A stretch of DNA of 64,000 bases from Bacteroides sp. (GTDB lineage: Bacteria; Bacteroidota; Bacteroidia; Bacteroidales; Muribaculaceae). Below the pieces are notes generated by a model. That model was not told the origin of the DNA and did not search any database. It saw nothing but the letters and a program-made list of their open reading frames with translations. Positions 1 through 64,000 of the stretch are shown here, piece by piece. The stretch is taken from positions 62,001 to 126,000 of the forward strand of contig JAAVCF010000008.1 in the NCBI GenBank assembly GCA_014802445.1. Direction: 5' to 3'. The stretch's first letter is position 1; the number at the start of each line of letters is the position of its first letter. Position numbers and translations under genes: made by a program.

Positions 1-645
1 AAACACGAATGAGCCGAGCCGAGAGTAAATTTCGGGCACATGGGCATCGGGAGAGAGAGTGCGCAGATTGAAATGTCCTAAAAACAGCGTTATGGGTGTG
101 AAAACAGACAGGCAAACACATACAGAAGCAAGGAACCTTTCAACAGACGAACCTATATTAAACAGAAACTCAAGCGAGACGCCAATGATTATGATTGCAA
201 TGGCAAAAAGCACACTGATGAGCAAACACTTGAAAAAGGCAGTAATCAGGGTGAAACTCTCGGAAGTGTTACAGCGCCGTGGCGGGAAAAATATGGCTGT
301 AAAAGCCAGGATAGAAGTGAACGAAACAGCGGTGACTCTCCGGATGCCTTGGTCAACATAGCAATAATAATAGGCGTTGGCCGCGGCCAACACGATGGCA
401 GCAAAAACAGAAAAATAGTAAGCCTTGCCACGCTTACGGCTCCATGAAGTGGCGACAGCGGCAAAGAGCAGTCCAAGGCCGGAGAAGATTATGCGCGAAC
501 TATTACACCCATAATCTGCATAAATTGTAATAATCAGCGCAATGGAGAACAGTGTGGTGAACGCCATGGGGACAGGCGCATTTCGCCAAGCCGAGGCGAA
601 AAGACGTCGGGGATTAAGGCCGGAGAAGGAGAGGGGAGAGATCAT
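1..645 (-). CDS. Multi-pass membrane protein, partial (DUF4153-like)
   Basis: An uninterrupted minus-strand frame of 215 codons begins at 645 and leaves the window at base 1, so the C-terminus is missing. The ATG overlaps the prfA stop codon as ATGA, which suggests translational coupling to prfA. The product is very hydrophobic, with about six candidate membrane segments separated by short basic loops (for example around residues 24-34, 44-55, 66-80 and 125-150). The pattern and the charged N-terminus recall the DUF4153 integral membrane proteins of Bacteroidetes, but I see no diagnostic motif. The function is unknown and the family name is tentative. Confidence 0.6.
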   Translation of the reverse strand, partial: MISPLSFSGLNPRRLFASAWRNAPVPMAFTTLFSIALIITIYADYGCNSSRIIFSGLGLLFAAVATSWSRKRGKAYYFSVFAAIVLAAANAYYYCYVDQGIRRVTAVSFTSILAFTAIFFPPRRCNTSESFTLITAFFKCLLISVLFAIAIIIIGVSLEFLFNIGSSVERFLASVCVCLSVFTPITLFLGHFNLRTLSPDAHVPEIYSRLGSFVF

Positions 646-1751
646 AATTCGGCTTCTTTGAGCTTTTCGGCATTTTCGGCCACAATGAGATGGTCAATGA
701 CATCCTGAATGTCGCCGTCAACGAAAGCCTGGAGATTGTAAATGGTGTAGTTTATGCGATGGTCCGTGATTCGGCCCTGCGGATAATTGTAGGTGCGGAT
801 TTTGGCCGAGCGGTCGCCGGTGGACACGAGAGTCTTGCGGCGGGAAGCAATGTCATCAATATACTTCTGATGCTCGCGGTCATATATATATGTGCGGAGG
901 CGAGAGAGGGCACGCTCCTTATTTTTGGGCTGGTCACGAGTTTCGGTACACTCAATGAGGATTTCATCGGTTTCACCCGTGTTTGGGTTCTTCCACATGT
1001 AGCGCAAGCGCACACCTGACTCAACCTTGTTGACATTCTGGCCGCCGGCACCACCGCTTCGGAAAGTGTCCCACTTAATCTCGCCCTCATTGATTTCAAC
1101 GTCAAACGGCTCCGCCTCCGGAAGAACGGCCACAGTGGCCGCCGAAGTGTGGACGCGCCCCTGAGTTTCAGTGGCAGGGACACGCTGCACGCGGTGGACA
1201 CCACTCTCATACTTCAGAATGCCGTAGACACCGTCGCCGCTTACGGCCATCACCACCTCCTTGAAACCTCCGGCAGCGCCCTCGCTGGCTGAGGTGACGG
1301 CCACGCTCCATCCGCGCGACTCGCAATAACGGGTGTACATCTTAAAAAGGTCACCGGCAAAGATGGCTGCCTCGTCGCCACCGGTTCCGGCACGAATTTC
1401 AAGGATAGCATTCTTGGAATCCTCAGGGTCGGCCGGCACAAGCATCAGCTTTATGGACTCCTCAAGCTCAGGGAGTGACTTCTGCGCCCGGTCAAGCTCC
1501 TCACGGGCCAAATCGCGCAAATCGGCGTCAGTCTCGGCATCGAGGATTGAGCGAGCCTCGTCAATAGTGTCAAGCGCAGCCTTGTAGCGACGCGTTTCGG
1601 CAATGAGTTTTTCAAGCTCCTTGTATTCCTTAGAGAGCCTGACATAACGCTTCATATCAGCGATGACATCGGGGTCAGTGATGAGAGTGCTGACCTCCTC
1701 AAAACGCGACTCAATGCCGTCGAGGCGGCTCAAAAGGGAATTTTCAGACAT
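642..1751 (-). CDS. prfA: Peptide chain release factor 1
   Basis: Class I release factor that reads UAA and UAG in the ribosomal A site and triggers hydrolysis of peptidyl-tRNA. With the start at 1751 it has 369 residues, the usual RF1 length. The PAT codon-recognition tripeptide lies near residue 193 in RVPATETQGRVHTSA, and the universal GGQ catalytic motif near residue 237 in SGGAGGQNVNKVESG. An in-frame ATG at 1775 would add eight residues, but it overlaps a -7 promoter element (1773-1780), so 1751 is preferred. The stop overlaps the next minus-strand gene by 4 nt. Confidence 0.96.
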   Translation of the reverse strand: MSENSLLSRLDGIESRFEEVSTLITDPDVIADMKRYVRLSKEYKELEKLIAETRRYKAALDTIDEARSILDAETDADLRDLAREELDRAQKSLPELEESIKLMLVPADPEDSKNAILEIRAGTGGDEAAIFAGDLFKMYTRYCESRGWSVAVTSASEGAAGGFKEVVMAVSGDGVYGILKYESGVHRVQRVPATETQGRVHTSAATVAVLPEAEPFDVEINEGEIKWDTFRSGGAGGQNVNKVESGVRLRYMWKNPNTGETDEILIECTETRDQPKNKERALSRLRTYIYDREHQKYIDDIASRRKTLVSTGDRSAKIRTYNYPQGRITDHRINYTIYNLQAFVDGDIQDVIDHLIVAENAEKLKEAEL

Positions 1752-1772
1752 AGGATTATAAAAAACTTTTGG

Positions 1773-1780
1773 CAAAGGTA
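1773..1780 (-). promoter_or_regulatory. -7 element for prfA
   Basis: The minus strand reads TACCTTTG, a full match to the Bacteroidetes TAnnTTTG box. It predicts a start site near 1767 and a leader of about 15 nt before the ATG at 1751. No TTTG box is visible at the expected upstream distance. Confidence 0.5.
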
Positions 1781-1803
1781 ATCATTTTTGACAGCATTTT
1801 TGT

Positions 1804-1811
1804 TAATTTTG
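1804..1811 (+). promoter_or_regulatory. -7 element for tig
   Basis: TAATTTTG matches TAnnTTTG. It would start transcription near 1816 and leave a leader of about 90 nt before trigger factor. No clear -33 box is seen at 19-21 nt. Confidence 0.45.
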
Positions 1812-1908
1812 CGCATTGAATGAGTGACCGGCGCCTTTCCTTGACCCTGCCGCTGGGCACTTCTTATGAAAATTACGAACCAAAATCAATTCAGAATAAA
1901 CTAACTGT

Positions 1909-3270
1909 ATGGAAGTATCACTTCAGAAAAACGGCGAGGTCAGCGCTCGCCTTACCGTCAATGTAGTCGAGGCTGACTATAAGGACAAGGTTGTGAAAGA
2001 CCTCAAGGAAATCGGCAAGACCCACGCCATCCCCGGCTTCCGCAAGGGCCACGTGCCCTTCGGCGAACTCCAGCGCCGCTTCGGCCGCCAGGTTACGAGC
2101 GACGTTATCAACCGCGTGGTTTATGACGCCGTTACCGACTATCTTCGCGAAAACAAAATCGACATTCTCGGCGAGCCCCTTCCCGTGGAAGTGGTGGAGC
2201 TTGACCTGAAGAACAAGAAAGACTTCACTTTCGAATATGACCTTGCCCTGACCCCCGCGCTGGACGTGAAGGTTGACAAGGACATCACCGTACCTTACTA
2301 CACCATTGCCGTGAGCGACGAAATGCTCAACGAGCAGGATGCCGCACTGCGCAAGCGCTTCGGCGCCCAGATTCCCGGCGAGGAAATGGAAGCTGACGCC
2401 CTGGTTAAGGGTGCGCTCATGCAGCTCAACGAAGACGGCACTGTGAACGACAATGAAGGCGCCATCCAGGTGGTGAGCGGCATTGTAGCTCCCATGTACT
2501 TCAAGAGCAAGGAAGAGGCAGCCAAGTTTGACGGCAAGAAGGTGGGCGACAAGGTTGTGTTCAACCCCTGGAACACCTGCAACGGCGACCCCGTGGAACT
2601 GTCATCAATGCTCCAGATTGACAAGGAGATTGCCGGCGACGTTAAGAGCGACTTCGAGATGGCTATCTCTGAAATCATCGTGGTTCGCCCCGCAGAGCTC
2701 GGTGAGGAATTCTACACCAACGTGTTCGGCAAGGACAAGGTGCACAACGAAGAGGAATACCGTGCAGCCCTCAAGGATATGATTGCCGGTCAGCTTTCAG
2801 GCAACAGCGAAATCCTGTTCCGTCAGGAAGCCCAGAAGGCACTGCTCGACAAGTACGGCAAGATGACCTTTGCCGACGACCTGCTGAAGAAGTGGCTCAT
2901 GGGCCGCAACGAAGGTCTGAACGAAGAGAACATCGACGAAGAGTATCAGAAGCTCCTCCCCGGCCTTGAATGGCAGCTTATCAGCGACCGCATTGCCCGT
3001 CAGGCCGACATCAAGCTCGAAGAGTCAGACCTCCTGGGCTACGCCAAGATGATGGCAGCCCGCCAGTTTGCCCAGTACGGCATGACCAACCTCGACGAGG
3101 AAATCATCACCAACTACGCCAAGCAGATGCTCGGTGACAAGAACTACCGCAACCGCCTGATTGAGCAGGTGGGCGACATCAAGCTCTTCACCGCCATCAA
3201 GGATATGGTCAATGTTGACAACAAGGAAGTATCGCTCGACGAATTCAAGGAAATTGCCGAGAAGGCATAA
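1909..3270 (+). CDS. tig: Trigger factor (ribosome-associated chaperone)
   Basis: Chaperone that docks at the ribosomal exit tunnel and shields nascent chains. The N-terminal ribosome-binding signature GFRKGHVP is at residues 43-50. The middle third, where a peptidyl-prolyl isomerase domain would sit, is divergent, and the C-terminal arm region is helical and charged. It is 453 residues, close to the usual length. The order tig-clpP-clpX is the classic proteostasis cluster. Here a 16-bp hairpin and a separate promoter divide tig from clpP, so the protease genes can be expressed independently. The ATG follows an A-rich leader. Confidence 0.93.
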   Translation: MEVSLQKNGEVSARLTVNVVEADYKDKVVKDLKEIGKTHAIPGFRKGHVPFGELQRRFGRQVTSDVINRVVYDAVTDYLRENKIDILGEPLPVEVVELDLKNKKDFTFEYDLALTPALDVKVDKDITVPYYTIAVSDEMLNEQDAALRKRFGAQIPGEEMEADALVKGALMQLNEDGTVNDNEGAIQVVSGIVAPMYFKSKEEAAKFDGKKVGDKVVFNPWNTCNGDPVELSSMLQIDKEIAGDVKSDFEMAISEIIVVRPAELGEEFYTNVFGKDKVHNEEEYRAALKDMIAGQLSGNSEILFRQEAQKALLDKYGKMTFADDLLKKWLMGRNEGLNEENIDEEYQKLLPGLEWQLISDRIARQADIKLEESDLLGYAKMMAARQFAQYGMTNLDEEIITNYAKQMLGDKNYRNRLIEQVGDIKLFTAIKDMVNVDNKEVSLDEFKEIAEKA

Positions 3271-3300
3271 TCGCCCCAGACGACAACACTGAAAAATCAT

Positions 3301-3336
3301 AAGCGTCCCGCAGCCATGACTGGCTGCGGGACGCTT
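3301..3336 (+). terminator. Perfect 16-bp hairpin after tig
   Basis: Arms 3301-3316 and 3321-3336 pair perfectly around a TGAC loop, 31 nt after the tig stop. The T-tract is short (CTTTGC), so termination may be partial. The hairpin separates tig from the clpP promoter. Confidence 0.7.
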
Positions 3337-3444
3337 TGCATTGAAAAGAGGGGTAAAATGTTATAAAACAATGTGAGGAGCGTGGATGTTATAGAGAAAA
3401 ACGGACATAAACGGTGCAAAATGGCCACAAAAAAAATTGTGGAT

Positions 3445-3475
3445 TTTGCATAAAGAAGATTTTTTTGTAATTTTG
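3445..3475 (+). promoter_or_regulatory. clpP promoter (-33 and -7 boxes)
   Basis: TTTG at 3445-3448 and TAATTTTG at 3468-3475 are 19 nt apart, a full match to the Bacteroidetes housekeeping promoter. The start site should be near 3480, about 24 nt before the clpP ATG. Confidence 0.8.
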
Positions 3476-3503
3476 GAATTAAATAGCAAACAATAGTCAC
3501 AAA

Positions 3504-4181
3504 ATGAACAACGACTTTCGCAACTACGCAGTGAAGCATCTGGGGATGAACGGTCTCGCACTTGACCAGTACACCTCTACAATCAACTCAAGCTATATCT
3601 CTCCTACAATCATTGAGGAACGCCAGCTCAATGTGGCTCAGATGGACGTGTTTTCACGTCTGATGATGGACCGCATCATCTTCATGAGCACCGATGTGAA
3701 CGACTACACCGCCACCGTGGTTCAGGGTCAGCTCCTTTACCTTGACTCAGTGGACCCCGGCAAGGATATCTCAATCTATCTGAATTCACCCGGCGGCTCA
3801 GTGTCGGCCGGTCTGGGCCTTTATGACACCATGCAGTTTATCAAGAGCGATGTGTCAACCATCTGCATCGGCATGGCCGCATCGATGGCTGCCGTGCTGC
3901 TCGTGGCCGGCGAGAAAGGGAAGCGCTTTGCACTTCCTCACAGCCGCGTGATGATCCATCAGCCGCTTGGCGGTGTGCAGGGTCAGGCGAGCGACATTGA
4001 AATCACCGCCCGCGAGATTCTCAAATACAAGCGCGAACTTTACGGCATCATCTCGTCACACTCCGGCCAGCCTATCGAGAAGGTGGAACGTGACGGCGAC
4101 CGTGACTTCTGGATGACCGCCGATGAGGCCAAGGCCTACGGCATGATTGACGAAGTGCTCAACCCCCGCGCAGGCAAATAA
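3504..4181 (+). CDS. clpP: ATP-dependent Clp protease proteolytic subunit
   Basis: Serine peptidase that forms the double-heptamer chamber of the ClpXP protease. The catalytic triad is visible as Ser127 (GMAASMAA), His152 (IHQPLGG) and Asp201 (GDRDFWM), with the same spacing as the E. coli enzyme. It is 225 residues, including a roughly 30-residue N-terminal extension that may be a cleaved propeptide. Its own consensus promoter lies upstream. clpX follows after only 6 nt, so the peptidase and its unfoldase are co-transcribed. Confidence 0.97.
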
Positions 4182-4187
4182 CAGGAA

Positions 4188-5420
4188 ATGGCTAAGAAAC
4201 GAACCGAACCGGTCTGTACGTTCTGCGGACGCCCCGCGAGCATGAGCAGCATGCTCGTGCCGAGCGCCGTGGAGCCGACCACGATGATATGTGCAGAGTG
4301 CATTGAGCATATCCATGAAGCGCTCCGTGATTATAATCAAAAGGAGATTGAAGCTCAGGATGTGACAATGGACAATGTGCCCAAGCCCCGTGAGATTTTT
4401 GAATTCCTGAACCAGTATGTGATTGGTCAGGATGACGCCAAGCGCTATCTCTCGGTGGCCGTTTACAATCATTACAAGCGCCTGGCCCAGCATAATGATG
4501 ATGTGGACATTGAAAAGAGCAACATCATTATGGTGGGACCCACCGGCACCGGCAAGACCCTTCTTGCCAAAACCATCGCCAGGCTGCTGGATGTGCCTTT
4601 CGCCATTGTTGACGCCACGGTGCTGACCGAGGCGGGCTATGTGGGCGAGGACATCGAGAGCCTGCTCACCCGCCTGCTCCAGGCCGCTGACTACGACGTG
4701 GAGAAAGCCGAGCGCGGTATTGTGTTCATTGACGAGATTGACAAGATTGCCCGCAAGGGTGACAATCCGTCGATTACCCGCGATGTGTCGGGCGAAGGGG
4801 TTCAGCAGGGTCTGCTGAAGCTTCTTGAGGGGTCAATAGTGAATGTTCCCCCTCAGGGAGGCCGCAAGCATCCCGAGCAGAAGATGATTGCCGTTGACAC
4901 GAAGAACATCCTCTTTATTTGCGGCGGTGCCTTTGACGGCATTGAGCGCAAGATTGCTCACCGACTGAACACTCATGTGGTGGGCTATGCAGGCACGAAG
5001 ACCCGCAGCCGTGTCAACTCTGACAACTATCTGCAGTATGTGGCCCCTCAGGACCTGAAATCATTCGGACTCATCCCCGAAATCATAGGCCGCCTGCCGC
5101 TGCTTGTTCACCTTGACCCCCTTGACCGTGAAGCGTTACTGAGAGTTCTCACCGAACCTAAGAACGCCATCACCCGCCAGTATGAGAAAATCTTCGCCAT
5201 GGACGGAGTGAAGCTCACCTTCGCGCCCGAGACCCTTGAACTTATTGTTGACAAGGCAATAGAGTATAAGCTCGGTGCCCGCGGCCTCCGTTCAATAGTT
5301 GAGTCAATCATGATTGACGCCATGTTTGAAGTTCCCTCCACTGACGTCAAGGAGCTCATCATCACAAAAGAATATGCCGAAGAGAAGCTTGCAAAAGCCA
5401 ACTTCGCGTCAAATATCTGA
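4188..5420 (+). CDS. clpX: ATP-dependent Clp protease ATP-binding subunit ClpX
   Basis: AAA+ unfoldase that recognises, unfolds and threads substrates into ClpP. The N-terminal zinc-binding domain has Cys10, Cys13, Cys35 and Cys38. The Walker A motif GPTGTGKT is at residues 117-124, the pore-loop motif GYVGE at about 150-154, and the Walker B motif IVFIDEID at about 178-185. It is 410 residues, standard for the family. It lies 6 nt downstream of clpP in the same operon. Confidence 0.97.
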
Positions 5421-5519
5421 CCCGCCTCTCCACAAATCAATCTGTAAAAAACAAATTACCCCGCAATCGATTGTCATCCGACAGATAGTTTTTCCAACCA
5501 TCACTCACATCTCTTCTCA

Positions 5520-7709
5520 ATGACCAGCATGACTGACACTAACTCTCTCCGCAAGGCACTCAAACTCCACTTTGGCTTTGACGCCTTCAAGGGTAATCAG
5601 GAAGCCATCATCAGTTCGCTGATGGAGGGCAATGACACGTTTGTGCTCATGCCCACCGGTGGCGGCAAATCACTGTGTTATCAGCTCCCGGCCCTGCTCA
5701 TGGAAGGCACCGCAATCATCATCTCTCCGCTGATTGCGCTGATGAAAAACCAGGTTGACGCTATCCGTAACATCAGCGAGACGGACCATATAGCCCACTT
5801 CCTGAATTCGTCGCTCAACAAGGCCGCCATTGACCAGGTGAAGTCAGACATCACCTCCGGCAAGACGCGGCTGCTCTATGTGGCGCCGGAGTCGCTGACC
5901 AAAGAGGAGAACATTGAGTTTCTGAAAACGGTGCCCATCTCATTCTATGCTGTTGACGAGGCCCACTGCATCTCGGAGTGGGGCCACGACTTCCGCCCGG
6001 AGTATCGCCGCATCCGCCCGATCATCAATGAGATTTGCCCCCGTCCCGTGATAGCCCTGACCGCCACGGCCACCCCCAAGGTGCAGCATGACATTCAGAA
6101 AAATCTCGGGATGCAGAATGCCAAAGTGTTCAAGTCGTCATTCAATCGCTCCAATCTTTACTACGAGGTAAGACCCAAGACCGTGACGTCTGACCGCGAC
6201 ATCATTAAATTTATCAAGGACAACCCCGGAAAGTCAGGCATCATCTACTGCCTGAGCCGCAAAAAGGTGGAGGAGCTTGCCCAGATGCTGCAGGTTAACG
6301 ACATCAAGGCCCTGGCTTACCATGCCGGCATGGACAGCGCCACCCGCAACGCCAATCAAGATGCATTTTTGCTTGAGAAGGTGGATGTGATTGTGGCCAC
6401 CATTGCATTCGGCATGGGCATCGACAAGCCCGATGTGAGATTCGTGATACACTACGACATGCCCAAATCGCTCGAAGGTTACTATCAGGAAACCGGACGC
6501 GCAGGCCGCGACGGCGGAGAAGGGCAGTGTGTCACCTTCTACTCGGCCAAGGACCTTCAGAAGATGGAGAAATTCATGCAGGGAAAGCCTATTTCCGAAC
6601 AGGAGATTGGCAAACAGCTGCTGCTTGAAACTGCCAGTTATGCCGAGTCAAGCGTGTGTCGCCGCAAGTCATTGCTACATTACTTCGGCGAAGAGTATGA
6701 CAAGGAAAACTGCGGAAACTGTGACAATTGCTTAAATCCCAAGAAAAAAGTGGACGCAAAAGACAATCTGTGTGCCGTCATTGAAACCGTGCTCGCTCTG
6801 AAAGAGAAATTCAAGGCTGACCATGTGTGTGCCGTAATGCTCGGCAATGCCAATGCCGATGTCAAAGGTTATCATCATGACGAACTTGAAGTATTCGGAT
6901 GCCAGCAGGGAAGCGACGAGCGTTTCCTCAATGCCGTAATCCGCCAAGCAATCATAGCCGGTTATCTCGACCGCGACATCGAGAACTACGGCTTGCTCAA
7001 GGTTACCCCCGAAGGTAAAAAATTCCTCAAAAAACCCACCGCTTTCAAAATCGTTGAGGACAATGACTTCAACGAAGAAGACGAGAGCGAAATCATAAAG
7101 AGCGGAGCATCCTGCGCCGCCGACACCGAGCTTTATTCCATCCTCAAGGACCTCCGCAAGAAGATAGCCAAGACCTTAGGGCTGCCTCCCTACGTGATTT
7201 TCCAGGACCCCTCGCTTGAGGCTATGGCCACGACCTATCCCGTGTCGATTGAAGAACTTCAGAACATTCCCGGAGTGGGGGCAGGCAAGGCCCGCCGCTA
7301 TGGCGAGGAATTTGTGAAGGTCATCAAGCGCCATGTAGAAGAAAATGAGATTGAGCGCCCCGAGGACATGCGAGTGCGTTCGGTGCCTAACAAATCGAAG
7401 CAGAAAATCGCCATCATTCAGGCTATTGACCGCAAGATACCCCTTGATGAACTGGCCGACTCAAAGGGCCTGGAATTCTCGGAACTCCTTGACGAGATTG
7501 AAGCCATTGTTTACTCCGGAACGCGCATCAACATCTCCTACTTCATTGACGAGGTGATGGATGACGATCATGAAGAGGACATCTTCGACTACTTCAAGGA
7601 AAGCGAGAGCGATGACCTCAAGGCAGCCATTGACGAACTGGGCAATGACTACACGGAGGATGAAATCCGCCTTGTGCGCATAAAATTCCTTTCAGAACTC
7701 GGCAACTGA
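5520..7709 (+). CDS. recQ: ATP-dependent DNA helicase RecQ
   Basis: 3'-5' superfamily 2 helicase acting in recombination and fork repair. The Walker A motif TGGGKS is at residues 46-51 and the DEAH box at 146-149, followed by the RecQ aromatic-rich stretch HCISEWGHDFRPEY. Downstream are helicase motif VI (QETGRAGRDG), a four-cysteine zinc site (C...CGNCDNC) and a winged-helix region. An HRDC domain at about residues 545-620 is followed by an acidic C-terminal extension. It is 729 residues, normal for Bacteroidetes. A second ATG three codons in (5529) is an alternative start. The stop overlaps ftsE as TGATG. Confidence 0.95.
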   Translation: MTSMTDTNSLRKALKLHFGFDAFKGNQEAIISSLMEGNDTFVLMPTGGGKSLCYQLPALLMEGTAIIISPLIALMKNQVDAIRNISETDHIAHFLNSSLNKAAIDQVKSDITSGKTRLLYVAPESLTKEENIEFLKTVPISFYAVDEAHCISEWGHDFRPEYRRIRPIINEICPRPVIALTATATPKVQHDIQKNLGMQNAKVFKSSFNRSNLYYEVRPKTVTSDRDIIKFIKDNPGKSGIIYCLSRKKVEELAQMLQVNDIKALAYHAGMDSATRNANQDAFLLEKVDVIVATIAFGMGIDKPDVRFVIHYDMPKSLEGYYQETGRAGRDGGEGQCVTFYSAKDLQKMEKFMQGKPISEQEIGKQLLLETASYAESSVCRRKSLLHYFGEEYDKENCGNCDNCLNPKKKVDAKDNLCAVIETVLALKEKFKADHVCAVMLGNANADVKGYHHDELEVFGCQQGSDERFLNAVIRQAIIAGYLDRDIENYGLLKVTPEGKKFLKKPTAFKIVEDNDFNEEDESEIIKSGASCAADTELYSILKDLRKKIAKTLGLPPYVIFQDPSLEAMATTYPVSIEELQNIPGVGAGKARRYGEEFVKVIKRHVEENEIERPEDMRVRSVPNKSKQKIAIIQAIDRKIPLDELADSKGLEFSELLDEIEAIVYSGTRINISYFIDEVMDDDHEEDIFDYFKESESDDLKAAIDELGNDYTEDEIRLVRIKFLSELGN

Positions 7710-8380
7710 TGGATAACGATGGGTCAATAATAAGCTATCGCGACGTAGAGATTCTGCGGAAGGAGCTCGTGGTGCTCAAGCACGTGGACATCGAGATTCC
7801 GCAGGGTCAGATGGTGTACCTGATGGGTAAGGTGGGGAGCGGCAAAAGTTCACTGCTCAAAACCATGTATGCCGAGGTGCCGATAGCCGCCGGTGAAGCC
7901 ACCGTGCTTGATTATGACCTGACGGAGATACGCCGCAAGCAGATTCCTTATCTGCGCCGCGAAATAGGCATCGTTTTTCAGGACTTCCAACTGCTGTCTG
8001 ACCGCACTGTCTATGAGAACCTCCTGTTTGTTCTCAAAGCCACAGGATGGAAGGACCGTGAAGAAATCGACGCCAGAATCGGCGAGGTGCTGGCGGAAGT
8101 GGAGATGGAGAAGAAGAACTATAAGTACCCCCACGAACTGTCAGGCGGCGAGCAGCAACGCATAGTCATAGCACGCGCGCTGCTCAACAGGCCCCGCCTG
8201 ATCCTTGCCGACGAGCCCACTGGCAATCTTGACCCCTCCACGGGCGAGAAGATTGTGAGCCGCCTGCTGGATATTGCCGAGAAAGGCACCACTGTAATTA
8301 TGGCCACCCATAACACCGGAATTGTGGAAAAATATCCCGCAAGAACTCTGGTTTGCGAAAACAAGCAGGTCAGAGAGTGA
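7709..8380 (+). CDS. ftsE: Cell division ABC transporter ATP-binding protein
   Basis: ATPase of the FtsEX type, which couples ATP hydrolysis at the septum to activation of peptidoglycan hydrolases. The Walker A motif GKVGSGKSS is near residue 40, followed by a Q-loop (VFQDFQLL), the signature LSGGEQQR and the Walker B motif LILADEPTGNLD. It has 223 residues and lacks any membrane domain. No ftsX lies next to it; the partner must be elsewhere. It overlaps the recQ stop by one base and is probably translationally coupled to it. Confidence 0.9.
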   Translation: MDNDGSIISYRDVEILRKELVVLKHVDIEIPQGQMVYLMGKVGSGKSSLLKTMYAEVPIAAGEATVLDYDLTEIRRKQIPYLRREIGIVFQDFQLLSDRTVYENLLFVLKATGWKDREEIDARIGEVLAEVEMEKKNYKYPHELSGGEQQRIVIARALLNRPRLILADEPTGNLDPSTGEKIVSRLLDIAEKGTTVIMATHNTGIVEKYPARTLVCENKQVRE

Positions 8381-8400
8381 CATAATTAGGAAAAATGTAG

Positions 8401-8408
8401 TAACTTTG
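8401..8408 (+). promoter_or_regulatory. -7 element for nusB
   Basis: TAACTTTG matches TAnnTTTG 45 nt before the nusB ATG. No TTTG lies at the expected -33 distance. Confidence 0.45.
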
Positions 8409-8453
8409 CACCTCTCAAACCTCAAAGCAGTAAAGATTCAAGAGCAGTAAGTC

Positions 8454-9878
8454 ATGATAAATCGAGTTTTGATAAGAATTAAGGTTGTCCAGATGCTATA
8501 TTCCTATCTGTTGACACAGAGTGAGTTCCGCATCATCCCCGCACCTGAGAGTGAATCGCGTGACCAGCGCTACGCTCATAAACTCTATCTCGACACCCTG
8601 CTGCTGATTCTTGAGCTGTCAGGTTGGGAAGTGCACAACCGTTCACGCCTGCCCCTTGCGGCTCCTGCCCCGCTGCATGACAGCAAGATGGCCCGCTCGC
8701 TTCACGCCAATCAGGACCTCCACAGTGTGATGATGCGAGCTGATAACGGCATTGACAACTTCAACTCGTGCCTCGACACACTGCTTGACGCAGTGACCAC
8801 CTCATCGGCCTACAGAAGCTACATCCGCACCAAGGACCGCGATATCCCCGAAGATGTGAAATTCTGGGACATCATCCTCAAGACCGTGATTGCAAAGAGC
8901 CCTGACTTTGAGGCATGCGCCCGCAAGGACCCCGAATTCACCCTCTCAGGCATGGAGAAGGGACTGGCAATGGCGTCAGAAACGCTGAACAGCTACGGCG
9001 ACACACGCCGAATGTTTAAGGAAGCCTCTGTGGCCCTGGGCAAATCGCTTGACAAAGCCTATGAGCTTTATCACGCACTGCTGATGCTTCCCCTGGAGCT
9101 GACACAGCTTCAGAGCATGCGCCTTGACGACGCAAAGCACAAGTATCTCCCCACGGAGCAGGACCTCAATCCCTCGATGCGCTTTGTGGACAACAAATTT
9201 GTGCAGGCCCTCGGAGAGAGCACTGACCTTGAGGAGTACCTTAAAGACAACCCCTTCAGCTGGGATAACGACCCGCTACTGCTGAAGTCGCTCCTCGATA
9301 AGATTCTGGAAAGCGAAGCCTACAAGGAATACATGGCAGGGCAGGGGGAGACCACACTTGCTGAAGATGCCGAGCTGTGGAGAAAGCTTTTCCGCCAGGT
9401 GATTCTGCCCAGCGATGACCTTGCCGAGACCCTTGAGTCAAAGTCCGTTTACTGGAACGATGACCTGGACATTATGGGTACCTTCGTGCTCAAAACCGTC
9501 AAGCACTTCGCTGCAGTCAAGGAAGGTGAGAGCGTGAGCCTCCTGCCTAAATTCAAGGACAAGGAAGATGAAGTTTTCGGCCCCAACCTGTTTGTGTCGG
9601 CCGTTAAGAAGCGCGACATGTGTCGCGAACTGATTGACAAATTCATCAATCAGTCAACCTGGGACACCGAGCGCCTGGCGTTTATGGACATCGTGATTAT
9701 GACCGCTGCCATCACCGAGCTCCTCGATTATCCCGCAATCCCCATCCCGGTTACTCTCAACGAGTACATCGAGATTGCCAACAGCTACAGCACCCCCCGC
9801 AGCGGCGCGTTTATCAACGGCATTCTCTACTCGGTGATAAATCACCTGAAAGAGGAGGGTAAGTTGCTCAAAAAGTAG
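8454..9878 (+). CDS. nusB: Transcription antitermination factor NusB, enlarged
   Basis: The C-terminal domain (about residues 385-474) is the NusB helical fold that binds boxA RNA with S10 during rRNA antitermination; LNEYIEIANSYSTP and GAFINGILYSVI are characteristic. The first 25 residues (MINRVLIRIKVVQMLYSYLL) and everything from about residue 197 onward follow the 300-residue Bacteroidetes NusB pattern as I recall it. Between them lie about 165 extra residues that resemble a diverged copy of residues 200-330. The total of 474 residues is therefore much longer than usual. It is expressed alone, with yajC following behind its own -7 element. Confidence 0.88.
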   Translation: MINRVLIRIKVVQMLYSYLLTQSEFRIIPAPESESRDQRYAHKLYLDTLLLILELSGWEVHNRSRLPLAAPAPLHDSKMARSLHANQDLHSVMMRADNGIDNFNSCLDTLLDAVTTSSAYRSYIRTKDRDIPEDVKFWDIILKTVIAKSPDFEACARKDPEFTLSGMEKGLAMASETLNSYGDTRRMFKEASVALGKSLDKAYELYHALLMLPLELTQLQSMRLDDAKHKYLPTEQDLNPSMRFVDNKFVQALGESTDLEEYLKDNPFSWDNDPLLLKSLLDKILESEAYKEYMAGQGETTLAEDAELWRKLFRQVILPSDDLAETLESKSVYWNDDLDIMGTFVLKTVKHFAAVKEGESVSLLPKFKDKEDEVFGPNLFVSAVKKRDMCRELIDKFINQSTWDTERLAFMDIVIMTAAITELLDYPAIPIPVTLNEYIEIANSYSTPRSGAFINGILYSVINHLKEEGKLLKK

Positions 9879-9886
9879 TATATTTG
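9879..9886 (+). promoter_or_regulatory. -7 element for yajC
   Basis: TATATTTG begins directly after the nusB stop and predicts a start site near 9892, about 18 nt before the yajC ATG. No -33 box is visible. Confidence 0.45.
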
Positions 9887-9909
9887 CAAAAACACTAACT
9901 TAAGATATA

Positions 9910-10251
9910 ATGATTTCAAATCTTATCACTCTCCAGTCAGCTACGGCTGATGCCGGCGGCGCAGGCGCAGTCAACATCATTATGATTGTTGCCCTGGTTG
10001 TCATTTTCTATTTCTTTATGATTCGCCCCCAGCAGAAGCGTCAGAAAGAGATTCGCAAATTCCGCGAGGCACTCGGCCCCGGCGACAAGGTTATGACCGC
10101 CGGCGGAATCCATGGCAAGATAAAGTCAGTTAAGGACAGCGCCTATGTGATTGAGATTGCCAATGGGGTGGCCATCACTGTCGACAAGGGTTCTGTTTAT
10201 CCCCTCGGTACCACTCAGGCCGACAAGCCCGCTCCCGGCACCGAGAACTGA
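9910..10251 (+). CDS. yajC: Preprotein translocase subunit YajC
   Basis: Small single-pass inner-membrane accessory protein of the SecDF-YajC complex. One transmembrane helix is visible at about residues 22-40, followed by the family motif FFMIRPQQKRQKE and a compact cytoplasmic beta domain (LGPGDKVMTAGGIHGKI). At 113 residues it has the usual length. It is followed by a stem-loop and the YbbR gene. The assignment is secure from the motif and architecture. Confidence 0.95.
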   Translation: MISNLITLQSATADAGGAGAVNIIMIVALVVIFYFFMIRPQQKRQKEIRKFREALGPGDKVMTAGGIHGKIKSVKDSAYVIEIANGVAITVDKGSVYPLGTTQADKPAPGTEN

Positions 10252-10270
10252 CAATCCGCAAACCCATAGT

Positions 10271-10311
10271 CACTGACGGACACACCCTTCATTGAGGTGA
10301 GCCCGTCAGTG
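10271..10311 (+). other. Stem-loop between yajC and the YbbR gene
   Basis: Nine-base arms CACTGACGG (10271-10279) and CCGTCAGTG (10303-10311) pair perfectly. A second inner helix, CACC with GGTG, forms inside. There is no T-tract, so this is more likely a processing, stability or attenuation element than a simple terminator. Confidence 0.5.
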
Positions 10312-10339
10312 TCATATCAATCCCAATTGACAGTCAGAC

Positions 10340-11323
10340 GTGAGTGAACTGAAAGAAAAAATCCGCAAGTTTTTCGAGCGAAGCGTAGAGCTGGCCCGCT
10401 CGGATGCCGGTAGGAACACGGGGCTTTATCTGCTCTTTGTTGTTGTGGCTTTCGTGTTTTGGGCGTTAATGTCGCTTGACAACGAGGTGCAGCGTGATTT
10501 CGACGTGCCCGTTGAACTTCAGGATGTGCCTGACAGTCTGACGGTGATTGATGATTTTCCCTCGAGCATCAGTGTGGGCGTGAGGGCCAAAGGCTCTCAG
10601 CTGCTGAGGTTCATGTTCAGCTCGTCAACCCCGGCAATGAAGGTGAAGTTTGACGGCAACCTGTTAAAGAACAATCGCATAGTGGTGAGCCGCGCCAAAC
10701 TTGACGCGCGATTGAGGGACTATTTCGGCTCAGGAGTCTATATCACCGCTTGCCGTCCTGATTCACTGACGGCATTGTTCACCACGCTGCCCGGCAAGAG
10801 AGTGCCGCTGATTATCAATGCCGAAGTGGTGCCCGACTTCCAGAGCACCATAAGCGGCAAAATCACAGCCTCGGTTGACTCTGTAACAGTTTACTCATCA
10901 TCTGACCTCCCGGCTGATTTTCACGCAGTGGTGACTGAACCGCTTGTGAAGACCGGACTTAAGGACACCTCGCGCTATGAGGTGAGAGTGACCCCTATAG
11001 CCGGCATGCGCATCGAGCCCAAGACCGTTACTGTCACCGTGCCCGTGGAGCCCCTTATCTCGAAGAAGCGCACCATCCCGGTGGAGATTCTCAACAAGCC
11101 CGAGAACACCAACGTGATTCTCTTCCCGTCGAAAATCGAGATATCCTACCTTGTGCCGATGAGTTCTTACTCAGAGGACTATCCGATGAAGGCCTACGCC
11201 GATTATAACGCCATCACTCCCGGCAATTCCAAGCTCTCGCTTTTCCTGTCAACCCCCAGCCCGCAAATGAGCAATGTGTCATTGTCAACTGACAGTGTGG
11301 AATTTGTAATCGAGCGATTATGA
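10340..11323 (+). CDS. YbbR-like domain protein (CdaR family)
   Basis: Membrane-anchored extracytoplasmic protein with YbbR repeats. A single transmembrane helix lies at about residues 28-45. Beta-rich repeats follow, with recurrent patterns such as DVPVELQDVPDSL and VPLIINAEVVPDF. The start is GTG at 10340; no ATG lies nearby. In Firmicutes YbbR (CdaR) regulates the diadenylate cyclase CdaA, but no cdaA is adjacent here, so that role is only a possibility. The stop overlaps coaE by 4 nt (ATGA), a common Bacteroidetes arrangement. Confidence 0.8.
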   Translation: MSELKEKIRKFFERSVELARSDAGRNTGLYLLFVVVAFVFWALMSLDNEVQRDFDVPVELQDVPDSLTVIDDFPSSISVGVRAKGSQLLRFMFSSSTPAMKVKFDGNLLKNNRIVVSRAKLDARLRDYFGSGVYITACRPDSLTALFTTLPGKRVPLIINAEVVPDFQSTISGKITASVDSVTVYSSSDLPADFHAVVTEPLVKTGLKDTSRYEVRVTPIAGMRIEPKTVTVTVPVEPLISKKRTIPVEILNKPENTNVILFPSKIEISYLVPMSSYSEDYPMKAYADYNAITPGNSKLSLFLSTPSPQMSNVSLSTDSVEFVIERL

Positions 11324-11895
11324 GTGTCATTGTAGGCATAACGGGCGGCATTGGCTCTGGAAAGAGCGTGGTGAGCGAAGTGCTTCGCGCAATGGGCCAC
11401 GAGGTGTATGACTGTGACGCCGAAGCGCGCCGCATAATGGACACCGACACGGCAATACACAGCAGGCTGCGCAGTGAGATTTCACCAGAAGCGGTGGATG
11501 ATGCGGGATGCATCAACCGCAAGCATATTGCCTCGATAGTGTTCGCTGATCCGAGCCGGCTGAAAGCTCTCAACACAATTGTCCATGGAGCCGTGATGGC
11601 CGACCTTCGGCGGCGGGCAGCAGCCGTGAGCGGCGTGATGTTCTTTGAAAGCGCCATCCTCTATTCAAGCGGATTCTGTGCTCTCGCCGACAAGATTTGG
11701 GAGGTTACAGCGCCCGAGGAGCTGAGAATAAAGCGAGTGATGGCGCGCAACAATCTGAGCCGCAGTGAAGTCACTGCGCGCATGGAAAGTCAACGGAGCG
11801 AGACGGCCCCAGAAGGCATCTCCCCCCGGATTCTTATAAACGACGGAGTGGCCCCGCTGCTGCCGCAAATTTTTTTAGCTCTTGATGAACTTTAG
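11320..11895 (+). CDS. coaE: Dephospho-CoA kinase
   Basis: Catalyses the last step of coenzyme A synthesis, phosphorylating the 3'-hydroxyl of dephospho-CoA with ATP. The P-loop GGIGSGKS is at residues 9-16 and the substrate-site sequence YDCDAEAR follows near residue 31. The lid and C-terminal helices are recognisable (RVMARNNLS). At 191 residues the length is typical. It starts inside the stop codon of the YbbR gene, so the two are translationally coupled. Confidence 0.94.
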   Translation: MSVIVGITGGIGSGKSVVSEVLRAMGHEVYDCDAEARRIMDTDTAIHSRLRSEISPEAVDDAGCINRKHIASIVFADPSRLKALNTIVHGAVMADLRRRAAAVSGVMFFESAILYSSGFCALADKIWEVTAPEELRIKRVMARNNLSRSEVTARMESQRSETAPEGISPRILINDGVAPLLPQIFLALDEL

Positions 11896-11945
11896 CATGA
11901 TGACCGGTGTTTGATAAGTGAAAACCGTTTCAAATACTAATTATC

Positions 11946-12539
11946 ATGGCTGAATCAAAATCTATTGTAGGAACCGAGACCGAGAAGAACCTCGTCATCG
12001 CCTACCTCTCAGAGTCTGCTGCATATTCGCGCTACGTATTTTACGCTCAACAGGCAACCAAGGAAAGTCTTTTCCCCGTAGCCAACGTGTTTCAGGAGAC
12101 TGCTGATAACGAACTTCATCACGCAAAGATTTACTTCAAGTACCTTGAAGGTGCGAGAGTGGTTGAAGTGCCTATGTCGACCAATGCAGGTGTGATTGGC
12201 ACCACCGCCGATAACCTGAAAATCGCTATGGCTGAAGAGCAGAGCGAAGGTGTGGACTTCTATGTAAAGGCCTCAGAGAAAGCCCGCGAAGAGGGATTTG
12301 ACGATATCGCCGACCATTTTGCGGCTATCGCCACCATCGAGAAATCACACTACGCACGCTTTGAGCGCTACCTCAAGCACATTGAGAACGGCACTCTCTG
12401 GAAGCGAGACAAGCCCGTCAAGTGGCGCTGCCTTGTGTGTGGCTACATCTTTGAAGGCACCGAGCCTCCCAAGCCCTGTCCCGCATGTAACCATCCTTAC
12501 CAGCACTATATTGCTCTTGAGGATCTGGCCCTTGAATAA
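11946..12539 (+). CDS. rbr: Rubrerythrin
   Basis: Non-haem di-iron peroxidase that reduces hydrogen peroxide in anaerobes. The N-terminal ferritin-like four-helix domain carries metal-ligand residues such as Glu22, Glu51, Glu56-His59 and Glu132-His135. The C-terminal rubredoxin-like iron site has Cys162, Cys165, Cys178 and Cys181. Length is 197 residues, with the classical order of domains. It is monocistronic and is followed by an intrinsic terminator. I see no consensus promoter upstream, which may mean control by an oxidative-stress regulator. Confidence 0.95.
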   Translation: MAESKSIVGTETEKNLVIAYLSESAAYSRYVFYAQQATKESLFPVANVFQETADNELHHAKIYFKYLEGARVVEVPMSTNAGVIGTTADNLKIAMAEEQSEGVDFYVKASEKAREEGFDDIADHFAAIATIEKSHYARFERYLKHIENGTLWKRDKPVKWRCLVCGYIFEGTEPPKPCPACNHPYQHYIALEDLALE

Positions 12540-12568
12540 GGCTATATGTCAAACTGAGTATATACAAA

Positions 12569-12603
12569 AATCCCGGAACGAGCGTAAAGCCTGTTCCGGG
12601 ATT
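12569..12603. terminator. Terminator between rubrerythrin and the PurF-like gene
   Basis: The 11-bp stem AATCCCGGAAC / GTTCCGGGATT is followed by AAATTTTTAT on the plus strand. It lies between convergent genes and the A-rich left flank could serve the minus strand too. Confidence 0.85.
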
Positions 12604-12622
12604 AAATTTTTATGGCCGCGGA

Positions 12623-14035
12623 TTAGAATTTCGATGAGCCGTCGAAGCAGTGGGTGCAAATTTTGCACTTAGGGAGGCCGATTGACTTCACAAGAGTTTC
12701 CAGAGGGTTAAACTTGAGCGAAGTGAGGCCGAAACGCTCGCGGATTTTCTCAACCAGAGTGTTATACTCATCAGAGCCGGTGGTGGCATACTTGTCGAGA
12801 TTCTTGTTGGGGTCACCCTCAAGCTCTCCGATAATACGGCGGGTAAGGAGTTCCATGTCGCTCTTTGACGAGGTGAAGCCGATGAAGGGGCAGCCGTAGA
12901 TCAGCGGAGGACAGGCAATGCGCATGTGCACCTCCTTGGCGCCGCAGTCAAACAGGTCCTGAACATTGTCATTGAGCTGGGTGCCGCGCACAATTGAATC
13001 GTCGCAGAACAGAGCACGCTTGCCACGCAGCATCTCGCGGTTAGGCACGAGCTTCATCTTTGCCACGAGCGAGCGGCGTGACTGCTCGGAGGGAGTGAAC
13101 GAGCGAGGCCAAGTGGGAGTGTACTTGGAGATGCAGCGATGGTAAGGCACTCCCTTGCCGGCAGCATAGCCGAGCGCCATGCCGACACCCGAGTCAGGGA
13201 TACCTGCAGCACAGTCAACCTCGCTCTCGTCAGTGCGACCCATCTCGAATCCGCTTGTGAAGCGAGCGTCCTCCACATTCTTGCCCTCATAGGTTGAGGT
13301 GGGGAAGCCATAGTAAACCCAAAGGAAAGCACAAACCTGCATCTCCTCGCCGGGAGCCACGAGCTGAGTGCAGCCGTCAGCGGTAATCTCAACCACCTCA
13401 CCGGGGCCCAGGTCACGCTCGACGGTGTAACCCAGATTGGGGAAAGAGGTGCTTTCAGAAGCAGCGGCCCATGCGCCCTCCTTGTGGCCGAGAGTGATGG
13501 GGGTGCGGCCAAGCTTGTCGCGGCCAGCAATGATGTGGCCTTGATCAGTGAGGATGAGCAGCGAGCAAGAGCCCTTTATGCGGGTTTGCATGTACTTTAT
13601 GCCCTCGGCAAAAGTGCGACCCTTGTTAATCAGCAGGGCAATAAGCTCGGTCTGGTTGGTGCGTCCTGAACTCAACTCGGCAAAATGAGCACCGGCATCG
13701 AGGAGCTCGCGCTCCAGCTCGTCAATGTTGACCACATGGGCCACGGTGACGATGGCAAATTTACCGAGATGAGAATTGATGATGATGGGCTGAGGGTCAG
13801 TGTCACTGATTACGCCGATACCGCTGTCGCCCTTGAACTTTGTGAGTTCGGTTTCAAATTTGGTTCTGAAATAGGTGTTCTCGATGCTGTGGATAGAGCG
13901 GTTGAAGATTGCATCTTCGGCATCGTAAGTTACCATACCGGCACGCTTTGTGCCAAGATGAGAGTTATAGTCAACTCCGTAGTAAAGATCATTGCGGCAA
14001 GCTGATTTGGCAGCCGCTCCGAAAAATCCTCCCAT
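12623..14035 (-). CDS. PurF-like phosphoribosyltransferase without the glutaminase cysteine
   Basis: Resembles amidophosphoribosyltransferase, which makes phosphoribosylamine from PRPP and glutamine. The PRPP-binding loop is intact (FCDDSIVRGTQ), as is the C-terminal CKICTHCFDG region. The N-terminal amidotransferase domain is degenerate: with the start at 14035 the protein begins MGGFFG where active PurF has MCGI. The usual HRGQEGAG and HNGN motifs read HLGTKRAG and HVVN. A -7 element at 14065-14072 rules out the longer frame from 14077. At 470 residues it is full length. It probably uses free ammonia or has another role; a canonical PurF may lie elsewhere. Confidence 0.85.
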   Translation of the reverse strand: MGGFFGAAAKSACRNDLYYGVDYNSHLGTKRAGMVTYDAEDAIFNRSIHSIENTYFRTKFETELTKFKGDSGIGVISDTDPQPIIINSHLGKFAIVTVAHVVNIDELERELLDAGAHFAELSSGRTNQTELIALLINKGRTFAEGIKYMQTRIKGSCSLLILTDQGHIIAGRDKLGRTPITLGHKEGAWAAASESTSFPNLGYTVERDLGPGEVVEITADGCTQLVAPGEEMQVCAFLWVYYGFPTSTYEGKNVEDARFTSGFEMGRTDESEVDCAAGIPDSGVGMALGYAAGKGVPYHRCISKYTPTWPRSFTPSEQSRRSLVAKMKLVPNREMLRGKRALFCDDSIVRGTQLNDNVQDLFDCGAKEVHMRIACPPLIYGCPFIGFTSSKSDMELLTRRIIGELEGDPNKNLDKYATTGSDEYNTLVEKIRERFGLTSLKFNPLETLVKSIGLPKCKICTHCFDGSSKF

Positions 14036-14064
14036 GAGAATAATGAGTTTGGTTTTTGAAAGTG

Positions 14065-14072
14065 CAAAATTA
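14065..14072 (-). promoter_or_regulatory. -7 element for the PurF-like gene
   Basis: The minus strand reads TAATTTTG. The predicted start site near 14060 lies downstream of the ATG at 14077 and upstream of the ATG at 14035, so it decides the start codon. Confidence 0.6.
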
Positions 14073-14106
14073 CTCATTATTCCGCTAAAAACGGTGTCAT
14101 CGTGAC

Positions 14107-15207
14107 CTATTTTTTCACCCCTGACTCAAGTAATTTGTCACTGCGGCTTTTTCTTGAGAGCAATCCTGAGGTGAAGGCCCACACACGGCGGTAAATAAGC
14201 GCGCATCCCACAACTGCCATGGCATACGCAGCGAGATGCAGCAGCGAAGGATATGACGGGCGAAACCAATCGAGCATCATACTGCGCACAACAGGATGAG
14301 CCACAAACAGGAACGGACTCAGCCCCCCAATCCATGCCCAGAAGGAAGCCCACACGCGGATGCTCTCAGTGAGCCGCGCCAAAACGATGGTGAACACCAC
14401 CGGTGAGAAGAGCGAGAGCTGCCATGAGAAACGATTGAGAGTGCACGGCAAAAACATCAACATCGCTGCCACGCCGACGCCGATAGCCACACCGCGTGGA
14501 ACAGTCCGGAGCCTGGCGTAAGCCACGCCGGCTATGAACACCGATAACCATCCCGTGGCATTGTGGCGCACCCATTCGAGAGCCGGACTGCCGGCAAGCC
14601 AAAACTGGAGCAGCAGCGTGGCAGCCACAAGGATTAATCCGGGAAGAAGGCTGCGGCCGTTGACCGCCAATGCATAGATAATATAGAACTCAAAAGTCAG
14701 GCCGAAATACCAATAGACTCCGGGCACAGGCGGAATCCACGGCATAAGCGGATCATTGAGCAACGTCACCATAGACGACAGCTTGAGAATCTCCACCGGA
14801 TTGACACCGGCATGACTAAAGCCCACTATAACCGCCTTGACAATGAAAAAGAGAATCCCCGGAATCATGAGCATCACCAGCTTACGATAGTTGGAGAGCA
14901 GGAAGGGAAGGATGTCAAGCCGGTCAGAAGAATCCTCATACTTCCGCACCAACCCATAACCTGACAGGAACATAAACACCGGAACACCGTACCATCCAAG
15001 ATACGACAGCACGTCATAGAGAAATCCTGGAGTCAGAGCGGCGCGCTCAAAAAACATAGAGGCATACCGCTCAGAAAATCCGAACTCATTTTCGGGCAAT
15101 GCAAAGCGCTGGAGATGGCAAAAATTGTGAAGTAAAATCATCACAATGGCCAAGCCGCGCATCATCAGCCCTTCACGGCGCGATATTGAAAGGTCAAAGC
15201 TTTTCAC
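14107..15207 (-). CDS. Acyltransferase 3 family membrane protein
   Basis: Integral membrane protein of the acyltransferase_3 (OafA/NodX-like) family, which typically O-acetylates cell-surface sugars. The N-terminal signature REGLMMRGLAIVMILLHNF carries the conserved Arg and His, and VPVFMFLSGYGL is the second family motif. About ten transmembrane segments fill the 366 residues. It stands alone, between the PurF-like gene and the secreted starch-binding protein on the same strand. No glycan-synthesis genes are adjacent, so the acceptor is unknown. Confidence 0.85.
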   Translation of the reverse strand: MKSFDLSISRREGLMMRGLAIVMILLHNFCHLQRFALPENEFGFSERYASMFFERAALTPGFLYDVLSYLGWYGVPVFMFLSGYGLVRKYEDSSDRLDILPFLLSNYRKLVMLMIPGILFFIVKAVIVGFSHAGVNPVEILKLSSMVTLLNDPLMPWIPPVPGVYWYFGLTFEFYIIYALAVNGRSLLPGLILVAATLLLQFWLAGSPALEWVRHNATGWLSVFIAGVAYARLRTVPRGVAIGVGVAAMLMFLPCTLNRFSWQLSLFSPVVFTIVLARLTESIRVWASFWAWIGGLSPFLFVAHPVVRSMMLDWFRPSYPSLLHLAAYAMAVVGCALIYRRVWAFTSGLLSRKSRSDKLLESGVKK

Positions 15208-15240
15208 GGAACAAAGTTACAAAATCTTCACCACCATACA

Positions 15241-15275
15241 AAAAGAGATGCGAAGCTATTTGCTCCGCATCTCTG
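15241..15275 (-). terminator. Terminator of the starch-binding protein gene
   Basis: On the minus strand a stem of about 13 bp (AGAGATGCGGAGC with GCTTCGCATCTCT, one G-T pair) is followed by TTTTTG. It lies 26 nt after the stop at 15302. Confidence 0.85.
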
Positions 15276-15301
15276 TAGGAATATGATTGTGATGAATAGG
15301 C

Positions 15302-17080
15302 TTACTTCACGAGCACCTTGCTAACGGTGTTGCCTGACTTCATCAGGAAGATGCCGTTAGAGGGGTTAGCCACGCGCACACCCTGGAGGTTGTAGAACAC
15401 CACGGGAGCGTTAGCAGCAGCGTCGATAGTCTCGATGCCGGCGAGGGCAGCCACGAGGGTTACATTTTCGTTGGGGGTAACGGGTTCAGCGTAGTCAAAC
15501 TGCTCGCCACCGTCCTGACCGTTGTTGAAGATGATGTTGTAAGCAACGTCAGTGCCGGTTACTGAAACAACATAGTATTCAACGCCGTCAACGGTTTCAG
15601 TTTCAGTGAGCTCAGCACCGGGCCATTTGCCGAAGAGCTCGGGCTGGTTTTCAGCCCAACCGTAGATGTAGAGGTGTTCCCACCCGGTTTCGTTCTTCAC
15701 GTAGATCTTAACTGCAGTGGCGGGGTCGATTGCTTTCTTCTCAGCTACGATGGTGAGATCCTGATTGGGAGTGATCTGGCCCCAGTCAAACTGGTCAGCG
15801 TCATCACCTTCTGCACCGTTGTTGAAAATGACGTTGTAAGCAACGTTTGAGGGATCAACGGTTACCACGTAGTATTCAACGCCGTTAACGGTTTCAGTTT
15901 CAGCGAGCTGCTTACCGGGCCATCCGCCGAAGAGTTCGGGCTCGTCAGTAGCCCAGGCGTAGATGTAGAGGTTTTCCCACTCAGTCTTGTTCTCGATGTA
16001 GAGCTTAACGGGAGCAGCATTGTAGTTAGAGTTGTAGAAGAACACGTTGGCAAGATAGCCTTCGTTAGAGCCGTTGCCCTGGTCCCACTTAATCTGATAG
16101 AGGTCAGCGAAGTTGCGGTTGGTGAAGTCAGTCAAAGGAATGTCAAACACGTTCCATTCGCCTTCCTTAACGGTCACATTATAGGGAGCTTCAGTGCCGG
16201 TGATGGGAACGATGCCGAGGGTGGTACCGTTGACACTGTAGTATTCAACGTGCATGTAGTTGCAGTCAGTAACGTCAATGTGCTCGGTGAGCTCCCAGCC
16301 AAGATAGTTGAAGTTGGTGAGATACTGCACGGGGGCACCATTGTCAGCAGTGAGGTTCTTAACCTTGGTTGACTGACCCCAGCCGCCGATGTTGAAGCCG
16401 CAAACGGGCTCATAAGCGCCGCTGAGGAGTGACTTCACAGAAGCGGGTGACTGAGTGGGGACGGCGGGAGTGGGGCAGAAAGGCTTCTCTGTTTCAGGCT
16501 TAATCCAAGAACCGTCGATGTTAGTGAAGATAATGTTATCGAAATAGCAAACGGTTTCTGCGTTGAAATTTTCAACAACCATGCCGAACACGTCGCCCAT
16601 ACCGTCGTTTGAGTCGGCTTTCCAGATTTCAGAAACCTTGGGATAGTTAGCAGCTACGGGGATGCTTACCTGATTCCACTTGTTGGCATCGGCAGCAGCC
16701 ACTTCCACTACGTAGTTTTCCTCCACGCCGTTACCGTCAAGACGAACAGTCATCTTGCAAGCGGTGGTTGAATAGTAAGAGAAAGTGAGGGTGGCGTTCC
16801 ACAGAGGACCGGTGATTGACGAACCGTCGGGAGCCTGAATGCCGGCGCAGAAGTTGGGACCGGTTGCGCCGCCGCCTGCTTCTGCGGGATTGTAGGTCAT
16901 GCTGAACACTTTGCCATTACCGGAGGGGTTAGTAGCTTCGCGATCAAGAACGACGTTCCACCAGGTGTTGACGTTGAGGCCTGCACCTACAGTACCGTTC
17001 TGGTACACGGTGTAGTCGGCTGAGAAAGCCGCAGCCGAGCAAGTGAGCGCTGCAGCCGCCGTGAGTAAAAATTTTCTCAT
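15302..17080 (-). CDS. Secreted protein with tandem CBM26-like starch-binding modules and T9SS-like tail
   Basis: A 592-residue exported protein of unknown precise role. A signal peptide covers about residues 1-21 (MRKFLLTAAAALTCSAAAFS). Two beta-rich regions at about 22-190 and 205-352 look like jelly-roll carbohydrate-binding folds (CYFDNIIFTN, LANVFFYNS). Two near-identical modules follow at about 358-447 and 457-545, each with LYIYxWA...ELFGxWPG and VAYNxIFNNG, the pattern of starch-binding module 26. The last 34 residues (VFYNLQGVRVANPSNGIF...) resemble a type IX secretion sorting tail. No catalytic domain or SusCD pair is nearby. It has a full consensus promoter and its own terminator. 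Confidence 0.8.
   Translation of the reverse strand: MRKFLLTAAAALTCSAAAFSADYTVYQNGTVGAGLNVNTWWNVVLDREATNPSGNGKVFSMTYNPAEAGGGATGPNFCAGIQAPDGSSITGPLWNATLTFSYYSTTACKMTVRLDGNGVEENYVVEVAAADANKWNQVSIPVAANYPKVSEIWKADSNDGMGDVFGMVVENFNAETVCYFDNIIFTNIDGSWIKPETEKPFCPTPAVPTQSPASVKSLLSGAYEPVCGFNIGGWGQSTKVKNLTADNGAPVQYLTNFNYLGWELTEHIDVTDCNYMHVEYYSVNGTTLGIVPITGTEAPYNVTVKEGEWNVFDIPLTDFTNRNFADLYQIKWDQGNGSNEGYLANVFFYNSNYNAAPVKLYIENKTEWENLYIYAWATDEPELFGGWPGKQLAETETVNGVEYYVVTVDPSNVAYNVIFNNGAEGDDADQFDWGQITPNQDLTIVAEKKAIDPATAVKIYVKNETGWEHLYIYGWAENQPELFGKWPGAELTETETVDGVEYYVVSVTGTDVAYNIIFNNGQDGGEQFDYAEPVTPNENVTLVAALAGIETIDAAANAPVVFYNLQGVRVANPSNGIFLMKSGNTVSKVLVK
15446..16009 (-). repeat. Tandem duplication of a starch-binding module inside the gene
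   Basis: Copies at 15740-16009 and 15446-15712 encode about 90 residues each. The two are similar at DNA level too, with long shared stretches around GTTGTAAGCAACGT and TATTCAACGCCGTTAACGGT, which indicates a recent duplication or gene conversion. Confidence 0.75.
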
Positions 17081-17153
17081 GAAATTAAGTTTGTTAAGGT
17101 AAAAAGATTTTAGTGCAATCGTGTTAAGAATTGTAACTATGCAAATTGCGGTG

Positions 17154-17185
17154 CAAATATAGTTCTTTTTAGCTGGGATTACAAA
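17154..17185 (-). promoter_or_regulatory. Promoter of the starch-binding protein gene
   Basis: The minus strand has TTTG (17182-17185), 20 nt, then TATATTTG (17154-17161), a full consensus match. The leader would be about 68 nt. Confidence 0.8.
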
Positions 17186-17203
17186 TTTTTCAAATTATTT
17201 TGT

Positions 17204-17211
17204 TAAATTTG
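17204..17211 (+). promoter_or_regulatory. -7 element for ridA
   Basis: TAAATTTG matches TAnnTTTG and points away from the promoter at 17154-17185. It gives a leader of about 40 nt. No -33 TTTG box is seen. Confidence 0.5.
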
Positions 17212-17256
17212 CAAGCAACTCCATAATAAGAAATTCAGCCTTAAAATTAAGATATT

Positions 17257-17634
17257 ATGAACAAATCAGTTATTTCAACCACCAATGCTCCCGCAGCTAT
17301 CGGCCCTTACAGCCAGGCTGTTCGTGTAGGCGACATGCTTTATTGCTCAGGCCAGATTCCTTTGGACCCCGCCACCGGCGAAATGCCCGAAGGCATCACC
17401 GCCCAGACCGAGCGCTCAATCGCCAACGTGAAAGGTCTGCTTGCCGAAGCCGGTCTTCAGATTACCGACGTTGTTAAAACCACCGTTTTCCTTGCCGACA
17501 TGAGCCTTTTCGGTCCCATGAACGAGGTTTACGGTCGTGAATTTGCCCAGCCTTTCCCCGCTCGCTCGGCTGTTGCCGTTAAGGAGCTTCCCAAGGGTGC
17601 TCTGGTGGAAATCGAAGTGATTGCAGCTTTCTGA
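17257..17634 (+). CDS. ridA: RidA family reactive intermediate deaminase
   Basis: Hydrolyses reactive enamine/imine intermediates released by PLP-dependent dehydratases. The 125-residue product has the family signatures: IGPYSQAV, LYCSGQIPLDP, the catalytic Arg103 in PARSAVAV and Glu120 in LVEIEVIA. It is a soluble cytoplasmic trimer in characterised homologues. It is monocistronic, with a -7 element upstream and a strong terminator downstream. The length and motifs are fully conserved. Confidence 0.95.
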   Translation: MNKSVISTTNAPAAIGPYSQAVRVGDMLYCSGQIPLDPATGEMPEGITAQTERSIANVKGLLAEAGLQITDVVKTTVFLADMSLFGPMNEVYGREFAQPFPARSAVAVKELPKGALVEIEVIAAF

Positions 17635-17667
17635 TTGCTCTCCGCTGAAAACTGACCATCAAAACAG

Positions 17668-17705
17668 CATGGCCCCGCAAAGGACTGAGATCCTGCGGGG
17701 CCATG
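17668..17705. terminator. Bidirectional terminator between ridA and folC
   Basis: The 12-bp stem CATGGCCCCGCA / TGCGGGGCCATG has a 14-nt loop and is followed by TAATTTTATA. It separates convergent genes. Confidence 0.85.
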
Positions 17706-17722
17706 TAATTTTATAACGGCTG

Positions 17723-18994
17723 TCAGGAGAGCGAGCTGAGGAAATCGGCAACCACAAATGTGCTGCCTCCCACAAAAATCATATCGTCATCACCGGCATC
17801 CTGCTGCGCACGTGCGAAGGCCTCGGCCACCGTGGGATAGCCACAGCCCTGCAGGCCGCGGCGTGCCGCCTCATCCATCAGGCTCTCAACCGAGCGGGCG
17901 CGCTCCACAGACGGGCGAGTGAAATAGAGCCGCGTGTTAGAGATGCCTTTCACACTTTCAAGGATGTGGGTCAGGTCCTTGTCGTTGACAAAGCCGAGGA
18001 TAATATGCTTGGTGCCGCTCACCGAGTGGTCAATCTGCGGAGCCAGATAGCGCCAGCCCCCCTCGTTGTGGCCGGTGTCAGTGACCGTCAGAGGCGATTT
18101 TCCAACCACCATCCAGCGGCCAGTGAGACCGGTGAGTTCCACCACATTCTCGAATCCGCGGCGCACGGCCTCGGCCGGGAGCTGTAGCGCCTGAGCGGCG
18201 GCGAGCAGGGTAGCGGTGTTGCGAATCTGACAGTCGCCGCGCAGTTCGGTGGTGAATTTGCCGAAGAGGTTACTGTCAAAATGGAAATCCACGGGCTCTC
18301 CCTTCCAATAACGGTTGCGGTCAGCAAATGTGATAGGCGCGTTCTCGGCCCGTGCTTTCTGTTCAAACACGCGACGCACACCCTCATCCTCGGCCTCTCC
18401 CACAATCACCGGCACACCTTTTTTAATAATGCCGGCCTTTTCACCGGCAATGGCTTCGAGAGTGTTGCCCAGGAAGGCAGTGTGGTCAAAGGAAATGTTG
18501 GTGATTACACACAGCTCGGGAGTGATGATATTAGTGCTGTCAAGGCGTCCGCCAAGCCCGGTTTCAATCACCGCATAGTCCACCTTTTCGCGAGCAAAGT
18601 GCTCGAAAGCCATGGTCATTGTGAGCTCGAAAAACGATGGGTCGCAGCCAAGGTCCATGTTGCGGTAACGTTCCACGAAGTCACACACGGCCTCGTGAGA
18701 AATCATCTCTCCGTTAACCCTGATGCGCTCACGGAAGTCAACAAGGTGAGGCGAAGTGTAGAGGCCGGTTTTGTAGCCGGCGCTCTGGAGCATGGCCGCA
18801 AGAGTGTGGGCCGTTGACCCCTTGCCGTTGGTGCCGGCAATGTGGATACTTTTGAACCGGCGGTGAGGATGGCCGAAAGCCTCGTCGAGCTTCAGCGACG
18901 TGCCCAGTCCGGGCTTATAGGCGCCGGGGCCCATGCGCTGAAACACGGGCAATGAATTGTAAAGGAAGTCAATAGCTTCGTCGTAGCTTACCAT
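17723..18994 (-). CDS. folC: Folylpolyglutamate synthase/dihydrofolate synthase
   Basis: Mur-ligase-type enzyme that adds glutamate to dihydropteroate and tetrahydrofolate. The ATP-binding P-loop GTNGKGSTAHTL is near residues 54-65, followed by TSPHLVDFRERI and the ligase-domain motif DTGHNEGGW. At 423 residues it is full length. It is the last gene of a three-gene minus-strand operon, overlapping the preceding chromate transporter gene by 7 nt. The pairing with chromate transporters has no evident metabolic logic. Confidence 0.94.
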   Translation of the reverse strand: MVSYDEAIDFLYNSLPVFQRMGPGAYKPGLGTSLKLDEAFGHPHRRFKSIHIAGTNGKGSTAHTLAAMLQSAGYKTGLYTSPHLVDFRERIRVNGEMISHEAVCDFVERYRNMDLGCDPSFFELTMTMAFEHFAREKVDYAVIETGLGGRLDSTNIITPELCVITNISFDHTAFLGNTLEAIAGEKAGIIKKGVPVIVGEAEDEGVRRVFEQKARAENAPITFADRNRYWKGEPVDFHFDSNLFGKFTTELRGDCQIRNTATLLAAAQALQLPAEAVRRGFENVVELTGLTGRWMVVGKSPLTVTDTGHNEGGWRYLAPQIDHSVSGTKHIILGFVNDKDLTHILESVKGISNTRLYFTRPSVERARSVESLMDEAARRGLQGCGYPTVAEAFARAQQDAGDDDMIFVGGSTFVVADFLSSLS

Positions 18995-19557
18995 ATCAGA
19001 AAGCCGGCAAGTCCGGCCAGACAGATGATTAGAATGGGATGAATCTTTGTGAACTGCACAAGGCAGAATGAAGCCACACAGATGAGGATGGAGATGACCA
19101 CGTCATTATTCTCGCTCCCGAAATTATCGGAATTCATCAGCAGGAGCGCTGCCGAGGCAATCATTCCCACCACCACCGGCCTCAGCCCGGCAAACACACC
19201 TTTTACGATGGCGCTCTCACGATGGCGAGTGATGTAGTGGCTGGTGTAAGTGACGAGCAGAAACGAGGGGAGAACCACCACGAGAGTGCAAAGTATGGAG
19301 CCTAATATGCCCCATATTACCCCCTGAAACTCAGGCGAAGAGTGTGCGGGAGTCACATAGCCTATATAAGTGGCGGAGTTTATGCCGATGGGGCCGGGGG
19401 TCATTTGCGAAATGGCCACAATGTCAGTAAACATCTGCTCAGTGATCCATTTCGGACCCACAATCTCACGCTCAATAAGGGCAAGCATGGCATAGCCCCC
19501 GCCAAACCCGAACAGTCCGATTTTCAGGTAGGCCCAGATGAGTTTTAGATAAATCAT
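18988..19557 (-). CDS. chrA: Chromate transporter, second half-subunit
   Basis: Short-chain member of the CHR family, which exports chromate or related oxyanions by proton exchange. It is 189 residues with about five to six transmembrane helices. The family motif FGFGGGYAML is near residue 15, followed by QMTPGPIGINSATYIGY. Short-chain CHR proteins act as pairs, and its partner lies immediately upstream with a 4-nt overlap. The two halves would equal one full-length ChrA. The true substrate in a gut anaerobe is uncertain. Confidence 0.9.
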   Translation of the reverse strand: MIYLKLIWAYLKIGLFGFGGGYAMLALIEREIVGPKWITEQMFTDIVAISQMTPGPIGINSATYIGYVTPAHSSPEFQGVIWGILGSILCTLVVVLPSFLLVTYTSHYITRHRESAIVKGVFAGLRPVVVGMIASAALLLMNSDNFGSENNDVVISILICVASFCLVQFTKIHPILIICLAGLAGFLIW

Positions 19558-20147
19558 AGGTCAGACGATGATTTTTTGCGATTTTTCATTGAGCGGTTGA
19601 AGGCCAGATACCCCCCAATGCCGCCGAGCACTATATAGAGGATGGGATTGGACACCACGGGCAGCCTTGACCAGATGAGAAGGGCCACAATGATGGGAAT
19701 CCACACTGTGAGACGGGTGAGCTTGGCCGACCTTGCGCTTGATATAACCGGGGCAACAATCAGAGCCACCACGGCGGGGCGGATGCCCCGGAAGATGCTG
19801 TTGATGGTGTGGTTGTTCTTAATCAGGTCAGGGGTGAGGAAGACAGCAATGGCCAAAATAATCAGAAAGGAGGGCAGGATTGTGCCCAAAGCCGCGGCAA
19901 TGCTTCCGCGGGTGGAGCGGAGACGGTCACCCACAGCCACTGAGATATTCACGGCGAGGATGCCCGGCAGTGACTGAGCCACGGCAAGGAGGTCGAGAAA
20001 TTCCTCACGGTCAAGCCAGTGATGCTTGTCAACCAGCTCTTTCTCAATGATTGAAATCATGGCCCATCCGCCGCCGAAGGTAAACGCTCCAATCTTGAAA
20101 AACGTCAGGAAGAGCTGCGTACACAGGCCCGGTTTGAAGTGATTCAT
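19554..20147 (-). CDS. chrA: Chromate transporter, first half-subunit
   Basis: Partner of the following short-chain CHR protein. It carries the motif FTFGGGWAMISIIEKELV near residue 22 and AQSLPGILAVNISVAVG, with about five to six membrane segments. From the ATG at 20147 it has 197 residues. An in-frame ATG at 20168 gives 204 residues, but codons 3-5 of that frame form a -7 element (20156-20163), so the shorter start is preferred. It is the first gene of the chrA-chrA-folC operon. Confidence 0.88.
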   Translation of the reverse strand: MNHFKPGLCTQLFLTFFKIGAFTFGGGWAMISIIEKELVDKHHWLDREEFLDLLAVAQSLPGILAVNISVAVGDRLRSTRGSIAAALGTILPSFLIILAIAVFLTPDLIKNNHTINSIFRGIRPAVVALIVAPVISSARSAKLTRLTVWIPIIVALLIWSRLPVVSNPILYIVLGGIGGYLAFNRSMKNRKKSSSDL

Positions 20148-20155
20148 AATGATTG

Positions 20156-20163
20156 CAAAATTA
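20156..20163 (-). promoter_or_regulatory. -7 element for the chromate transporter operon
   Basis: The minus strand reads TAATTTTG, leaving only 8 nt before the ATG at 20147. A TATG sequence at about the right distance could be a weak -33 box. Confidence 0.5.
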
Positions 20164-20175
20164 GGCATTATTTCT

Positions 20176-20183
20176 TACTTTTG
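20176..20183 (+). promoter_or_regulatory. -7 element for the META-domain lipoprotein
   Basis: TACTTTTG on the plus strand has ATTG 20 nt upstream. It faces away from the chromate promoter only 12 nt away and would give a leader of about 140 nt. Confidence 0.4.
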
Positions 20184-20242
20184 CATAAGCTAACAGCAAG
20201 AAACAGGGCGTCGGGGTCCATCGGCGCCGGATAAAGAGGGAC

Positions 20243-20290
20243 GCGCTGAACAATAACCCTGTTCAACGCATTTATAATGTAAACTTTACA
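20243..20290 (+). other. Two inverted repeats in the lipoprotein leader
   Basis: A hairpin with arms TGAACA / TGTTCA (20247-20252, 20260-20265) is extended by GCG / CGC. It is followed by the 13-nt palindrome TGTAAACTTTACA at 20278-20290. They may be RNA structure or operator sites; nothing in the sequence decides which. Confidence 0.35.
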
Positions 20291-20326
20291 TTTTTCAGAT
20301 AAGAAATTTAACATCAACTCAAAAAT

Positions 20327-21214
20327 ATGAGAGCCTTAATGATTTCAGCACTCACGCTGTCACTGCTTGCCGGCGGCAGCGCACTCACAAGTTGCAACGT
20401 TCTGATGCCTTCAAAAACGCAGACGGCTTCAGCTTCTGCCTCATCGTCGTCATCATCAAGCTCATCGTCAGCCACGCAATCAACGGTTACCCGCGAGCTC
20501 ATCGGTGATTGGATTGTGATTGACCTCAACGGCAATCAGGTGACGTCGGCTGAGAATGACGTGCCGCATCTGGGCTTCGCAACCAATCAGGAAAACAGCT
20601 CGCTGATTGACTTCTATGCCTACAATGGCTGTAACTTCCTCAACGGTGTGGTGGCTCTCAACGGCGGCAAAATCACCAAGCAGGGCGATTTTGCATCGAC
20701 AATGCGCCTTTGCCCCGACGCTAAGTATGAAATGGGCATGACCACGGCTCTTGAACAGATGAAATCACTGAAGATTCAGCGCATCAACAATGAATCGTTT
20801 CTTTACCTTCTTGACGGCTCGGGACGCACGGTCATGACGCTGCGCAAGCACAATCTCAATTTCCTTGAGGGTGCATGGCGGGTGACTTCTATTGACGGCA
20901 ACAAGCTGCCTCAGGATGTGGAGATTGAATTTGTGGTTGACCTGCAGGCCAACACTCTCCACGGCAATGCAGGCTGCAATGTGGTCAACGGCACTGTTGA
21001 CATCAACATGGATGTGGAGAACGGCATCGGTTTCTCCAATCTGAGAACCACCCGCATGACCTGCCCCAACATTGCCTATGAATCATCATTCCTCCAGGCT
21101 ATGGAGAGAGTGGCAACCGCCACAGGCGATGGCAACAAGGCTCGCTTCCGCAATTCAGCGGGCGAGACCATCATGGAACTTACCCGCCTCAGCAAGACCG
21201 ATCTTGAGAAGTAA
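20327..21214 (+). CDS. Lipoprotein with two META (HslJ-like) domains
   Basis: A 295-residue predicted lipoprotein. The signal peptide ends in the lipobox ALTSC (Cys23). A serine-rich linker of about 25 residues follows. Two META domains come next, at about residues 57-170 (LIGDWIVIDLNGNQV) and 178-285 (LEGAWRVTSIDGNKL). Both show the family's conserved NGCNxxNG/AGCNVVNG pattern and a later CP motif. HslJ-like proteins are outer-membrane or periplasmic proteins linked to stress or drug tolerance, but the function here is unknown. It is transcribed alone and ends at a terminator. Confidence 0.85.
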   Translation: MRALMISALTLSLLAGGSALTSCNVLMPSKTQTASASASSSSSSSSSSATQSTVTRELIGDWIVIDLNGNQVTSAENDVPHLGFATNQENSSLIDFYAYNGCNFLNGVVALNGGKITKQGDFASTMRLCPDAKYEMGMTTALEQMKSLKIQRINNESFLYLLDGSGRTVMTLRKHNLNFLEGAWRVTSIDGNKLPQDVEIEFVVDLQANTLHGNAGCNVVNGTVDINMDVENGIGFSNLRTTRMTCPNIAYESSFLQAMERVATATGDGNKARFRNSAGETIMELTRLSKTDLEK

Positions 21215-21237
21215 CTCACTGTAAATAACCGCATAAT

Positions 21238-21273
21238 GCTCCCTGTGTCAAAGAACTTCGGGGAGCTTTTTTT
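21238..21273 (+). terminator. Terminator of the META-domain lipoprotein
   Basis: GCTCCC (21238-21243) pairs with GGGAGC (21261-21266) and is followed by seven T residues. Confidence 0.8.
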
Positions 21274-21331
21274 GTGAGATGCAATAATCGCGGAATTGTA
21301 ATCGTTACAGATAAGGAATAAATCTTAAAAA

Positions 21332-22408
21332 ATGGAAAATCTGCAACCCATTACCTTTGACGGCATTGACGCCGACTCTCCTCTTATCATAGCAGGGCCT
21401 TGCAGCGCCGAGACGCGCTCACAGGTCCTTGACACTGCCACACGCCTTGCAGAAAAAGGCATCAAGGTGTTCCGAGCCGGAATCTGGAAGCCGCGCACCA
21501 AGCCCGGGGGCTTTGAGGGCGTGGGCTCGGAGGGCCTGGAGTGGCTCAAAGAGGTGAAGGAGCTCACGGGGATGAAGACATCCACCGAGGTGGCTACCCG
21601 CGCCCATGTGGAGGAGGCGCTGGCTGCCGGGGTTGACCTGCTCTGGATTGGCGCTCGCACTTCGGCCAATCCCTTCGCAATGCAGGAGATTGCCGACACG
21701 CTTCAGGCTATGGGGGCCGACGTGCCCGTGCTGGTCAAGAATCCGGTGAATCCTGACATCGAGCTGTGGATCGGCGCCATGCAGCGCCTCTACAATGCCG
21801 GCATCAGGCGCTTGGGTGCAATCCACCGCGGATTCAGCACCTACGGCAAGGACCTCTACCGCAACATGCCTCTATGGCACATCCCTATTGAGTTGAGCGT
21901 GCGCTATCCTCAGCTGCAGATTATCTGCGACCCTTCACACATAGGCGGCAAGCGCGAACTAATCGCTCCGCTGTCGCAGCAGGCGCTTGACATGGGATTT
22001 CACGGGCTGATTATCGAGAGCCATTGCAATCCTGACTGCGCTCTGAGCGACGCCGCACAGCAGGTTACTCCCGAGGTGCTTAGCTTCATCCTCAACACTC
22101 TTGTGGTGCGCGACAAGTCACATTCAGCCGAGAATCTGACCCTGCTTCGCCAGCAGATTGACGGCATTGACAACGAGCTTCTGGAGGTACTCAACAAGCG
22201 CATGAAGGTGTCGCGCGAGATAGGGCGCTATAAGAAGGAACACCGCATGCCTGTGCTGCAGTCGTCACGCTTCAACGATGTGATTGCCAGCCGCCGCAAG
22301 CTTGGCGAGGATATGGGCATGAGTGCGGAGTTCATGAAAACCGTGCTGCTGGCCATCCATGAGGAATCGGTTAGACAGCAGATTGAGGTGCTCAACGAGC
22401 GCCCCTGA
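21332..22408 (+). CDS. aroF: Bifunctional DAHP synthase/chorismate mutase
   Basis: Joins the first step of the shikimate pathway with the first committed step to phenylalanine and tyrosine. The DAHP synthase domain (about residues 1-255) has the motifs IAGPCSAE, FRAGIWKPRTKPGGF, GARTSANP and CDPSHIGG. The chorismate mutase domain (about 268-350) begins LRQQIDGIDNELLEVLNKRM, a type II AroQ helix. At 358 residues it matches the Bacteroidetes fusion in which the mutase acts as an allosteric sensor. It is monocistronic here; no other aromatic genes are adjacent. Confidence 0.95.
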   Translation: MENLQPITFDGIDADSPLIIAGPCSAETRSQVLDTATRLAEKGIKVFRAGIWKPRTKPGGFEGVGSEGLEWLKEVKELTGMKTSTEVATRAHVEEALAAGVDLLWIGARTSANPFAMQEIADTLQAMGADVPVLVKNPVNPDIELWIGAMQRLYNAGIRRLGAIHRGFSTYGKDLYRNMPLWHIPIELSVRYPQLQIICDPSHIGGKRELIAPLSQQALDMGFHGLIIESHCNPDCALSDAAQQVTPEVLSFILNTLVVRDKSHSAENLTLLRQQIDGIDNELLEVLNKRMKVSREIGRYKKEHRMPVLQSSRFNDVIASRRKLGEDMGMSAEFMKTVLLAIHEESVRQQIEVLNERP

Positions 22409-22430
22409 TTCATCACCACATCATAATAAT

Positions 22431-22464
22431 AAAATCGCGTCCGCCGTAAGGTGAACGCGATTTT
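22431..22464. terminator. Bidirectional terminator between aroF and nrdJ
   Basis: The 10-bp stem AAAATCGCGT / ACGCGATTTT has a 14-nt loop. It is T-rich on the right and A-rich on the left, so it can serve both convergent genes. Confidence 0.85.
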
Positions 22465-22491
22465 ATTTTGGGGTTCAGAGAGAATGGCTCA

Positions 22492-25029
22492 TCAACCACA
22501 CTTGGAGGTGCCGCACGAGGTGCAGATCAGACAACCTTCCTGATAAATAAGGGTCTCCTGACCGCAGTTGGGACAGCGCTGACCCACGGCGTTAGTGCCG
22601 TTGGGAAGATACTTTTTCAGAGCACGCTCTACGCCCATCTTCCAAGAGTTGATTGACTGGCTGTCGAGCTCCAGACCGCCTACGAGCTTGAGCACCTGGT
22701 CAATAGGCATGCCATAGCGGAGCACACCGGAAATGAGCTTGGCGTAGTTCCAGTATTCGGGGTTAAACTTCTCGCTGAGGCCCTCGATTGTGGTCTTGTA
22801 GCCGCGCTTGTTGATAAACTGGAAGTCGTAGCGCTTGTTTCCGTCAGGGTCAACGGCCTTGATAATCTTGCCTTTGGTCACTGATTTGGGGCAGAAAATG
22901 CCGTCCTCATCATCGGCCAGACCTGTGAAAATTTCATAGGGGCGACCGTCAACGAGGCCCACGAAGGCAATCCATTTCTCTTTGTTGTTCTGGAATCTCA
23001 CCACGTCAGCATCAAGCTCGAGGGGACGCTTGGCCACGTGGGCGGGAGTGAGAGCGATGGGAGTTTCCTCTTTCTTCTTCTCTACGGCCACGAGCACACC
23101 GTTGCGCGAGCCTTCGCGATAAACGGTGCAGCCTTTGCAGCCGGTGCGCCATGCTTCAACGTAGAGGGAGTTAACGAGCTCTTCGCTGACATTAGCGGGA
23201 AGATTGATGGTGACGGAGATGGAGTGGTCCACCCACTTCTGGATAGCACCCTGCATTCTCACTTTCTCGAGCCAGTCAACATCGTTGGCAGTGGCGCCGG
23301 CATAGGGTGAGCGGGCCACAATGTTGTCGATCTCTTCCTGTGAGTAGTCGTGGCGCACTTCAATGCCGTTGATGCGCATCCACTCCTCAAACTTGGGATG
23401 ATAAACGGTGTACTCCTCAAAGGCGTCGCCGCTTTCGTCCACGAAATCTACTCTCACATTGGGGTCGGAGGGATTGACCTTGCGACGGCGGCGATAGACG
23501 GGCAGGAACACCGGCTCGATGCCTGAGGTGGTCTGGGTCATGAGGCTGGTGGTGCCGGTGGGGGCAATGGTCAGACAGGCAATGTTACGGCGGCCATGCT
23601 TCACCATTTCATCGTAAAGCTCGGGGCGGGCTTCGCGGATGCGGGCAATGAAGGGGTTGTTCTTCTCACGCTCTGCATCAAACACGCTGAACGCGCCGCG
23701 CTCTTTGGCCATGTTGACGGATGAGGCATAGACAGCCAGCGCGAGTTCACGCTGAACCTTCACGGCAAATTCTGTGGCCTCGGGAGTGCCGTAACGGAAA
23801 CCGAGAGCGGCAAGCATATCACCTTCGCCGGTGATGCCTACGCCTGTGCGGCGTCCCTTGAGGGTCTTGTCTAGAATCTTGCCCCAGAGTTCATATTCTG
23901 TCTGCTTGACGCTTTCGCTCTCGGGGTCGCTCTTGATTTTGGCCATGATGGCCTCGATCTTCTCTTTTTCAAGGTCGATGATGTCGTCCATCACTCGCTG
24001 AGCCTTCCCCACATGTTCGGTAAAGCGTTCGAAGTTGAAGGAAGCCTTGTCGGTGAAGGGGTTGTCGACATAGCTGTAAAGATTGATGGCGAGCAGACGG
24101 CAGCTGTCGTAAGGACACAGGGGGATTTCGCCGCAGGGGTTGGTGGAGACGGTGCGGAAGCCCAGGTCGGCATAGCAGTCAGGCACACTCTCGCGGACAA
24201 TGGTGTCCCAGAACAGCACACCGGGCTCGGCGCTCTTCCAGGCATTATGGACAATTTTTCCCCAAAGAGCTTTTGCATCTATGTCCTTGGTCACAACAGG
24301 ACTGTCAGAATCAACGGGATACTTCTGAGTGTAAGGGGTGCCGTCAAGGGCTGCCTGCATGAAGGCATCGTCAATGCGCACCGACACGTTGGCTCCGGTG
24401 ATTTTGCCTTCTGTCATCTTGGCGTCGATGAAGTCCTCGGCGTCCGGATGGCGGATTGAGGCTGAGAGCATCAGGGCTCCGCGGCGTCCGCCCTGAGCAA
24501 CCTCGCGGGTGGAGTTGGAGTAGCGCTCCATGAAGGGGACGAGGCCTGTGGAAGTCAGCGCCGAATTGTGGACAGGAGAACCCTTGGGGCGGAGAGATGA
24601 GAGATCATGACCCACGCCACCGCGACGCTTCATGAGCTGCACCTGCTCTTCATCTATCTTAAAGATGGCACCGTAGGAGTCAGGCTCGTCGTCGAGGCCC
24701 ACCACAAAGCAGTTTGACAGAGACACTGTCTGCATGGTGTTGCCGATTCCTGACATGGGGCTGCCCTGAGGCACCACATAGCGGAAGTGGTCAAGCAGAG
24801 CAAACACCTCATCGTGGCTCATGGGGTTGGGATAATTGGCCTCGATGCGGGCTATTTCGCCTGCTATACGATGGTGCATGTCAGTGGGCGACACTTCGTA
24901 ATAGTTTCCGTCAGAGTCGCGAAGGGCATATTTGCTTGCCCATACTCTTGCAGCGAGCTCGTCGCCGCCAAAATATTCAAGGGAGGCTGCGTAAGCCTCA
25001 TCATAGGTATAAGTTTTTCGGGTATCCAT
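22492..25029 (-). CDS. nrdJ: Adenosylcobalamin-dependent ribonucleotide reductase (class II)
   Basis: Reduces ribonucleotides using a radical generated from coenzyme B12, needing no oxygen. From the ATG at 25029 it has 845 residues. Active-site motifs include SNCFVV, NPCGEIPL (radical cysteine) and APTGTTSLM. The C-terminus ends in a four-cysteine zinc-ribbon-like segment (CPNCGQ...CTSCG) plus a final Cys-Gly, as in the B12-dependent family. A longer TTG start at 25041 falls inside the -7 box and is rejected. I found no cobalamin riboswitch in the very short leader. Confidence 0.95.
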   Translation of the reverse strand: MDTRKTYTYDEAYAASLEYFGGDELAARVWASKYALRDSDGNYYEVSPTDMHHRIAGEIARIEANYPNPMSHDEVFALLDHFRYVVPQGSPMSGIGNTMQTVSLSNCFVVGLDDEPDSYGAIFKIDEEQVQLMKRRGGVGHDLSSLRPKGSPVHNSALTSTGLVPFMERYSNSTREVAQGGRRGALMLSASIRHPDAEDFIDAKMTEGKITGANVSVRIDDAFMQAALDGTPYTQKYPVDSDSPVVTKDIDAKALWGKIVHNAWKSAEPGVLFWDTIVRESVPDCYADLGFRTVSTNPCGEIPLCPYDSCRLLAINLYSYVDNPFTDKASFNFERFTEHVGKAQRVMDDIIDLEKEKIEAIMAKIKSDPESESVKQTEYELWGKILDKTLKGRRTGVGITGEGDMLAALGFRYGTPEATEFAVKVQRELALAVYASSVNMAKERGAFSVFDAEREKNNPFIARIREARPELYDEMVKHGRRNIACLTIAPTGTTSLMTQTTSGIEPVFLPVYRRRRKVNPSDPNVRVDFVDESGDAFEEYTVYHPKFEEWMRINGIEVRHDYSQEEIDNIVARSPYAGATANDVDWLEKVRMQGAIQKWVDHSISVTINLPANVSEELVNSLYVEAWRTGCKGCTVYREGSRNGVLVAVEKKKEETPIALTPAHVAKRPLELDADVVRFQNNKEKWIAFVGLVDGRPYEIFTGLADDEDGIFCPKSVTKGKIIKAVDPDGNKRYDFQFINKRGYKTTIEGLSEKFNPEYWNYAKLISGVLRYGMPIDQVLKLVGGLELDSQSINSWKMGVERALKKYLPNGTNAVGQRCPNCGQETLIYQEGCLICTSCGTSKCG

Positions 25030-25038
25030 AACAGTGCG

Positions 25039-25069
25039 CAAAGTTTGGAAATTTTAGCCGAACTTCAAA
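25039..25069 (-). promoter_or_regulatory. nrdJ promoter
   Basis: The minus strand reads TTTG (25066-25069), 19 nt, then AAACTTTG (25039-25046), one mismatch from TAnnTTTG. Only 9 nt separate the -7 box from the ATG. Confidence 0.65.
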
Positions 25070-25140
25070 GTGGCCGAAATAAGTTTTTCAAAATTGTCAA
25101 TAACTTTTTCCGGAGTGTGGCGAAAGTTTTCTTTTTTGAC

Positions 25141-25148
25141 TATTTTTG
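25141..25148 (+). promoter_or_regulatory. -7 element for the nitroreductase
   Basis: TATTTTTG ends 4 nt before the ATG at 25153, so the mRNA is predicted to be leaderless or nearly so. A weak TGTG lies 21 nt upstream. Confidence 0.55.
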
Positions 25149-25152
25149 CGAT

Positions 25153-25896
25153 ATGAAAACTCTTGATTATTTCACCTCACGGCGAACCATCCGCCGCTAC
25201 TCGGACCGTCCTGTCAGCGACGAACTTCTGACCTCTCTCCTTGAGAGGGCTTCACATGCGCCCACCACAGGCAACATGCAGCTTTACAGCGTAATAGTAA
25301 CCCGCAGCAAGGAGATGAAGGAGCGCCTTGCGCCCGCTCATTTCAACCAGCCGTCAGTGACCGGCTGCCAGGTTCTTCTCACTTTCTGCGCCGATCATAA
25401 CAGGTTTGTGAAGTGGTGCGAAGCGAGCAACGCCGTGCCCGGTTATGGAAATTTCCAGTCATTCATGACCGCCGTGATTGACACCGTTATATATGCGCAG
25501 CAGTTCTGCACGATAGCCGAAATGGAGGGCCTGGGATGTTGCTATCTCGGCACCACCACTTACAATGCGCCCATGATCAGCGATGCTTTGGGATTGCCCT
25601 CACTGGTGGTGCCCGTGGTCACTCTCACTGTGGGATGGCCGGAAGGGGAGAGTGAGATCAGCGACCGTCTGGCACCTGAGGCGTTTGTGCACAATGAGCG
25701 TTATCATGACTACACTCCCGAATCAGTGAAGGCTCATTTTGCCGAGAAGGAGGCGCGAGAGGACAGCGCTCGTTTCATAGCCGAAAACGGCAAGGAAACA
25801 CTTGCGCAGGTGTTTACCGATGTGCGTTACACGCGTGAGGCTGCGGAGCACTTCTCGAAGGTGTATCTCGCCGAGATTCTTAATAAAGGTTACTAA
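25153..25896 (+). CDS. Nitroreductase family protein
   Basis: FMN-dependent NAD(P)H oxidoreductase fold that reduces nitro compounds, quinones or flavins. It has 247 residues. The N-terminal FMN-binding signature SRRTIRRYSDRPVSDELL is at about residues 9-26, and the glycine-rich GLGCCYLGTTTYNAP lies mid-protein. The upstream frame stays open for 122 more codons but overlaps nrdJ and a -7 element, so the ATG at 25153 is taken. It is followed by a strong terminator. The physiological substrate cannot be read from the sequence. Confidence 0.9.
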   Translation: MKTLDYFTSRRTIRRYSDRPVSDELLTSLLERASHAPTTGNMQLYSVIVTRSKEMKERLAPAHFNQPSVTGCQVLLTFCADHNRFVKWCEASNAVPGYGNFQSFMTAVIDTVIYAQQFCTIAEMEGLGCCYLGTTTYNAPMISDALGLPSLVVPVVTLTVGWPEGESEISDRLAPEAFVHNERYHDYTPESVKAHFAEKEAREDSARFIAENGKETLAQVFTDVRYTREAAEHFSKVYLAEILNKGY

Positions 25897-25918
25897 AAAC
25901 AACGGTTTGATAAAAATT

Positions 25919-25957
25919 AACACGGATGGGCATAATTATTACCCATCCGTGTTTTTA
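25919..25957 (+). terminator. Terminator of the nitroreductase gene
   Basis: The 12-bp stem AACACGGATGGG / CCCATCCGTGTT is followed by TTTATTTTTG. The T-tract runs into the next -7 element. Confidence 0.88.
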
Positions 25958-25963
25958 TTTTTG
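25956..25963 (+). promoter_or_regulatory. -7 element within the terminator T-tract
   Basis: TATTTTTG overlaps the end of the upstream terminator. Its predicted start near 25968 lies 23 nt before the 24-codon frame at 25991. Confidence 0.4.
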
Positions 25964-25990
25964 CTCCATAACCCGTAAAACAATAGAATC

Positions 25991-26065
25991 ATGACAGCAA
26001 TCCTGATAGTAATAATGTTCGTGGCATGGATTGGGCAGGCGCTCAAGGACGGTGCCGACATGTGA
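25991..26065 (+). CDS. Putative 24-residue single-pass membrane peptide
   Basis: ATG to TGA encodes 24 residues: a hydrophobic run (AILIVIMFVAWIG) and then the charged tail QALKDGADM. The size and layout are those of a one-helix membrane peptide such as small subunits of transporters or oxidases, but I recognise no family. It follows a terminator and a -7 element and is the only frame in the interval. It could equally be chance; conservation would decide. Confidence 0.4.
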   Translation: MTAILIVIMFVAWIGQALKDGADM

Positions 26066-26104
26066 CAGAGAGACCGAGAATCTGCATCGGCGGCAGGCTA
26101 TGTA

Positions 26105-26256
26105 AAATAACAAACGACGCGGGGCCTCACGGACACGCGTCGCTGCTTACACATAGTACTTAACGTCAGTGGATTTATTCAAATGTCTAATTGTATCAAT
26201 GAAAAAGTCCTTGATAGATTTCTGCTTTTACCGAAACATCGTTTTGATTTTTCGAC
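26105..26256 (-). ncRNA. Candidate small RNA opposite the gap after the membrane peptide
   Basis: A minus-strand promoter-like sequence (26261-26290) points into this gap. About 115 nt downstream is a hairpin (CGACGCG / CGCGTCG, 26115-26121 with 26136-26142) followed on the minus strand by TTTGTTATTTT. No convincing frame lies between. The transcript would be about 150 nt and would stop before reaching the 24-codon frame. I recognise no known RNA family. The evidence is only the spacing of the two signals. Confidence 0.35.
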
Positions 26257-26260
26257 AAAG

Positions 26261-26290
26261 CAAAATTACAAAGAATTTCGTAAAAACAAA
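26261..26290 (-). promoter_or_regulatory. Promoter-like sequence for the candidate small RNA
   Basis: The minus strand has TTTG (26287-26290), 18 nt, then TAATTTTG (26261-26268). The spacing is one base shorter than the usual 19-21. Confidence 0.4.
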
Positions 26291-26429
26291 CAATTCCAAG
26301 AAAAAAATTTCCTCAAAATGCGGCAAAAACGGGTGGAGAGGCGGCATTTTGCCAGAATTTAACATTTCTTGACTGTTTGTTGAGCCTTTAATCGTAGTGG
26401 GGCTATGCAAATCATAAGCTCGCGGAGCG
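26291..26429. other. AT-rich intergenic sequence, nothing recognised
   Basis: This completes a stretch of about 360 bases without an established gene after 26065. A plus-strand frame of 67 codons from 26169 crosses it, but it has low-complexity Lys/Asn/Ser composition and no sign of coding. I see no terminator after the minus-strand lipoprotein gene that ends at 26430. Confidence 0.5.
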
Positions 26430-27275
26430 TCAACGGCCGGAGATGAAGTCGCGCCAATAAGCGTCCTTCACGGGGTGAGCGATGGAATCGCCTTGCGGGG
26501 TGACGATATAAATTTCCTGCACCTCATCATCGGAGGAGCGGTCATATATATAGTACGCGCGCGAGCCGTCGCGTCCCACAAACTTATAGGTGCGTGCGCC
26601 CACGGTACCTTCCACCTCCATATCGCCGCGCATCATCATTGACGGACGACCGTGGAGATTGGCGCCGCGATTATACACTGCAAGTCGGTAGGGCATTTTC
26701 TTGTCGGGGTGGGAGAGGCAGTCAACTCTGAACACCATACCGCTGTCGGTGCCGTAGAGGCAGAATACCGGGCGCCAGCCTTTGCGCATTCCTTCCTGCA
26801 GCGAGCCTATTTCCTGATTCACCAGGGTGTCAATCTGCGCCTGCTCGGCACGGCTCACATAATTGACGGCATAGAGCTTGTCGTCAATCCATAGGTACTG
26901 ACCGTCATGCAGCGTCCAGCCGCGCCAGCCGTTGCTGCTCCATTTCTCTTTGCCTGACTTGACAATGATGTTGCGGAGCGAGTCGTCAACCATCCGGGGA
27001 TAGTACTCAACCATTTCGGCCGAGTCCTCAACGTTTCGCAGAGGATAAGGGCGGGGGAGAGGGTAGCTCACAGCGGAGGCAAACTTGCGGGGGTTGCTGT
27101 CGGCCACGGCTTCCACAAGCTCCTTCACCTCCTGGGGGAGCTCGGCTGGAACCTCCGTGGAGTCAACCTGCTCAGCTGAACTGTCAGTCTTGGGTGAGGC
27201 AGAGCCATTGTTGCAGGCTGTCAACACTGCAAGGACAAACGCGATTAGCGCGGTGGGGAGGATGGATTTTTTCAT
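26430..27275 (-). CDS. Lipoprotein of unknown function
   Basis: A 281-residue predicted lipoprotein with lipobox LTAC (Cys21) and an acidic, serine-rich linker to about residue 45. The rest is a mixed alpha/beta domain with no motif I recognise; notable stretches are SSNGWRGWTLHDGQYLWIDDKLYAVNYVS and YIYDRSSDDEVQEIYIV. Its ATG overlaps the stop of the upstream lysozyme-like gene by 4 nt, so the two are probably translated together. A role linked to the lysozyme (partner or inhibitor) is an inference from position only. Confidence 0.8.
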   Translation of the reverse strand: MKKSILPTALIAFVLAVLTACNNGSASPKTDSSAEQVDSTEVPAELPQEVKELVEAVADSNPRKFASAVSYPLPRPYPLRNVEDSAEMVEYYPRMVDDSLRNIIVKSGKEKWSSNGWRGWTLHDGQYLWIDDKLYAVNYVSRAEQAQIDTLVNQEIGSLQEGMRKGWRPVFCLYGTDSGMVFRVDCLSHPDKKMPYRLAVYNRGANLHGRPSMMMRGDMEVEGTVGARTYKFVGRDGSRAYYIYDRSSDDEVQEIYIVTPQGDSIAHPVKDAYWRDFISGR

Positions 27276-27775
27276 TGCTGAACAGATTGGAAAAGTGAGT
27301 CAAATTCTTCGATGCGTCGAGTGCGAATACCTTTGTGGGGTCGTCCGTTGAATTTGCAGTAGGATATGTAGGATTCTCGGATGTCCCGGTTGCCGGCCTT
27401 GAGTTTCTTCAGGACACTGGAGCGATTCACGGCGCCGTGTCCGAGATTGTAGGCAAGTGTGGCAAGGAGAATGGAGTCGGCACCATAGGTTCGATACATT
27501 GCGCAGAGCTTGTCGAAATCCTTGCGGAGGAGGATGTCGGCCTCGGTTTCGGTGAGCTTAACTCCGCGCTTGTATTTGTCGCCGGGCCACACACGGTGAC
27601 CGTAACCAATGTAAGGCCAATCTTTGGCTTTGTGGAGGGTCTCGTATTTCTTGATGAGAGAGATCGCTGTTTCGTAATGCGCACGTGAGTCGACAGTCAG
27701 ACCTGAGTCCGGATCGGCAACGACCACCATAAGCGACAGCATCGCGCTGACAATTATTGTGAATAATTTCGTCAT
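27272..27775 (-). CDS. Exported T4-type (GH24-like) lysozyme
   Basis: Likely muramidase that cleaves peptidoglycan glycan strands. A signal or anchor segment covers about residues 3-20. The catalytic glutamate is probably Glu45 in KKYETLHKAKD, followed by Asp52 and the family motif GYGH (57-60). The spacing from Glu45 to His60 is five residues shorter than in T4 lysozyme, and the T4 Thr26 position is Tyr. LATLAYNLGHGAVNRSSVLKKL matches the C-terminal lobe. Its 167 residues are complete. Similar lysozymes are common in Bacteroidales and their mobile elements, but no mobile genes are adjacent. Confidence 0.78.
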   Translation of the reverse strand: MTKLFTIIVSAMLSLMVVVADPDSGLTVDSRAHYETAISLIKKYETLHKAKDWPYIGYGHRVWPGDKYKRGVKLTETEADILLRKDFDKLCAMYRTYGADSILLATLAYNLGHGAVNRSSVLKKLKAGNRDIRESYISYCKFNGRPHKGIRTRRIEEFDSLFQSVQQ

Positions 27776-27856
27776 ACCGTTTATGTATTAATACCGTGAA
27801 TGAGGAGATATGTAGCACGGCCTACATAGAATAAACCGGCCTGACGGCTAATTGGT

Positions 27857-28459
27857 TCACACGTGGTCAGGAAGGACGGTCACCCTGAGGTCCTTCTGAA
27901 CCATGGGCTTTATACGCAGAATGTTCTCATTGTGCATGCGGATGCAGCCGTGACTTGACCGTCCTGGCACAGAGCCGGGAGCGTTCGTGCCGTGGATGCC
28001 CACTCCCCAGTAGCGTGGTGTCTTTAGCGACAGAAAAATAGGGCCATAGCATTTAGAGTCTGTGTCCTTATATGTCCAGTCGGTGGAGTTATACACGCCG
28101 TAGAGCGGGAACGTTCCTTCAGGTGTCTTGCAGTCATCAGCCTCTGTTTTCTGACCTTTGTTTCTCGATGAGCACACTCCCACCTGCATCAGCGTGTCGC
28201 CAAGCGCATTTTTAAGGTAGAGGCGGCAGGCCTCCTTGTTGACCGTGATTGAACGCACCATGTGCATCCTTCCCGGCACAGTGGAGAATTCGCGACGTAT
28301 ATCAGCGCGCTTATCTGTGGAGGGCAGGAGGGCCTCGCGCGTACCTTTATATTCTGAAATCATTGCCGTGGTGACTTCTGACAGCAAAGCGGGCTGTTCG
28401 GTTTCGGCAAAGGCTACGAATCCTAACGTTAGTGCAGCGATGGCGGTAAGTGTTTTCAT
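27857..28459 (-). CDS. L,D-transpeptidase (YkuD domain), exported
   Basis: Periplasmic enzyme that forms 3-3 peptidoglycan cross-links or attaches proteins to the wall. A signal peptide covers about residues 1-18 (MKTLTAIAALTLGFVAFA). The catalytic motif SHGCIRM, with its nucleophilic cysteine, is near residue 172, preceded by the conserved GIHGTNAPGS. It has 200 residues. It lies upstream of the lysozyme-lipoprotein pair on the same strand, 81 nt away, making a small wall-remodelling cluster. A -7 element ends only 4 nt before the ATG. Confidence 0.9.
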   Translation of the reverse strand: MKTLTAIAALTLGFVAFAETEQPALLSEVTTAMISEYKGTREALLPSTDKRADIRREFSTVPGRMHMVRSITVNKEACRLYLKNALGDTLMQVGVCSSRNKGQKTEADDCKTPEGTFPLYGVYNSTDWTYKDTDSKCYGPIFLSLKTPRYWGVGIHGTNAPGSVPGRSSHGCIRMHNENILRIKPMVQKDLRVTVLPDHV

Positions 28460-28463
28460 GTTA

Positions 28464-28471
28464 CAAAGTTA
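28464..28471 (-). promoter_or_regulatory. -7 element for the L,D-transpeptidase
   Basis: The minus strand reads TAACTTTG, with 4 nt to the ATG at 28459. No -33 box is seen. Confidence 0.5.
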
Positions 28472-28528
28472 GAAATTTTTTGTTTCACGATGAAAAATTA
28501 AACCGCAGGATGTCCAAATTATCCGTGA

Positions 28529-30055
<1,527 letters not shown>

Positions 30056-30079
30056 TTATAAGCTCTAAAGCTCACACAA

Positions 30080-30119
30080 AAAAATGCCACCGTTGCGATT
30101 GCGTGACGGTGGCATTTTT
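30080..30119 (+). terminator. guaB terminator
   Basis: The 14-bp stem AAAAATGCCACCGT / ACGGTGGCATTTTT ends in a five-T run and lies 25 nt after the guaB stop. Confidence 0.9.
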
Positions 30120-30168
30120 ATGCTTAACAACATGATTTTACGCGCATGCTCTCAAACTATGGCCATTT

Positions 30169-30200
30169 TTTGGTGGAAAGAGTTTAAGTTTCTACTTTTG
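30169..30200 (+). promoter_or_regulatory. Orphan consensus promoter
   Basis: TTTG (30169-30172), 20 nt, TACTTTTG (30193-30200): both boxes match at ideal spacing. No protein-coding frame follows, only the candidate RNA that ends at 30340. Confidence 0.7.
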
Positions 30201-30205
30201 AACAC

Positions 30206-30340
30206 GCGAAGCAAGTTAGACGCAGGGATAAGTTCAGACGAAAGTTGAACACAAAAACTCGACCGTTTTTCAAAAATATGTTTTTATAGATTGTAGATTC
30301 AATTGGGGATCATCGCGAGATGAAGCCCCATTTGTTTTTT
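30206..30340 (+). ncRNA. Candidate small RNA between guaB and the ion channel gene
   Basis: About 135 nt bounded by a full consensus promoter and an intrinsic terminator. Near the 5' end GTTCA (30230-30234) can pair with TGAAC around GACGAAAGT. The middle is A/T-rich and looks single-stranded. The 3' end is a two-part hairpin. The frames inside are trivial (ATG TTT TTA TAG). I do not recognise a named family; 6S RNA or a Bacteroides-type regulatory RNA are possibilities I cannot test. Confidence 0.55.
30304..30340 (+). terminator. Terminator of the candidate RNA
   Basis: TGGGG / CCCCA (30304-30308, 30326-30330) and TCATC / GATGA (30310-30314, 30319-30323) stack around a GCGA loop. TTTGTTTTTT follows. 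Confidence 0.75.
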
Positions 30341-30354
30341 AGAGGGGCACGATG

Positions 30355-31107
30355 TCACTCCTTCTCATCCGACGGTGTGTCAACTGCCTTGCCGGCCTTT
30401 GCCAAAGCCTGCTTTTGTGCAAGAAACAGGTCATTACGCTTCTGGATGAGAGTGGTCACATAGACAGTGAACAGAGGCAGCATCATCACCCCTAAGCATG
30501 AAAGAATAACTGAGAGCACCTGTCCGATAGGTGTCATGGCCGTGATGTTTGACCCGGTGGTGGTGGTGTCCATTGCGGCCCACCATAGAGCGTTGTAGAA
30601 GTTCTCTACTCCGGGGTTGACGGAGTGCTCCACAGAATAGAACACCATAGCTCCGAAATACACGCTGGCTACGAGCACCAACAGATAGGTCAGCACAAGC
30701 GAGGCTGCCTTGTTGGATGTGAACCAGCCCACAACAATAGCCAGCGCATATCCACCGCGTATAAGTGGGATGAAGCGCAGCAAATAGGTCACTTCTGGCG
30801 AAAAACTCCATCCATAGTGGTGGATAATGTTAAGATAAGGGATGGAGACGAGCAGGAAGGTCATGCGGGTCAGGAAATAGTGCATTTTCCTCTCCGCCAT
30901 GAAGAATTCTATAAAATAGTCAGCGAGAAAGACTATACAGATCCAAAACTGCTCGCGCATGAACCGGCGCTGCGTAAAAACCTCTTTATTGTCAAAGGTG
31001 TCAATGGAAATGCTGACCACCAGAAAGATGGACAGCCCAAGAATAATCAAATGGAGGATGTTGTAAATCACCTCCTTGCGGGTGGCAAACAATTCTCTCA
31101 AAAACAT
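30355..31107 (-). CDS. Voltage-gated-like cation channel with unusual filter
   Basis: A 250-residue membrane protein with the layout of a six-helix channel subunit. Helices lie at about 15-35, 53-70, 82-96, 118-130 (after a basic segment), 138-158 and 196-218. A pore loop lies at 170-190. ALWWAAMDTTTTGSN matches the ALWWAVVTMTTVGYGD pore signature of potassium channels. The selectivity filter is TTTGSN, not TVGYG, so potassium selectivity is doubtful. The C-terminus (220-250) is short, charged and cytoplasmic, with no regulator domain. A perfect hairpin abuts the start codon. Confidence 0.75.
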   Translation of the reverse strand: MFLRELFATRKEVIYNILHLIILGLSIFLVVSISIDTFDNKEVFTQRRFMREQFWICIVFLADYFIEFFMAERKMHYFLTRMTFLLVSIPYLNIIHHYGWSFSPEVTYLLRFIPLIRGGYALAIVVGWFTSNKAASLVLTYLLVLVASVYFGAMVFYSVEHSVNPGVENFYNALWWAAMDTTTTGSNITAMTPIGQVLSVILSCLGVMMLPLFTVYVTTLIQKRNDLFLAQKQALAKAGKAVDTPSDEKE

Positions 31108-31145
31108 AATGACGTGAGTTTTATAAGAAAAACACTCACGTCATT
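31108..31145 (-). other. Perfect 12-bp hairpin abutting the channel start codon
   Basis: ACTCACGTCATT (31134-31145) pairs with AATGACGTGAGT (31108-31119). On the minus strand the second arm ends one base before the ATG, and codons 2-3 (TTT TTG) act as a T-run. It may terminate the upstream gene or control entry to the channel frame. Confidence 0.65.
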
Positions 31146-31175
31146 GTTTTGGTTTAATATGTCAGTCCGTTACAA

Positions 31176-32177
31176 TTAGCGGCGATAGTAAGGCCTTCCG
31201 GACTCTTCAGCCTCGGCAAAAGTAGCATGAGGATGCAGATAAATTCCGCCGCCTTTGAGGTCGATAACCACATCCTGAATGAAGAATGTGAGAGGATTGA
31301 TTGAATATTCTTCGCCGGCGCCATCAGCATAAAGAGCCGAGCGTGAACTTGCGCGGTTGCCAATCTTGAGCCACACAAGGTCAACAAGCTTGGCGGCTAC
31401 GTCGCCCTCGGGACTGTGATAGACCACATCTTTTGAGTTTGAATCACCTGAAAAGTCGGCCGAAGGAAGCTTCACGGGAGTCATCTCGGAGCCAGAGTCA
31501 ATAAAAAAGCGGTAGGGTGAATTGTTAATCTCAAGCGACACATAGTAACGGTTGCCATTTCCCAGCAACGCTTCATCGAAGAAAGAGGAATCTATGTTGG
31601 TGAGGAGATTATAACCGGCGGGCACTGAAGAGCGCAGACAGAGCGCTTTGCAGTCAGGCATATACTCCAGAACGAAATTCTCGAGGATGTCCGTGCCGAT
31701 AATGCTTTCCTCGCTATCGGCGGGGGCGGGCAGAAACACCGCTTTTGAGATGTGACTGACAATCCGGTCCGTATAAATATAATGGCCGGATGAGAGAGAG
31801 TCAGGCACATAGGTGGACTCATAGACTGGCAGATTCACCTCATAACGCTTTGTAGCCAGAATAACATTGCCGAGAATGTCGTGGGCAAATGTGGGGAACC
31901 ACTGTTCCTTCACCTCCGCACCCATATCACGGAGACGCTTGACGTCAGCCTCGGTAATCAATGAAATTGAGTTGCCGGTGTGACAGCGCATCTTGACATC
32001 GTTGCCTATATGAATCAGGCCGTCTTCGAGAATGAAGCGGGCCTCAGTCTCATCAGTAGGTTGCGAAAGATTTGAGGAGGAAATGCAGGGGTGCTGTGAG
32101 TTTAAGAACACGTATCCTCCCAACAGTACAATCAGGAGAACACACAGCGACGCTATTATAATAAGAGTTTTCTTCAT
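31176..32177 (-). CDS. Membrane-anchored retropepsin-like protein
   Basis: A 333-residue protein with an N-terminal transmembrane anchor (about 4-25) and two related lobes outside the membrane. Lobe 1 has HTGNSISLIT (66-75) where aspartic proteases have DTG, and the later motif IIGTDILENF (159-168). Lobe 2 has FFIDSGSEMTPV (225-236) and closes with NPLTFFIQDVVIDLKGGGIYL. The pattern fits a fused pair of retropepsin-like domains, with the catalytic Asp kept in lobe 2 and replaced by His in lobe 1. Activity is therefore uncertain. It lies upstream of the channel gene on the same strand. Confidence 0.6.
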   Translation of the reverse strand: MKKTLIIIASLCVLLIVLLGGYVFLNSQHPCISSSNLSQPTDETEARFILEDGLIHIGNDVKMRCHTGNSISLITEADVKRLRDMGAEVKEQWFPTFAHDILGNVILATKRYEVNLPVYESTYVPDSLSSGHYIYTDRIVSHISKAVFLPAPADSEESIIGTDILENFVLEYMPDCKALCLRSSVPAGYNLLTNIDSSFFDEALLGNGNRYYVSLEINNSPYRFFIDSGSEMTPVKLPSADFSGDSNSKDVVYHSPEGDVAAKLVDLVWLKIGNRASSRSALYADGAGEEYSINPLTFFIQDVVIDLKGGGIYLHPHATFAEAEESGRPYYRR

Positions 32178-32231
32178 GATAATCTACAGTTGAATGTCCG
32201 GCTTGATAGAACTTCACCATTCATTTCACTG

Positions 32232-32271
32232 CAAAATTAAAATGCTCGGCACTGAGTACCAAGCATTTTAA
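32232..32271 (-). promoter_or_regulatory. Overlapping terminator and -7 element
   Basis: A minus-strand hairpin (TTAAAATGCT with AGCATTTTAA, 32237-32246 and 32262-32271) ends the kinase transcript. Its T-tract reads into TAATTTTG (32232-32239), the -7 box for the retropepsin-like gene. Confidence 0.6.
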
Positions 32272-32340
32272 CTCCATTGTCACCACTATGTCAGCAGTGT
32301 GACAAATGTTTATCAAGGATGTTTCACATGGATTGCAAAC

Positions 32341-34446
32341 TCATTTCAGGGGGATGGTAAACACGAATCTTGCACCTCCGGTGTAGCTTGTGTCAAGCTT
32401 AAGGCTGCCTTTCAGCAGTCCTGCCAGAAGGCGTGCAATCGGTAGACCCAGGCCAGCGCCCTGCGTTGACGAGTCAAGCTTCTCGAAGCGCTCAAACACC
32501 AGCGCGGCCTTTTCTGGAGGAATGCCGCTACCGGTGTCAGTGACCTCAAACTCAAGCATGTTGCCCACCACCTTATAAGATAAGGTCACGCGGCCTTGCT
32601 TAGTGAATTTAGCGGCGTTGTTGAGAAGATTGATAAGCACCTGCTCCACACGGCGGCGGTCAGTGGTGACGGTCACATCCTCGCTGTTTCTATTGGCAAA
32701 CACCATTTCCACTCCCGGGTGGAGATACTGAGCTGCATTTTCCATAGCAATCTCACAGATAACTTTGATAGGCTCAGGCTTCAAGTTAACCTTCAGGCGG
32801 TGGTTGTCAATCTCGGAAATCTCGAGCACATCGTTGACAATCGTTTCCACCAGCTCATTGTTAAACTCAATGAGCTTAACGTAATTGTCGAGATAAGTAC
32901 GCTTGTCATCCGCAATGCAATCGGTAATCAGGCGAGAATAGTCAGCGATGGCGGTGAGGGGAGTTCTCACCTCGTGCGTCATGTTGTTGATAAACTCCGT
33001 TTTCTGGCGGTTGGCCACTTGGGCTCGATTACGCGCGGTAATAAGCTCACGCTGCGTGTTGAGCACATTGTCACGCTCCTTTTTGAGCTCGTTGACGCTT
33101 TCCTCAAGGCGAGCCTTATATTTACGAGTGCGATGGATAACGAAGAACAACCCACCGATAAGCAGCAAAAGCAACGGGATGATGATGAAAGCGGCCAACA
33201 CCCACTTGCGCTGATTCTCAATCTTTGACTGTTCCTGAAGATTCTGAAGCTCGCGCGCACGTTCTCCGGCGTTGTTCATCTCGGTCATAATCTGAAGCTC
33301 GTGGGTGCGTTCATCATACCTCTGCTCAAGCATGTTCTCGAGCTCCGCTATATATTCTGTGGCAGCTTCGGTGTAAAGCTCATTGTTGTTCGTGGCAAGA
33401 GCACCCTGCAGTAAATACTTCAGAAAGAAACGCCTCATTTCCACATTGCTGGGTTCATCCAGATATTTCTGGAGCAGCGGAAGCGCTTTCGCCCAATTTT
33501 TATGAGCAACAGCATAGTTGATTTCGGCACGTCCGTTCTCCTCCATATCGGCGGCAACGTCGAGATTAACGGCAGCAAGGCTCTTGATTTTCTTGTAGAT
33601 GCTTTCAATCTCCTCGTTGTTAAGGACTTTGAAGTTGGTCAACATTCGCCGATAGCAACGATAGCGATAGAAGTCATCGGTGTAGTATTTTCTACCCGAG
33701 CTACGCATCTGAGCCTCATTCTCGTTAAGAAGGCGCAACAGTTCGCGATTGGTCTGGACAGCGCGCATGGGCATGTTGAGATGCGTGAACGCACTGGCGC
33801 TCTCGTCAAAATACTCCTTGCGCAGGTCATAGAGCTTCAGCGGAAGCTTTTCCATGCTCTTGTTGAGTGTGGAGAGAAGATTCTCCATCAACACACCGGG
33901 TGAGTTCTTTCGCAGATAGCGCACCACGGTAAACATGGTCAGAATCCTGTCGTTGATGTTCTGCGAGTTATACGCCAGCGAGTCAGACATCTCCTTAATC
34001 AAACGTGCAGCCTGATCCTCCTGGAGATTTAGGAGGGCATTGGCGCGCGCACCTGTCTCACTCTCCATTACACGGCAATATGTCAGCGTTTCACGCTGCT
34101 CATCGCTCTCCGGGAATGAGCGTGCCGCCTTGACAATCATGCGCATGGCCGTGTCGTTCTCGATGTAAACGGCAGCAAGGTCACGCAGAAGGTCAAGCTG
34201 AACCTCGGGACGTTTAAGGCGTGCCCCCAGATTATAAATCTGACCGGCAATCTCTTGACCGGGCTGCATATACGGCCTTAGGTCAAAGAGGTCAAACAGA
34301 ATCTCCAGACTGTCCTCCGGCGTCCGGGCCTTGGCGAGATCGGCTTTTCGCGACGCAATCAGCGCTTCACGCGGTGTTGACGCTGCATAGCCGGTGATGC
34401 CGCTGAGAGCAATCACAAATAGCAGTAGGGTGGTTTTTATTTTCAT
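32341..34446 (-). CDS. Membrane sensor histidine kinase with periplasmic helical-repeat domain
   Basis: A 701-residue two-component sensor. A signal peptide covers about residues 1-21. A long helical, TPR-like periplasmic region spans about 25-400, ending in a coiled coil. One transmembrane helix (415-438) is followed by a linker coiled coil. The kinase core has the H-box NNMTHEVRTPLTAI with His491, the N-box NLLNNAAKF, DTGSGIPPEKA and GAGLGLPIARLL. There is no receiver or DNA-binding domain, and no response regulator gene is adjacent, so it is an orphan kinase here. Its signal is unknown. Confidence 0.9.
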   Translation of the reverse strand: MKIKTTLLLFVIALSGITGYAASTPREALIASRKADLAKARTPEDSLEILFDLFDLRPYMQPGQEIAGQIYNLGARLKRPEVQLDLLRDLAAVYIENDTAMRMIVKAARSFPESDEQRETLTYCRVMESETGARANALLNLQEDQAARLIKEMSDSLAYNSQNINDRILTMFTVVRYLRKNSPGVLMENLLSTLNKSMEKLPLKLYDLRKEYFDESASAFTHLNMPMRAVQTNRELLRLLNENEAQMRSSGRKYYTDDFYRYRCYRRMLTNFKVLNNEEIESIYKKIKSLAAVNLDVAADMEENGRAEINYAVAHKNWAKALPLLQKYLDEPSNVEMRRFFLKYLLQGALATNNNELYTEAATEYIAELENMLEQRYDERTHELQIMTEMNNAGERARELQNLQEQSKIENQRKWVLAAFIIIPLLLLLIGGLFFVIHRTRKYKARLEESVNELKKERDNVLNTQRELITARNRAQVANRQKTEFINNMTHEVRTPLTAIADYSRLITDCIADDKRTYLDNYVKLIEFNNELVETIVNDVLEISEIDNHRLKVNLKPEPIKVICEIAMENAAQYLHPGVEMVFANRNSEDVTVTTDRRRVEQVLINLLNNAAKFTKQGRVTLSYKVVGNMLEFEVTDTGSGIPPEKAALVFERFEKLDSSTQGAGLGLPIARLLAGLLKGSLKLDTSYTGGARFVFTIPLK

Positions 34447-34480
34447 GTCAGATTGATTATTATTCTAAATTGGCTACCCG

Positions 34481-34488
34481 CAAAGATA
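34481..34488 (-). promoter_or_regulatory. -7 element for the sensor kinase
   Basis: The minus strand reads TATCTTTG, about 34 nt before the ATG. No -33 box is visible. Confidence 0.45.
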
Positions 34489-34516
34489 GCAAAATATAAT
34501 CAATTAACCCACTCTG

Positions 34517-35668
34517 TCAAATTGACTTGACAGCTTCTTTAATGCGGCGGAGCCCCTCTTTGAGCAAAGATTGCGGACATGCCACGTTAAGACGGATATA
34601 TCCCTCGCCTTCCGGACCATACATTGTGCCCGGATTCAGGTGGAGACCGTGACGCTTTATGAGGTCAGAAAGCTCCTGCGAGGTTATGCCGAGCGCAGTG
34701 ATGTCAATCCACAGCAGATAGGTACCTTCCAGAGGCGCCATGGTCAGCATAGGCAGTTCATCCTGCAAAAACCGCTTAACTGTCAAATAGTTCTCATAGA
34801 TGTAGCTCTTAAGGGCTTCAAGCCAGGGTGCACCCTGTTCATAAGCAGCAATCACCGCAGTGATGCCCAGAGGGTTGACATCGCAGATTTCATTGATATT
34901 GATGGCCCGGTCAATTGCGGCGCGCTCCTCGGCATCAGGGCAAACGATTATGGCGTTCTGAAGGCCAGCTATGTTAAAGGCCTTTGAGGGCGAAACGCAG
35001 GTGATGCAATCAGGGAAGAGGGTGGCCATGGGAGTGTAACGGTGACCGTCAAAGGTGAGCTCACAATGAATCTCATCCGAGACTATTTTCACACCATGGC
35101 GCTGACAGATTTCACCCACACGTTTCAGTTCGTCAACCGTCCACACACGTCCGCCGGGGTTGTGAGGATTGCAAAGCAGAAGCATGGTGACGTCTGACTC
35201 GGCGGCCTGAGCCTCTAAAGCCTCGTAGTCAATGGTGTAACCGTCAGATTCCGAGTATTTAAGCGGAGCCGCAGCCAGCTGACAGCCGTTGTTGCGGATG
35301 GAGCTGAAGAAGCAGTTGTAGACCGGAGTCATCACCAACACTTTCTCACCCTTCCTGCACAGCGCCTTGATTACGGCCGAAACAGCCGGAACCACGCCGA
35401 TTGTATAGAGAATGTGGTCACGCTCAATCTTCCAGCCATGACGCGACTCAAACCAGTTGATGATAGCCTCATAGTAACGTTCAGAAGGCTTGGTGTAGCC
35501 AAACACACCGTGATCCACACGACGACGTAAAGCATCCACAATCTCGGGTGCTGTGCGGAAGTCCATGTCGGCAACCCACATAGGCAGGACATCAGCCGAA
35601 GGTTCCTGATCCCACTTGAGGCTCATGGTGTTGTGGCGTTCAACCACTTCGTCAAAATTATAAACCAT
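34517..35668 (-). CDS. MalY/PatB family C-S lyase or aminotransferase
   Basis: PLP-dependent fold type I enzyme of 383 residues, best matching the cystathionine beta-lyase group (MalY/PatB), which cleaves carbon-sulfur bonds. The N-terminus FDEVVERHNTMSLKWD and the MWVADMDF motif are typical. CNPHNPGGRVW and SDEIHCEL are cofactor-site motifs, and the Schiff-base lysine lies in SPSKAFNIAGL. It is the last gene of a three-gene minus-strand cluster after the DUF3737 and MATE genes. The substrate could be cystathionine or another thioether. Confidence 0.88.
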   Translation of the reverse strand: MVYNFDEVVERHNTMSLKWDQEPSADVLPMWVADMDFRTAPEIVDALRRRVDHGVFGYTKPSERYYEAIINWFESRHGWKIERDHILYTIGVVPAVSAVIKALCRKGEKVLVMTPVYNCFFSSIRNNGCQLAAAPLKYSESDGYTIDYEALEAQAAESDVTMLLLCNPHNPGGRVWTVDELKRVGEICQRHGVKIVSDEIHCELTFDGHRYTPMATLFPDCITCVSPSKAFNIAGLQNAIIVCPDAEERAAIDRAININEICDVNPLGITAVIAAYEQGAPWLEALKSYIYENYLTVKRFLQDELPMLTMAPLEGTYLLWIDITALGITSQELSDLIKRHGLHLNPGTMYGPEGEGYIRLNVACPQSLLKEGLRRIKEAVKSI

Positions 35669-35679
35669 AATCTATATTT

Positions 35680-37062
35680 TTATTGATTGTTTACTCCTAA
35701 ACTCTTGATAGCTGCCATCCATTTGTCGCCCTTAAGTCTCCACAGAAAGATAATTCCTCTGAATGACAGTTCAATACACATTGCCAGCCAAACGCCGGCC
35801 AGGCCCATGGTGGGGGCGAGTAGGGCAGCAAGCGTGATTCTCACAAGCCACATGCTTGCAAGATTCATTATGCAGGGAACCACAGTGTCGCCGGCACCTA
35901 CAAACACACCGTAGGACACTATCGAAGCCGCAAACATCGGCTCGGCCCAGGCCTCGATGCGCAGCGCTTCCACACCGAGGTCCACAATCTCTTTCACCGG
36001 CGACATAAGGCCAATCATCAGCGGCGCAGCGGCATACATAATCACACCCATCACGGTCATCACCGCAATGCCTATGGCAACAGTCAGATTGCCGAACGAA
36101 CGTGCCAGCCTCCTGTTGCCCGCACCCAGACTCTGACCGGTCAACGTCTGGGCGGCATCTGCAATGCCGTAGCCCGGCATGTAACAGAGGCTCTCGGCCG
36201 TCACAGCAAAAGCGTTGGCCGCAATGGAGCATGCACCGAGCGGGGCCACGATGACCGTGATAGTAATCTGGGCCACCGACGTGACAAACCTCTCCATCCC
36301 AATGGGCCACGAGATGGAGAAAGCGCGCCTCAGCGTGTCCTTCCTGACGCGGAAACTATTGTCACTGCGCCCTGAAAGGCGAAGCTCGCCGCCTCTATAC
36401 CATAAATAAATGAACATGGACAGCGTGGTGACAGCCTCAGCAAGGCCAGTGCCTAAAGCCGCTCCCCACACCCCGAGACCGGCTCCGGGCATTGTCCACG
36501 ACATGCCTAACAGCGTCACCTCACGAGTGGGGAAGATGAGCATAAAGTTAAACATCACGTCAAGAACACACATCACCACACCCATCACTCCCGGCACAAG
36601 AGTGTTGCCGCTACACCGCAGCAAACCGCCGGTCATAAAACTGAACATAATCACCGGAAGCGCCATAGAAAACACTCTGAAATAGAGCGTGGCGTTATGT
36701 GTGATGGCCGGCGAGCCACCGAGCCAGCCCGGTAACGGACCGCTCACAGCCACACCGATGGCACCCACAATCAGCGAGAAAATCAGAGCCGATGTCATTC
36801 CCTGACGCATCACGCTGCGGGCCGCGCTGCGATTACCCGCTCCGAGACGATGAGCCACCTGAACGGTGAAACCCGCAGAAAATGCTGAGCATAGTCCGAA
36901 AAACAGCCATGTGGAAGTGGCCACAAGGCCTATCGACGCTGAATCATTAGCTCCGAGACTTCCCACCATTGCCGCATCAATATACTCCATCACCACCGCC
37001 GATAGTTGGGCAACGATGGACGGGAAACTAAGCGACATGACAAGCCATAGGCGACGCTTCAT
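35680..37062 (-). CDS. MATE family efflux transporter
   Basis: Multidrug and toxin extrusion antiporter with about twelve transmembrane helices. Conserved features are the N-terminal-lobe pattern SIVAQLSAVVMEYIDAAMVGSLG and the second-lobe pattern RFVTSVAQITITVIVAPLG. From the ATG at 37062 it has 460 residues, the usual size. The frame stays open to 37170, which would give 496 residues but overlap the upstream gene by 65 nt, so the shorter start is preferred. It sits between DUF3737 and PatB-like genes in one apparent operon. The exported compound is unknown. Confidence 0.9.
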   Translation of the reverse strand: MKRRLWLVMSLSFPSIVAQLSAVVMEYIDAAMVGSLGANDSASIGLVATSTWLFFGLCSAFSAGFTVQVAHRLGAGNRSAARSVMRQGMTSALIFSLIVGAIGVAVSGPLPGWLGGSPAITHNATLYFRVFSMALPVIMFSFMTGGLLRCSGNTLVPGVMGVVMCVLDVMFNFMLIFPTREVTLLGMSWTMPGAGLGVWGAALGTGLAEAVTTLSMFIYLWYRGGELRLSGRSDNSFRVRKDTLRRAFSISWPIGMERFVTSVAQITITVIVAPLGACSIAANAFAVTAESLCYMPGYGIADAAQTLTGQSLGAGNRRLARSFGNLTVAIGIAVMTVMGVIMYAAAPLMIGLMSPVKEIVDLGVEALRIEAWAEPMFAASIVSYGVFVGAGDTVVPCIMNLASMWLVRITLAALLAPTMGLAGVWLAMCIELSFRGIIFLWRLKGDKWMAAIKSLGVNNQ

Positions 37063-37105
37063 GGTCAAAGCGTCGCCCAGGCGTATGTGTTCGCTAAGTG
37101 GTTTC

Positions 37106-37951
37106 TTATTTGCCAATTTCAAACTTGCAGTCAGCCGGCTGCCAGATGTTTTCGTCAATGATGACTTCACCCACTGAATCAGCCTTGATGTGACCTGTCA
37201 TGGGATTCTTTATACTTGTCACATTGCCCTTTATAGTGGCATTGACATCGCTGCACTCAAAAGCCAGATCGGCATCGTCAGCCATAGTGCAGTCCTCCAT
37301 CACAAGGCCCTTGCAATAGCAGAGCGGCTGAGTGCCGGAAATGCGGCAGCGCACCAGTCGCAGATTCTTTGAATGCCAGCCGAGATACTCGCCTGTCAGT
37401 TCCGAATCATAAACTGTGACATTCTCAGTGCCCCAGAAAGCATCCTTGGAATGGATTACAGCGTCGCGGATTTCCACATTGCGGCAATACTGAAAAGAGT
37501 AATTGCCCTGCTGACGATAACGCGCAATGTCAATATCGGCCGAGTGCATAAACAGATAGTCAGCCTTGTTCACCTCCACATCGCGGAGCCTCACATTGCG
37601 GCAATGCCACAGAGTTTCCTGAGCATCAGGAATCTTCACGTTCTCAAGAACGACATTGTCCATCTCGCGAAACATCTTGGGAGCCTCCACCAGAGTGTCC
37701 TTCATCACAAGGTCACGACTGTACCACAGAGCGGCACGCGCACCTTCGCGAAACAAACAGTCAGTGATGCGGAATCCATTGACATGCCAGAAAGGGTATT
37801 TCCCCTCAAAGGTGCATTTAACAGCTTCGATGTCAGAACATTCCTTAAGCGCCGACTCACCGGCATGGATGGTTACATTCTCAAGTTTCAGATTATGTGA
37901 GGCAAAAAGCGGACGCTCACCTCCGAATTCACGATTTTCAATGATTTCCAT
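37106..37951 (-). CDS. DUF3737 family beta-helix protein
   Basis: A 281-residue protein with regular short repeats of the type xxVxIxDCxFxxxxxxWxxxNV, as in right-handed parallel beta-helices. No signal peptide is visible, so it is probably cytoplasmic. It fits DUF3737, a family without assigned function. Aromatic and cysteine residues recur at ladder positions (FWHVNG, LWYSRD, LWHCRN, FQYCRN, FWGTEN, GWHSKN). It is the first gene of the DUF3737-MATE-PatB cluster and has its own -7 element. Confidence 0.85.
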   Translation of the reverse strand: MEIIENREFGGERPLFASHNLKLENVTIHAGESALKECSDIEAVKCTFEGKYPFWHVNGFRITDCLFREGARAALWYSRDLVMKDTLVEAPKMFREMDNVVLENVKIPDAQETLWHCRNVRLRDVEVNKADYLFMHSADIDIARYRQQGNYSFQYCRNVEIRDAVIHSKDAFWGTENVTVYDSELTGEYLGWHSKNLRLVRCRISGTQPLCYCKGLVMEDCTMADDADLAFECSDVNATIKGNVTSIKNPMTGHIKADSVGEVIIDENIWQPADCKFEIGK

Positions 37952-37990
37952 AGGTATACTTCGATTTCTGCTTATTTTCAGATTCTGTTA

Positions 37991-37998
37991 CAAAGATA
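37991..37998 (-). promoter_or_regulatory. -7 element for the DUF3737-MATE-PatB cluster
   Basis: The minus strand reads TATCTTTG, giving a leader of about 33 nt. No -33 box is seen. Confidence 0.45.
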
Positions 37999-38049
37999 GC
38001 TAAAAAGCCGCTTTCAGAGGATAAGTCTGATTGATTTTTTACCCCCGGG

Positions 38050-38655
38050 TCAATTGGCTCGTGGATTTTGAGGATGATACAGCCATCCGCGGTAACACTC
38101 ACCCATATTGCGCACCTGCCTGTGCCAGAAAGCATCCTCCGCACCGGTGAAGAGGTCGGCCGGCCGGCTGACGGGGGCCACTGCCCACACATTACCGCGC
38201 AATTCACCTTCAAGCTGACCATCCTCCCAGCCTGAATAGCCTATGAAGAACCTTATGTGACCCTCCAGAGGATAACCGGCATTGACATACTGCTTCATGG
38301 CCTCAAAATCACCCCCTATCCACAAGCCCCCATTAATCTCCCGGGCGCCGGGGATGATAGTGTCACCGAGAGTGTGGAGAAAGAAAAGGCGGTCACATGA
38401 CATCGGGCCGCCGCAAAACACCGGCACCTCCACCTTCTCGCTTATGCCCTCCACAAGCTCGCCCAGATAATGTCCCGAAAGCTTGTTGAGCACCACGCCC
38501 ATCGTGGCATGTCCCGGCCCGTGGTCAATAAGGCAGATAACGGCATGATTAAAGTATGACTCACGCAGAAACGGCTCAGCCACGAGCAGCGAACCCGGCT
38601 CGGGGCTGGCGGCGGATATATTTATGTTGAAAAGAAACGAAGATAAATCTGACAT
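38050..38655 (-). CDS. YqgE/AlgH family protein
   Basis: A 201-residue cytoplasmic protein of the conserved YqgE/AlgH fold. Family motifs are GSLLVAEPFL, FNHAVICLIDH, GVVLNKLSG and PVFCGGPM near the N-terminal half, and FFIGYSGWEDGQLEGEL in the second half. The biochemical function is not established; AlgH was linked to alginate regulation in Pseudomonas. It is transcribed divergently from the RND efflux operon at 38785, sharing a region of about 130 nt. Confidence 0.92.
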   Translation of the reverse strand: MSDLSSFLFNINISAASPEPGSLLVAEPFLRESYFNHAVICLIDHGPGHATMGVVLNKLSGHYLGELVEGISEKVEVPVFCGGPMSCDRLFFLHTLGDTIIPGAREINGGLWIGGDFEAMKQYVNAGYPLEGHIRFFIGYSGWEDGQLEGELRGNVWAVAPVSRPADLFTGAEDAFWHRQVRNMGECYRGWLYHPQNPRAN

Positions 38656-38784
38656 AACACTCCTTTTCGGTAAAAACGCTAATCGGTGGTATTTCTTGTT
38701 ACAAAATGGTTAAAAAATCGCAGCCTTCCGCCGAACAAACGGCGAAGAAAAACGGTTATAGTGATACAAGCTAAACATTGTAAG

Positions 38785-40215
38785 ATGCTTAACACTACTC
38801 GCGTTTCACGTTTATTTATGGGATTATTGCTGATCGGCACCTCGGCAACCTTTGTCAGGGCTGAACAACCCGGGCAACCTTTGCCGGCCGATTCGCTCCC
38901 CGAAACCTGGCAGTATGTCTCGGATTATGCCGGACAGCTGCCGGGGAGTGAGGACACCATGTGGTGGCATCGTTTTAACGACGCCACTCTTGACACCCTC
39001 ATCTCGCTCGGGCTTGACAACAACTACGACGTCTTGATGGCGGCAAGAAGGATGGAAGTATCAAGGCAGACCCTCAATGAGGTGCGTTCGCTTTACTTCC
39101 CCTCGGTCAACATCAGCGGCGGGTGGACCAAGAACCGCACCTCGGGTGCAATGAGTTCCACATCCACACCTGCTTCGTCATCAAGCAGTTTCAATCTCGG
39201 AGCCGATCTGAGCTGGCAGATCGATATCTTCGGCAAGATTACGGCTCAGGTGCGTGAAGGCAAAGCCAACTGGCAAGCCTCCAGAGCCGAGTATGCCGGC
39301 GCGATGCTGACCCTTTGCGGTGACATCGCGTCGTCGTATATACAGCTGCGAATGTTGCAGGCTCAGAAAAAAGTGGCTGAGGAGCATCTTCAGCGTCAGG
39401 AAACGGTGGTCAATATCACCCGTGCCCGTTACGAAGCCGGTCTGGCCTCGCAGCTCGACGTGCTTCAAGCATCTACGGTCTACAGCTCCACCAAAGCAAC
39501 CCTCCCGGGCCTCAACTCGTCAATCCAGGCCACAATGAATGCCATCAATGTGCTGGTGGGAGACATGCCCGGCGACATCAATAGCCTGCTTATCAGCGGA
39601 CCGATGCCGGATTTCCACATGCTTATAACGGCCGGCGTACCGCGCGAGCTTATCCGCCGACGTCCTGACATTGTTCAGGCCGAAGCCAACCTCGCCGCAC
39701 TGGCAGCAGCAGTGGGAATAGCGAAGAAGGATTTCCTGCCTACGCTTTCACTGAACGGCTCAATAGGCACTGTGGCCCATCGTGCCGGTGACCTGTTCAA
39801 AAACAACTCTCTGGAATATTCAATCGCCCCCACGCTGTCATGGACCGTGTTTGACGGCATGAAGCGAAAATATGCCGTGGCCGCAGCCAAGGAGCAGATG
39901 CTTGCGGGGATTGACTCTTACAATCTCACTGTGCTTACAGCTGTCAAAGAGGTGGAAAACGCCCTTATAAGCTATAAGAGCGCATGCGAGGAGGTGACTC
40001 TGGTCAACGATGTTGTCAATCAGGCCCGTAAAACGGTGGACCTCTCTGTTGACCTCTACAAAAGCGGCCTGTCAGGCTTCACCGATGTGGCAAACGCCCA
40101 GATGACCTATCTCTCTTACAGCAACACCCTGATTGAATCACAAGGGAAAGCGCTGACGGCGCTCATCAACCTGTGTGAAGCACTTGGCGGCGGCTGGACC
40201 ACTGACAATATGTAA
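38785..40215 (+). CDS. TolC/NodT family outer-membrane efflux protein
   Basis: Outer-membrane channel of a tripartite RND efflux system. From the ATG at 38785 it has 476 residues. A signal peptide covers about residues 1-26 (ending TSATFVRA). Two homologous coiled-coil halves follow, with beta-barrel segments such as FNLGADLSWQIDIFGK and YSIAPTLSWTVFDGMK, and the family motif RPDIVQAEANLAA. No lipobox cysteine is present, unlike many NodT proteins. It is first in the operon, ahead of the adaptor and pump, a reversal of the common mexAB-oprM order. A hairpin (around 38725-38747) lies upstream. Confidence 0.92.
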   Translation: MLNTTRVSRLFMGLLLIGTSATFVRAEQPGQPLPADSLPETWQYVSDYAGQLPGSEDTMWWHRFNDATLDTLISLGLDNNYDVLMAARRMEVSRQTLNEVRSLYFPSVNISGGWTKNRTSGAMSSTSTPASSSSSFNLGADLSWQIDIFGKITAQVREGKANWQASRAEYAGAMLTLCGDIASSYIQLRMLQAQKKVAEEHLQRQETVVNITRARYEAGLASQLDVLQASTVYSSTKATLPGLNSSIQATMNAINVLVGDMPGDINSLLISGPMPDFHMLITAGVPRELIRRRPDIVQAEANLAALAAAVGIAKKDFLPTLSLNGSIGTVAHRAGDLFKNNSLEYSIAPTLSWTVFDGMKRKYAVAAAKEQMLAGIDSYNLTVLTAVKEVENALISYKSACEEVTLVNDVVNQARKTVDLSVDLYKSGLSGFTDVANAQMTYLSYSNTLIESQGKALTALINLCEALGGGWTTDNM

Positions 40216-40239
40216 ACCCTCAACTCATCCCTGACTCAC

Positions 40240-41361
40240 ATGAAAAGATTCTTCACTCCTGCCATCATAGCCTCCGCATGTCTGCTTTTCACCCTTGGCG
40301 GATGCAAAAAGAAGGAGCAGGCACCTCAGCAACCCACTCCCGCAATCGACGTGGCCAACGTGGTTGTGGACTCCGTGATGCTTCATAAAACCTATCCCGG
40401 CTATCTCACTGCCGATCAAAAGATTGACATTGTGGCACGGGTGAACGGTTATCTCACCTCCCAGAACTACACCGGAGGCGACATTGTCAAGGCCGGGCAA
40501 GTGCTGTTCACAATCGAGAGCACCACGTATGCTGACCAAGTGCGTCAGGCCGAGGCTGCTCTGTCCACAGCCAAAAGTGCCTGCGAATATGCCACAAGCC
40601 ATTATGAGGCTGTGAAAAAAGCCATGGAGAGCGATGCCGTGAGCCAGCAGGAGCTGGCGCAGGCCGAGAGCAACATGAATCAGGCTAAAGCCAACATCAA
40701 GAGCGCACAGGCAGCCCTCGAAACAGCCCGCACCAATCTGAGCTACTGCACAATCCGCGCTCCGCGTTCAGGCAGGATGTCAGCATCAACCATCAGCGTC
40801 GGCGGGTATGTGAGCGGTGCCGGCTCGCCGTTCGTACTCGGCACACTGTACGACGACAGTATGATTGACGCTGTGTTCACTGTTGATGACGCCTCTCACC
40901 TGCAAATCATCAGCGCACAGGCGAACACTCCCGGGGTGGACTATGACCATGTGACCCTTAACTTCGATGAACCACTCCCTCACACCTACACCGGAAAACT
41001 CAATTATCAGGCACCGAACATTGACACCGGCACCGGCACAATCCTCCTCAAGGCGGCAGTTGACAACCCCTACGGCGAACTGCGTGCCGGCATGTTTGTC
41101 AACATCCTCCTGCCTTCGCGCTTTGACCCGCAGGCAATCATGGTCAAGGACGCTTCGATAGGCACTGACCAGCTCGGGCGCTATCTCTACACTGTTAACG
41201 ATTCTAACCGCGTGGTTTACACCCCGGTGAAGGTGGGCGAACTCATCAACGACACCATGCGCATTGTCACCGAAGGTCTAACTCCTCAGTCACGCTATGT
41301 CACAAAAGCACTGCTCAAAGTGCGCGCCGGCGAGGAAATTCGCCCTGTCATAGTAAAATAA
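40240..41361 (+). CDS. RND efflux periplasmic adaptor lipoprotein
   Basis: Membrane fusion protein linking the inner-membrane pump to the outer-membrane channel. A lipoprotein signal ends at LGGC (Cys17). A lipoyl/biotinyl-like half (GYLTSQNYTGGDIVKAGQVLF), an alpha-helical hairpin at about residues 100-165, the second half (TIRAPRSGRMS) and beta-barrel domains follow. It is 373 residues, typical for an AcrA/MexA homologue. It begins 24 nt after the channel gene and 31 nt before the pump gene. Confidence 0.93.
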   Translation: MKRFFTPAIIASACLLFTLGGCKKKEQAPQQPTPAIDVANVVVDSVMLHKTYPGYLTADQKIDIVARVNGYLTSQNYTGGDIVKAGQVLFTIESTTYADQVRQAEAALSTAKSACEYATSHYEAVKKAMESDAVSQQELAQAESNMNQAKANIKSAQAALETARTNLSYCTIRAPRSGRMSASTISVGGYVSGAGSPFVLGTLYDDSMIDAVFTVDDASHLQIISAQANTPGVDYDHVTLNFDEPLPHTYTGKLNYQAPNIDTGTGTILLKAAVDNPYGELRAGMFVNILLPSRFDPQAIMVKDASIGTDQLGRYLYTVNDSNRVVYTPVKVGELINDTMRIVTEGLTPQSRYVTKALLKVRAGEEIRPVIVK

Positions 41362-41392
41362 CCCTTCTGTTCCATCCTCAACTGCTAACTCC

Positions 41393-44300
41393 GTGTTTTC
41401 CAAGTTCTTCATATCCCGACCTATTTTTGCTACAGTGCTGGCCGTACTGATGATTATTGTGGGCATCATCACGGTCGAGACGCTCCCTATAGCCCAGTAT
41501 CCCGACATCACTCCGCCAACCATTCAGGTTACCGCCACTTATCCCGGCGCGGATGCAAACACCGTAGCCGAGACCGTCGGAGTGCCCATCGAGCAGCAGG
41601 TCAACGGTGTGGAGGGCATGCTCTACATGAGCTCCACCTCAGGCAGTGACGGCAGTTATAATCTCACCATCACTTTTGAAGTGGGAACGGATGTTGACAT
41701 GGCCACAGTGAAGGTGCAGAACCGTGTGGCGCTTGCCGAACCCACGCTCCCCACAAGCGTGAAAGAGCAGGGTGTGTCAGTCATGTCACGCTCCACCAAT
41801 GTCATTCTGTTCATAGCGCTGGAAAGTGACAATCCTCAGCGTTATGACGCTCTGTATCTTACCAATTATGCGAAGCTCAATCTTGTTGACGAACTGTCGC
41901 GTGTGGATGGAGTGGGCGAGGTTGGCGCATTCGGTGCCGGCGAGTACAGCATGCGTGTGTGGCTTGACCCGGAGAAGATGCGCATCCGCGGTGTGGACCC
42001 CTCCGATGTCATGGCCGCCATCGAGGCCCAGAACATCCAGGTGTCCGCCGGCTCCGTAGGCTCATCGCCCACAGCAGGCGCGCCTCAGTTTGAATACACA
42101 TTGACATCCGCAGGCCGACTGAAAACCACCGATGAGTTTGGCAACATCGTAATAAAGAAATCGGCCGACGGTCAGTCGCTGCTGCGTTTGCGCGACGTGG
42201 CCAGGATTGACCTTGGCAGCGAGAGTTACAGTGTGGTGGCCAATGTTGACGGGCAGCCTGCCGGACTGCTCGGTATCTACCAGCTTCCGGGAGCTAACGC
42301 CCTCACCGTGGCCAAGGCAGCTCAGGATAAGCTTGACGAGCTTGCGCAATACTTTCCAGAAGGGGTTCACTACCGTGTGATTCTCAACACCACGGAATTT
42401 GTCACCGCATCGATTGATGAGGTGCTTGTCACCTTCGTTGAGACAACTCTGATTGTGATGGTGGTGATTCTGCTCTTCCTCCAGAACTGGCGCGCGGTGA
42501 TTATCCCGATGATAACCATTCCGGTGTCACTGATTGCCACCTTCGCCGTCATGAAACTGCTTGGTTTCACGCTCAACACCCTCACACTGTTCGGACTTGT
42601 ACTTGCCATCGCTATTGTGGTTGACGATGCGATAGTGGTGGTGGAGGACTGTTCGCGATTGGTTGACAAAGGCACCCTGTCGCCTGTTCAGGCCGCTGAA
42701 AAAGCAATGGTGGAGCTTCAGGGTCCCATCGTGGGCGAGGTGTTAGTGCTTTTGTCCGTGTTTATTCCCACGGCATTCATTTCCGGCATCACCGGCGAGC
42801 TTTACAAGCAATTTGCGCTCACCATTGCGGTGTCAACAGCCTTTTCAGGCTTCAATGCCCTTACATTCACTCCGGCCATGTGTGCGCTGTTTCTGCGTCC
42901 GAGCAAGCCCGGCAAGTTCTTCATCTACCGCTGGTTTGAGAAGGGCTTTGGCGCCACACTGTCAGGCTATATGAAAATCGTCGGCGTGTTTCTCAAACGC
43001 CCCTGGGTGGCGCTCAGTCTCTATCTGGTGCTCACCGGCGCGGCCTTCTGGGGCTTCATCAACTGGCCCACAAGCTATGTACCTGAGGAGGATATGGGCT
43101 ACTTCATGGCCTCCGTGCAATTGCCTCCGGGAGCATCGCTTGAACGCACCGAGAGTGTGGTCAACGACCTTACGGCCGACATCAAGGCGCTCCCGGGAGT
43201 GAAAGATGTGCTGTCCATAACCGGCATGTCATTTATAGCCGGAGGCTCAGGGAGCAATCTCGGGTCACTGCAAGTGGTGTGTGAGCCGTGGGCTGACCGC
43301 AAGAAAACCTCCGAGAGCGTGTTTGCGCTTGTGGATTCCGTCAACCGTCTTGGCGGCGCTTATCAGGAGGCTATCAGCTTTGCCATCAACCCGCCCGCCA
43401 TCCCGGGTCTGGGCATGACATCGGGCCTATCTATGCAGCTTCTTGACATCAACAACCTCGGGCCGAAGGAGCTCAAGCAGATTCTTCAGGAAATCACCGT
43501 GGCGGCTCAGAAGGACTCACGCATAGCCTCGGTAACCACCGAATTTCAGGGCGAGGTGCCGCAGTACACCCTCAACATTGACCGCGACAAGCTGGAGATG
43601 CAAGGGCTGGATCTGGGCAGTGTCTATTCCGCTCTGTCAGCCTTCATGGGGGGCAGCTATGTGAATGACTTCGTGGAGTTTGGACGCGTGTATCAGGTGA
43701 CGGTTAAGGGCGATGCCGCTTCGCGAGCGCTTATTGACGATGTGCTGAAACTCGCCGTGACCAATTCACAGGGCGAGATGGTGCCTTTCGCATCGTTCAC
43801 AAAGATTGAACCTGTGATGGGACAGCCCACAGTGAGCCGCTACAATATGTACACCACCGCCGCATTGACGGCCACTCCCGCCAAGGGTGTCAGCTCGTCA
43901 GAAGGCATCAAGGCTATGGAGGAAATCTTCAAGCAGGTGGCAGGGCCTAATTTCTCCTACGCCTGGACCGGCGAGGCCTATCAGGAAACCGGAGCCGGCA
44001 CAACGATATCGATGGTCCTCATCTTTGCTATCGTCATGACAATCCTTGTGCTTGCAGCGCAGTATGAAAGCTGGACCGACCCTCTTGCCGTGGTGCTCTC
44101 AATGCCCACCGCAATTCTGGGCACCATTATCGGCTGCCTGTTCATGAACCAGAGCATCAGCATCTACACCCAGATCGGCATCATCCTGCTGCTGGGTCTA
44201 TCGGCCAAAAATGCCATTCTGATTGTGGAGTATGCCATTGATTTCCGCAAGTCAGGCGCTGACATCCGTCAGGCCGCTCTTGACGCCGGAAGAATCCGTT

Positions 44301-44578
44301 TCCGCCCCATTATGATGACGGCCCTGGCATTTGTGTTTGGCGTTCTGCCCATGCTTTTTGCCAGCGGCGCAGGTGCTCAGAGCCGTATATCGCTCGGCAC
44401 GGCCGTGGTGTTCGGCATGGCTGTCAATGCCATTGCAGGCACGCTCTTTGTGCCCAACTTCTGGGAGCTTCTTGAGAAATTCAGGGAGAAGTATCTGTCG
44501 CGCCTCTTTGCCGGCAAGGATACTGTGGGGACTGCCACTCCCCGGCAGTCTGACAGCAACACCACCGGGAGCGTGTAA
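41393..44578 (+). CDS. RND multidrug efflux permease (AcrB/HAE1 type)
   Basis: Proton-driven inner-membrane pump of 1061 residues with twelve transmembrane helices and two large periplasmic loops. The N-terminus FSKFFISRPIFATVLAVLMI is typical of the hydrophobe/amphiphile family, as are PVEQQV-like VPIEQQVNG and the proton-relay DD pair in VVDDAIVVVEDCSRL (TM4). The start is GTG at 41393, with no nearby ATG. It is last in the channel-adaptor-pump operon. The substrates are probably drugs or bile salts, by family only. umuDC follows with its own promoter. Confidence 0.95.
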   Translation: MFSKFFISRPIFATVLAVLMIIVGIITVETLPIAQYPDITPPTIQVTATYPGADANTVAETVGVPIEQQVNGVEGMLYMSSTSGSDGSYNLTITFEVGTDVDMATVKVQNRVALAEPTLPTSVKEQGVSVMSRSTNVILFIALESDNPQRYDALYLTNYAKLNLVDELSRVDGVGEVGAFGAGEYSMRVWLDPEKMRIRGVDPSDVMAAIEAQNIQVSAGSVGSSPTAGAPQFEYTLTSAGRLKTTDEFGNIVIKKSADGQSLLRLRDVARIDLGSESYSVVANVDGQPAGLLGIYQLPGANALTVAKAAQDKLDELAQYFPEGVHYRVILNTTEFVTASIDEVLVTFVETTLIVMVVILLFLQNWRAVIIPMITIPVSLIATFAVMKLLGFTLNTLTLFGLVLAIAIVVDDAIVVVEDCSRLVDKGTLSPVQAAEKAMVELQGPIVGEVLVLLSVFIPTAFISGITGELYKQFALTIAVSTAFSGFNALTFTPAMCALFLRPSKPGKFFIYRWFEKGFGATLSGYMKIVGVFLKRPWVALSLYLVLTGAAFWGFINWPTSYVPEEDMGYFMASVQLPPGASLERTESVVNDLTADIKALPGVKDVLSITGMSFIAGGSGSNLGSLQVVCEPWADRKKTSESVFALVDSVNRLGGAYQEAISFAINPPAIPGLGMTSGLSMQLLDINNLGPKELKQILQEITVAAQKDSRIASVTTEFQGEVPQYTLNIDRDKLEMQGLDLGSVYSALSAFMGGSYVNDFVEFGRVYQVTVKGDAASRALIDDVLKLAVTNSQGEMVPFASFTKIEPVMGQPTVSRYNMYTTAALTATPAKGVSSSEGIKAMEEIFKQVAGPNFSYAWTGEAYQETGAGTTISMVLIFAIVMTILVLAAQYESWTDPLAVVLSMPTAILGTIIGCLFMNQSISIYTQIGIILLLGLSAKNAILIVEYAIDFRKSGADIRQAALDAGRIRFRPIMMTALAFVFGVLPMLFASGAGAQSRISLGTAVVFGMAVNAIAGTLFVPNFWELLEKFREKYLSRLFAGKDTVGTATPRQSDSNTTGSV

Positions 44579-44595
44579 CAGAGAGAGGGGGGCCT

Positions 44596-44627
44596 GTTGC
44601 AAATCTGCAGGCTAATTGCTAATTTTG
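44596..44627 (+). promoter_or_regulatory. umuDC promoter
   Basis: GTTG (44596-44599), 20 nt, TAATTTTG (44620-44627). The -7 box ends 5 nt before the ATG at 44633. I saw no LexA-type operator around it. Confidence 0.55.
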
Positions 44628-44632
44628 TCGTT

Positions 44633-45106
44633 ATGAACAATGACGATGGAAAAGTAATTGTTGCCGACATCCGACAGGCCGACGTCAATACGTCGCTCGA
44701 ACTGGCCTATGCCGACAGCGGCATCAGGGCCGGATTCCCCAGCCCGGCCGAGGACTATGTCAATGAGAAGATGGACCTCAACCGGGAGCTCGTGAGCCAT
44801 CCTGCCGCCACGTTTTATGGCAGGGTGGTGGGCGACTCCATGTCAGGCGAAGGCATCGATGAGGATGACCTCATTATCATTGACAAGTCACTGATGCCTG
44901 AAAACGGCGATTTAGCCGTGTGTTGTCTCGACGGTGAGTTCACCCTCAAGCGGCTGCGCCTGGAGCATGACCGGGTGTGGCTCATGCCCTCCAATCCCGC
45001 CTATTCACCCATCGAGGTAACCTCTGAGATGGATTTCAAGGTATGGGGAGTGGTGACTCATACCATCAAGTCCAACCGCCGCCCCGTGACCAGAAAATTT
45101 CTATGA
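44633..45106 (+). CDS. umuD: UmuD-like S24 peptidase, DNA polymerase V accessory subunit
   Basis: Self-cleaving subunit of the SOS translesion polymerase. From the ATG at 44633 it has 157 residues. The cleavage site Ala33-Gly34 lies in [12 protein letters not shown], the nucleophile Ser69 in GDSMSG and the general base Lys106 in FTLKRL. The 36- and 37-residue spacings equal those of E. coli UmuD. The N-terminal arm is nine residues longer. A longer TTG-started frame overlaps the promoter and is rejected. umuC overlaps its stop by 4 nt. Confidence 0.93.
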
Positions 45107-46386
45107 CTGAGGGGATGATAGGGCTGGTTGACTGCAACAACTTTTTTGTGTCGTGTGAACGCGTGTTTAACCCCTCGCTTGATGGAAAACCCGTGGTTGT
45201 GCTGAGCAATAATGACGGATGTGTTGTGGCCATGAGCAATGAGGCCAAGAAGCTGGGCATAACCCGCGGTGAGCCTTATTTCAAGGTCCGCTATCTGGAA
45301 CGGGATGGGCTCATAGCCCTCTCGGGCAATCACAGGCTTTACGGCGACATGTCGGACCGCGTGATGAGCGTGTTGCGCTCTCTTGTCCCGTCCATTGAGG
45401 TTTACAGCATTGACGAGGCTTTCCTGCTTTTTGAGCCTAACACGGGCGATCTGGAGGGCTTCGGACGCTATATTGTGGAGACCGTGAAGCGCTACACGGG
45501 CATCCCCGTGTCAATAGGCATGGCCCCCACCAGGACTCTGGCCAAGATGGCCGCACGGTTTGCCAAAAAGTATCCCGGCTATCATGGCGCATGCATGATT
45601 GACACTGATGTCAAGCGCCTGAAAGCTCTGGAGCTTACGGAGATTGGCGATGTGTGGGGGATAGGGCGGCGCCAGAGCGCCAAGCTCAAGGCAATGAGCA
45701 TTGTCACGGCGGCCGGATTTGCATCATTGGAGCGCGAGCAGGTGCGCAGGCTCTTTACCGTGGTGGGCGAGAAAACGTGGCGCGAGCTGCGAGGCGAAGC
45801 CTGTATAGAGCATGTCACCGTGCCTCCTGAACGCCAGACAATCACCACTTCGCGGTCATTCCCCAAGGACATTTATTCATTCGACGAGCTGCGTCAGGCT
45901 GTGGCCACATTCGCGGCCATAGCATCCCGAAAACTGCGCAAGCAGCATGGCCTGGCGCTGGAAATAGAGGTGTGGGCGCGCACCAATCGCTTCAATGAAA
46001 AGAACCCGCAATATTCATCCATGGCCCGAGAGACTTTCCTTGATGCCACGGCCGACACGATGCTCATATCAGCCGCAGCAACACGCGCGCTCAAGCGCGT
46101 GTTTCGCGCCGGAGTGGGCTTCAAGAAGGCCGGCATAACCATCTCCCGCATCACTTCGGAGGAGGGTTTTCAGCAGAGTCTTTTCCATGATGTGGCTGAG
46201 GATGAGCGCCGCAAGCGGCTGATGAATGTCATTGACTCCCTCAATGAGAATCTCACCGCGTCAGCTTCCGTGCATGTTGCCTCGGCCGCCAGAGCCACCT
46301 CGCTCATTGCGGAGGGCCATAAGTCAAAACCTTCGCATCCGCAATCGGTCCAACTGTTCAACCCCGCCACCATGCGCCCAATTTAG
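45103..46386 (+). CDS. umuC: DNA polymerase V catalytic subunit (Y-family)
   Basis: Error-prone translesion DNA polymerase. From the ATG at 45103 it has 427 residues. Catalytic motifs are [15 protein letters not shown] at the N-terminus and YSIDEAF near residue 102. Further signatures are [18 protein letters not shown], the helix-hairpin-helix region ([16 protein letters not shown]) and the little-finger domain ([17 protein letters not shown]). Its start overlaps the umuD stop (ATGA), so the two subunits are coupled. It ends before a perfect 20-bp hairpin. Confidence 0.95.
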
Positions 46387-46401
46387 GGCTTATAACGATA
46401 A

Positions 46402-46445
46402 AAGCATACAGCCACGTAGCTATTGAGCTACGTGGCTGTATGCTT
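46402..46445. terminator. Bidirectional terminator with a 20-bp perfect stem
   Basis: Arms 46402-46421 and 46426-46445 pair without mismatch around ATTG. TATTTA follows on the right. It separates convergent umuC and norB and is the longest perfect hairpin I noticed in the window. Confidence 0.85.
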
Positions 46446-46465
46446 ATTTAATCTGGTGTGACCTT

Positions 46466-48715
46466 TCAGGATTCAGCTTCCTGAATCTGAGCAGGGGAGG
46501 GCTTGCGGCCGATGAGATAGCTCTTTGCTGCTGCCACAAAGAAGGGGAAGGCTCCGAACACAATGAAGATGACATCACCGATGATACGCAGCCAGCCGAG
46601 AGTGGCCATGGTGTGATTATTGGTGAACTCAATTGAGCGGGCGTGCCAGTAGCCGTTCTTCAGTGAGTCAAACATCTGATAGAAACCGGCAGGGAGCATA
46701 CTCAGGATGACCATGAGGGCCAGGCCGATGTTGAGGCCCCAGAATGAGCACTTGATCCAGGGAGTGATGCGAGCCCACTGTTCGTCAGTGAGGTTCTTGC
46801 GCATGGCAAAGAGTGACAGGCCGAGGGCAAGAAAGCCAAACACGCCGAACATTGCCGTGTGACCGTGGTTGGGGGTGAGCTGCGTGCCTATTTCAAAGTA
46901 GCTGACAATGGGGGTGTTGATAAGGAAGCCGAACACTCCCGCACCAACGAAATTCCAAACGCCTACGGCCATGAAGAAATTGAGCGTCCAACGGTGCTGA
47001 TGAGCCACTCCGGGGAGGCCGCCTGTGCGTGAGGTGCGCATAAATCCGGCAGCTTCGATGGTGAGGAGCACCAAAGGCACCACTTCAAGGGCTGAGAAGC
47101 AGGATGACACGGCCATGTTAAACTCTGTCTGGCCTTCGAAGTACCAATGGTGACCGGTGCCGATAATGCCGCCCATGAGGGTGAGGATGGCGTCAAGGAA
47201 CATGATTCGCAGACCCTGGCTGCGGCCAACGAGGCCCATTTCGATAAACACCAGTGCAACCATCACTGTGGCAAACAGTTCAAAGAATCCTTCCACCCAG
47301 AGATGGATAACCCAGAAGCGCCAGGTGTCAACGACGGTGAAGTTTGTGTTGCTGTCAAAGAAAATGGCTGGGAGATAGAACACGGGGATAGCAAATGCCG
47401 CAATCAGGAACACAATGCCGAGGGGTTTGGTGGACAAGCGCTTAACAGCCGGAATGGTGTTGCGCAGAAGAACGAACGCCCACAGAAGGAAGCCGGCAAT
47501 GAGGGCATACTGCCATGCGCGGCCAAGCTCTATATATTCCCAGCCTTGAGGACCGAGCCAGAAGGTGAGATTATCCCACCAGCCTGCTGTGCCTGCCCAC
47601 TGGCTGAGCAGCGAGCCGAAAATCACCACGGCAAAGGCGGCAAAAATAACATTGGTGAACGCTGTGAGGCCTTTCCACTCTTTTCCGCCGAGGATGCGCG
47701 ACAGCAGCAGACCGCCGATAACAAAGCCGGTTGCAATCCAGAATATGGCAAGCTGAAGGTGCCATGAGCGCATGAGCTGACTCGGCCAGAGAGAGCTCAT
47801 GTCCCAGCCATAGAAGTTACCGGGCTCGGCTCGGTAGTGTGCCACCGCTCCGCCCACAAGGGTCTGGGCAAGGAAGAGGAGCGCCACCACTGCCGAGAAT
47901 TTGAGCAGCGCGCGGATTGACGACGGGGTGTGGCCATCCTCCATTGCGGGAGCTACAGGATTTTTTGCGGGATTCCAGTCATCCTCGCTATGACGGCCGA
48001 TGAAAAAGAGGCAACCGCCAACGCCAAAGAGGAGGAAGAGCAGACTGGCCGCACTCCACACGGCTGTGGAGGTGGTGGGAGCGTTGCCCACGAGTTCCTC
48101 CGCAGGGAAATTGTTGGTGTAGGAGTAGTCGGCCCCGGGACGGTTTGCCACAGTGGCCCATGCAGCCCAAGAGAAATAGGCTGAGAGCTGGCGCAGCTCC
48201 TCGGGATCAGTGATGAGGTTCCTTTTCAGACCGCCGTTCTTGGCCGGGTCGCTGAAATAGTCCTTCCAGCGTGCGGGAGATTCGGCAAGCGTGCGGGCTT
48301 CAATGTCGTTATAGACAAGTGTGCCTGTGGCTAAATCATAGCGATTGTGCTTGGCCAGCTCAATGCGATGTGACGCATCAGGAATGCTGTCGGCATAATT
48401 CAGTGCAAGGTCATGAAGATAGAGAGCCGAGAAGTCAGGACCGAGGTAAGCACCATGGCCCCAGATGGAGCCATTGTCCATAAGTCCGTAGCGCAGAAAC
48501 AGTTGCTGTCCCTTCTCGATGTCAGCTTTGGTGAACAGCACGTTGCCGTCCTGACCAATAACCTGCTCGGGCATAGGAGGTTTGTCACGAAACGCTTTAC
48601 ATGTCACCGTTATCAGGGTTGCAAAGCCATAGATAAGAACACAGGTGAGCACAATAATCCACCATCGGGAGATTACCGTACGCCGATCAGTTAGCATGTC
48701 AAACGAGGACTTCAT
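46466..48715 (-). CDS. norB: Quinol-dependent nitric oxide reductase, single-subunit
   Basis: Reduces nitric oxide to nitrous oxide in the inner membrane with electrons from quinol. Its 749 residues match the fused qNOR type: an N-terminal periplasmic domain (about 45-220) after the first helix, then the haem-copper-oxidase-like core of about twelve helices. Metal-ligand histidines are visible in SWHLQLAIFW, VIHLWVEGFFEL, IGTGHHWYFEG and LTPNHGHTAMFGV. It is monocistronic. The AT-rich upstream region has no TAnnTTTG box, which suggests an activator such as a CRP/FNR-family NO sensor (inference). Confidence 0.95.
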   Translation of the reverse strand: MKSSFDMLTDRRTVISRWWIIVLTCVLIYGFATLITVTCKAFRDKPPMPEQVIGQDGNVLFTKADIEKGQQLFLRYGLMDNGSIWGHGAYLGPDFSALYLHDLALNYADSIPDASHRIELAKHNRYDLATGTLVYNDIEARTLAESPARWKDYFSDPAKNGGLKRNLITDPEELRQLSAYFSWAAWATVANRPGADYSYTNNFPAEELVGNAPTTSTAVWSAASLLFLLFGVGGCLFFIGRHSEDDWNPAKNPVAPAMEDGHTPSSIRALLKFSAVVALLFLAQTLVGGAVAHYRAEPGNFYGWDMSSLWPSQLMRSWHLQLAIFWIATGFVIGGLLLSRILGGKEWKGLTAFTNVIFAAFAVVIFGSLLSQWAGTAGWWDNLTFWLGPQGWEYIELGRAWQYALIAGFLLWAFVLLRNTIPAVKRLSTKPLGIVFLIAAFAIPVFYLPAIFFDSNTNFTVVDTWRFWVIHLWVEGFFELFATVMVALVFIEMGLVGRSQGLRIMFLDAILTLMGGIIGTGHHWYFEGQTEFNMAVSSCFSALEVVPLVLLTIEAAGFMRTSRTGGLPGVAHQHRWTLNFFMAVGVWNFVGAGVFGFLINTPIVSYFEIGTQLTPNHGHTAMFGVFGFLALGLSLFAMRKNLTDEQWARITPWIKCSFWGLNIGLALMVILSMLPAGFYQMFDSLKNGYWHARSIEFTNNHTMATLGWLRIIGDVIFIVFGAFPFFVAAAKSYLIGRKPSPAQIQEAES

Positions 48716-48780
48716 ACGCGAATAATGTTAGTGAATTTGAATAATTAACACAATTGACATTATTTAAGTTTTACGCCTCG

Positions 48781-48816
48781 AAAAAAATTCCGGGCCATCA
48801 GCATGATGACCCGGAA
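48781..48816 (-). terminator. Terminator of the EF-G paralog gene
   Basis: On the minus strand TTCCGGG / CCCGGAA and CATCA / TGATG stack into one hairpin, followed by a seven-T run. Confidence 0.85.
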
Positions 48817-48842
48817 CAGAGCAACAGATATGTGACTAATGA

Positions 48843-50999
48843 TTATTCTTCAGTCTGATTGTCAGCGTAATCCTTGAGCAGTTTTTCCTGCACATCGGAG
48901 GGCACAAGCTCATAGCTTGCAAACTTCATGGTGAACGAGGAGCGGCCGCCGGTGATTGAGCTCAGTGCAGTGGAGTAGGACGCCATCTCTTTGAGGGGCA
49001 CCTTTGCCGATATCTTCTCGAAGCCGCTGTCGCTCTCCATGCCCATGATGATTGCGCGGCGTGCCTGAAGGTCGCTCATCACATCTCCCATCACGTCAGA
49101 GGGAACCAACACCTCCACGTCGTAGACCGGTTCAAGAATCTTGGGATTAGAGTTGCGGAAAGCTTCTGAGAAGGCGTTGCGCGCTGCAAGGCGGAAGGAG
49201 ATTTCATTGGAATCCACGGGGTGCATTTTGCCGTCGTAGATGCACACACGCACATCGCGGGCATAGCTGCCGGTGAGAGGACCTTGCTCCATGCGGTCCA
49301 TCAGCCCCTTGACAATGGCGGGAATGAAGCGGGCATCGATAGCACCACCCACAATACAGTTGTGAACCACCAGCTTGCCGCCCCAGTCAAGAGGAATCTC
49401 CTGAGTGTCACGCACGCTCATCTTAAACTCCTGATTGCCGAATTTATAGGTGTCAGGCGCGGGCATGCCTTCGGTGTAAGGCTCGATGATGAGGTGAACC
49501 TCGCCAAACTGACCGGCGCCGCCGCTCTGTTTCTTGTGGCGATAGTCAGCGCGGGCAGCCTTGGTGATTGTCTCGCGATAGGGGATACGCGGTTCCTCAA
49601 ACGTAATGGGGAGCTTGTCGTTGTTCTCCACGCGCCATTTGAGCGTGCGTAGATGGAATTCGCCCTGACCTTTGAGGATGGTTTGCTTGAGTTCCTTGGA
49701 TTGCTCCACAATCCATGTGGGATCTTCCTCATGCATGCGGGTGAGGATAGAGTTGAGCTTCTCGGCATCGCTCTCGGTCACGGGGCGCACGGCGCGCTGA
49801 TATTTCGGCTCGGGATAGCGGATGAAGTCAAAGGCATAATCGCAGCCCTTTTCATCGAGGGTGTTGCCCGTGCGCACATCCTTGAGCTTGACGGTGGCGC
49901 CGATGTCGCCGGCATGAAGCTCGTCAACCTGAGTCTTAATTTGGCCACACACGCAGTAAATCTGAGCGATGCGCTCTTTGCTTCCGCGTGTCACATTGTC
50001 AAGGTCCATACCCGGACGCAGGGTACCTGACATGACTTTGAAGTAGCTCACCTCACCAATGTGAGGCTCCACGGTGGTTTTGAACATGAAGAGTGAAACC
50101 GGGCCTGCGGAGTCGGGAGCCACTTCATTGCCGGCAGTGTCAACAGGTGCGGGCATATCTTCAACGAAGGGCACCACATTGCCGAGGAATTCCATCATGC
50201 GGCGCACGCCCATATCCTTGGCGGCGCTCACGCAGAACACGGGATAGATTGACCTGTCAACGAGGCCTTTGCGGATGCCTTCGCGCATTTCATCCTCGGT
50301 GAGACTGCCCTGCTCGAAGAATTTCTCCATGAGGGTCTCATCGTTCTCGGCAGCGGCCTCCACGAGTGCCTGATTGAGCTCGCGGGCGCGGTCAAGTTCC
50401 TCTGCGGGAATATCCTCGATAACGGGCGTGCCGCCGTCAGGGCCCCATGAGTATTTCTTCATCAGGAGCACGTCGATCATGGCATTGAAGCCGGGACCGG
50501 TGGAAAGCGGATACTGGATTGCCACGAGCTTGTTGCCGAAATGCTCGCGCATCTGCTCCATCACGTTGTCATAATCGGCTTTTTCGCCGTCAAGCTGATT
50601 CAGAGCGAAGATAATGGGCTTCTTGACCTTTGAAGCGGTGCGGAAAATGTTCTGGGTGCCCACCTCCACGCCATACTGACCGTTGACCACAATCACGCCT
50701 GTGTCAGTGACATTGAGCGCCGTTACTGCATTGCCCACGAAGTCATCGCCTCCGGGACAGTCAATCACATTGAGCTTTTTATTGAGAAACTCGGCATAGA
50801 AAACGGTGGAGAACACCGAGTAGCCGTATTCCTTTTCTACGGGGAAGTAGTCACAAACAGTGTTTTTCTGCTCTACGGAGCCACGACGTTTTATAACTCC
50901 ACACTCGAAAAGCATTGCTTCAGCGAGTGTGGTTTTTCCGGAGCCTTTGCTGCCGAGCAAGGCTATGTTTTTGATTTCGTTGGTTCTGTAACTCTTCAT
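48843..50999 (-). CDS. Elongation factor G paralog with altered GTPase motifs
   Basis: A 718-residue protein with the full EF-G domain order: G domain to about 270, domain II, domain III (EDPTWIVEQSKEL), and IV-V (QSGGAGQFGEVHL, MGDVMSDLQARRAIIMGM). The G domain is unusual. The P-loop is GSKGSGKT, the switch II motif DTPGHVDF reads DCPGGDDF (80-87), so the catalytic His is Gly84, and NKxD reads NQLD. It fits the Bacteroidetes EF-G2 group, reported in Bacteroides to promote translocation without GTP hydrolysis. The canonical fusA should be elsewhere. It is divergent from lon. Confidence 0.9.
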   Translation of the reverse strand: MKSYRTNEIKNIALLGSKGSGKTTLAEAMLFECGVIKRRGSVEQKNTVCDYFPVEKEYGYSVFSTVFYAEFLNKKLNVIDCPGGDDFVGNAVTALNVTDTGVIVVNGQYGVEVGTQNIFRTASKVKKPIIFALNQLDGEKADYDNVMEQMREHFGNKLVAIQYPLSTGPGFNAMIDVLLMKKYSWGPDGGTPVIEDIPAEELDRARELNQALVEAAAENDETLMEKFFEQGSLTEDEMREGIRKGLVDRSIYPVFCVSAAKDMGVRRMMEFLGNVVPFVEDMPAPVDTAGNEVAPDSAGPVSLFMFKTTVEPHIGEVSYFKVMSGTLRPGMDLDNVTRGSKERIAQIYCVCGQIKTQVDELHAGDIGATVKLKDVRTGNTLDEKGCDYAFDFIRYPEPKYQRAVRPVTESDAEKLNSILTRMHEEDPTWIVEQSKELKQTILKGQGEFHLRTLKWRVENNDKLPITFEEPRIPYRETITKAARADYRHKKQSGGAGQFGEVHLIIEPYTEGMPAPDTYKFGNQEFKMSVRDTQEIPLDWGGKLVVHNCIVGGAIDARFIPAIVKGLMDRMEQGPLTGSYARDVRVCIYDGKMHPVDSNEISFRLAARNAFSEAFRNSNPKILEPVYDVEVLVPSDVMGDVMSDLQARRAIIMGMESDSGFEKISAKVPLKEMASYSTALSSITGGRSSFTMKFASYELVPSDVQEKLLKDYADNQTEE

Positions 51000-51053
51000 G
51001 TTATTATTGATTTAGAGGGTTTCTGACTGTGTAAGGTCACTTCGTTAAATTTA

Positions 51054-51096
51054 TATCGTCCGAAAATTAATGAATTTTGTAACAAATCGGACGATA
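51054..51096. promoter_or_regulatory. 10-bp inverted repeat between the EF-G paralog and lon
   Basis: TATCGTCCGA (51054-51063) and TCGGACGATA (51087-51096) are perfect inverted copies 23 nt apart. It is either an operator pair or, if transcribed toward the EF-G paralog, a leader hairpin. Confidence 0.5.
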
Positions 51097-51099
51097 AAA

Positions 51100-51119
51100 A
51101 ATATGTTACGCAACATATT
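51100..51119. promoter_or_regulatory. Palindrome between the EF-G paralog and lon
   Basis: AATATGTT and AACATATT flank a 4-nt centre, a perfect 8-bp dyad of operator size, 56 nt upstream of the lon -7 box. Confidence 0.5.
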
Positions 51120-51174
51120 CTTAACTTTTAAGCGTTTTGGCTCTCATCATGATGCTTTATTCAACGATTTTGAG

Positions 51175-51182
51175 TAATTTTG
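51175..51182 (+). promoter_or_regulatory. -7 element for lon
   Basis: TAATTTTG gives a start near 51187 and a leader of about 55 nt. No TTTG sits at -33, which would fit activator-dependent control. Confidence 0.5.
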
Positions 51183-51242
51183 CACCGCTTTTGTCGGAGC
51201 CGAGGCTTTCGGCATGCTAAAAGCCTGTCACTGTAGATAATT

Positions 51243-53636
51243 ATGAGCGAAGATATACATCCCATTGTTTCCATAGGTAAATTGGATATAGACCTGACAA
51301 AAGGTGCTCCCGAGCCCAAGACTGACGACCTGCCTCTGCTGGCCACTCGTGACCTTGTGCTGTTCCCTGACGTTGTGTTTCCCATCTCGCTGGGACGCAA
51401 GGCTTCCGTCACCGTGGCCACCGAAGCCCATGAAAAGGGCATACCCATCGGCGTGGTATGTCAGAGAGACCCCCAGGAGGAAACTCCCTCGGTCACTGAA
51501 GGGCTCTATCCCTATGGCGTGACGGCAATGGTCCTCAATGTGTTTGACCTGCCTGACGGCACCAAAACGGCCGTGGTTCAGGCTTTCAAGAAGATAAAAA
51601 TTACAGGCGAGGGCAGGGGAGAGGAGATTCCCGGAGTGCCCTCGGCTGCAGTGAAGATTGTGCGTGACACTCGTCCCCGCACTTCCGACAAAGAATTTCT
51701 CGCTCTCTCTCAGATTATCAAGGACACAACTCTCAAGCTGGTCAAGAAAACCGGCGAGGGCCCTTCTGACCTCTCGGTCAATCTTGAATCGGTGGCCAAC
51801 CCTGTGATGATTGTCAACATGGTGGCTGCCTACACTCCCTTCCCCTCGGCCACCAAAATCGAGATGCTCAAATGCTCCCGCATAAAGGAGCGCGCATTTC
51901 TCCTGCTGGGCGAGCTCACACGCAGCGAGCAGATGGCCGACATTATGGAGGGTATAAAGGAGCGCACCCGTCAGCGCATCAATGAGCAGCAGCGCAATGC
52001 CTTCCTGGCTCAGCAGATTGAGGCCATCAAGGAGGAGCTTTATGGCGATGATGACGATGACGTGAAGAAGATGCGCGACCGCGGGGCTGCCGTAAACTTC
52101 CCCGACGATGTGCGCCAGACTTTCGAGAAGGAGGTTGAGAAGCTTTCGCGCCTTAATCCGCAGAGCCCTGACTATTCTGTGCAGTACTCTTATCTCGACA
52201 CTCTCGTAAGCCTCCCTTGGAACAAGCCCACCGAGCTCAACGATGACTTCGCCGCTGCGGAGGAGGTGCTCGAAGGCGAACATTACGGTCTTGAAAAGGT
52301 CAAGGAGCGCATCCTTGAGCAGCTTGCCGTGATGATGCACAATCCTTCGGGACGCTCACCTATTATATGTCTTGTAGGAGCTCCCGGCGTGGGTAAAACC
52401 TCGCTCGGCAAATCTATCGCAAAGGCACTGGGCCGAAACTACAAACGTATCTCTCTTGGCGGCATGCATGACGAAGCCGAAATTCGCGGCCATCGTCGCA
52501 CATATATCGGTGCCATGCCCGGCCGAATCATCGACGCGGTGAAGCGCGCTGGATCGTCAAATCCTCTGCTTCTTCTTGACGAGATTGACAAGCTTGGCAA
52601 GGACTTCCGTGGCGACCCTTCAGCTGCTCTGCTGGAGGTGCTTGACCCCGAACAGAACAATCGCTTCCATGACAATTACGTGGATGTGGACTTTGACCTC
52701 TCGAAGGTGCTGTTCATCGCCACTGCCAACACACTCTCCACGGTGCCTCAGCCACTCATTGACCGCATGGAGATAATCGAAATCCCCGGTTATCTGCTCG
52801 AAGAGAAGGTTGAGATTGCCAACCGCCATCTGGTGCGCCGCGCCCTGACGGAGAACAATGTGGAGGGTCAGATTGACTTCAGCCGCGATGCTCTGGTGAA
52901 AATCATTGAAAACTACACTGCCGAGAGCGGTGTGCGCCAGCTCGAAAAGGAGATTGGCTCGATTGTGCGGAAGTCTATCCTCCGCAAGCTGCGAAACAAG
53001 TCGGAATTCACTGAAGTGACTCCCGAAACTATCCGTGACATGCTCGGAGTAGAGAAGTTCACAAAGGACAGGTTTGACACTTCGGGTCTCCCCGGCGTTG
53101 CCACCGGCCTGGCCTGGACCGCTGTGGGCGGTGAGATTCTGTTCATTGAATCCTCGCTGGCCAACGGCAAGGGCGAGAAACTCACCCTCACCGGCAATCT
53201 CGGCGATGTCATGAAGGAGTCGGCCATGATTGCTCTTCAGTATGTCAAGGCTCATGCTTCGGAGTTCGGCATCAACCCCGAGCTGTTTGAGAGTCGTTCG
53301 CTCCACATCCATGTGCCTGAAGGCGCCATTCCCAAGGATGGTCCTTCGGCAGGTATCACCATGGCCACCTCTATTATATCGGCCTTCACCGGTGTGCCCG
53401 TGAAATCACGCCTTGCCATGACCGGCGAGATAACTCTCAGAGGCAAGGTGCTCCCCGTGGGTGGCATTAAGGAGAAGATTCTGGCGGCCAAGCGCGCGGG
53501 CATCAATGAAATCATTCTCTGCAAGGACAATCGCAAGGACATTGAGGACATCAAGCCTGACTATCTCGAGGGAATGACCTTCCACTATGTGGCAATGGTG
53601 AGCGACGTCATCGCCATCGCCCTTGATAAGAATTGA
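51243..53636 (+). CDS. lon: ATP-dependent protease Lon
   Basis: Soluble hexameric AAA+ protease that removes damaged and regulatory proteins. The N-terminal substrate-binding domain (about 30-230) starts [18 protein letters not shown]. The AAA+ module has Walker [10 protein letters not shown] and Walker [10 protein letters not shown]. The C-terminal protease domain carries the Ser702 (KDGPSAG) and Lys745 ([10 protein letters not shown]) dyad. Its 797 residues are complete. It is transcribed divergently from the EF-G paralog, and lysC begins 34 nt after it with its own -7 box overlapping that short gap. Confidence 0.97.
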
Positions 53637-53659
53637 AGACTATAATTTCTACAACAACA

Positions 53660-53667
53660 TATTTTTG
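53660..53667 (+). promoter_or_regulatory. -7 element for lysC
   Basis: TATTTTTG ends 3 nt before the ATG at 53671, predicting a leaderless lysC-lysA mRNA. No -33 box is visible. Confidence 0.5.
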
Positions 53668-53670
53668 ATA

Positions 53671-54969
53671 ATGAAGGTACTTAAGTTCGGAGGCACATCC
53701 GTCGGCTCGGCCGACAGAATGAAGAATGTGGCCAAAATTATCGGCTCTGAAGGCGGCAACATAGTTGTGCTCTCGGCCATGTCCGGCACCACCAACGCAC
53801 TCATCGGCATTTCCGAAGCCATCACGGCCGGCAAGCGTGACGAGGCTCTCAGTCTCATCAGCGAGCTGGAGAATAAGTATGCAGGGGTGATTGAAGCTCT
53901 CTATGACAGCGAGGATTACCGTGCTCAGGCCCGCGAAGCTGTAGGCGCAAGCTTCGTGCTTCTGCGAACCTTCCCCGGCGATAAAGAAATCGTGGCTCAG
54001 GGCGAGCTCATGTCAACCCGCCTTTTCACGCTTTATCTCCACAGCATCGGCGTCAATGCCGCTCTGCTCCCCGCTCTGGACTATATGCGCATCGACGAGA
54101 ACGGCGAGCCTGACCTCAAAGCCATCTCCGAAAAGCTTGCCGTGGTGATTGACAATGCCGGCAAGGCTCCCATCTACATCACCCAGGGCTTTATCTGCCG
54201 CAATGCCTGCGGTGAGATTGACAATCTCAAGCGTGGCGGCAGCGACTATTCTGCCTCGCTTATCGGTGCCGCAGTTGGAGCCGACGAGATTGAAATCTGG
54301 ACCGACATTGACGGCATGCACAATAACGACCCCCGCTTTGTGGAACACACGGCTCCCGTGAAGCATCTCCACTTCGAGGAGGCCGCCGAGCTGGCTTATT
54401 TCGGCGCGAAGATTCTTCACCCCACCTGTATTCTTCCCGCACGTGAGGCCAACATCCCCGTGCGCCTGCTCAACACAATGGAGCCTGCCGCACGTGGCAC
54501 TCTCATTGACAATCACCTTGACGACAATGGCATCAAAGCCGTGGCCGCCAAGGACAATATCACCGCCATTAAAATCAAGAGCGGCCGCATGCTGCTGGCC
54601 TACGGCTTCCTGCGCAAGGTGTTCGAGATTTTTGAAACTTATCGCACTCCTATTGACATGATTGTGACCTCCGAGGTCGGTGTGTCTGTAACTATTGACG
54701 ATTGCTCCAATCTTCAGCCCATCGTTACTGACCTTGAAAAGCTCGGTAGTGTGACCGTTGACACTGACATGGTCATCATCTGTATTGCCGGCGACCTGGA
54801 GTGGCAGCACAAGGGCTTCGAGGCAAGCGTTCTTGATGCTCTGCGCGACATCCCCGTGAGAATGATTTCCTACGGTGGCAGCAACTACAACATCTCCGTG
54901 CTCGTAAAAGCTTGCGACAAGGTTAAGGCCCTCAATCTTCTCAGCTCACACCTTTTTAATCGGAATTGA
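53671..54969 (+). CDS. lysC: Aspartate kinase, monofunctional
   Basis: Phosphorylates aspartate, the first step toward lysine, threonine, methionine and diaminopimelate. From the ATG at 53671 it has 432 residues and begins MKVLKFGGTSVGSADRM, the invariant amino-acid-kinase N-terminus. The catalytic domain includes GGSDYSASLIGAAVGADEIEIWTDIDG (about 200-225). Two ACT-type regulatory domains occupy about 290-432 (IKIKSGRMLLAYGFL, VTVDTDMVIICIAG). It lacks the homoserine dehydrogenase domain of ThrA. It is 3 nt from lysA, so the pair serves lysine and cell-wall synthesis. Confidence 0.95.
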   Translation: MKVLKFGGTSVGSADRMKNVAKIIGSEGGNIVVLSAMSGTTNALIGISEAITAGKRDEALSLISELENKYAGVIEALYDSEDYRAQAREAVGASFVLLRTFPGDKEIVAQGELMSTRLFTLYLHSIGVNAALLPALDYMRIDENGEPDLKAISEKLAVVIDNAGKAPIYITQGFICRNACGEIDNLKRGGSDYSASLIGAAVGADEIEIWTDIDGMHNNDPRFVEHTAPVKHLHFEEAAELAYFGAKILHPTCILPAREANIPVRLLNTMEPAARGTLIDNHLDDNGIKAVAAKDNITAIKIKSGRMLLAYGFLRKVFEIFETYRTPIDMIVTSEVGVSVTIDDCSNLQPIVTDLEKLGSVTVDTDMVIICIAGDLEWQHKGFEASVLDALRDIPVRMISYGGSNYNISVLVKACDKVKALNLLSSHLFNRN

Positions 54970-54972
54970 AAA

Positions 54973-56121
54973 ATGGCGAAAATTTTTCCCTTATCAGAAT
55001 TCAACTCTCTCCGCACTCCTTTTTATTTCTACGATCTCCCGCTGCTTGACCAAACCCTCGCGGCTGCCAAAGAGGCTGCAGGAAGCCCTCTCTATAAGAT
55101 TCACTATGCCGTTAAGGCCAATGCCAATCCTCTGCTGCTCAAGCGCATCAGCGGTGCCGGCTTCGGTGCTGACTGCGTGAGCGGCGGCGAGATTCAGCAG
55201 GCTCTTGAAAATGGTTTCGCCCCTGAGTCGGTTGTCTTTGCCGGAGTGGGGAAGAGCGATGCCGAGATTGAGCTGGCGCTTGAAGCCGGCATTGGTTGCT
55301 TCAATGTGGAGTCACGCCCTGAACTCGATGTTATCGCCGAGATTGCTTCGCGCATGGGCAAAGTGGCGCGCGTGGCTTTCCGCGTCAACCCCGATGTAGA
55401 CCCCCACACCCACAAGTATATCTCCACCGGCCTGAAGGAAAACAAGTTCGGCATCAGCCCCGAGCTGCTGGCTCCGCTGGTGGAAACTGCCGTCAGCAAT
55501 CCTTCGCTCGATTTCGTAGGCCTGCATTTCCACATCGGCTCTCAAATCACCGAAATGGGCCCTTATGAGCTGCTTTGCGAGCGCATCAACGCTCTTCAGG
55601 ATGAATGGAACGCCAAGGGCATAACCTTCAAGACCATCAATGTGGGCGGCGGACTGGGCATTGACTATCAGAACCCCGACGCCAACCCCGTGCCTGACTT
55701 CCGCGGCTACTTCGATGTGTTCCGTCGCGGGCTTAAGCTGCGTGAGGGCCAGGAGCTCCACTTTGAGCTGGGCCGTTCGCTCGTGGCTCAGTGCGGCTCG
55801 CTCATCACTCGCGTTCTCTACGTCAAGGAGGGGCTGTCGCGCAAGTTTGCCATTGTCGATGCCGGCATGTCTGACCTCATTCGTCCCGCTCTCTATCAGG
55901 CTTACCATAAGATTGAAAACATCTCGTCGCCCGATGCTCCTGAGCAGGCCTATGACGTAGTGGGACCCATCTGCGAATCCAGCGACCGCTTCGCCGAGCA
56001 GTGCATGCTCCCCGAGGTGAAACGCGGCGATTTTCTGGCTCTCCGTTCTACCGGTGCTTACGGCGAGGTGATGGCCATGAACTACAATTGCCGCCCGCAT
56101 CCGTCCAGCTTTGCGCTGTAA
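54973..56121 (+). CDS. lysA: Diaminopimelate decarboxylase
   Basis: PLP enzyme that decarboxylates meso-diaminopimelate to lysine, the last step of the pathway. Its 382 residues show the alanine-racemase-like barrel: the PLP lysine lies in HYAVKANANP near residue 40, with GLHFHIGSQI, the phosphate-binding VGGGLGIDY, and the C-terminal substrate motif GPICESSDRFAE. It lies 3 nt after lysC in the same operon and is convergent with ahpC. Confidence 0.96.
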   Translation: MAKIFPLSEFNSLRTPFYFYDLPLLDQTLAAAKEAAGSPLYKIHYAVKANANPLLLKRISGAGFGADCVSGGEIQQALENGFAPESVVFAGVGKSDAEIELALEAGIGCFNVESRPELDVIAEIASRMGKVARVAFRVNPDVDPHTHKYISTGLKENKFGISPELLAPLVETAVSNPSLDFVGLHFHIGSQITEMGPYELLCERINALQDEWNAKGITFKTINVGGGLGIDYQNPDANPVPDFRGYFDVFRRGLKLREGQELHFELGRSLVAQCGSLITRVLYVKEGLSRKFAIVDAGMSDLIRPALYQAYHKIENISSPDAPEQAYDVVGPICESSDRFAEQCMLPEVKRGDFLALRSTGAYGEVMAMNYNCRPHPSSFAL

Positions 56122-56157
56122 GGATTGCGAACGGCAATTCATAGAAATGGAATCAAA

Positions 56158-56202
56158 ATGAAGCGAGGAGAGCCTTGAAGAGAGAGTTTCTTTTCGCTTC
56201 AT
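56158..56202. terminator. Possible terminator between lysA and ahpC
   Basis: ATGAAGCGA (56158-56166) and TCGCTTCAT (56194-56202) pair with a 27-nt loop; the right flank CTCTTATT is only weakly T-rich. Confidence 0.45.
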
Positions 56203-56233
56203 CTCTTATTGGCCGGGCAGGCTGAAAAAAGCC

Positions 56234-56800
56234 TTAGATCTTGCCCACCAGGTCAATGCCGGGTTTAAGAGTCTTAGACCCCGGCTTCCATTTCGCCGGG
56301 CACACCTGATCGCCGTGCTCGGCCACAAACTGCGCTGCTTCAAGTTTGCGCAGCAATTCTTCTGCATTACGCCCGATGCCGTTGTCATTGATTTCGAAAA
56401 TCTTGACTTCGCCCTCGGGATTGACCACCACAGTGCCTCGGTAGGCAAGGAAGTCATCAGCGTTCAGCACTCCGAAAGCTTCAGAGAGGAAGCCGGTCTT
56501 ATCGGCCAGCATAGGGAATTTCACTTTCTTGATGCTGTCGCTGGTGTCGTACCATGCTTTGTGAGTAAACTGTGTGTCGGTGCTCACCGAGTAAACCTCG
56601 GCGCCAAGTTCCTTAAACTTGTCATAGTTCTCGGCCATGTCCACTAACTCTGTAGGGCACACAAAGGTGAAGTCGGCCGGATAGAAGAAAAACACGCCCC
56701 ATTTCCCTTTCACATCCTTGTCTGTGACGGTTTTGAACTCTCCGTCCACAAAGGCGGGAAGTGAAAACTCGGGCATTTTGCTATTGATTATTGTTTTCAT
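56234..56800 (-). CDS. ahpC: Alkyl hydroperoxide reductase peroxiredoxin subunit
   Basis: Two-cysteine peroxiredoxin that reduces peroxides and peroxynitrite. From the ATG at 56800 it has 188 residues. The peroxidatic cysteine lies in FYPADFTFVCPTEL (about residue 50) and the resolving cysteine in GDQVCPAKWKPG (about 168). The longer frame upstream of 56800 runs through the divergent promoter region and is rejected. No ahpF reductase gene is next to it, unlike in many bacteria. It is divergent from the alkylation repair gene. Confidence 0.95.
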   Translation of the reverse strand: MKTIINSKMPEFSLPAFVDGEFKTVTDKDVKGKWGVFFFYPADFTFVCPTELVDMAENYDKFKELGAEVYSVSTDTQFTHKAWYDTSDSIKKVKFPMLADKTGFLSEAFGVLNADDFLAYRGTVVVNPEGEVKIFEINDNGIGRNAEELLRKLEAAQFVAEHGDQVCPAKWKPGSKTLKPGIDLVGKI

Positions 56801-56886
56801 ATTCGTTGTTTGATTGTTTCGAAAGCATAACGTCAGTCCGTGGCAATAGGTTGGGTCAAAGATGGTCAAAAAATCAAAACTTTTGT

Positions 56887-56894
56887 TAATTTTG
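56887..56894 (+). promoter_or_regulatory. -7 element for the DNA alkylation repair gene
   Basis: TAATTTTG ends 5 nt before the ATG at 56900, so a leaderless mRNA is predicted. No -33 box is visible. Confidence 0.5.
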
Positions 56895-56899
56895 CAACT

Positions 56900-57613
56900 A
56901 TGAAACAGTTCATCCTTGACAGCGGACTCTCTGTCACTCAGGCCCTTGAAACTCTCGCACAGAGCGGCAACAAGCCGTTTTCCGCGTCGCTCCATCCGGG
57001 CATTGACGGTGTGCTGGGCATCCGCATTCCGGCCCTGCGAGCTCTGGCCCGGGAGATTGCGCGCTCAGGTCGGGTGGAGGAGTACCTTGCCAATCCGGGC
57101 GACGGATATATGGAGCATCGTACGCTCCACGGTCTTGTCCTCGGCCAGGTCAAAGTCACTGACATTGACCGTTATCTCTCTGATGTTCATGCTTTTGTAA
57201 AGCGGATAAACAGCTGGTCGGTGTGCGACACATTCACCTTTGCCGGCGGGAAGCGGTTTGTCGCCGCAAATAGGCAGCGTCTGTTTGATTTTGTCATGGG
57301 ATTCCTTGATTCTTCTGAGGAATATAAGGTTCGCTTCGCCGTGGTCATGCTCATGAGCTATTTCCTTGATTCTGAATCAGTGCCGCAGATTCTCGGACTC
57401 TTTGAGCAGGTGGTTCATGAGGGTTATTATGTCCGTATGGCCGTAGCATGGGCGGTATCAGTGGCTTGTGTCCGGAATCCCGACTACACGATGACGTGGC
57501 TCGCTCAGAATCATCTCGATTCTTGGACCCACAACAAAGCGTTGTCCAAAATTCGCGAATCGTTCCGCGTGTCAGAGTCCGTCAAGCAAACCACGCGCAC
57601 ACTCAAACGCTAA
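56900..57613 (+). CDS. DNA alkylation repair protein (AlkD-like HEAT repeats)
   Basis: A 237-residue all-helical protein of the AlkD/DNA alkylation repair family, glycosylases that remove N3- and N7-alkylated purines without base flipping. Motifs include GVRIPxLR-like GIRIPALRALAREI (about 41-54), WSVCDTF and YKVRFAVVMLMSYFL, ending in WTHNKALSKIRES. The frame is open to a GTG at 56840, but the -7 box at 56887-56894 places the start at 56900. It is transcribed alone, divergent from ahpC. Confidence 0.88.
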   Translation: MKQFILDSGLSVTQALETLAQSGNKPFSASLHPGIDGVLGIRIPALRALAREIARSGRVEEYLANPGDGYMEHRTLHGLVLGQVKVTDIDRYLSDVHAFVKRINSWSVCDTFTFAGGKRFVAANRQRLFDFVMGFLDSSEEYKVRFAVVMLMSYFLDSESVPQILGLFEQVVHEGYYVRMAVAWAVSVACVRNPDYTMTWLAQNHLDSWTHNKALSKIRESFRVSESVKQTTRTLKR

Positions 57614-57827
57614 TATAATTAAGGCAAGGGAAGCCCCGCAATCGCGTTCGTAGCACCGTGCCTCCACAAAAGCACACCGCCTGACGTTTGCATATTTCAG
57701 GACGTTTGATGCCTTATTCAGTTTCACGCAAACCTCAGAGGCCTTCACGCAGCGCTCGCATCTCGCCACAAGTGAGGATGGGGCAACGGATTAAATCTCA
57801 TTCCGGAATCCAGAATGCATTATTTAA

Positions 57828-57843
57828 CATAATCCTGATTATG
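57828..57843 (+). promoter_or_regulatory. Palindromic operator candidate upstream of the metal-efflux operon
   Basis: CATAATC-CT-GATTATG is a perfect 7-2-7 dyad, 8 nt upstream of the -33 box of the histidine-rich protein promoter. The size and AT-rich arms recall Fur-family sites, but the regulator is unknown. Confidence 0.5.
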
Positions 57844-57851
57844 AGTTATCG

Positions 57852-57883
57852 CTTGGTTATTTCCCCGCAGATTGCTATTTTTG
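57852..57883 (+). promoter_or_regulatory. Promoter of the metal-efflux operon
   Basis: CTTG (57852-57855), 20 nt, TATTTTTG (57876-57883). The leader to the ATG at 57892 would be only a few bases. Confidence 0.6.
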
Positions 57884-57891
57884 TACCCGTT

Positions 57892-58296
57892 ATGAAATCA
57901 GGCAACAAATCAGTCATAGCCCTGCTTATTCTGGTCCTGGCCAATCTGGTTCAGTTTCATCACCATCACGATGACGGCTGCACCATGATTGCCTTGGCTG
58001 AATCGCTTGACTTGACTTTTGCTCATCATTCATCCCATCATTGCGCCCACCACAGTCACTCGGCGCCTGACGACACCGAATGTGCCCTTTCGCCGTCTCA
58101 CTTCATTTTCCGTTACCACAACATTTTGTCGGGCCTCGTCATTCCGCATCCCGACTTTATGGTTGGCTCCGAGACGGTGCAAATCCCCGAGCCCGAGCTT
58201 ACAGGCCTTTCTCCTTACGCTCCTGACGGGTCTAAACGTATTCCGGTTGTCAACGCTGTGGGCTCAATGCAGCTCAGAGCCCCTCCTGCAGTGTGA
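57892..58296 (+). CDS. Small exported histidine-rich protein
   Basis: A 134-residue protein with a signal or anchor helix at about residues 8-20 (SVIALLILVLANLVQF). Two metal-ligand-rich clusters follow: HHHHDDGC near 23-30 and HHSSHHCAHHSHS near 45-58. The rest is Pro-rich without a recognised domain. The frame is open upstream to 57688, but the promoter places the start at 57892. It is first in an operon with CusB/CusA/CusC-type genes, so periplasmic metal binding or delivery to the pump is likely. Small His-rich proteins of unknown function are often found beside such pumps in Bacteroidetes. Confidence 0.75.
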   Translation: MKSGNKSVIALLILVLANLVQFHHHHDDGCTMIALAESLDLTFAHHSSHHCAHHSHSAPDDTECALSPSHFIFRYHNILSGLVIPHPDFMVGSETVQIPEPELTGLSPYAPDGSKRIPVVNAVGSMQLRAPPAV

Positions 58297-58344
58297 ATAA
58301 TGCCCTTCTATTCAGCCATTTAATTCACACATCAACAGGATATT

Positions 58345-59517
58345 ATGAAACTTTCAAAAGCTGCTTTTATACTTATCACAGCCGCCTCGCTCTCAACATG
58401 TGGTCACTCTGAGGCCGACGGTCATGACCACCACGACGGTCATGAAACCCACGAACATGGTCATGACCACGACCACGATCATGACCACGATGGACACGGC
58501 AAAGCCGAAGAGAAATCCCACGATGGCCTCATCGAATTCTCTGACGCCGAGGCCGCTCGCTTCGATGTTGTCCTTGACATTCCCCGTCAGGGCGACATTG
58601 CAGAAACTGTCACTCTCCCCGCCACTGTGGTTGGCACCTCCGACGCCCAGACCATTCTCACCGCTCCCCGCAGCGGCAGGCTCTCTCTCCCCGCTTCTGT
58701 CAGAGAAGGCAACCGCGTGAGCCGTGGTCAGACCGTTGCCTCAGTGTCGGCCCAAGGCGTCACCGGGGGCGACACTGACGCTGCCGCAAAGGCTCGCCTG
58801 GCAGTGGTTGAAGCTGAGATTCAGCGTGTAACCCCGCTGGTAAATGAAGGCATCGTCACCCGCAAAGACTTCAACGCTCTCATGGCCGAAGCCGCTGAAC
58901 TCCGAAAGCTTGCATCCACAGCCTCAGGCTCGGGAAGCGTCACGGCCCCTGCCTCAGGAGTCATCGCTTCCGTAATGGCCGCCAACGGCGCCTATGTCAA
59001 TGCCGGTGACCCTATTGTGAAGATTCTCGGCGCCGAGACCTCCTCGGCCATGCTGCGCGTTGATGTGCCGCGCCGTCTCGCCTCGCAGCTCGGGGCCATG
59101 TCGGCCGCATCGGTCACCACTCCTGACGGCCGGCGCCTCTCCCTGCCGCGCCACACCACCGCCGCAGCCACCGATGCCTCAGGTTACATCACAGCCTATT
59201 TCGGTCCCGTCTCCTCCCCTGCCCTCGTGCCCGGTTCGGCTGTCGAAGCCTCTGTCACCATTGGCAGTGATGTCAAACCGCTGATCGTCCCTCAGGCATG
59301 CCTCAATGAGCAGGAAGGCGTCTATAGCTTGTTCGTCAAGGTCAGCCCCGGCCATTATCGCCGTGTGCCGGTGGAAATCGGCAATTCCGACGGCCGCAAT
59401 GTCGAAATCCGCTCGGGTGTCTCCGCTGCCGACAGTGTCGTCACCGCCGGCGCCGTCTTCATCCGTCTGGCCGAAACCCGCGCCAACGCACCTCAGGGTC
59501 ACACACATAATCATTGA
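58345..59517 (+). CDS. Heavy-metal RND periplasmic adaptor (CusB/CzcB-like), His-rich
   Basis: Membrane fusion protein of a metal efflux system. A lipoprotein signal ends at LSTC (Cys19). A His/Asp-rich stretch covers about residues 20-58, with runs of HDHDHDHDHD, and the C-terminus ends GHTHNH. The hairpin and lipoyl halves follow (LTAPRSGRLSL, VTAPASGVIASV). The helical hairpin (about 145-195) is short. It has 390 residues. The histidines suggest zinc, copper, nickel or cobalt capture. It begins 48 nt after the His-rich protein gene, and its stop lies 5 nt before the pump ATG. Confidence 0.9.
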   Translation: MKLSKAAFILITAASLSTCGHSEADGHDHHDGHETHEHGHDHDHDHDHDGHGKAEEKSHDGLIEFSDAEAARFDVVLDIPRQGDIAETVTLPATVVGTSDAQTILTAPRSGRLSLPASVREGNRVSRGQTVASVSAQGVTGGDTDAAAKARLAVVEAEIQRVTPLVNEGIVTRKDFNALMAEAAELRKLASTASGSGSVTAPASGVIASVMAANGAYVNAGDPIVKILGAETSSAMLRVDVPRRLASQLGAMSAASVTTPDGRRLSLPRHTTAAATDASGYITAYFGPVSSPALVPGSAVEASVTIGSDVKPLIVPQACLNEQEGVYSLFVKVSPGHYRRVPVEIGNSDGRNVEIRSGVSAADSVVTAGAVFIRLAETRANAPQGHTHNH

Positions 59518-59522
59518 CCGCG

Positions 59523-62500
59523 ATGCTTAACCGTCTGATCCGTATCTCGCTTGACAACCGTGTGGCCGTGCTGGTCATCGCGGCAATCCTTCTGGTGCTC
59601 GGTGTGGTCACCACCGTCCGCAGCGACATTGACATTTTCCCTGACCTCAACTCCCCCACCGTGGCCATCATGACCGAGGCCCCGGGCTTCTCGCCTGAAG
59701 ATGTGGAGCAGCTCGTCACATATCCCGTCGAGACTTCTCTCATGGGTGCCTCAGGTGTGCGCCGCGTCCGCTCTTCTTCCATGCCGGGCTATTCAGTTGT
59801 GTGGGTGGAGTTTGACTGGTCCACCTCCACTGATGCCGCGCGGCGTTCCGTTACGGAGCGCCTCATGACGCTCCCGGCCGACCTCCCTGCAGGTGTAGCC
59901 TCTCCGGTCATTGGGCCGCAGTCATCAATCCTCGGCGAAATTTTCATCCTCGGCCTCACCTCCGACTCCATCTCGGCCATGGATTTGCGAACCATTGCCG
60001 ACACTCGCCTAAAGCCTCAGCTCACTGCCTTGCAGGGCGTGTCGCAGGTCACCGTCATCGGTGGCGAGGAGGAGGAAATCCGCATTGAGCTCGACGCTTC
60101 CGCACTGCAGGTTGCCGGCCTCACGCTTGACCAGGTTACCGAAGCTGTCACCGATATGTGTGCCAATGCCGGCGGTGGTGTCATGAACGCCCATGGCAAT
60201 GAGTATATGCTCCGCGCCATGCTCGCCTCGGCTGACCCCGCAGTGATTGCCTCTGCCACTGTCGGCTCTGACGCCTCAGGCCGTCCCGTCACTTTGGCCG
60301 ATGTGGCTCGCGTCAGTCGCGGTGCTAAGGAGCCGGTGGTGGGCAAGGCTTCCGTCAAGGGCCGCGAGGCTGTGTTGCTCACTGTCACCAAGCAGCCCCA
60401 TGTGGGCACCGTGCCTCTCACCAAGCGCATTGAACAGGTGGTTGCTGACAGCAATCTCCCCGCGTCAGTGCAGGTGTCAACTGACATTTTCCGCCAGAGC
60501 GATTTCATCGAGGCGTCAATCGGCAGCCTTCAGGAGTCGCTCCTCGTGGGCGCTCTCATGGTCATCATCGTGCTCTTCTTCTTCCTTATGAACCTGCGCA
60601 CGGCTCTGATTTCCATTGTGGCTCTCCCGCTCTCCATCCTTCTCACAGTGATTGTGCTCAACCTTCTCGGCATCACCATCAACACCATGACTCTCGGTGG
60701 TATCGCCATTGCCATCGGCTCGCTTGTCGACGATGCCATTGTCGATGTCGAGAACGTTTATCGTCGTCTGCGTGAGCGCCGCGAGGGTGTGTCGGTGATG
60801 AAGGTTGTCTTCGAGGCCTCGCGTGAGGTGCGCGTGCCTGTGTTCAACTCTTCTCTGATCATCATTGCCGGCTTTCTGCCCATCTTCTTCCTCTCGGGTG
60901 TAGAGGGACGTATGATGGTGCCCTTAGGTGTGTCGTTCATAATCGCTCTGCTGGCATCCACTCTGGTGGCTCTCACTGTCACTCCCGTCCTCTGTCTGTT
61001 CCTCCTGGGCAGCAAGAAGCAGACGGCGCGTGAGCTCAAGGAGTCGCCTTTCGCCGTTAAGCTCCGCAATGGTTACGCCCGGGTGCTCCCTTCGGCCATC
61101 AGCCATCGCAAGGCTTGGATTGGCACCACGGCTGTGCTCTTCGTCCTTGCCGTGATTGTCATGCTCGGCATGGGACGCGGCTTCCTGCCTCCGTTCAATG
61201 AGGGTGCTTTCACCGTCAATGTCAGCGCTCTGCCGGGCATTTCCATTGATGAGAGTGACCGCATTGCGCGCCTGGCCGAGGAGATTATTCTCGAGGTGCC
61301 TGAGGTCAACACCGTGGCCGGCAAGACGGGGCGCGCCGAGCTCGACGAGCATTCGCTCGGCTCAAATGTCTCGGAAATCGAAGCGCCTTACACTCTCTCA
61401 GGCCGCTCGCGCCGCGAGGTGGCTGCCGACATCCGCGAGCGTCTCAGCGAGATTCCGGGTGTCAACATCGAGGTGGGCCAGCCGGTGTCTCACCGCATCG
61501 ATGCCATGCTCTCAGGCACTGAGGCTCAGATTGCCGTGAAAATTTTCGGCCCGTCAATGCTGCGTCTCCAGACCATCGGCCGCAAGGTCACCGAGGAGAT
61601 GGCAGAGGTCAGCGGCATTGTCGACATCAATATGGAGCAGACTCAGGGTCGCCCGCAAATCGACATTCGTCCGCGCATGGCCATGCTGGCTCATTATGGC
61701 ATCACTCTCCCTGAGTTCCGCCGCTGGGTGGAGACTTCTCTCAAAGGGGTTGCCGTATCTTCTATTTATAGTAATGGTGCCGCGCGCGATGTCACTCTCA
61801 CTCTTGCTCCTGAGCTGCGCTCGCGTCCCGAGGTGCTGGCTGACCTTCCTGTCACCACTGCTTCCGGCGCCGTGCCTCTCGGCGAGATTGCCGACATTAT
61901 CTCCACTTCAGGCCCTAACTCCATCAGCCGCGAGAATGTGGCTCGCCGTCTGGTGGTGTCGGCCAATGTTGACGGGCGTGACCTCGACGGTGCCGTGCGT
62001 GAGCTGCGTGAAAAGCTTTCGGCCATTGACCTCCCTGACGGTTACCGTATAGATTATGGTGGCCAGTTTGAGAATCAGCAGAGAGCCATGACCACTCTCC
62101 TCCTCGCCTCAATCGGTGCCATCGTGCTCATTTTCATGCTTGTCTACTCTGAGTTTCGCAATGTCAGCCGCTCGCTGATTATTCTGGTCAACATGCCTTT
62201 GGCGCTCATAGGTGCCATCTTCCTGCTGTGGGTCACGTATGATGAGCTTAACATCCCGGCCATCATCGGGTTCTTGTCGCTGGCAGGCATCGCCACTCGC
62301 AATGGCATGCTGCTCATGTCGCGCTACGAGGCTCTGCGTGCCGAGGGGGTCGGCCTCACTGACCGCATTGTCCGCGGCTCAGCCGAGCGTCTTAACGCCA
62401 TTCTCATGACGGCGCTCACGTCGGCTCTCGCTCTTCTCCCGCTGGCCATCCGCGGCCATCTGCCGGGCAATGAGCTTCAGGCGCCAATTGCTGTGGTGAT

Positions 62501-62591
62501 TCTCGGCGGCTTGCTCTCTTCAACGCTGCTGAATCTCTTCGTTGTCCCCTGTTTCTACTTTATTATATCACGTCGAAAAAATAATTCATAA
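59523..62591 (+). CDS. Heavy-metal RND efflux permease (CusA/CzcA family)
   Basis: Proton-driven inner-membrane metal pump, 1022 residues from the ATG at 59523; a TTG three codons earlier overlaps the adaptor stop. The N-terminus LNRLIRISLDNRVAVLVIA and the early motif FPDLNSPTVAIMTEAPGFSPEDVEQLVTYPVE are diagnostic of the heavy-metal family. The TM4 proton-relay pair is in SLVDDAIVDVENVYRR. Twelve helices are recognisable. It lies between the adaptor and the outer-membrane channel with almost no spacing. Which metal it exports cannot be read from the sequence. Confidence 0.93.
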   Translation: MLNRLIRISLDNRVAVLVIAAILLVLGVVTTVRSDIDIFPDLNSPTVAIMTEAPGFSPEDVEQLVTYPVETSLMGASGVRRVRSSSMPGYSVVWVEFDWSTSTDAARRSVTERLMTLPADLPAGVASPVIGPQSSILGEIFILGLTSDSISAMDLRTIADTRLKPQLTALQGVSQVTVIGGEEEEIRIELDASALQVAGLTLDQVTEAVTDMCANAGGGVMNAHGNEYMLRAMLASADPAVIASATVGSDASGRPVTLADVARVSRGAKEPVVGKASVKGREAVLLTVTKQPHVGTVPLTKRIEQVVADSNLPASVQVSTDIFRQSDFIEASIGSLQESLLVGALMVIIVLFFFLMNLRTALISIVALPLSILLTVIVLNLLGITINTMTLGGIAIAIGSLVDDAIVDVENVYRRLRERREGVSVMKVVFEASREVRVPVFNSSLIIIAGFLPIFFLSGVEGRMMVPLGVSFIIALLASTLVALTVTPVLCLFLLGSKKQTARELKESPFAVKLRNGYARVLPSAISHRKAWIGTTAVLFVLAVIVMLGMGRGFLPPFNEGAFTVNVSALPGISIDESDRIARLAEEIILEVPEVNTVAGKTGRAELDEHSLGSNVSEIEAPYTLSGRSRREVAADIRERLSEIPGVNIEVGQPVSHRIDAMLSGTEAQIAVKIFGPSMLRLQTIGRKVTEEMAEVSGIVDINMEQTQGRPQIDIRPRMAMLAHYGITLPEFRRWVETSLKGVAVSSIYSNGAARDVTLTLAPELRSRPEVLADLPVTTASGAVPLGEIADIISTSGPNSISRENVARRLVVSANVDGRDLDGAVRELREKLSAIDLPDGYRIDYGGQFENQQRAMTTLLLASIGAIVLIFMLVYSEFRNVSRSLIILVNMPLALIGAIFLLWVTYDELNIPAIIGFLSLAGIATRNGMLLMSRYEALRAEGVGLTDRIVRGSAERLNAILMTALTSALALLPLAIRGHLPGNELQAPIAVVILGGLLSSTLLNLFVVPCFYFIISRRKNNS

Positions 62592-63779
62592 ATGAAAAAA
62601 CAATTGGTTTTCCTGCTTGCCGCCGGTGCTCTCTCTTTCGGTCCCAGCGCTCATGCCATGACTTTTGACGAGGCTTTGGCCGCGCTGTCAGGCTCCCAGC
62701 CAACCATTGACTCTGAGGTGCTGGCTGCAAGGGCCGGAATAGAATCGCTCAAGGCGGATGCTTCCCTGCCCGGCCCCGAGGTGGAGTTCTCCTATGAGTG
62801 GGGGCTCCACGGCATCGGCACAAAGCTCAATGCCGGAGTGTCGCAGTCATTTGACTGGCCCGGGGTCTACTCTGCCCGCCATGAGGCGGTGAAGGAGGCG
62901 GAGCAGGCGCTTGTTGACTCGGAGCGCGCCAAGAGGCGTGAGCTTTCAGCCACTCTCCGTAGCCTTCTGGTTGACTACATTGCCGCGCGTCGCACTCTGG
63001 CGGCTCTCAATGAGGTTGGCTCGGTACTTGACCGTCAGGAGCAACTCATCAGGCGCGGCTATGAGGGGGGCGAAATCTCCATCCTGGATGTCAACAAGAT
63101 TACAATCGCTCAAGCGTCAATCCATCATGAAATCCATCTAGCCACATCTCGCGTGGAGGACCTCGAGGGCTCCATCTCCGAGACTTCCGAAATGGACACT
63201 CGCGAAATCCTTTCGCGACTCGATGATGCTTACCCCGTCATGTCAATTCCTGACGAGGAGCAGTATGTCCGCGACATGATGGCCAAGGACTCTGAAATCA
63301 TCGCCAACGCTTCTGAGGTGCGTCAGGCCGAAATCAGCGCCAGGATTGAGCGCCGCTCAAATTTCCCGGGCTTCTCCGCCGGCTACACCTACAGCCTTGA
63401 GCAGGGCGAAACTTTCAATGGCTTCTCCATCGGCATGACTCTTCCTTCTCGCGCCAATGTGAAGCGTGCCGCCGCGGCTCGTCTGCAGGCCGAGGCGGCA
63501 GCCATGGCCTCAATAGGCGTGGTTGCCACCCGCCGTGCTCAGTATCATGCGCTTGTGGCGTCCGCACGTCAACTGGAGTCGGAGATTAACAATCTCGGCC
63601 CGGTATTCGAGAAGTGCGACAACATCAAGCTGCTGGAAAAGGCCTATTCCGCCGGCCAGATTTCGCTCCTCGACTTCCTTCAGGAACTTGAGTATTTCTC
63701 TCAGGCGCGCCTGAATTATCTGGAGGACATCGGCCAGTACCATGTCACTCTGGCCAAGCTCAATCGCTATTCTTTTTGA
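62592..63779 (+). CDS. TolC family outer-membrane protein of the metal-efflux system
   Basis: Outer-membrane channel partner of the metal pump, 395 residues. A signal peptide covers about residues 1-22 (FLLAAGALSFGPSAHA). Two coiled-coil halves follow, with VEFSYEWGLHGIG and FPGFSAGYTYSLEQGETFNGFSIGMTLP as barrel-strand regions. It is shorter than CusC and has no lipobox. Its ATG immediately follows the pump stop, so the two are translationally coupled. The operon order is His-rich protein, adaptor, pump, channel. A strong terminator follows. Confidence 0.88.
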   Translation: MKKQLVFLLAAGALSFGPSAHAMTFDEALAALSGSQPTIDSEVLAARAGIESLKADASLPGPEVEFSYEWGLHGIGTKLNAGVSQSFDWPGVYSARHEAVKEAEQALVDSERAKRRELSATLRSLLVDYIAARRTLAALNEVGSVLDRQEQLIRRGYEGGEISILDVNKITIAQASIHHEIHLATSRVEDLEGSISETSEMDTREILSRLDDAYPVMSIPDEEQYVRDMMAKDSEIIANASEVRQAEISARIERRSNFPGFSAGYTYSLEQGETFNGFSIGMTLPSRANVKRAAAARLQAEAAAMASIGVVATRRAQYHALVASARQLESEINNLGPVFEKCDNIKLLEKAYSAGQISLLDFLQELEYFSQARLNYLEDIGQYHVTLAKLNRYSF

Positions 63780-63836
63780 ATAGAGCGCTTTGCCGTCGGG
63801 ACATAGCTTTTATTTGTACTCCTTAACTCATTTTTA

Positions 63837-63879
63837 ACGTCCGAAGCTCAACCTATTGCGCTTCGGACGTGTTTTATTT
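63837..63879 (+). terminator. Terminator of the metal-efflux operon
   Basis: The 11-bp stem ACGTCCGAAGC / GCTTCGGACGT is followed by GTTTTATTT. Confidence 0.9.
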
Positions 63880-63907
63880 CCAAAACAAACATAAAATTAC
63901 ACTCACA

Positions 63908-64000
63908 ATGAAATATACACAACCCAAACTCCCCTACGCTCCCGACGCTCTCGCTCCCGCAATCTCGCAGGAAACTGTCGACTTCCACTACGGCAAGCAT
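63908..64000 (+). CDS. sodB: Iron/manganese superoxide dismutase, partial
   Basis: The first 31 codons of a gene that continues past the window. The start [20 protein letters not shown] and the stretch VDFHYGKH match Fe/Mn superoxide dismutase, including the first metal-ligand histidine (His27 in FHYGKH). The enzyme converts superoxide to oxygen and peroxide. Length and C-terminal ligands cannot be checked here. No TAnnTTTG box is obvious in the 28 nt between the terminator and the ATG. Confidence 0.9.

Follow-up and report, generated by a model that had tools for sequence, protein, structure and literature searches.

A candidate stand-alone small RNA gene with a near-invariant AU-rich core in Muribaculaceae

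The window, i.e., the whole 64 kb stretch of DNA that was analysed, harbors a candidate small RNA (sRNA) gene in the gap between guaB and an ion-channel gene; the part between the promoter boxes and the hairpin is free of genes. The predicted RNA converges on the channel gene and ends 15 nt from its stop codon. The features of the locus, in window coordinates, are as follows.

28532-30055, + strand: guaB/IMPDH (PF00478), upstream neighbor of the sRNA gap
About 30080-30119: terminator-like hairpin belonging to guaB itself
30169-30172, + strand: -33 box TTTG, found as the exact string
30193-30200, + strand: -7 box TACTTTTG, of the Bacteroidota TAnnTTTG type, found as the exact string
30206-30340, + strand: predicted small RNA of about 135 nt, with its 5′ end placed from the -7 box
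30207-30258, + strand: 5′ leader GCGAAGCAAGTT..ACGCAGGGAT, kept within the genus only and varying in length and sequence across the family
30260-30276, + strand: subfamily module, the CGACCGTTTTTCAAAAA region, a form of RACCGTTTTTTCAAAA directly 5′ of the core
30277-30298, + strand: invariant core TATGTTTTTATAGATTGTAGAT, 22 nt, AU-rich, exact in 66 other records
30288-30299, + strand: minimal constrained part AGATTGTAGATT, proposed seed, kept or nearly so in diverged homologues
30305-30329, + strand: terminator hairpin, with outer stem GGGG/CCCC, an internal mismatch, and inner stem TCATC/GATGA
30315-30318, + strand: GNGA loop GCGA, capping the terminator hairpin
30330-30340, + strand: U-tract ATTTGTTTTTT, read in the sequence
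30355-31107, - strand: Ion_trans_2 channel gene (PF07885), convergent to the sRNA

The first-pass annotation had proposed a promoter of the form TTTG-N20-TACTTTTG at 30169-30200 and ranked it among the best in the window. Both strings occur at exactly these positions (full string TTTGGTGGAAAGAGTTTAAGTTTCTACTTTTG, with a spacer of 20 nt), and the pattern is rare: TTTG-N19-21-TAnnTTTG is matched by only four strings on the two strands of the 64-kb window and by none in 10 first-order Markov copies, while Markov copies of the local gap contain such a string in 0.8% of trials. The other three full matches in the window are located at 3445-3475 (+), 17154-17185 (-), and 15212-15242 (-). A generic promoter/terminator scan misses the sRNA locus because it relies on the E. 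coli promoter consensus and on simple stems. Among 63 homologous loci, TAnnTTTG is present within 130 nt upstream in 60 (compared with 5/63 in reversed sequence and about 9% in shuffles), and in 52 of the 63 the -7 box is preceded by TTTG at a distance of 17-22 nt, which amounts to an own promoter of the kind looked for in a stand-alone sRNA gene.

The two-part hairpin with its U-tract also lies where it had been placed, the string GGGGATCATCGCGAGATGAAGCCCCATTTGTTTTTT matching 30305-30340 exactly, and the frames between promoter and terminator are as trivial as claimed, the longest inside the predicted transcript having 14 codons. When folded alone, 30206-30340 is only mildly better than its shuffles (z -1.7), and it is the comparative evidence, not the fold, that is decisive for reading this interval as a putative sRNA.

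In the sister species (G001/L073), the corresponding gap is flanked by the same two genes, and its alignment to the window is near-identical over the interval that begins with the -7 box and ends with the terminator, and scrambled to either side of it. This footprint delimits the candidate gene independently of the motif search. When 61 genomes were searched with blastn, 12 genomes of the family, own genome included, gave matches to the region or to its core, with the AU-rich core being the best kept part. A scan of 84,980 species genomes for the exact 22-nt core yielded 66 other records with one locus each; core identity is true by construction in this set, whereas conservation of the flanks is not. 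Nearly all of these records are labelled Muribaculaceae or other Bacteroidales, with few exceptions. One cultured species, Barnesiella sp. WM24, is among those with the exact core (locus L071). Two contigs with the core (L025 and L080) bear the labels Pseudoflavonifractor and Lachnospiraceae, names that are probably wrong for these metagenome-assembled genomes. No match to the core was found in 2.9 million viral contigs.

The covariance search suggested in the first-pass annotation extended this picture. An initial model detected the sRNA in 85 of 297 family genomes (E 0.01), and a refined model that includes diverged members detected it in 67 of 304, representing 15 of 29 genera (E 0.001). 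The distribution within the family is patchy (about a quarter of genomes), and the sRNA is present practically always once per genome, as it is in the own genome. Across the order, 393 genomes yielded no more than two carriers outside the family, both of them borderline. In Rfam release 15, no family reached the gathering score anywhere in the window, and none reached even E 5 at 30100-30400 under a relaxed threshold. The neighboring genes and their orientation change between genera. No conserved reading frame was found either; the mini-frame ATG TTT TTA TAG is lost in diverged copies and is thus not a peptide.

The hairpin is located 3′ of the core in all copies except L041, in which it is broken. 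Its loop is of the GNGA type with a pyrimidine-purine closing pair, and in most copies the stem is split by a mismatch, while the stem letters vary. All 12 consensus pairs have changed on both sides, and 95.2% of cells are paired, a level reached by none of 500 shuffles; sliding the partner by 1-3 columns lowers pairing to 38-58%. The same structure was predicted, unprompted, by RNAalifold. Covariation and the RNAalifold prediction point to a Rho-independent terminator under selection, another property of a stand-alone sRNA gene.

Other parts of the RNA behave differently. Predicted transcripts range from 71 to 153 nt across loci (median about 113), and the distance from the -7 box to the core varies from 12 to 94 nt, as does the leader sequence. 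It had been anticipated that boxes, hairpin, and a 5′ stem would be conserved in relatives; this applies to the promoter boxes and the hairpin but not to the 5′ stem, which, given the varying leader, is not shared across the family. The nearly unchanging part comprises about 13-22 nt, and diverged copies are reduced to about AGATTGTAGATT. In predicted transcript folds, only about half of the core is unpaired. Clade-specific modules occur just before the core, namely RACCGTTTTTTCAAAA, GATTCTAATTCTGAAA, and TTCTATTCTGATGAAA, which were observed in L018-L083 about 25 nt 5′ of the core and are perhaps second seeds that define subfamilies.

Comparison of the loci thus reveals a putative gene consisting of a Bacteroidota-type promoter, a variable leader, a near-invariant AU-rich core, and a Rho-independent terminator. 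On these comparative grounds, the small RNA gene of about 135 nt proposed in the first-pass annotation is almost certainly a real, conserved sRNA gene. Its profile is that of a stand-alone sRNA gene, since the neighbors differ, no frame is kept, and Rfam is silent. The further suggestion that its 3′ side could affect the convergent ion-channel mRNA did not hold as a conserved feature, as the flanking genes change between genera.

With regard to targets, 2.30 Mb of the 2.40-Mb own genome were covered and provided 1336 predicted translation starts. Three segments of the RNA were tested for hybridization with these starts and performed no better than 25 dinucleotide-shuffled versions of each; therefore, the targets may be few, imperfectly paired, or located elsewhere, or the core may bind a protein. 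One of the genome's second-best core matches (21/29) lies on the opposite strand in the leader of a gene for a MalY-like aminotransferase (G000:C8:96517-97668, window 34517-35668, - strand), about 5 kb downstream of the sRNA, and reaches just before the start codon. This gene was rejected as a target, as the pairing is missing in 15 related loci, and SusC-like genes were not convincing.

A complement of the core (23/24 letters) was observed in another genome, G021, at L016 1461-1590 (G021:C78 about 3403-3532). It is intergenic, between recF-like and L-serine-dehydratase-like genes, and follows a TACTTTTG box and precedes a strong hairpin with a T-run; it is possibly an antisense RNA, a sponge RNA, or an inverted remnant. 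An antisense partner was discarded as a general feature, the complement not being found in the two congeners of G021. A CRISPR/tracrRNA partner was likewise discarded, since matches to the core or to its complement are sporadic and not arranged in arrays.

Potential protein partners were also searched for, and control genomes gave matches where expected. Hfq was found in none of the 61 genomes. RRM_1 proteins were detected in 2 of 37 family genomes, compared with 16 of 24 from other families of the order, and the domain was not found in the own genome; Muribaculaceae appear to have largely lost these proteins. Given the lack of both Hfq and RRM_1 proteins, the sRNA would act alone or with some other partner. 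This raises the question of how an sRNA acts in a family apparently without Hfq and mostly without RRM proteins of the Bacteroides type.

The best explanation of the whole, held with fair confidence, is a stand-alone Muribaculaceae sRNA gene that is transcribed and acts in trans via a seed in its core. In the proposed mechanism, transcription would start near 30206 and end near 30340, and the constant core AGAUUGUAGAUU, together with UAUGUUUUUAU upstream, would serve as a seed pairing with mRNAs or another RNA. Such pairing would probably occur near start codons, as for GibS and FopS in Bacteroides, and the terminator hairpin would shield the 3′ end. Action in trans by base pairing is, on balance, probable, and differing neighbors around an intergenic gene are as expected for a trans-acting RNA. 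The long stretch that stays invariant outside the covarying hairpin may resemble a multi-target seed, or else a protein-binding site.

The latter possibility leads to an unlikely alternative, in which the core and the GNGA-capped mismatched hairpin bind an RNA-binding protein that the RNA titrates or carries, in the manner of CsrB or 6S RNA. It would account for a core that is long and invariant, for a loop and internal mismatch that are kept while the stem letters change, and for the lack of enriched pairing at mRNA starts. However, each RNA contains a single core, whereas RNAs that act by titration usually have several copies of the binding site; terminators often have GNRA-type loops, and neither Hfq nor RRM_1 domains were found in the own genome. 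A more speculative outcome, which we consider rather unlikely, is that a family-wide regulator and a new RNA-binding protein reading the core and this hairpin form a new sRNA-chaperone pair in bacteria devoid of both Hfq and the RRM proteins. The termination of the RNA 15 nt short of the stop codon of the channel gene on which it converges would suit a cis-acting element that serves a neighbor (e.g., guaB or the ion channel) as 3′ UTR, attenuator, or antisense device. This reading is highly improbable and is largely refuted by the different neighbors and orientations between genera; moreover, nearly all loci have their own promoter, and guaB has its own hairpin. Even less credible is a remnant or short MITE-like mobile repeat that spreads with promoter and terminator: patchy distribution and differing genomic positions would be consistent with it, but there is one copy per genome, the compensatory hairpin changes argue for selection on the RNA, and the viral contigs contain no match. 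The trans-acting sRNA remains the preferred reading, and its gene, being single-copy and present with a near-fixed core in roughly half of the genera sampled, offers a precise probe for RNA-seq and genetic tests. Muribaculaceae count among the principal bacteria of the mouse gut, and neither Rfam nor the literature searched yielded an sRNA specific to this family.

Known sRNAs of Bacteroides provide the closest comparison. GibS of B. thetaiotaomicron is intergenic and about 145 nt long, with seeds at its 5′ end and a PM2 promoter (PMC7366714), whereas FopS of the same species is present in 12-15 copies per genome, and both are bound by the RRM protein RbpB (PMC11697453). That the Muribaculaceae sRNA is a diverged member of this Bacteroidaceae family is improbable. 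An AU-rich conserved stretch and a terminator are shared, as is the promoter type of FopS (PMC11697453, PMC7366714), but the copy number is one, 35 of 37 family genomes lack RRM_1 proteins, and the covariance model gave no convincing matches elsewhere in the order. The RNA is best regarded as a new sRNA family of Muribaculaceae, absent from Rfam and probably distinct from GibS/FopS. Neither the multicopy state nor the RRM_1 association of FopS was found for it, and, unlike in FopS, the core directly precedes the terminator after a variable leader, in another host family. Like GibS, it has a single intergenic gene of similar length that combines a strongly conserved segment with a terminator; the arrangement is reversed, however, with the seeds of GibS located 5′ and the Muribaculaceae sRNA having a variable 5′ part and an invariant 3′ part.
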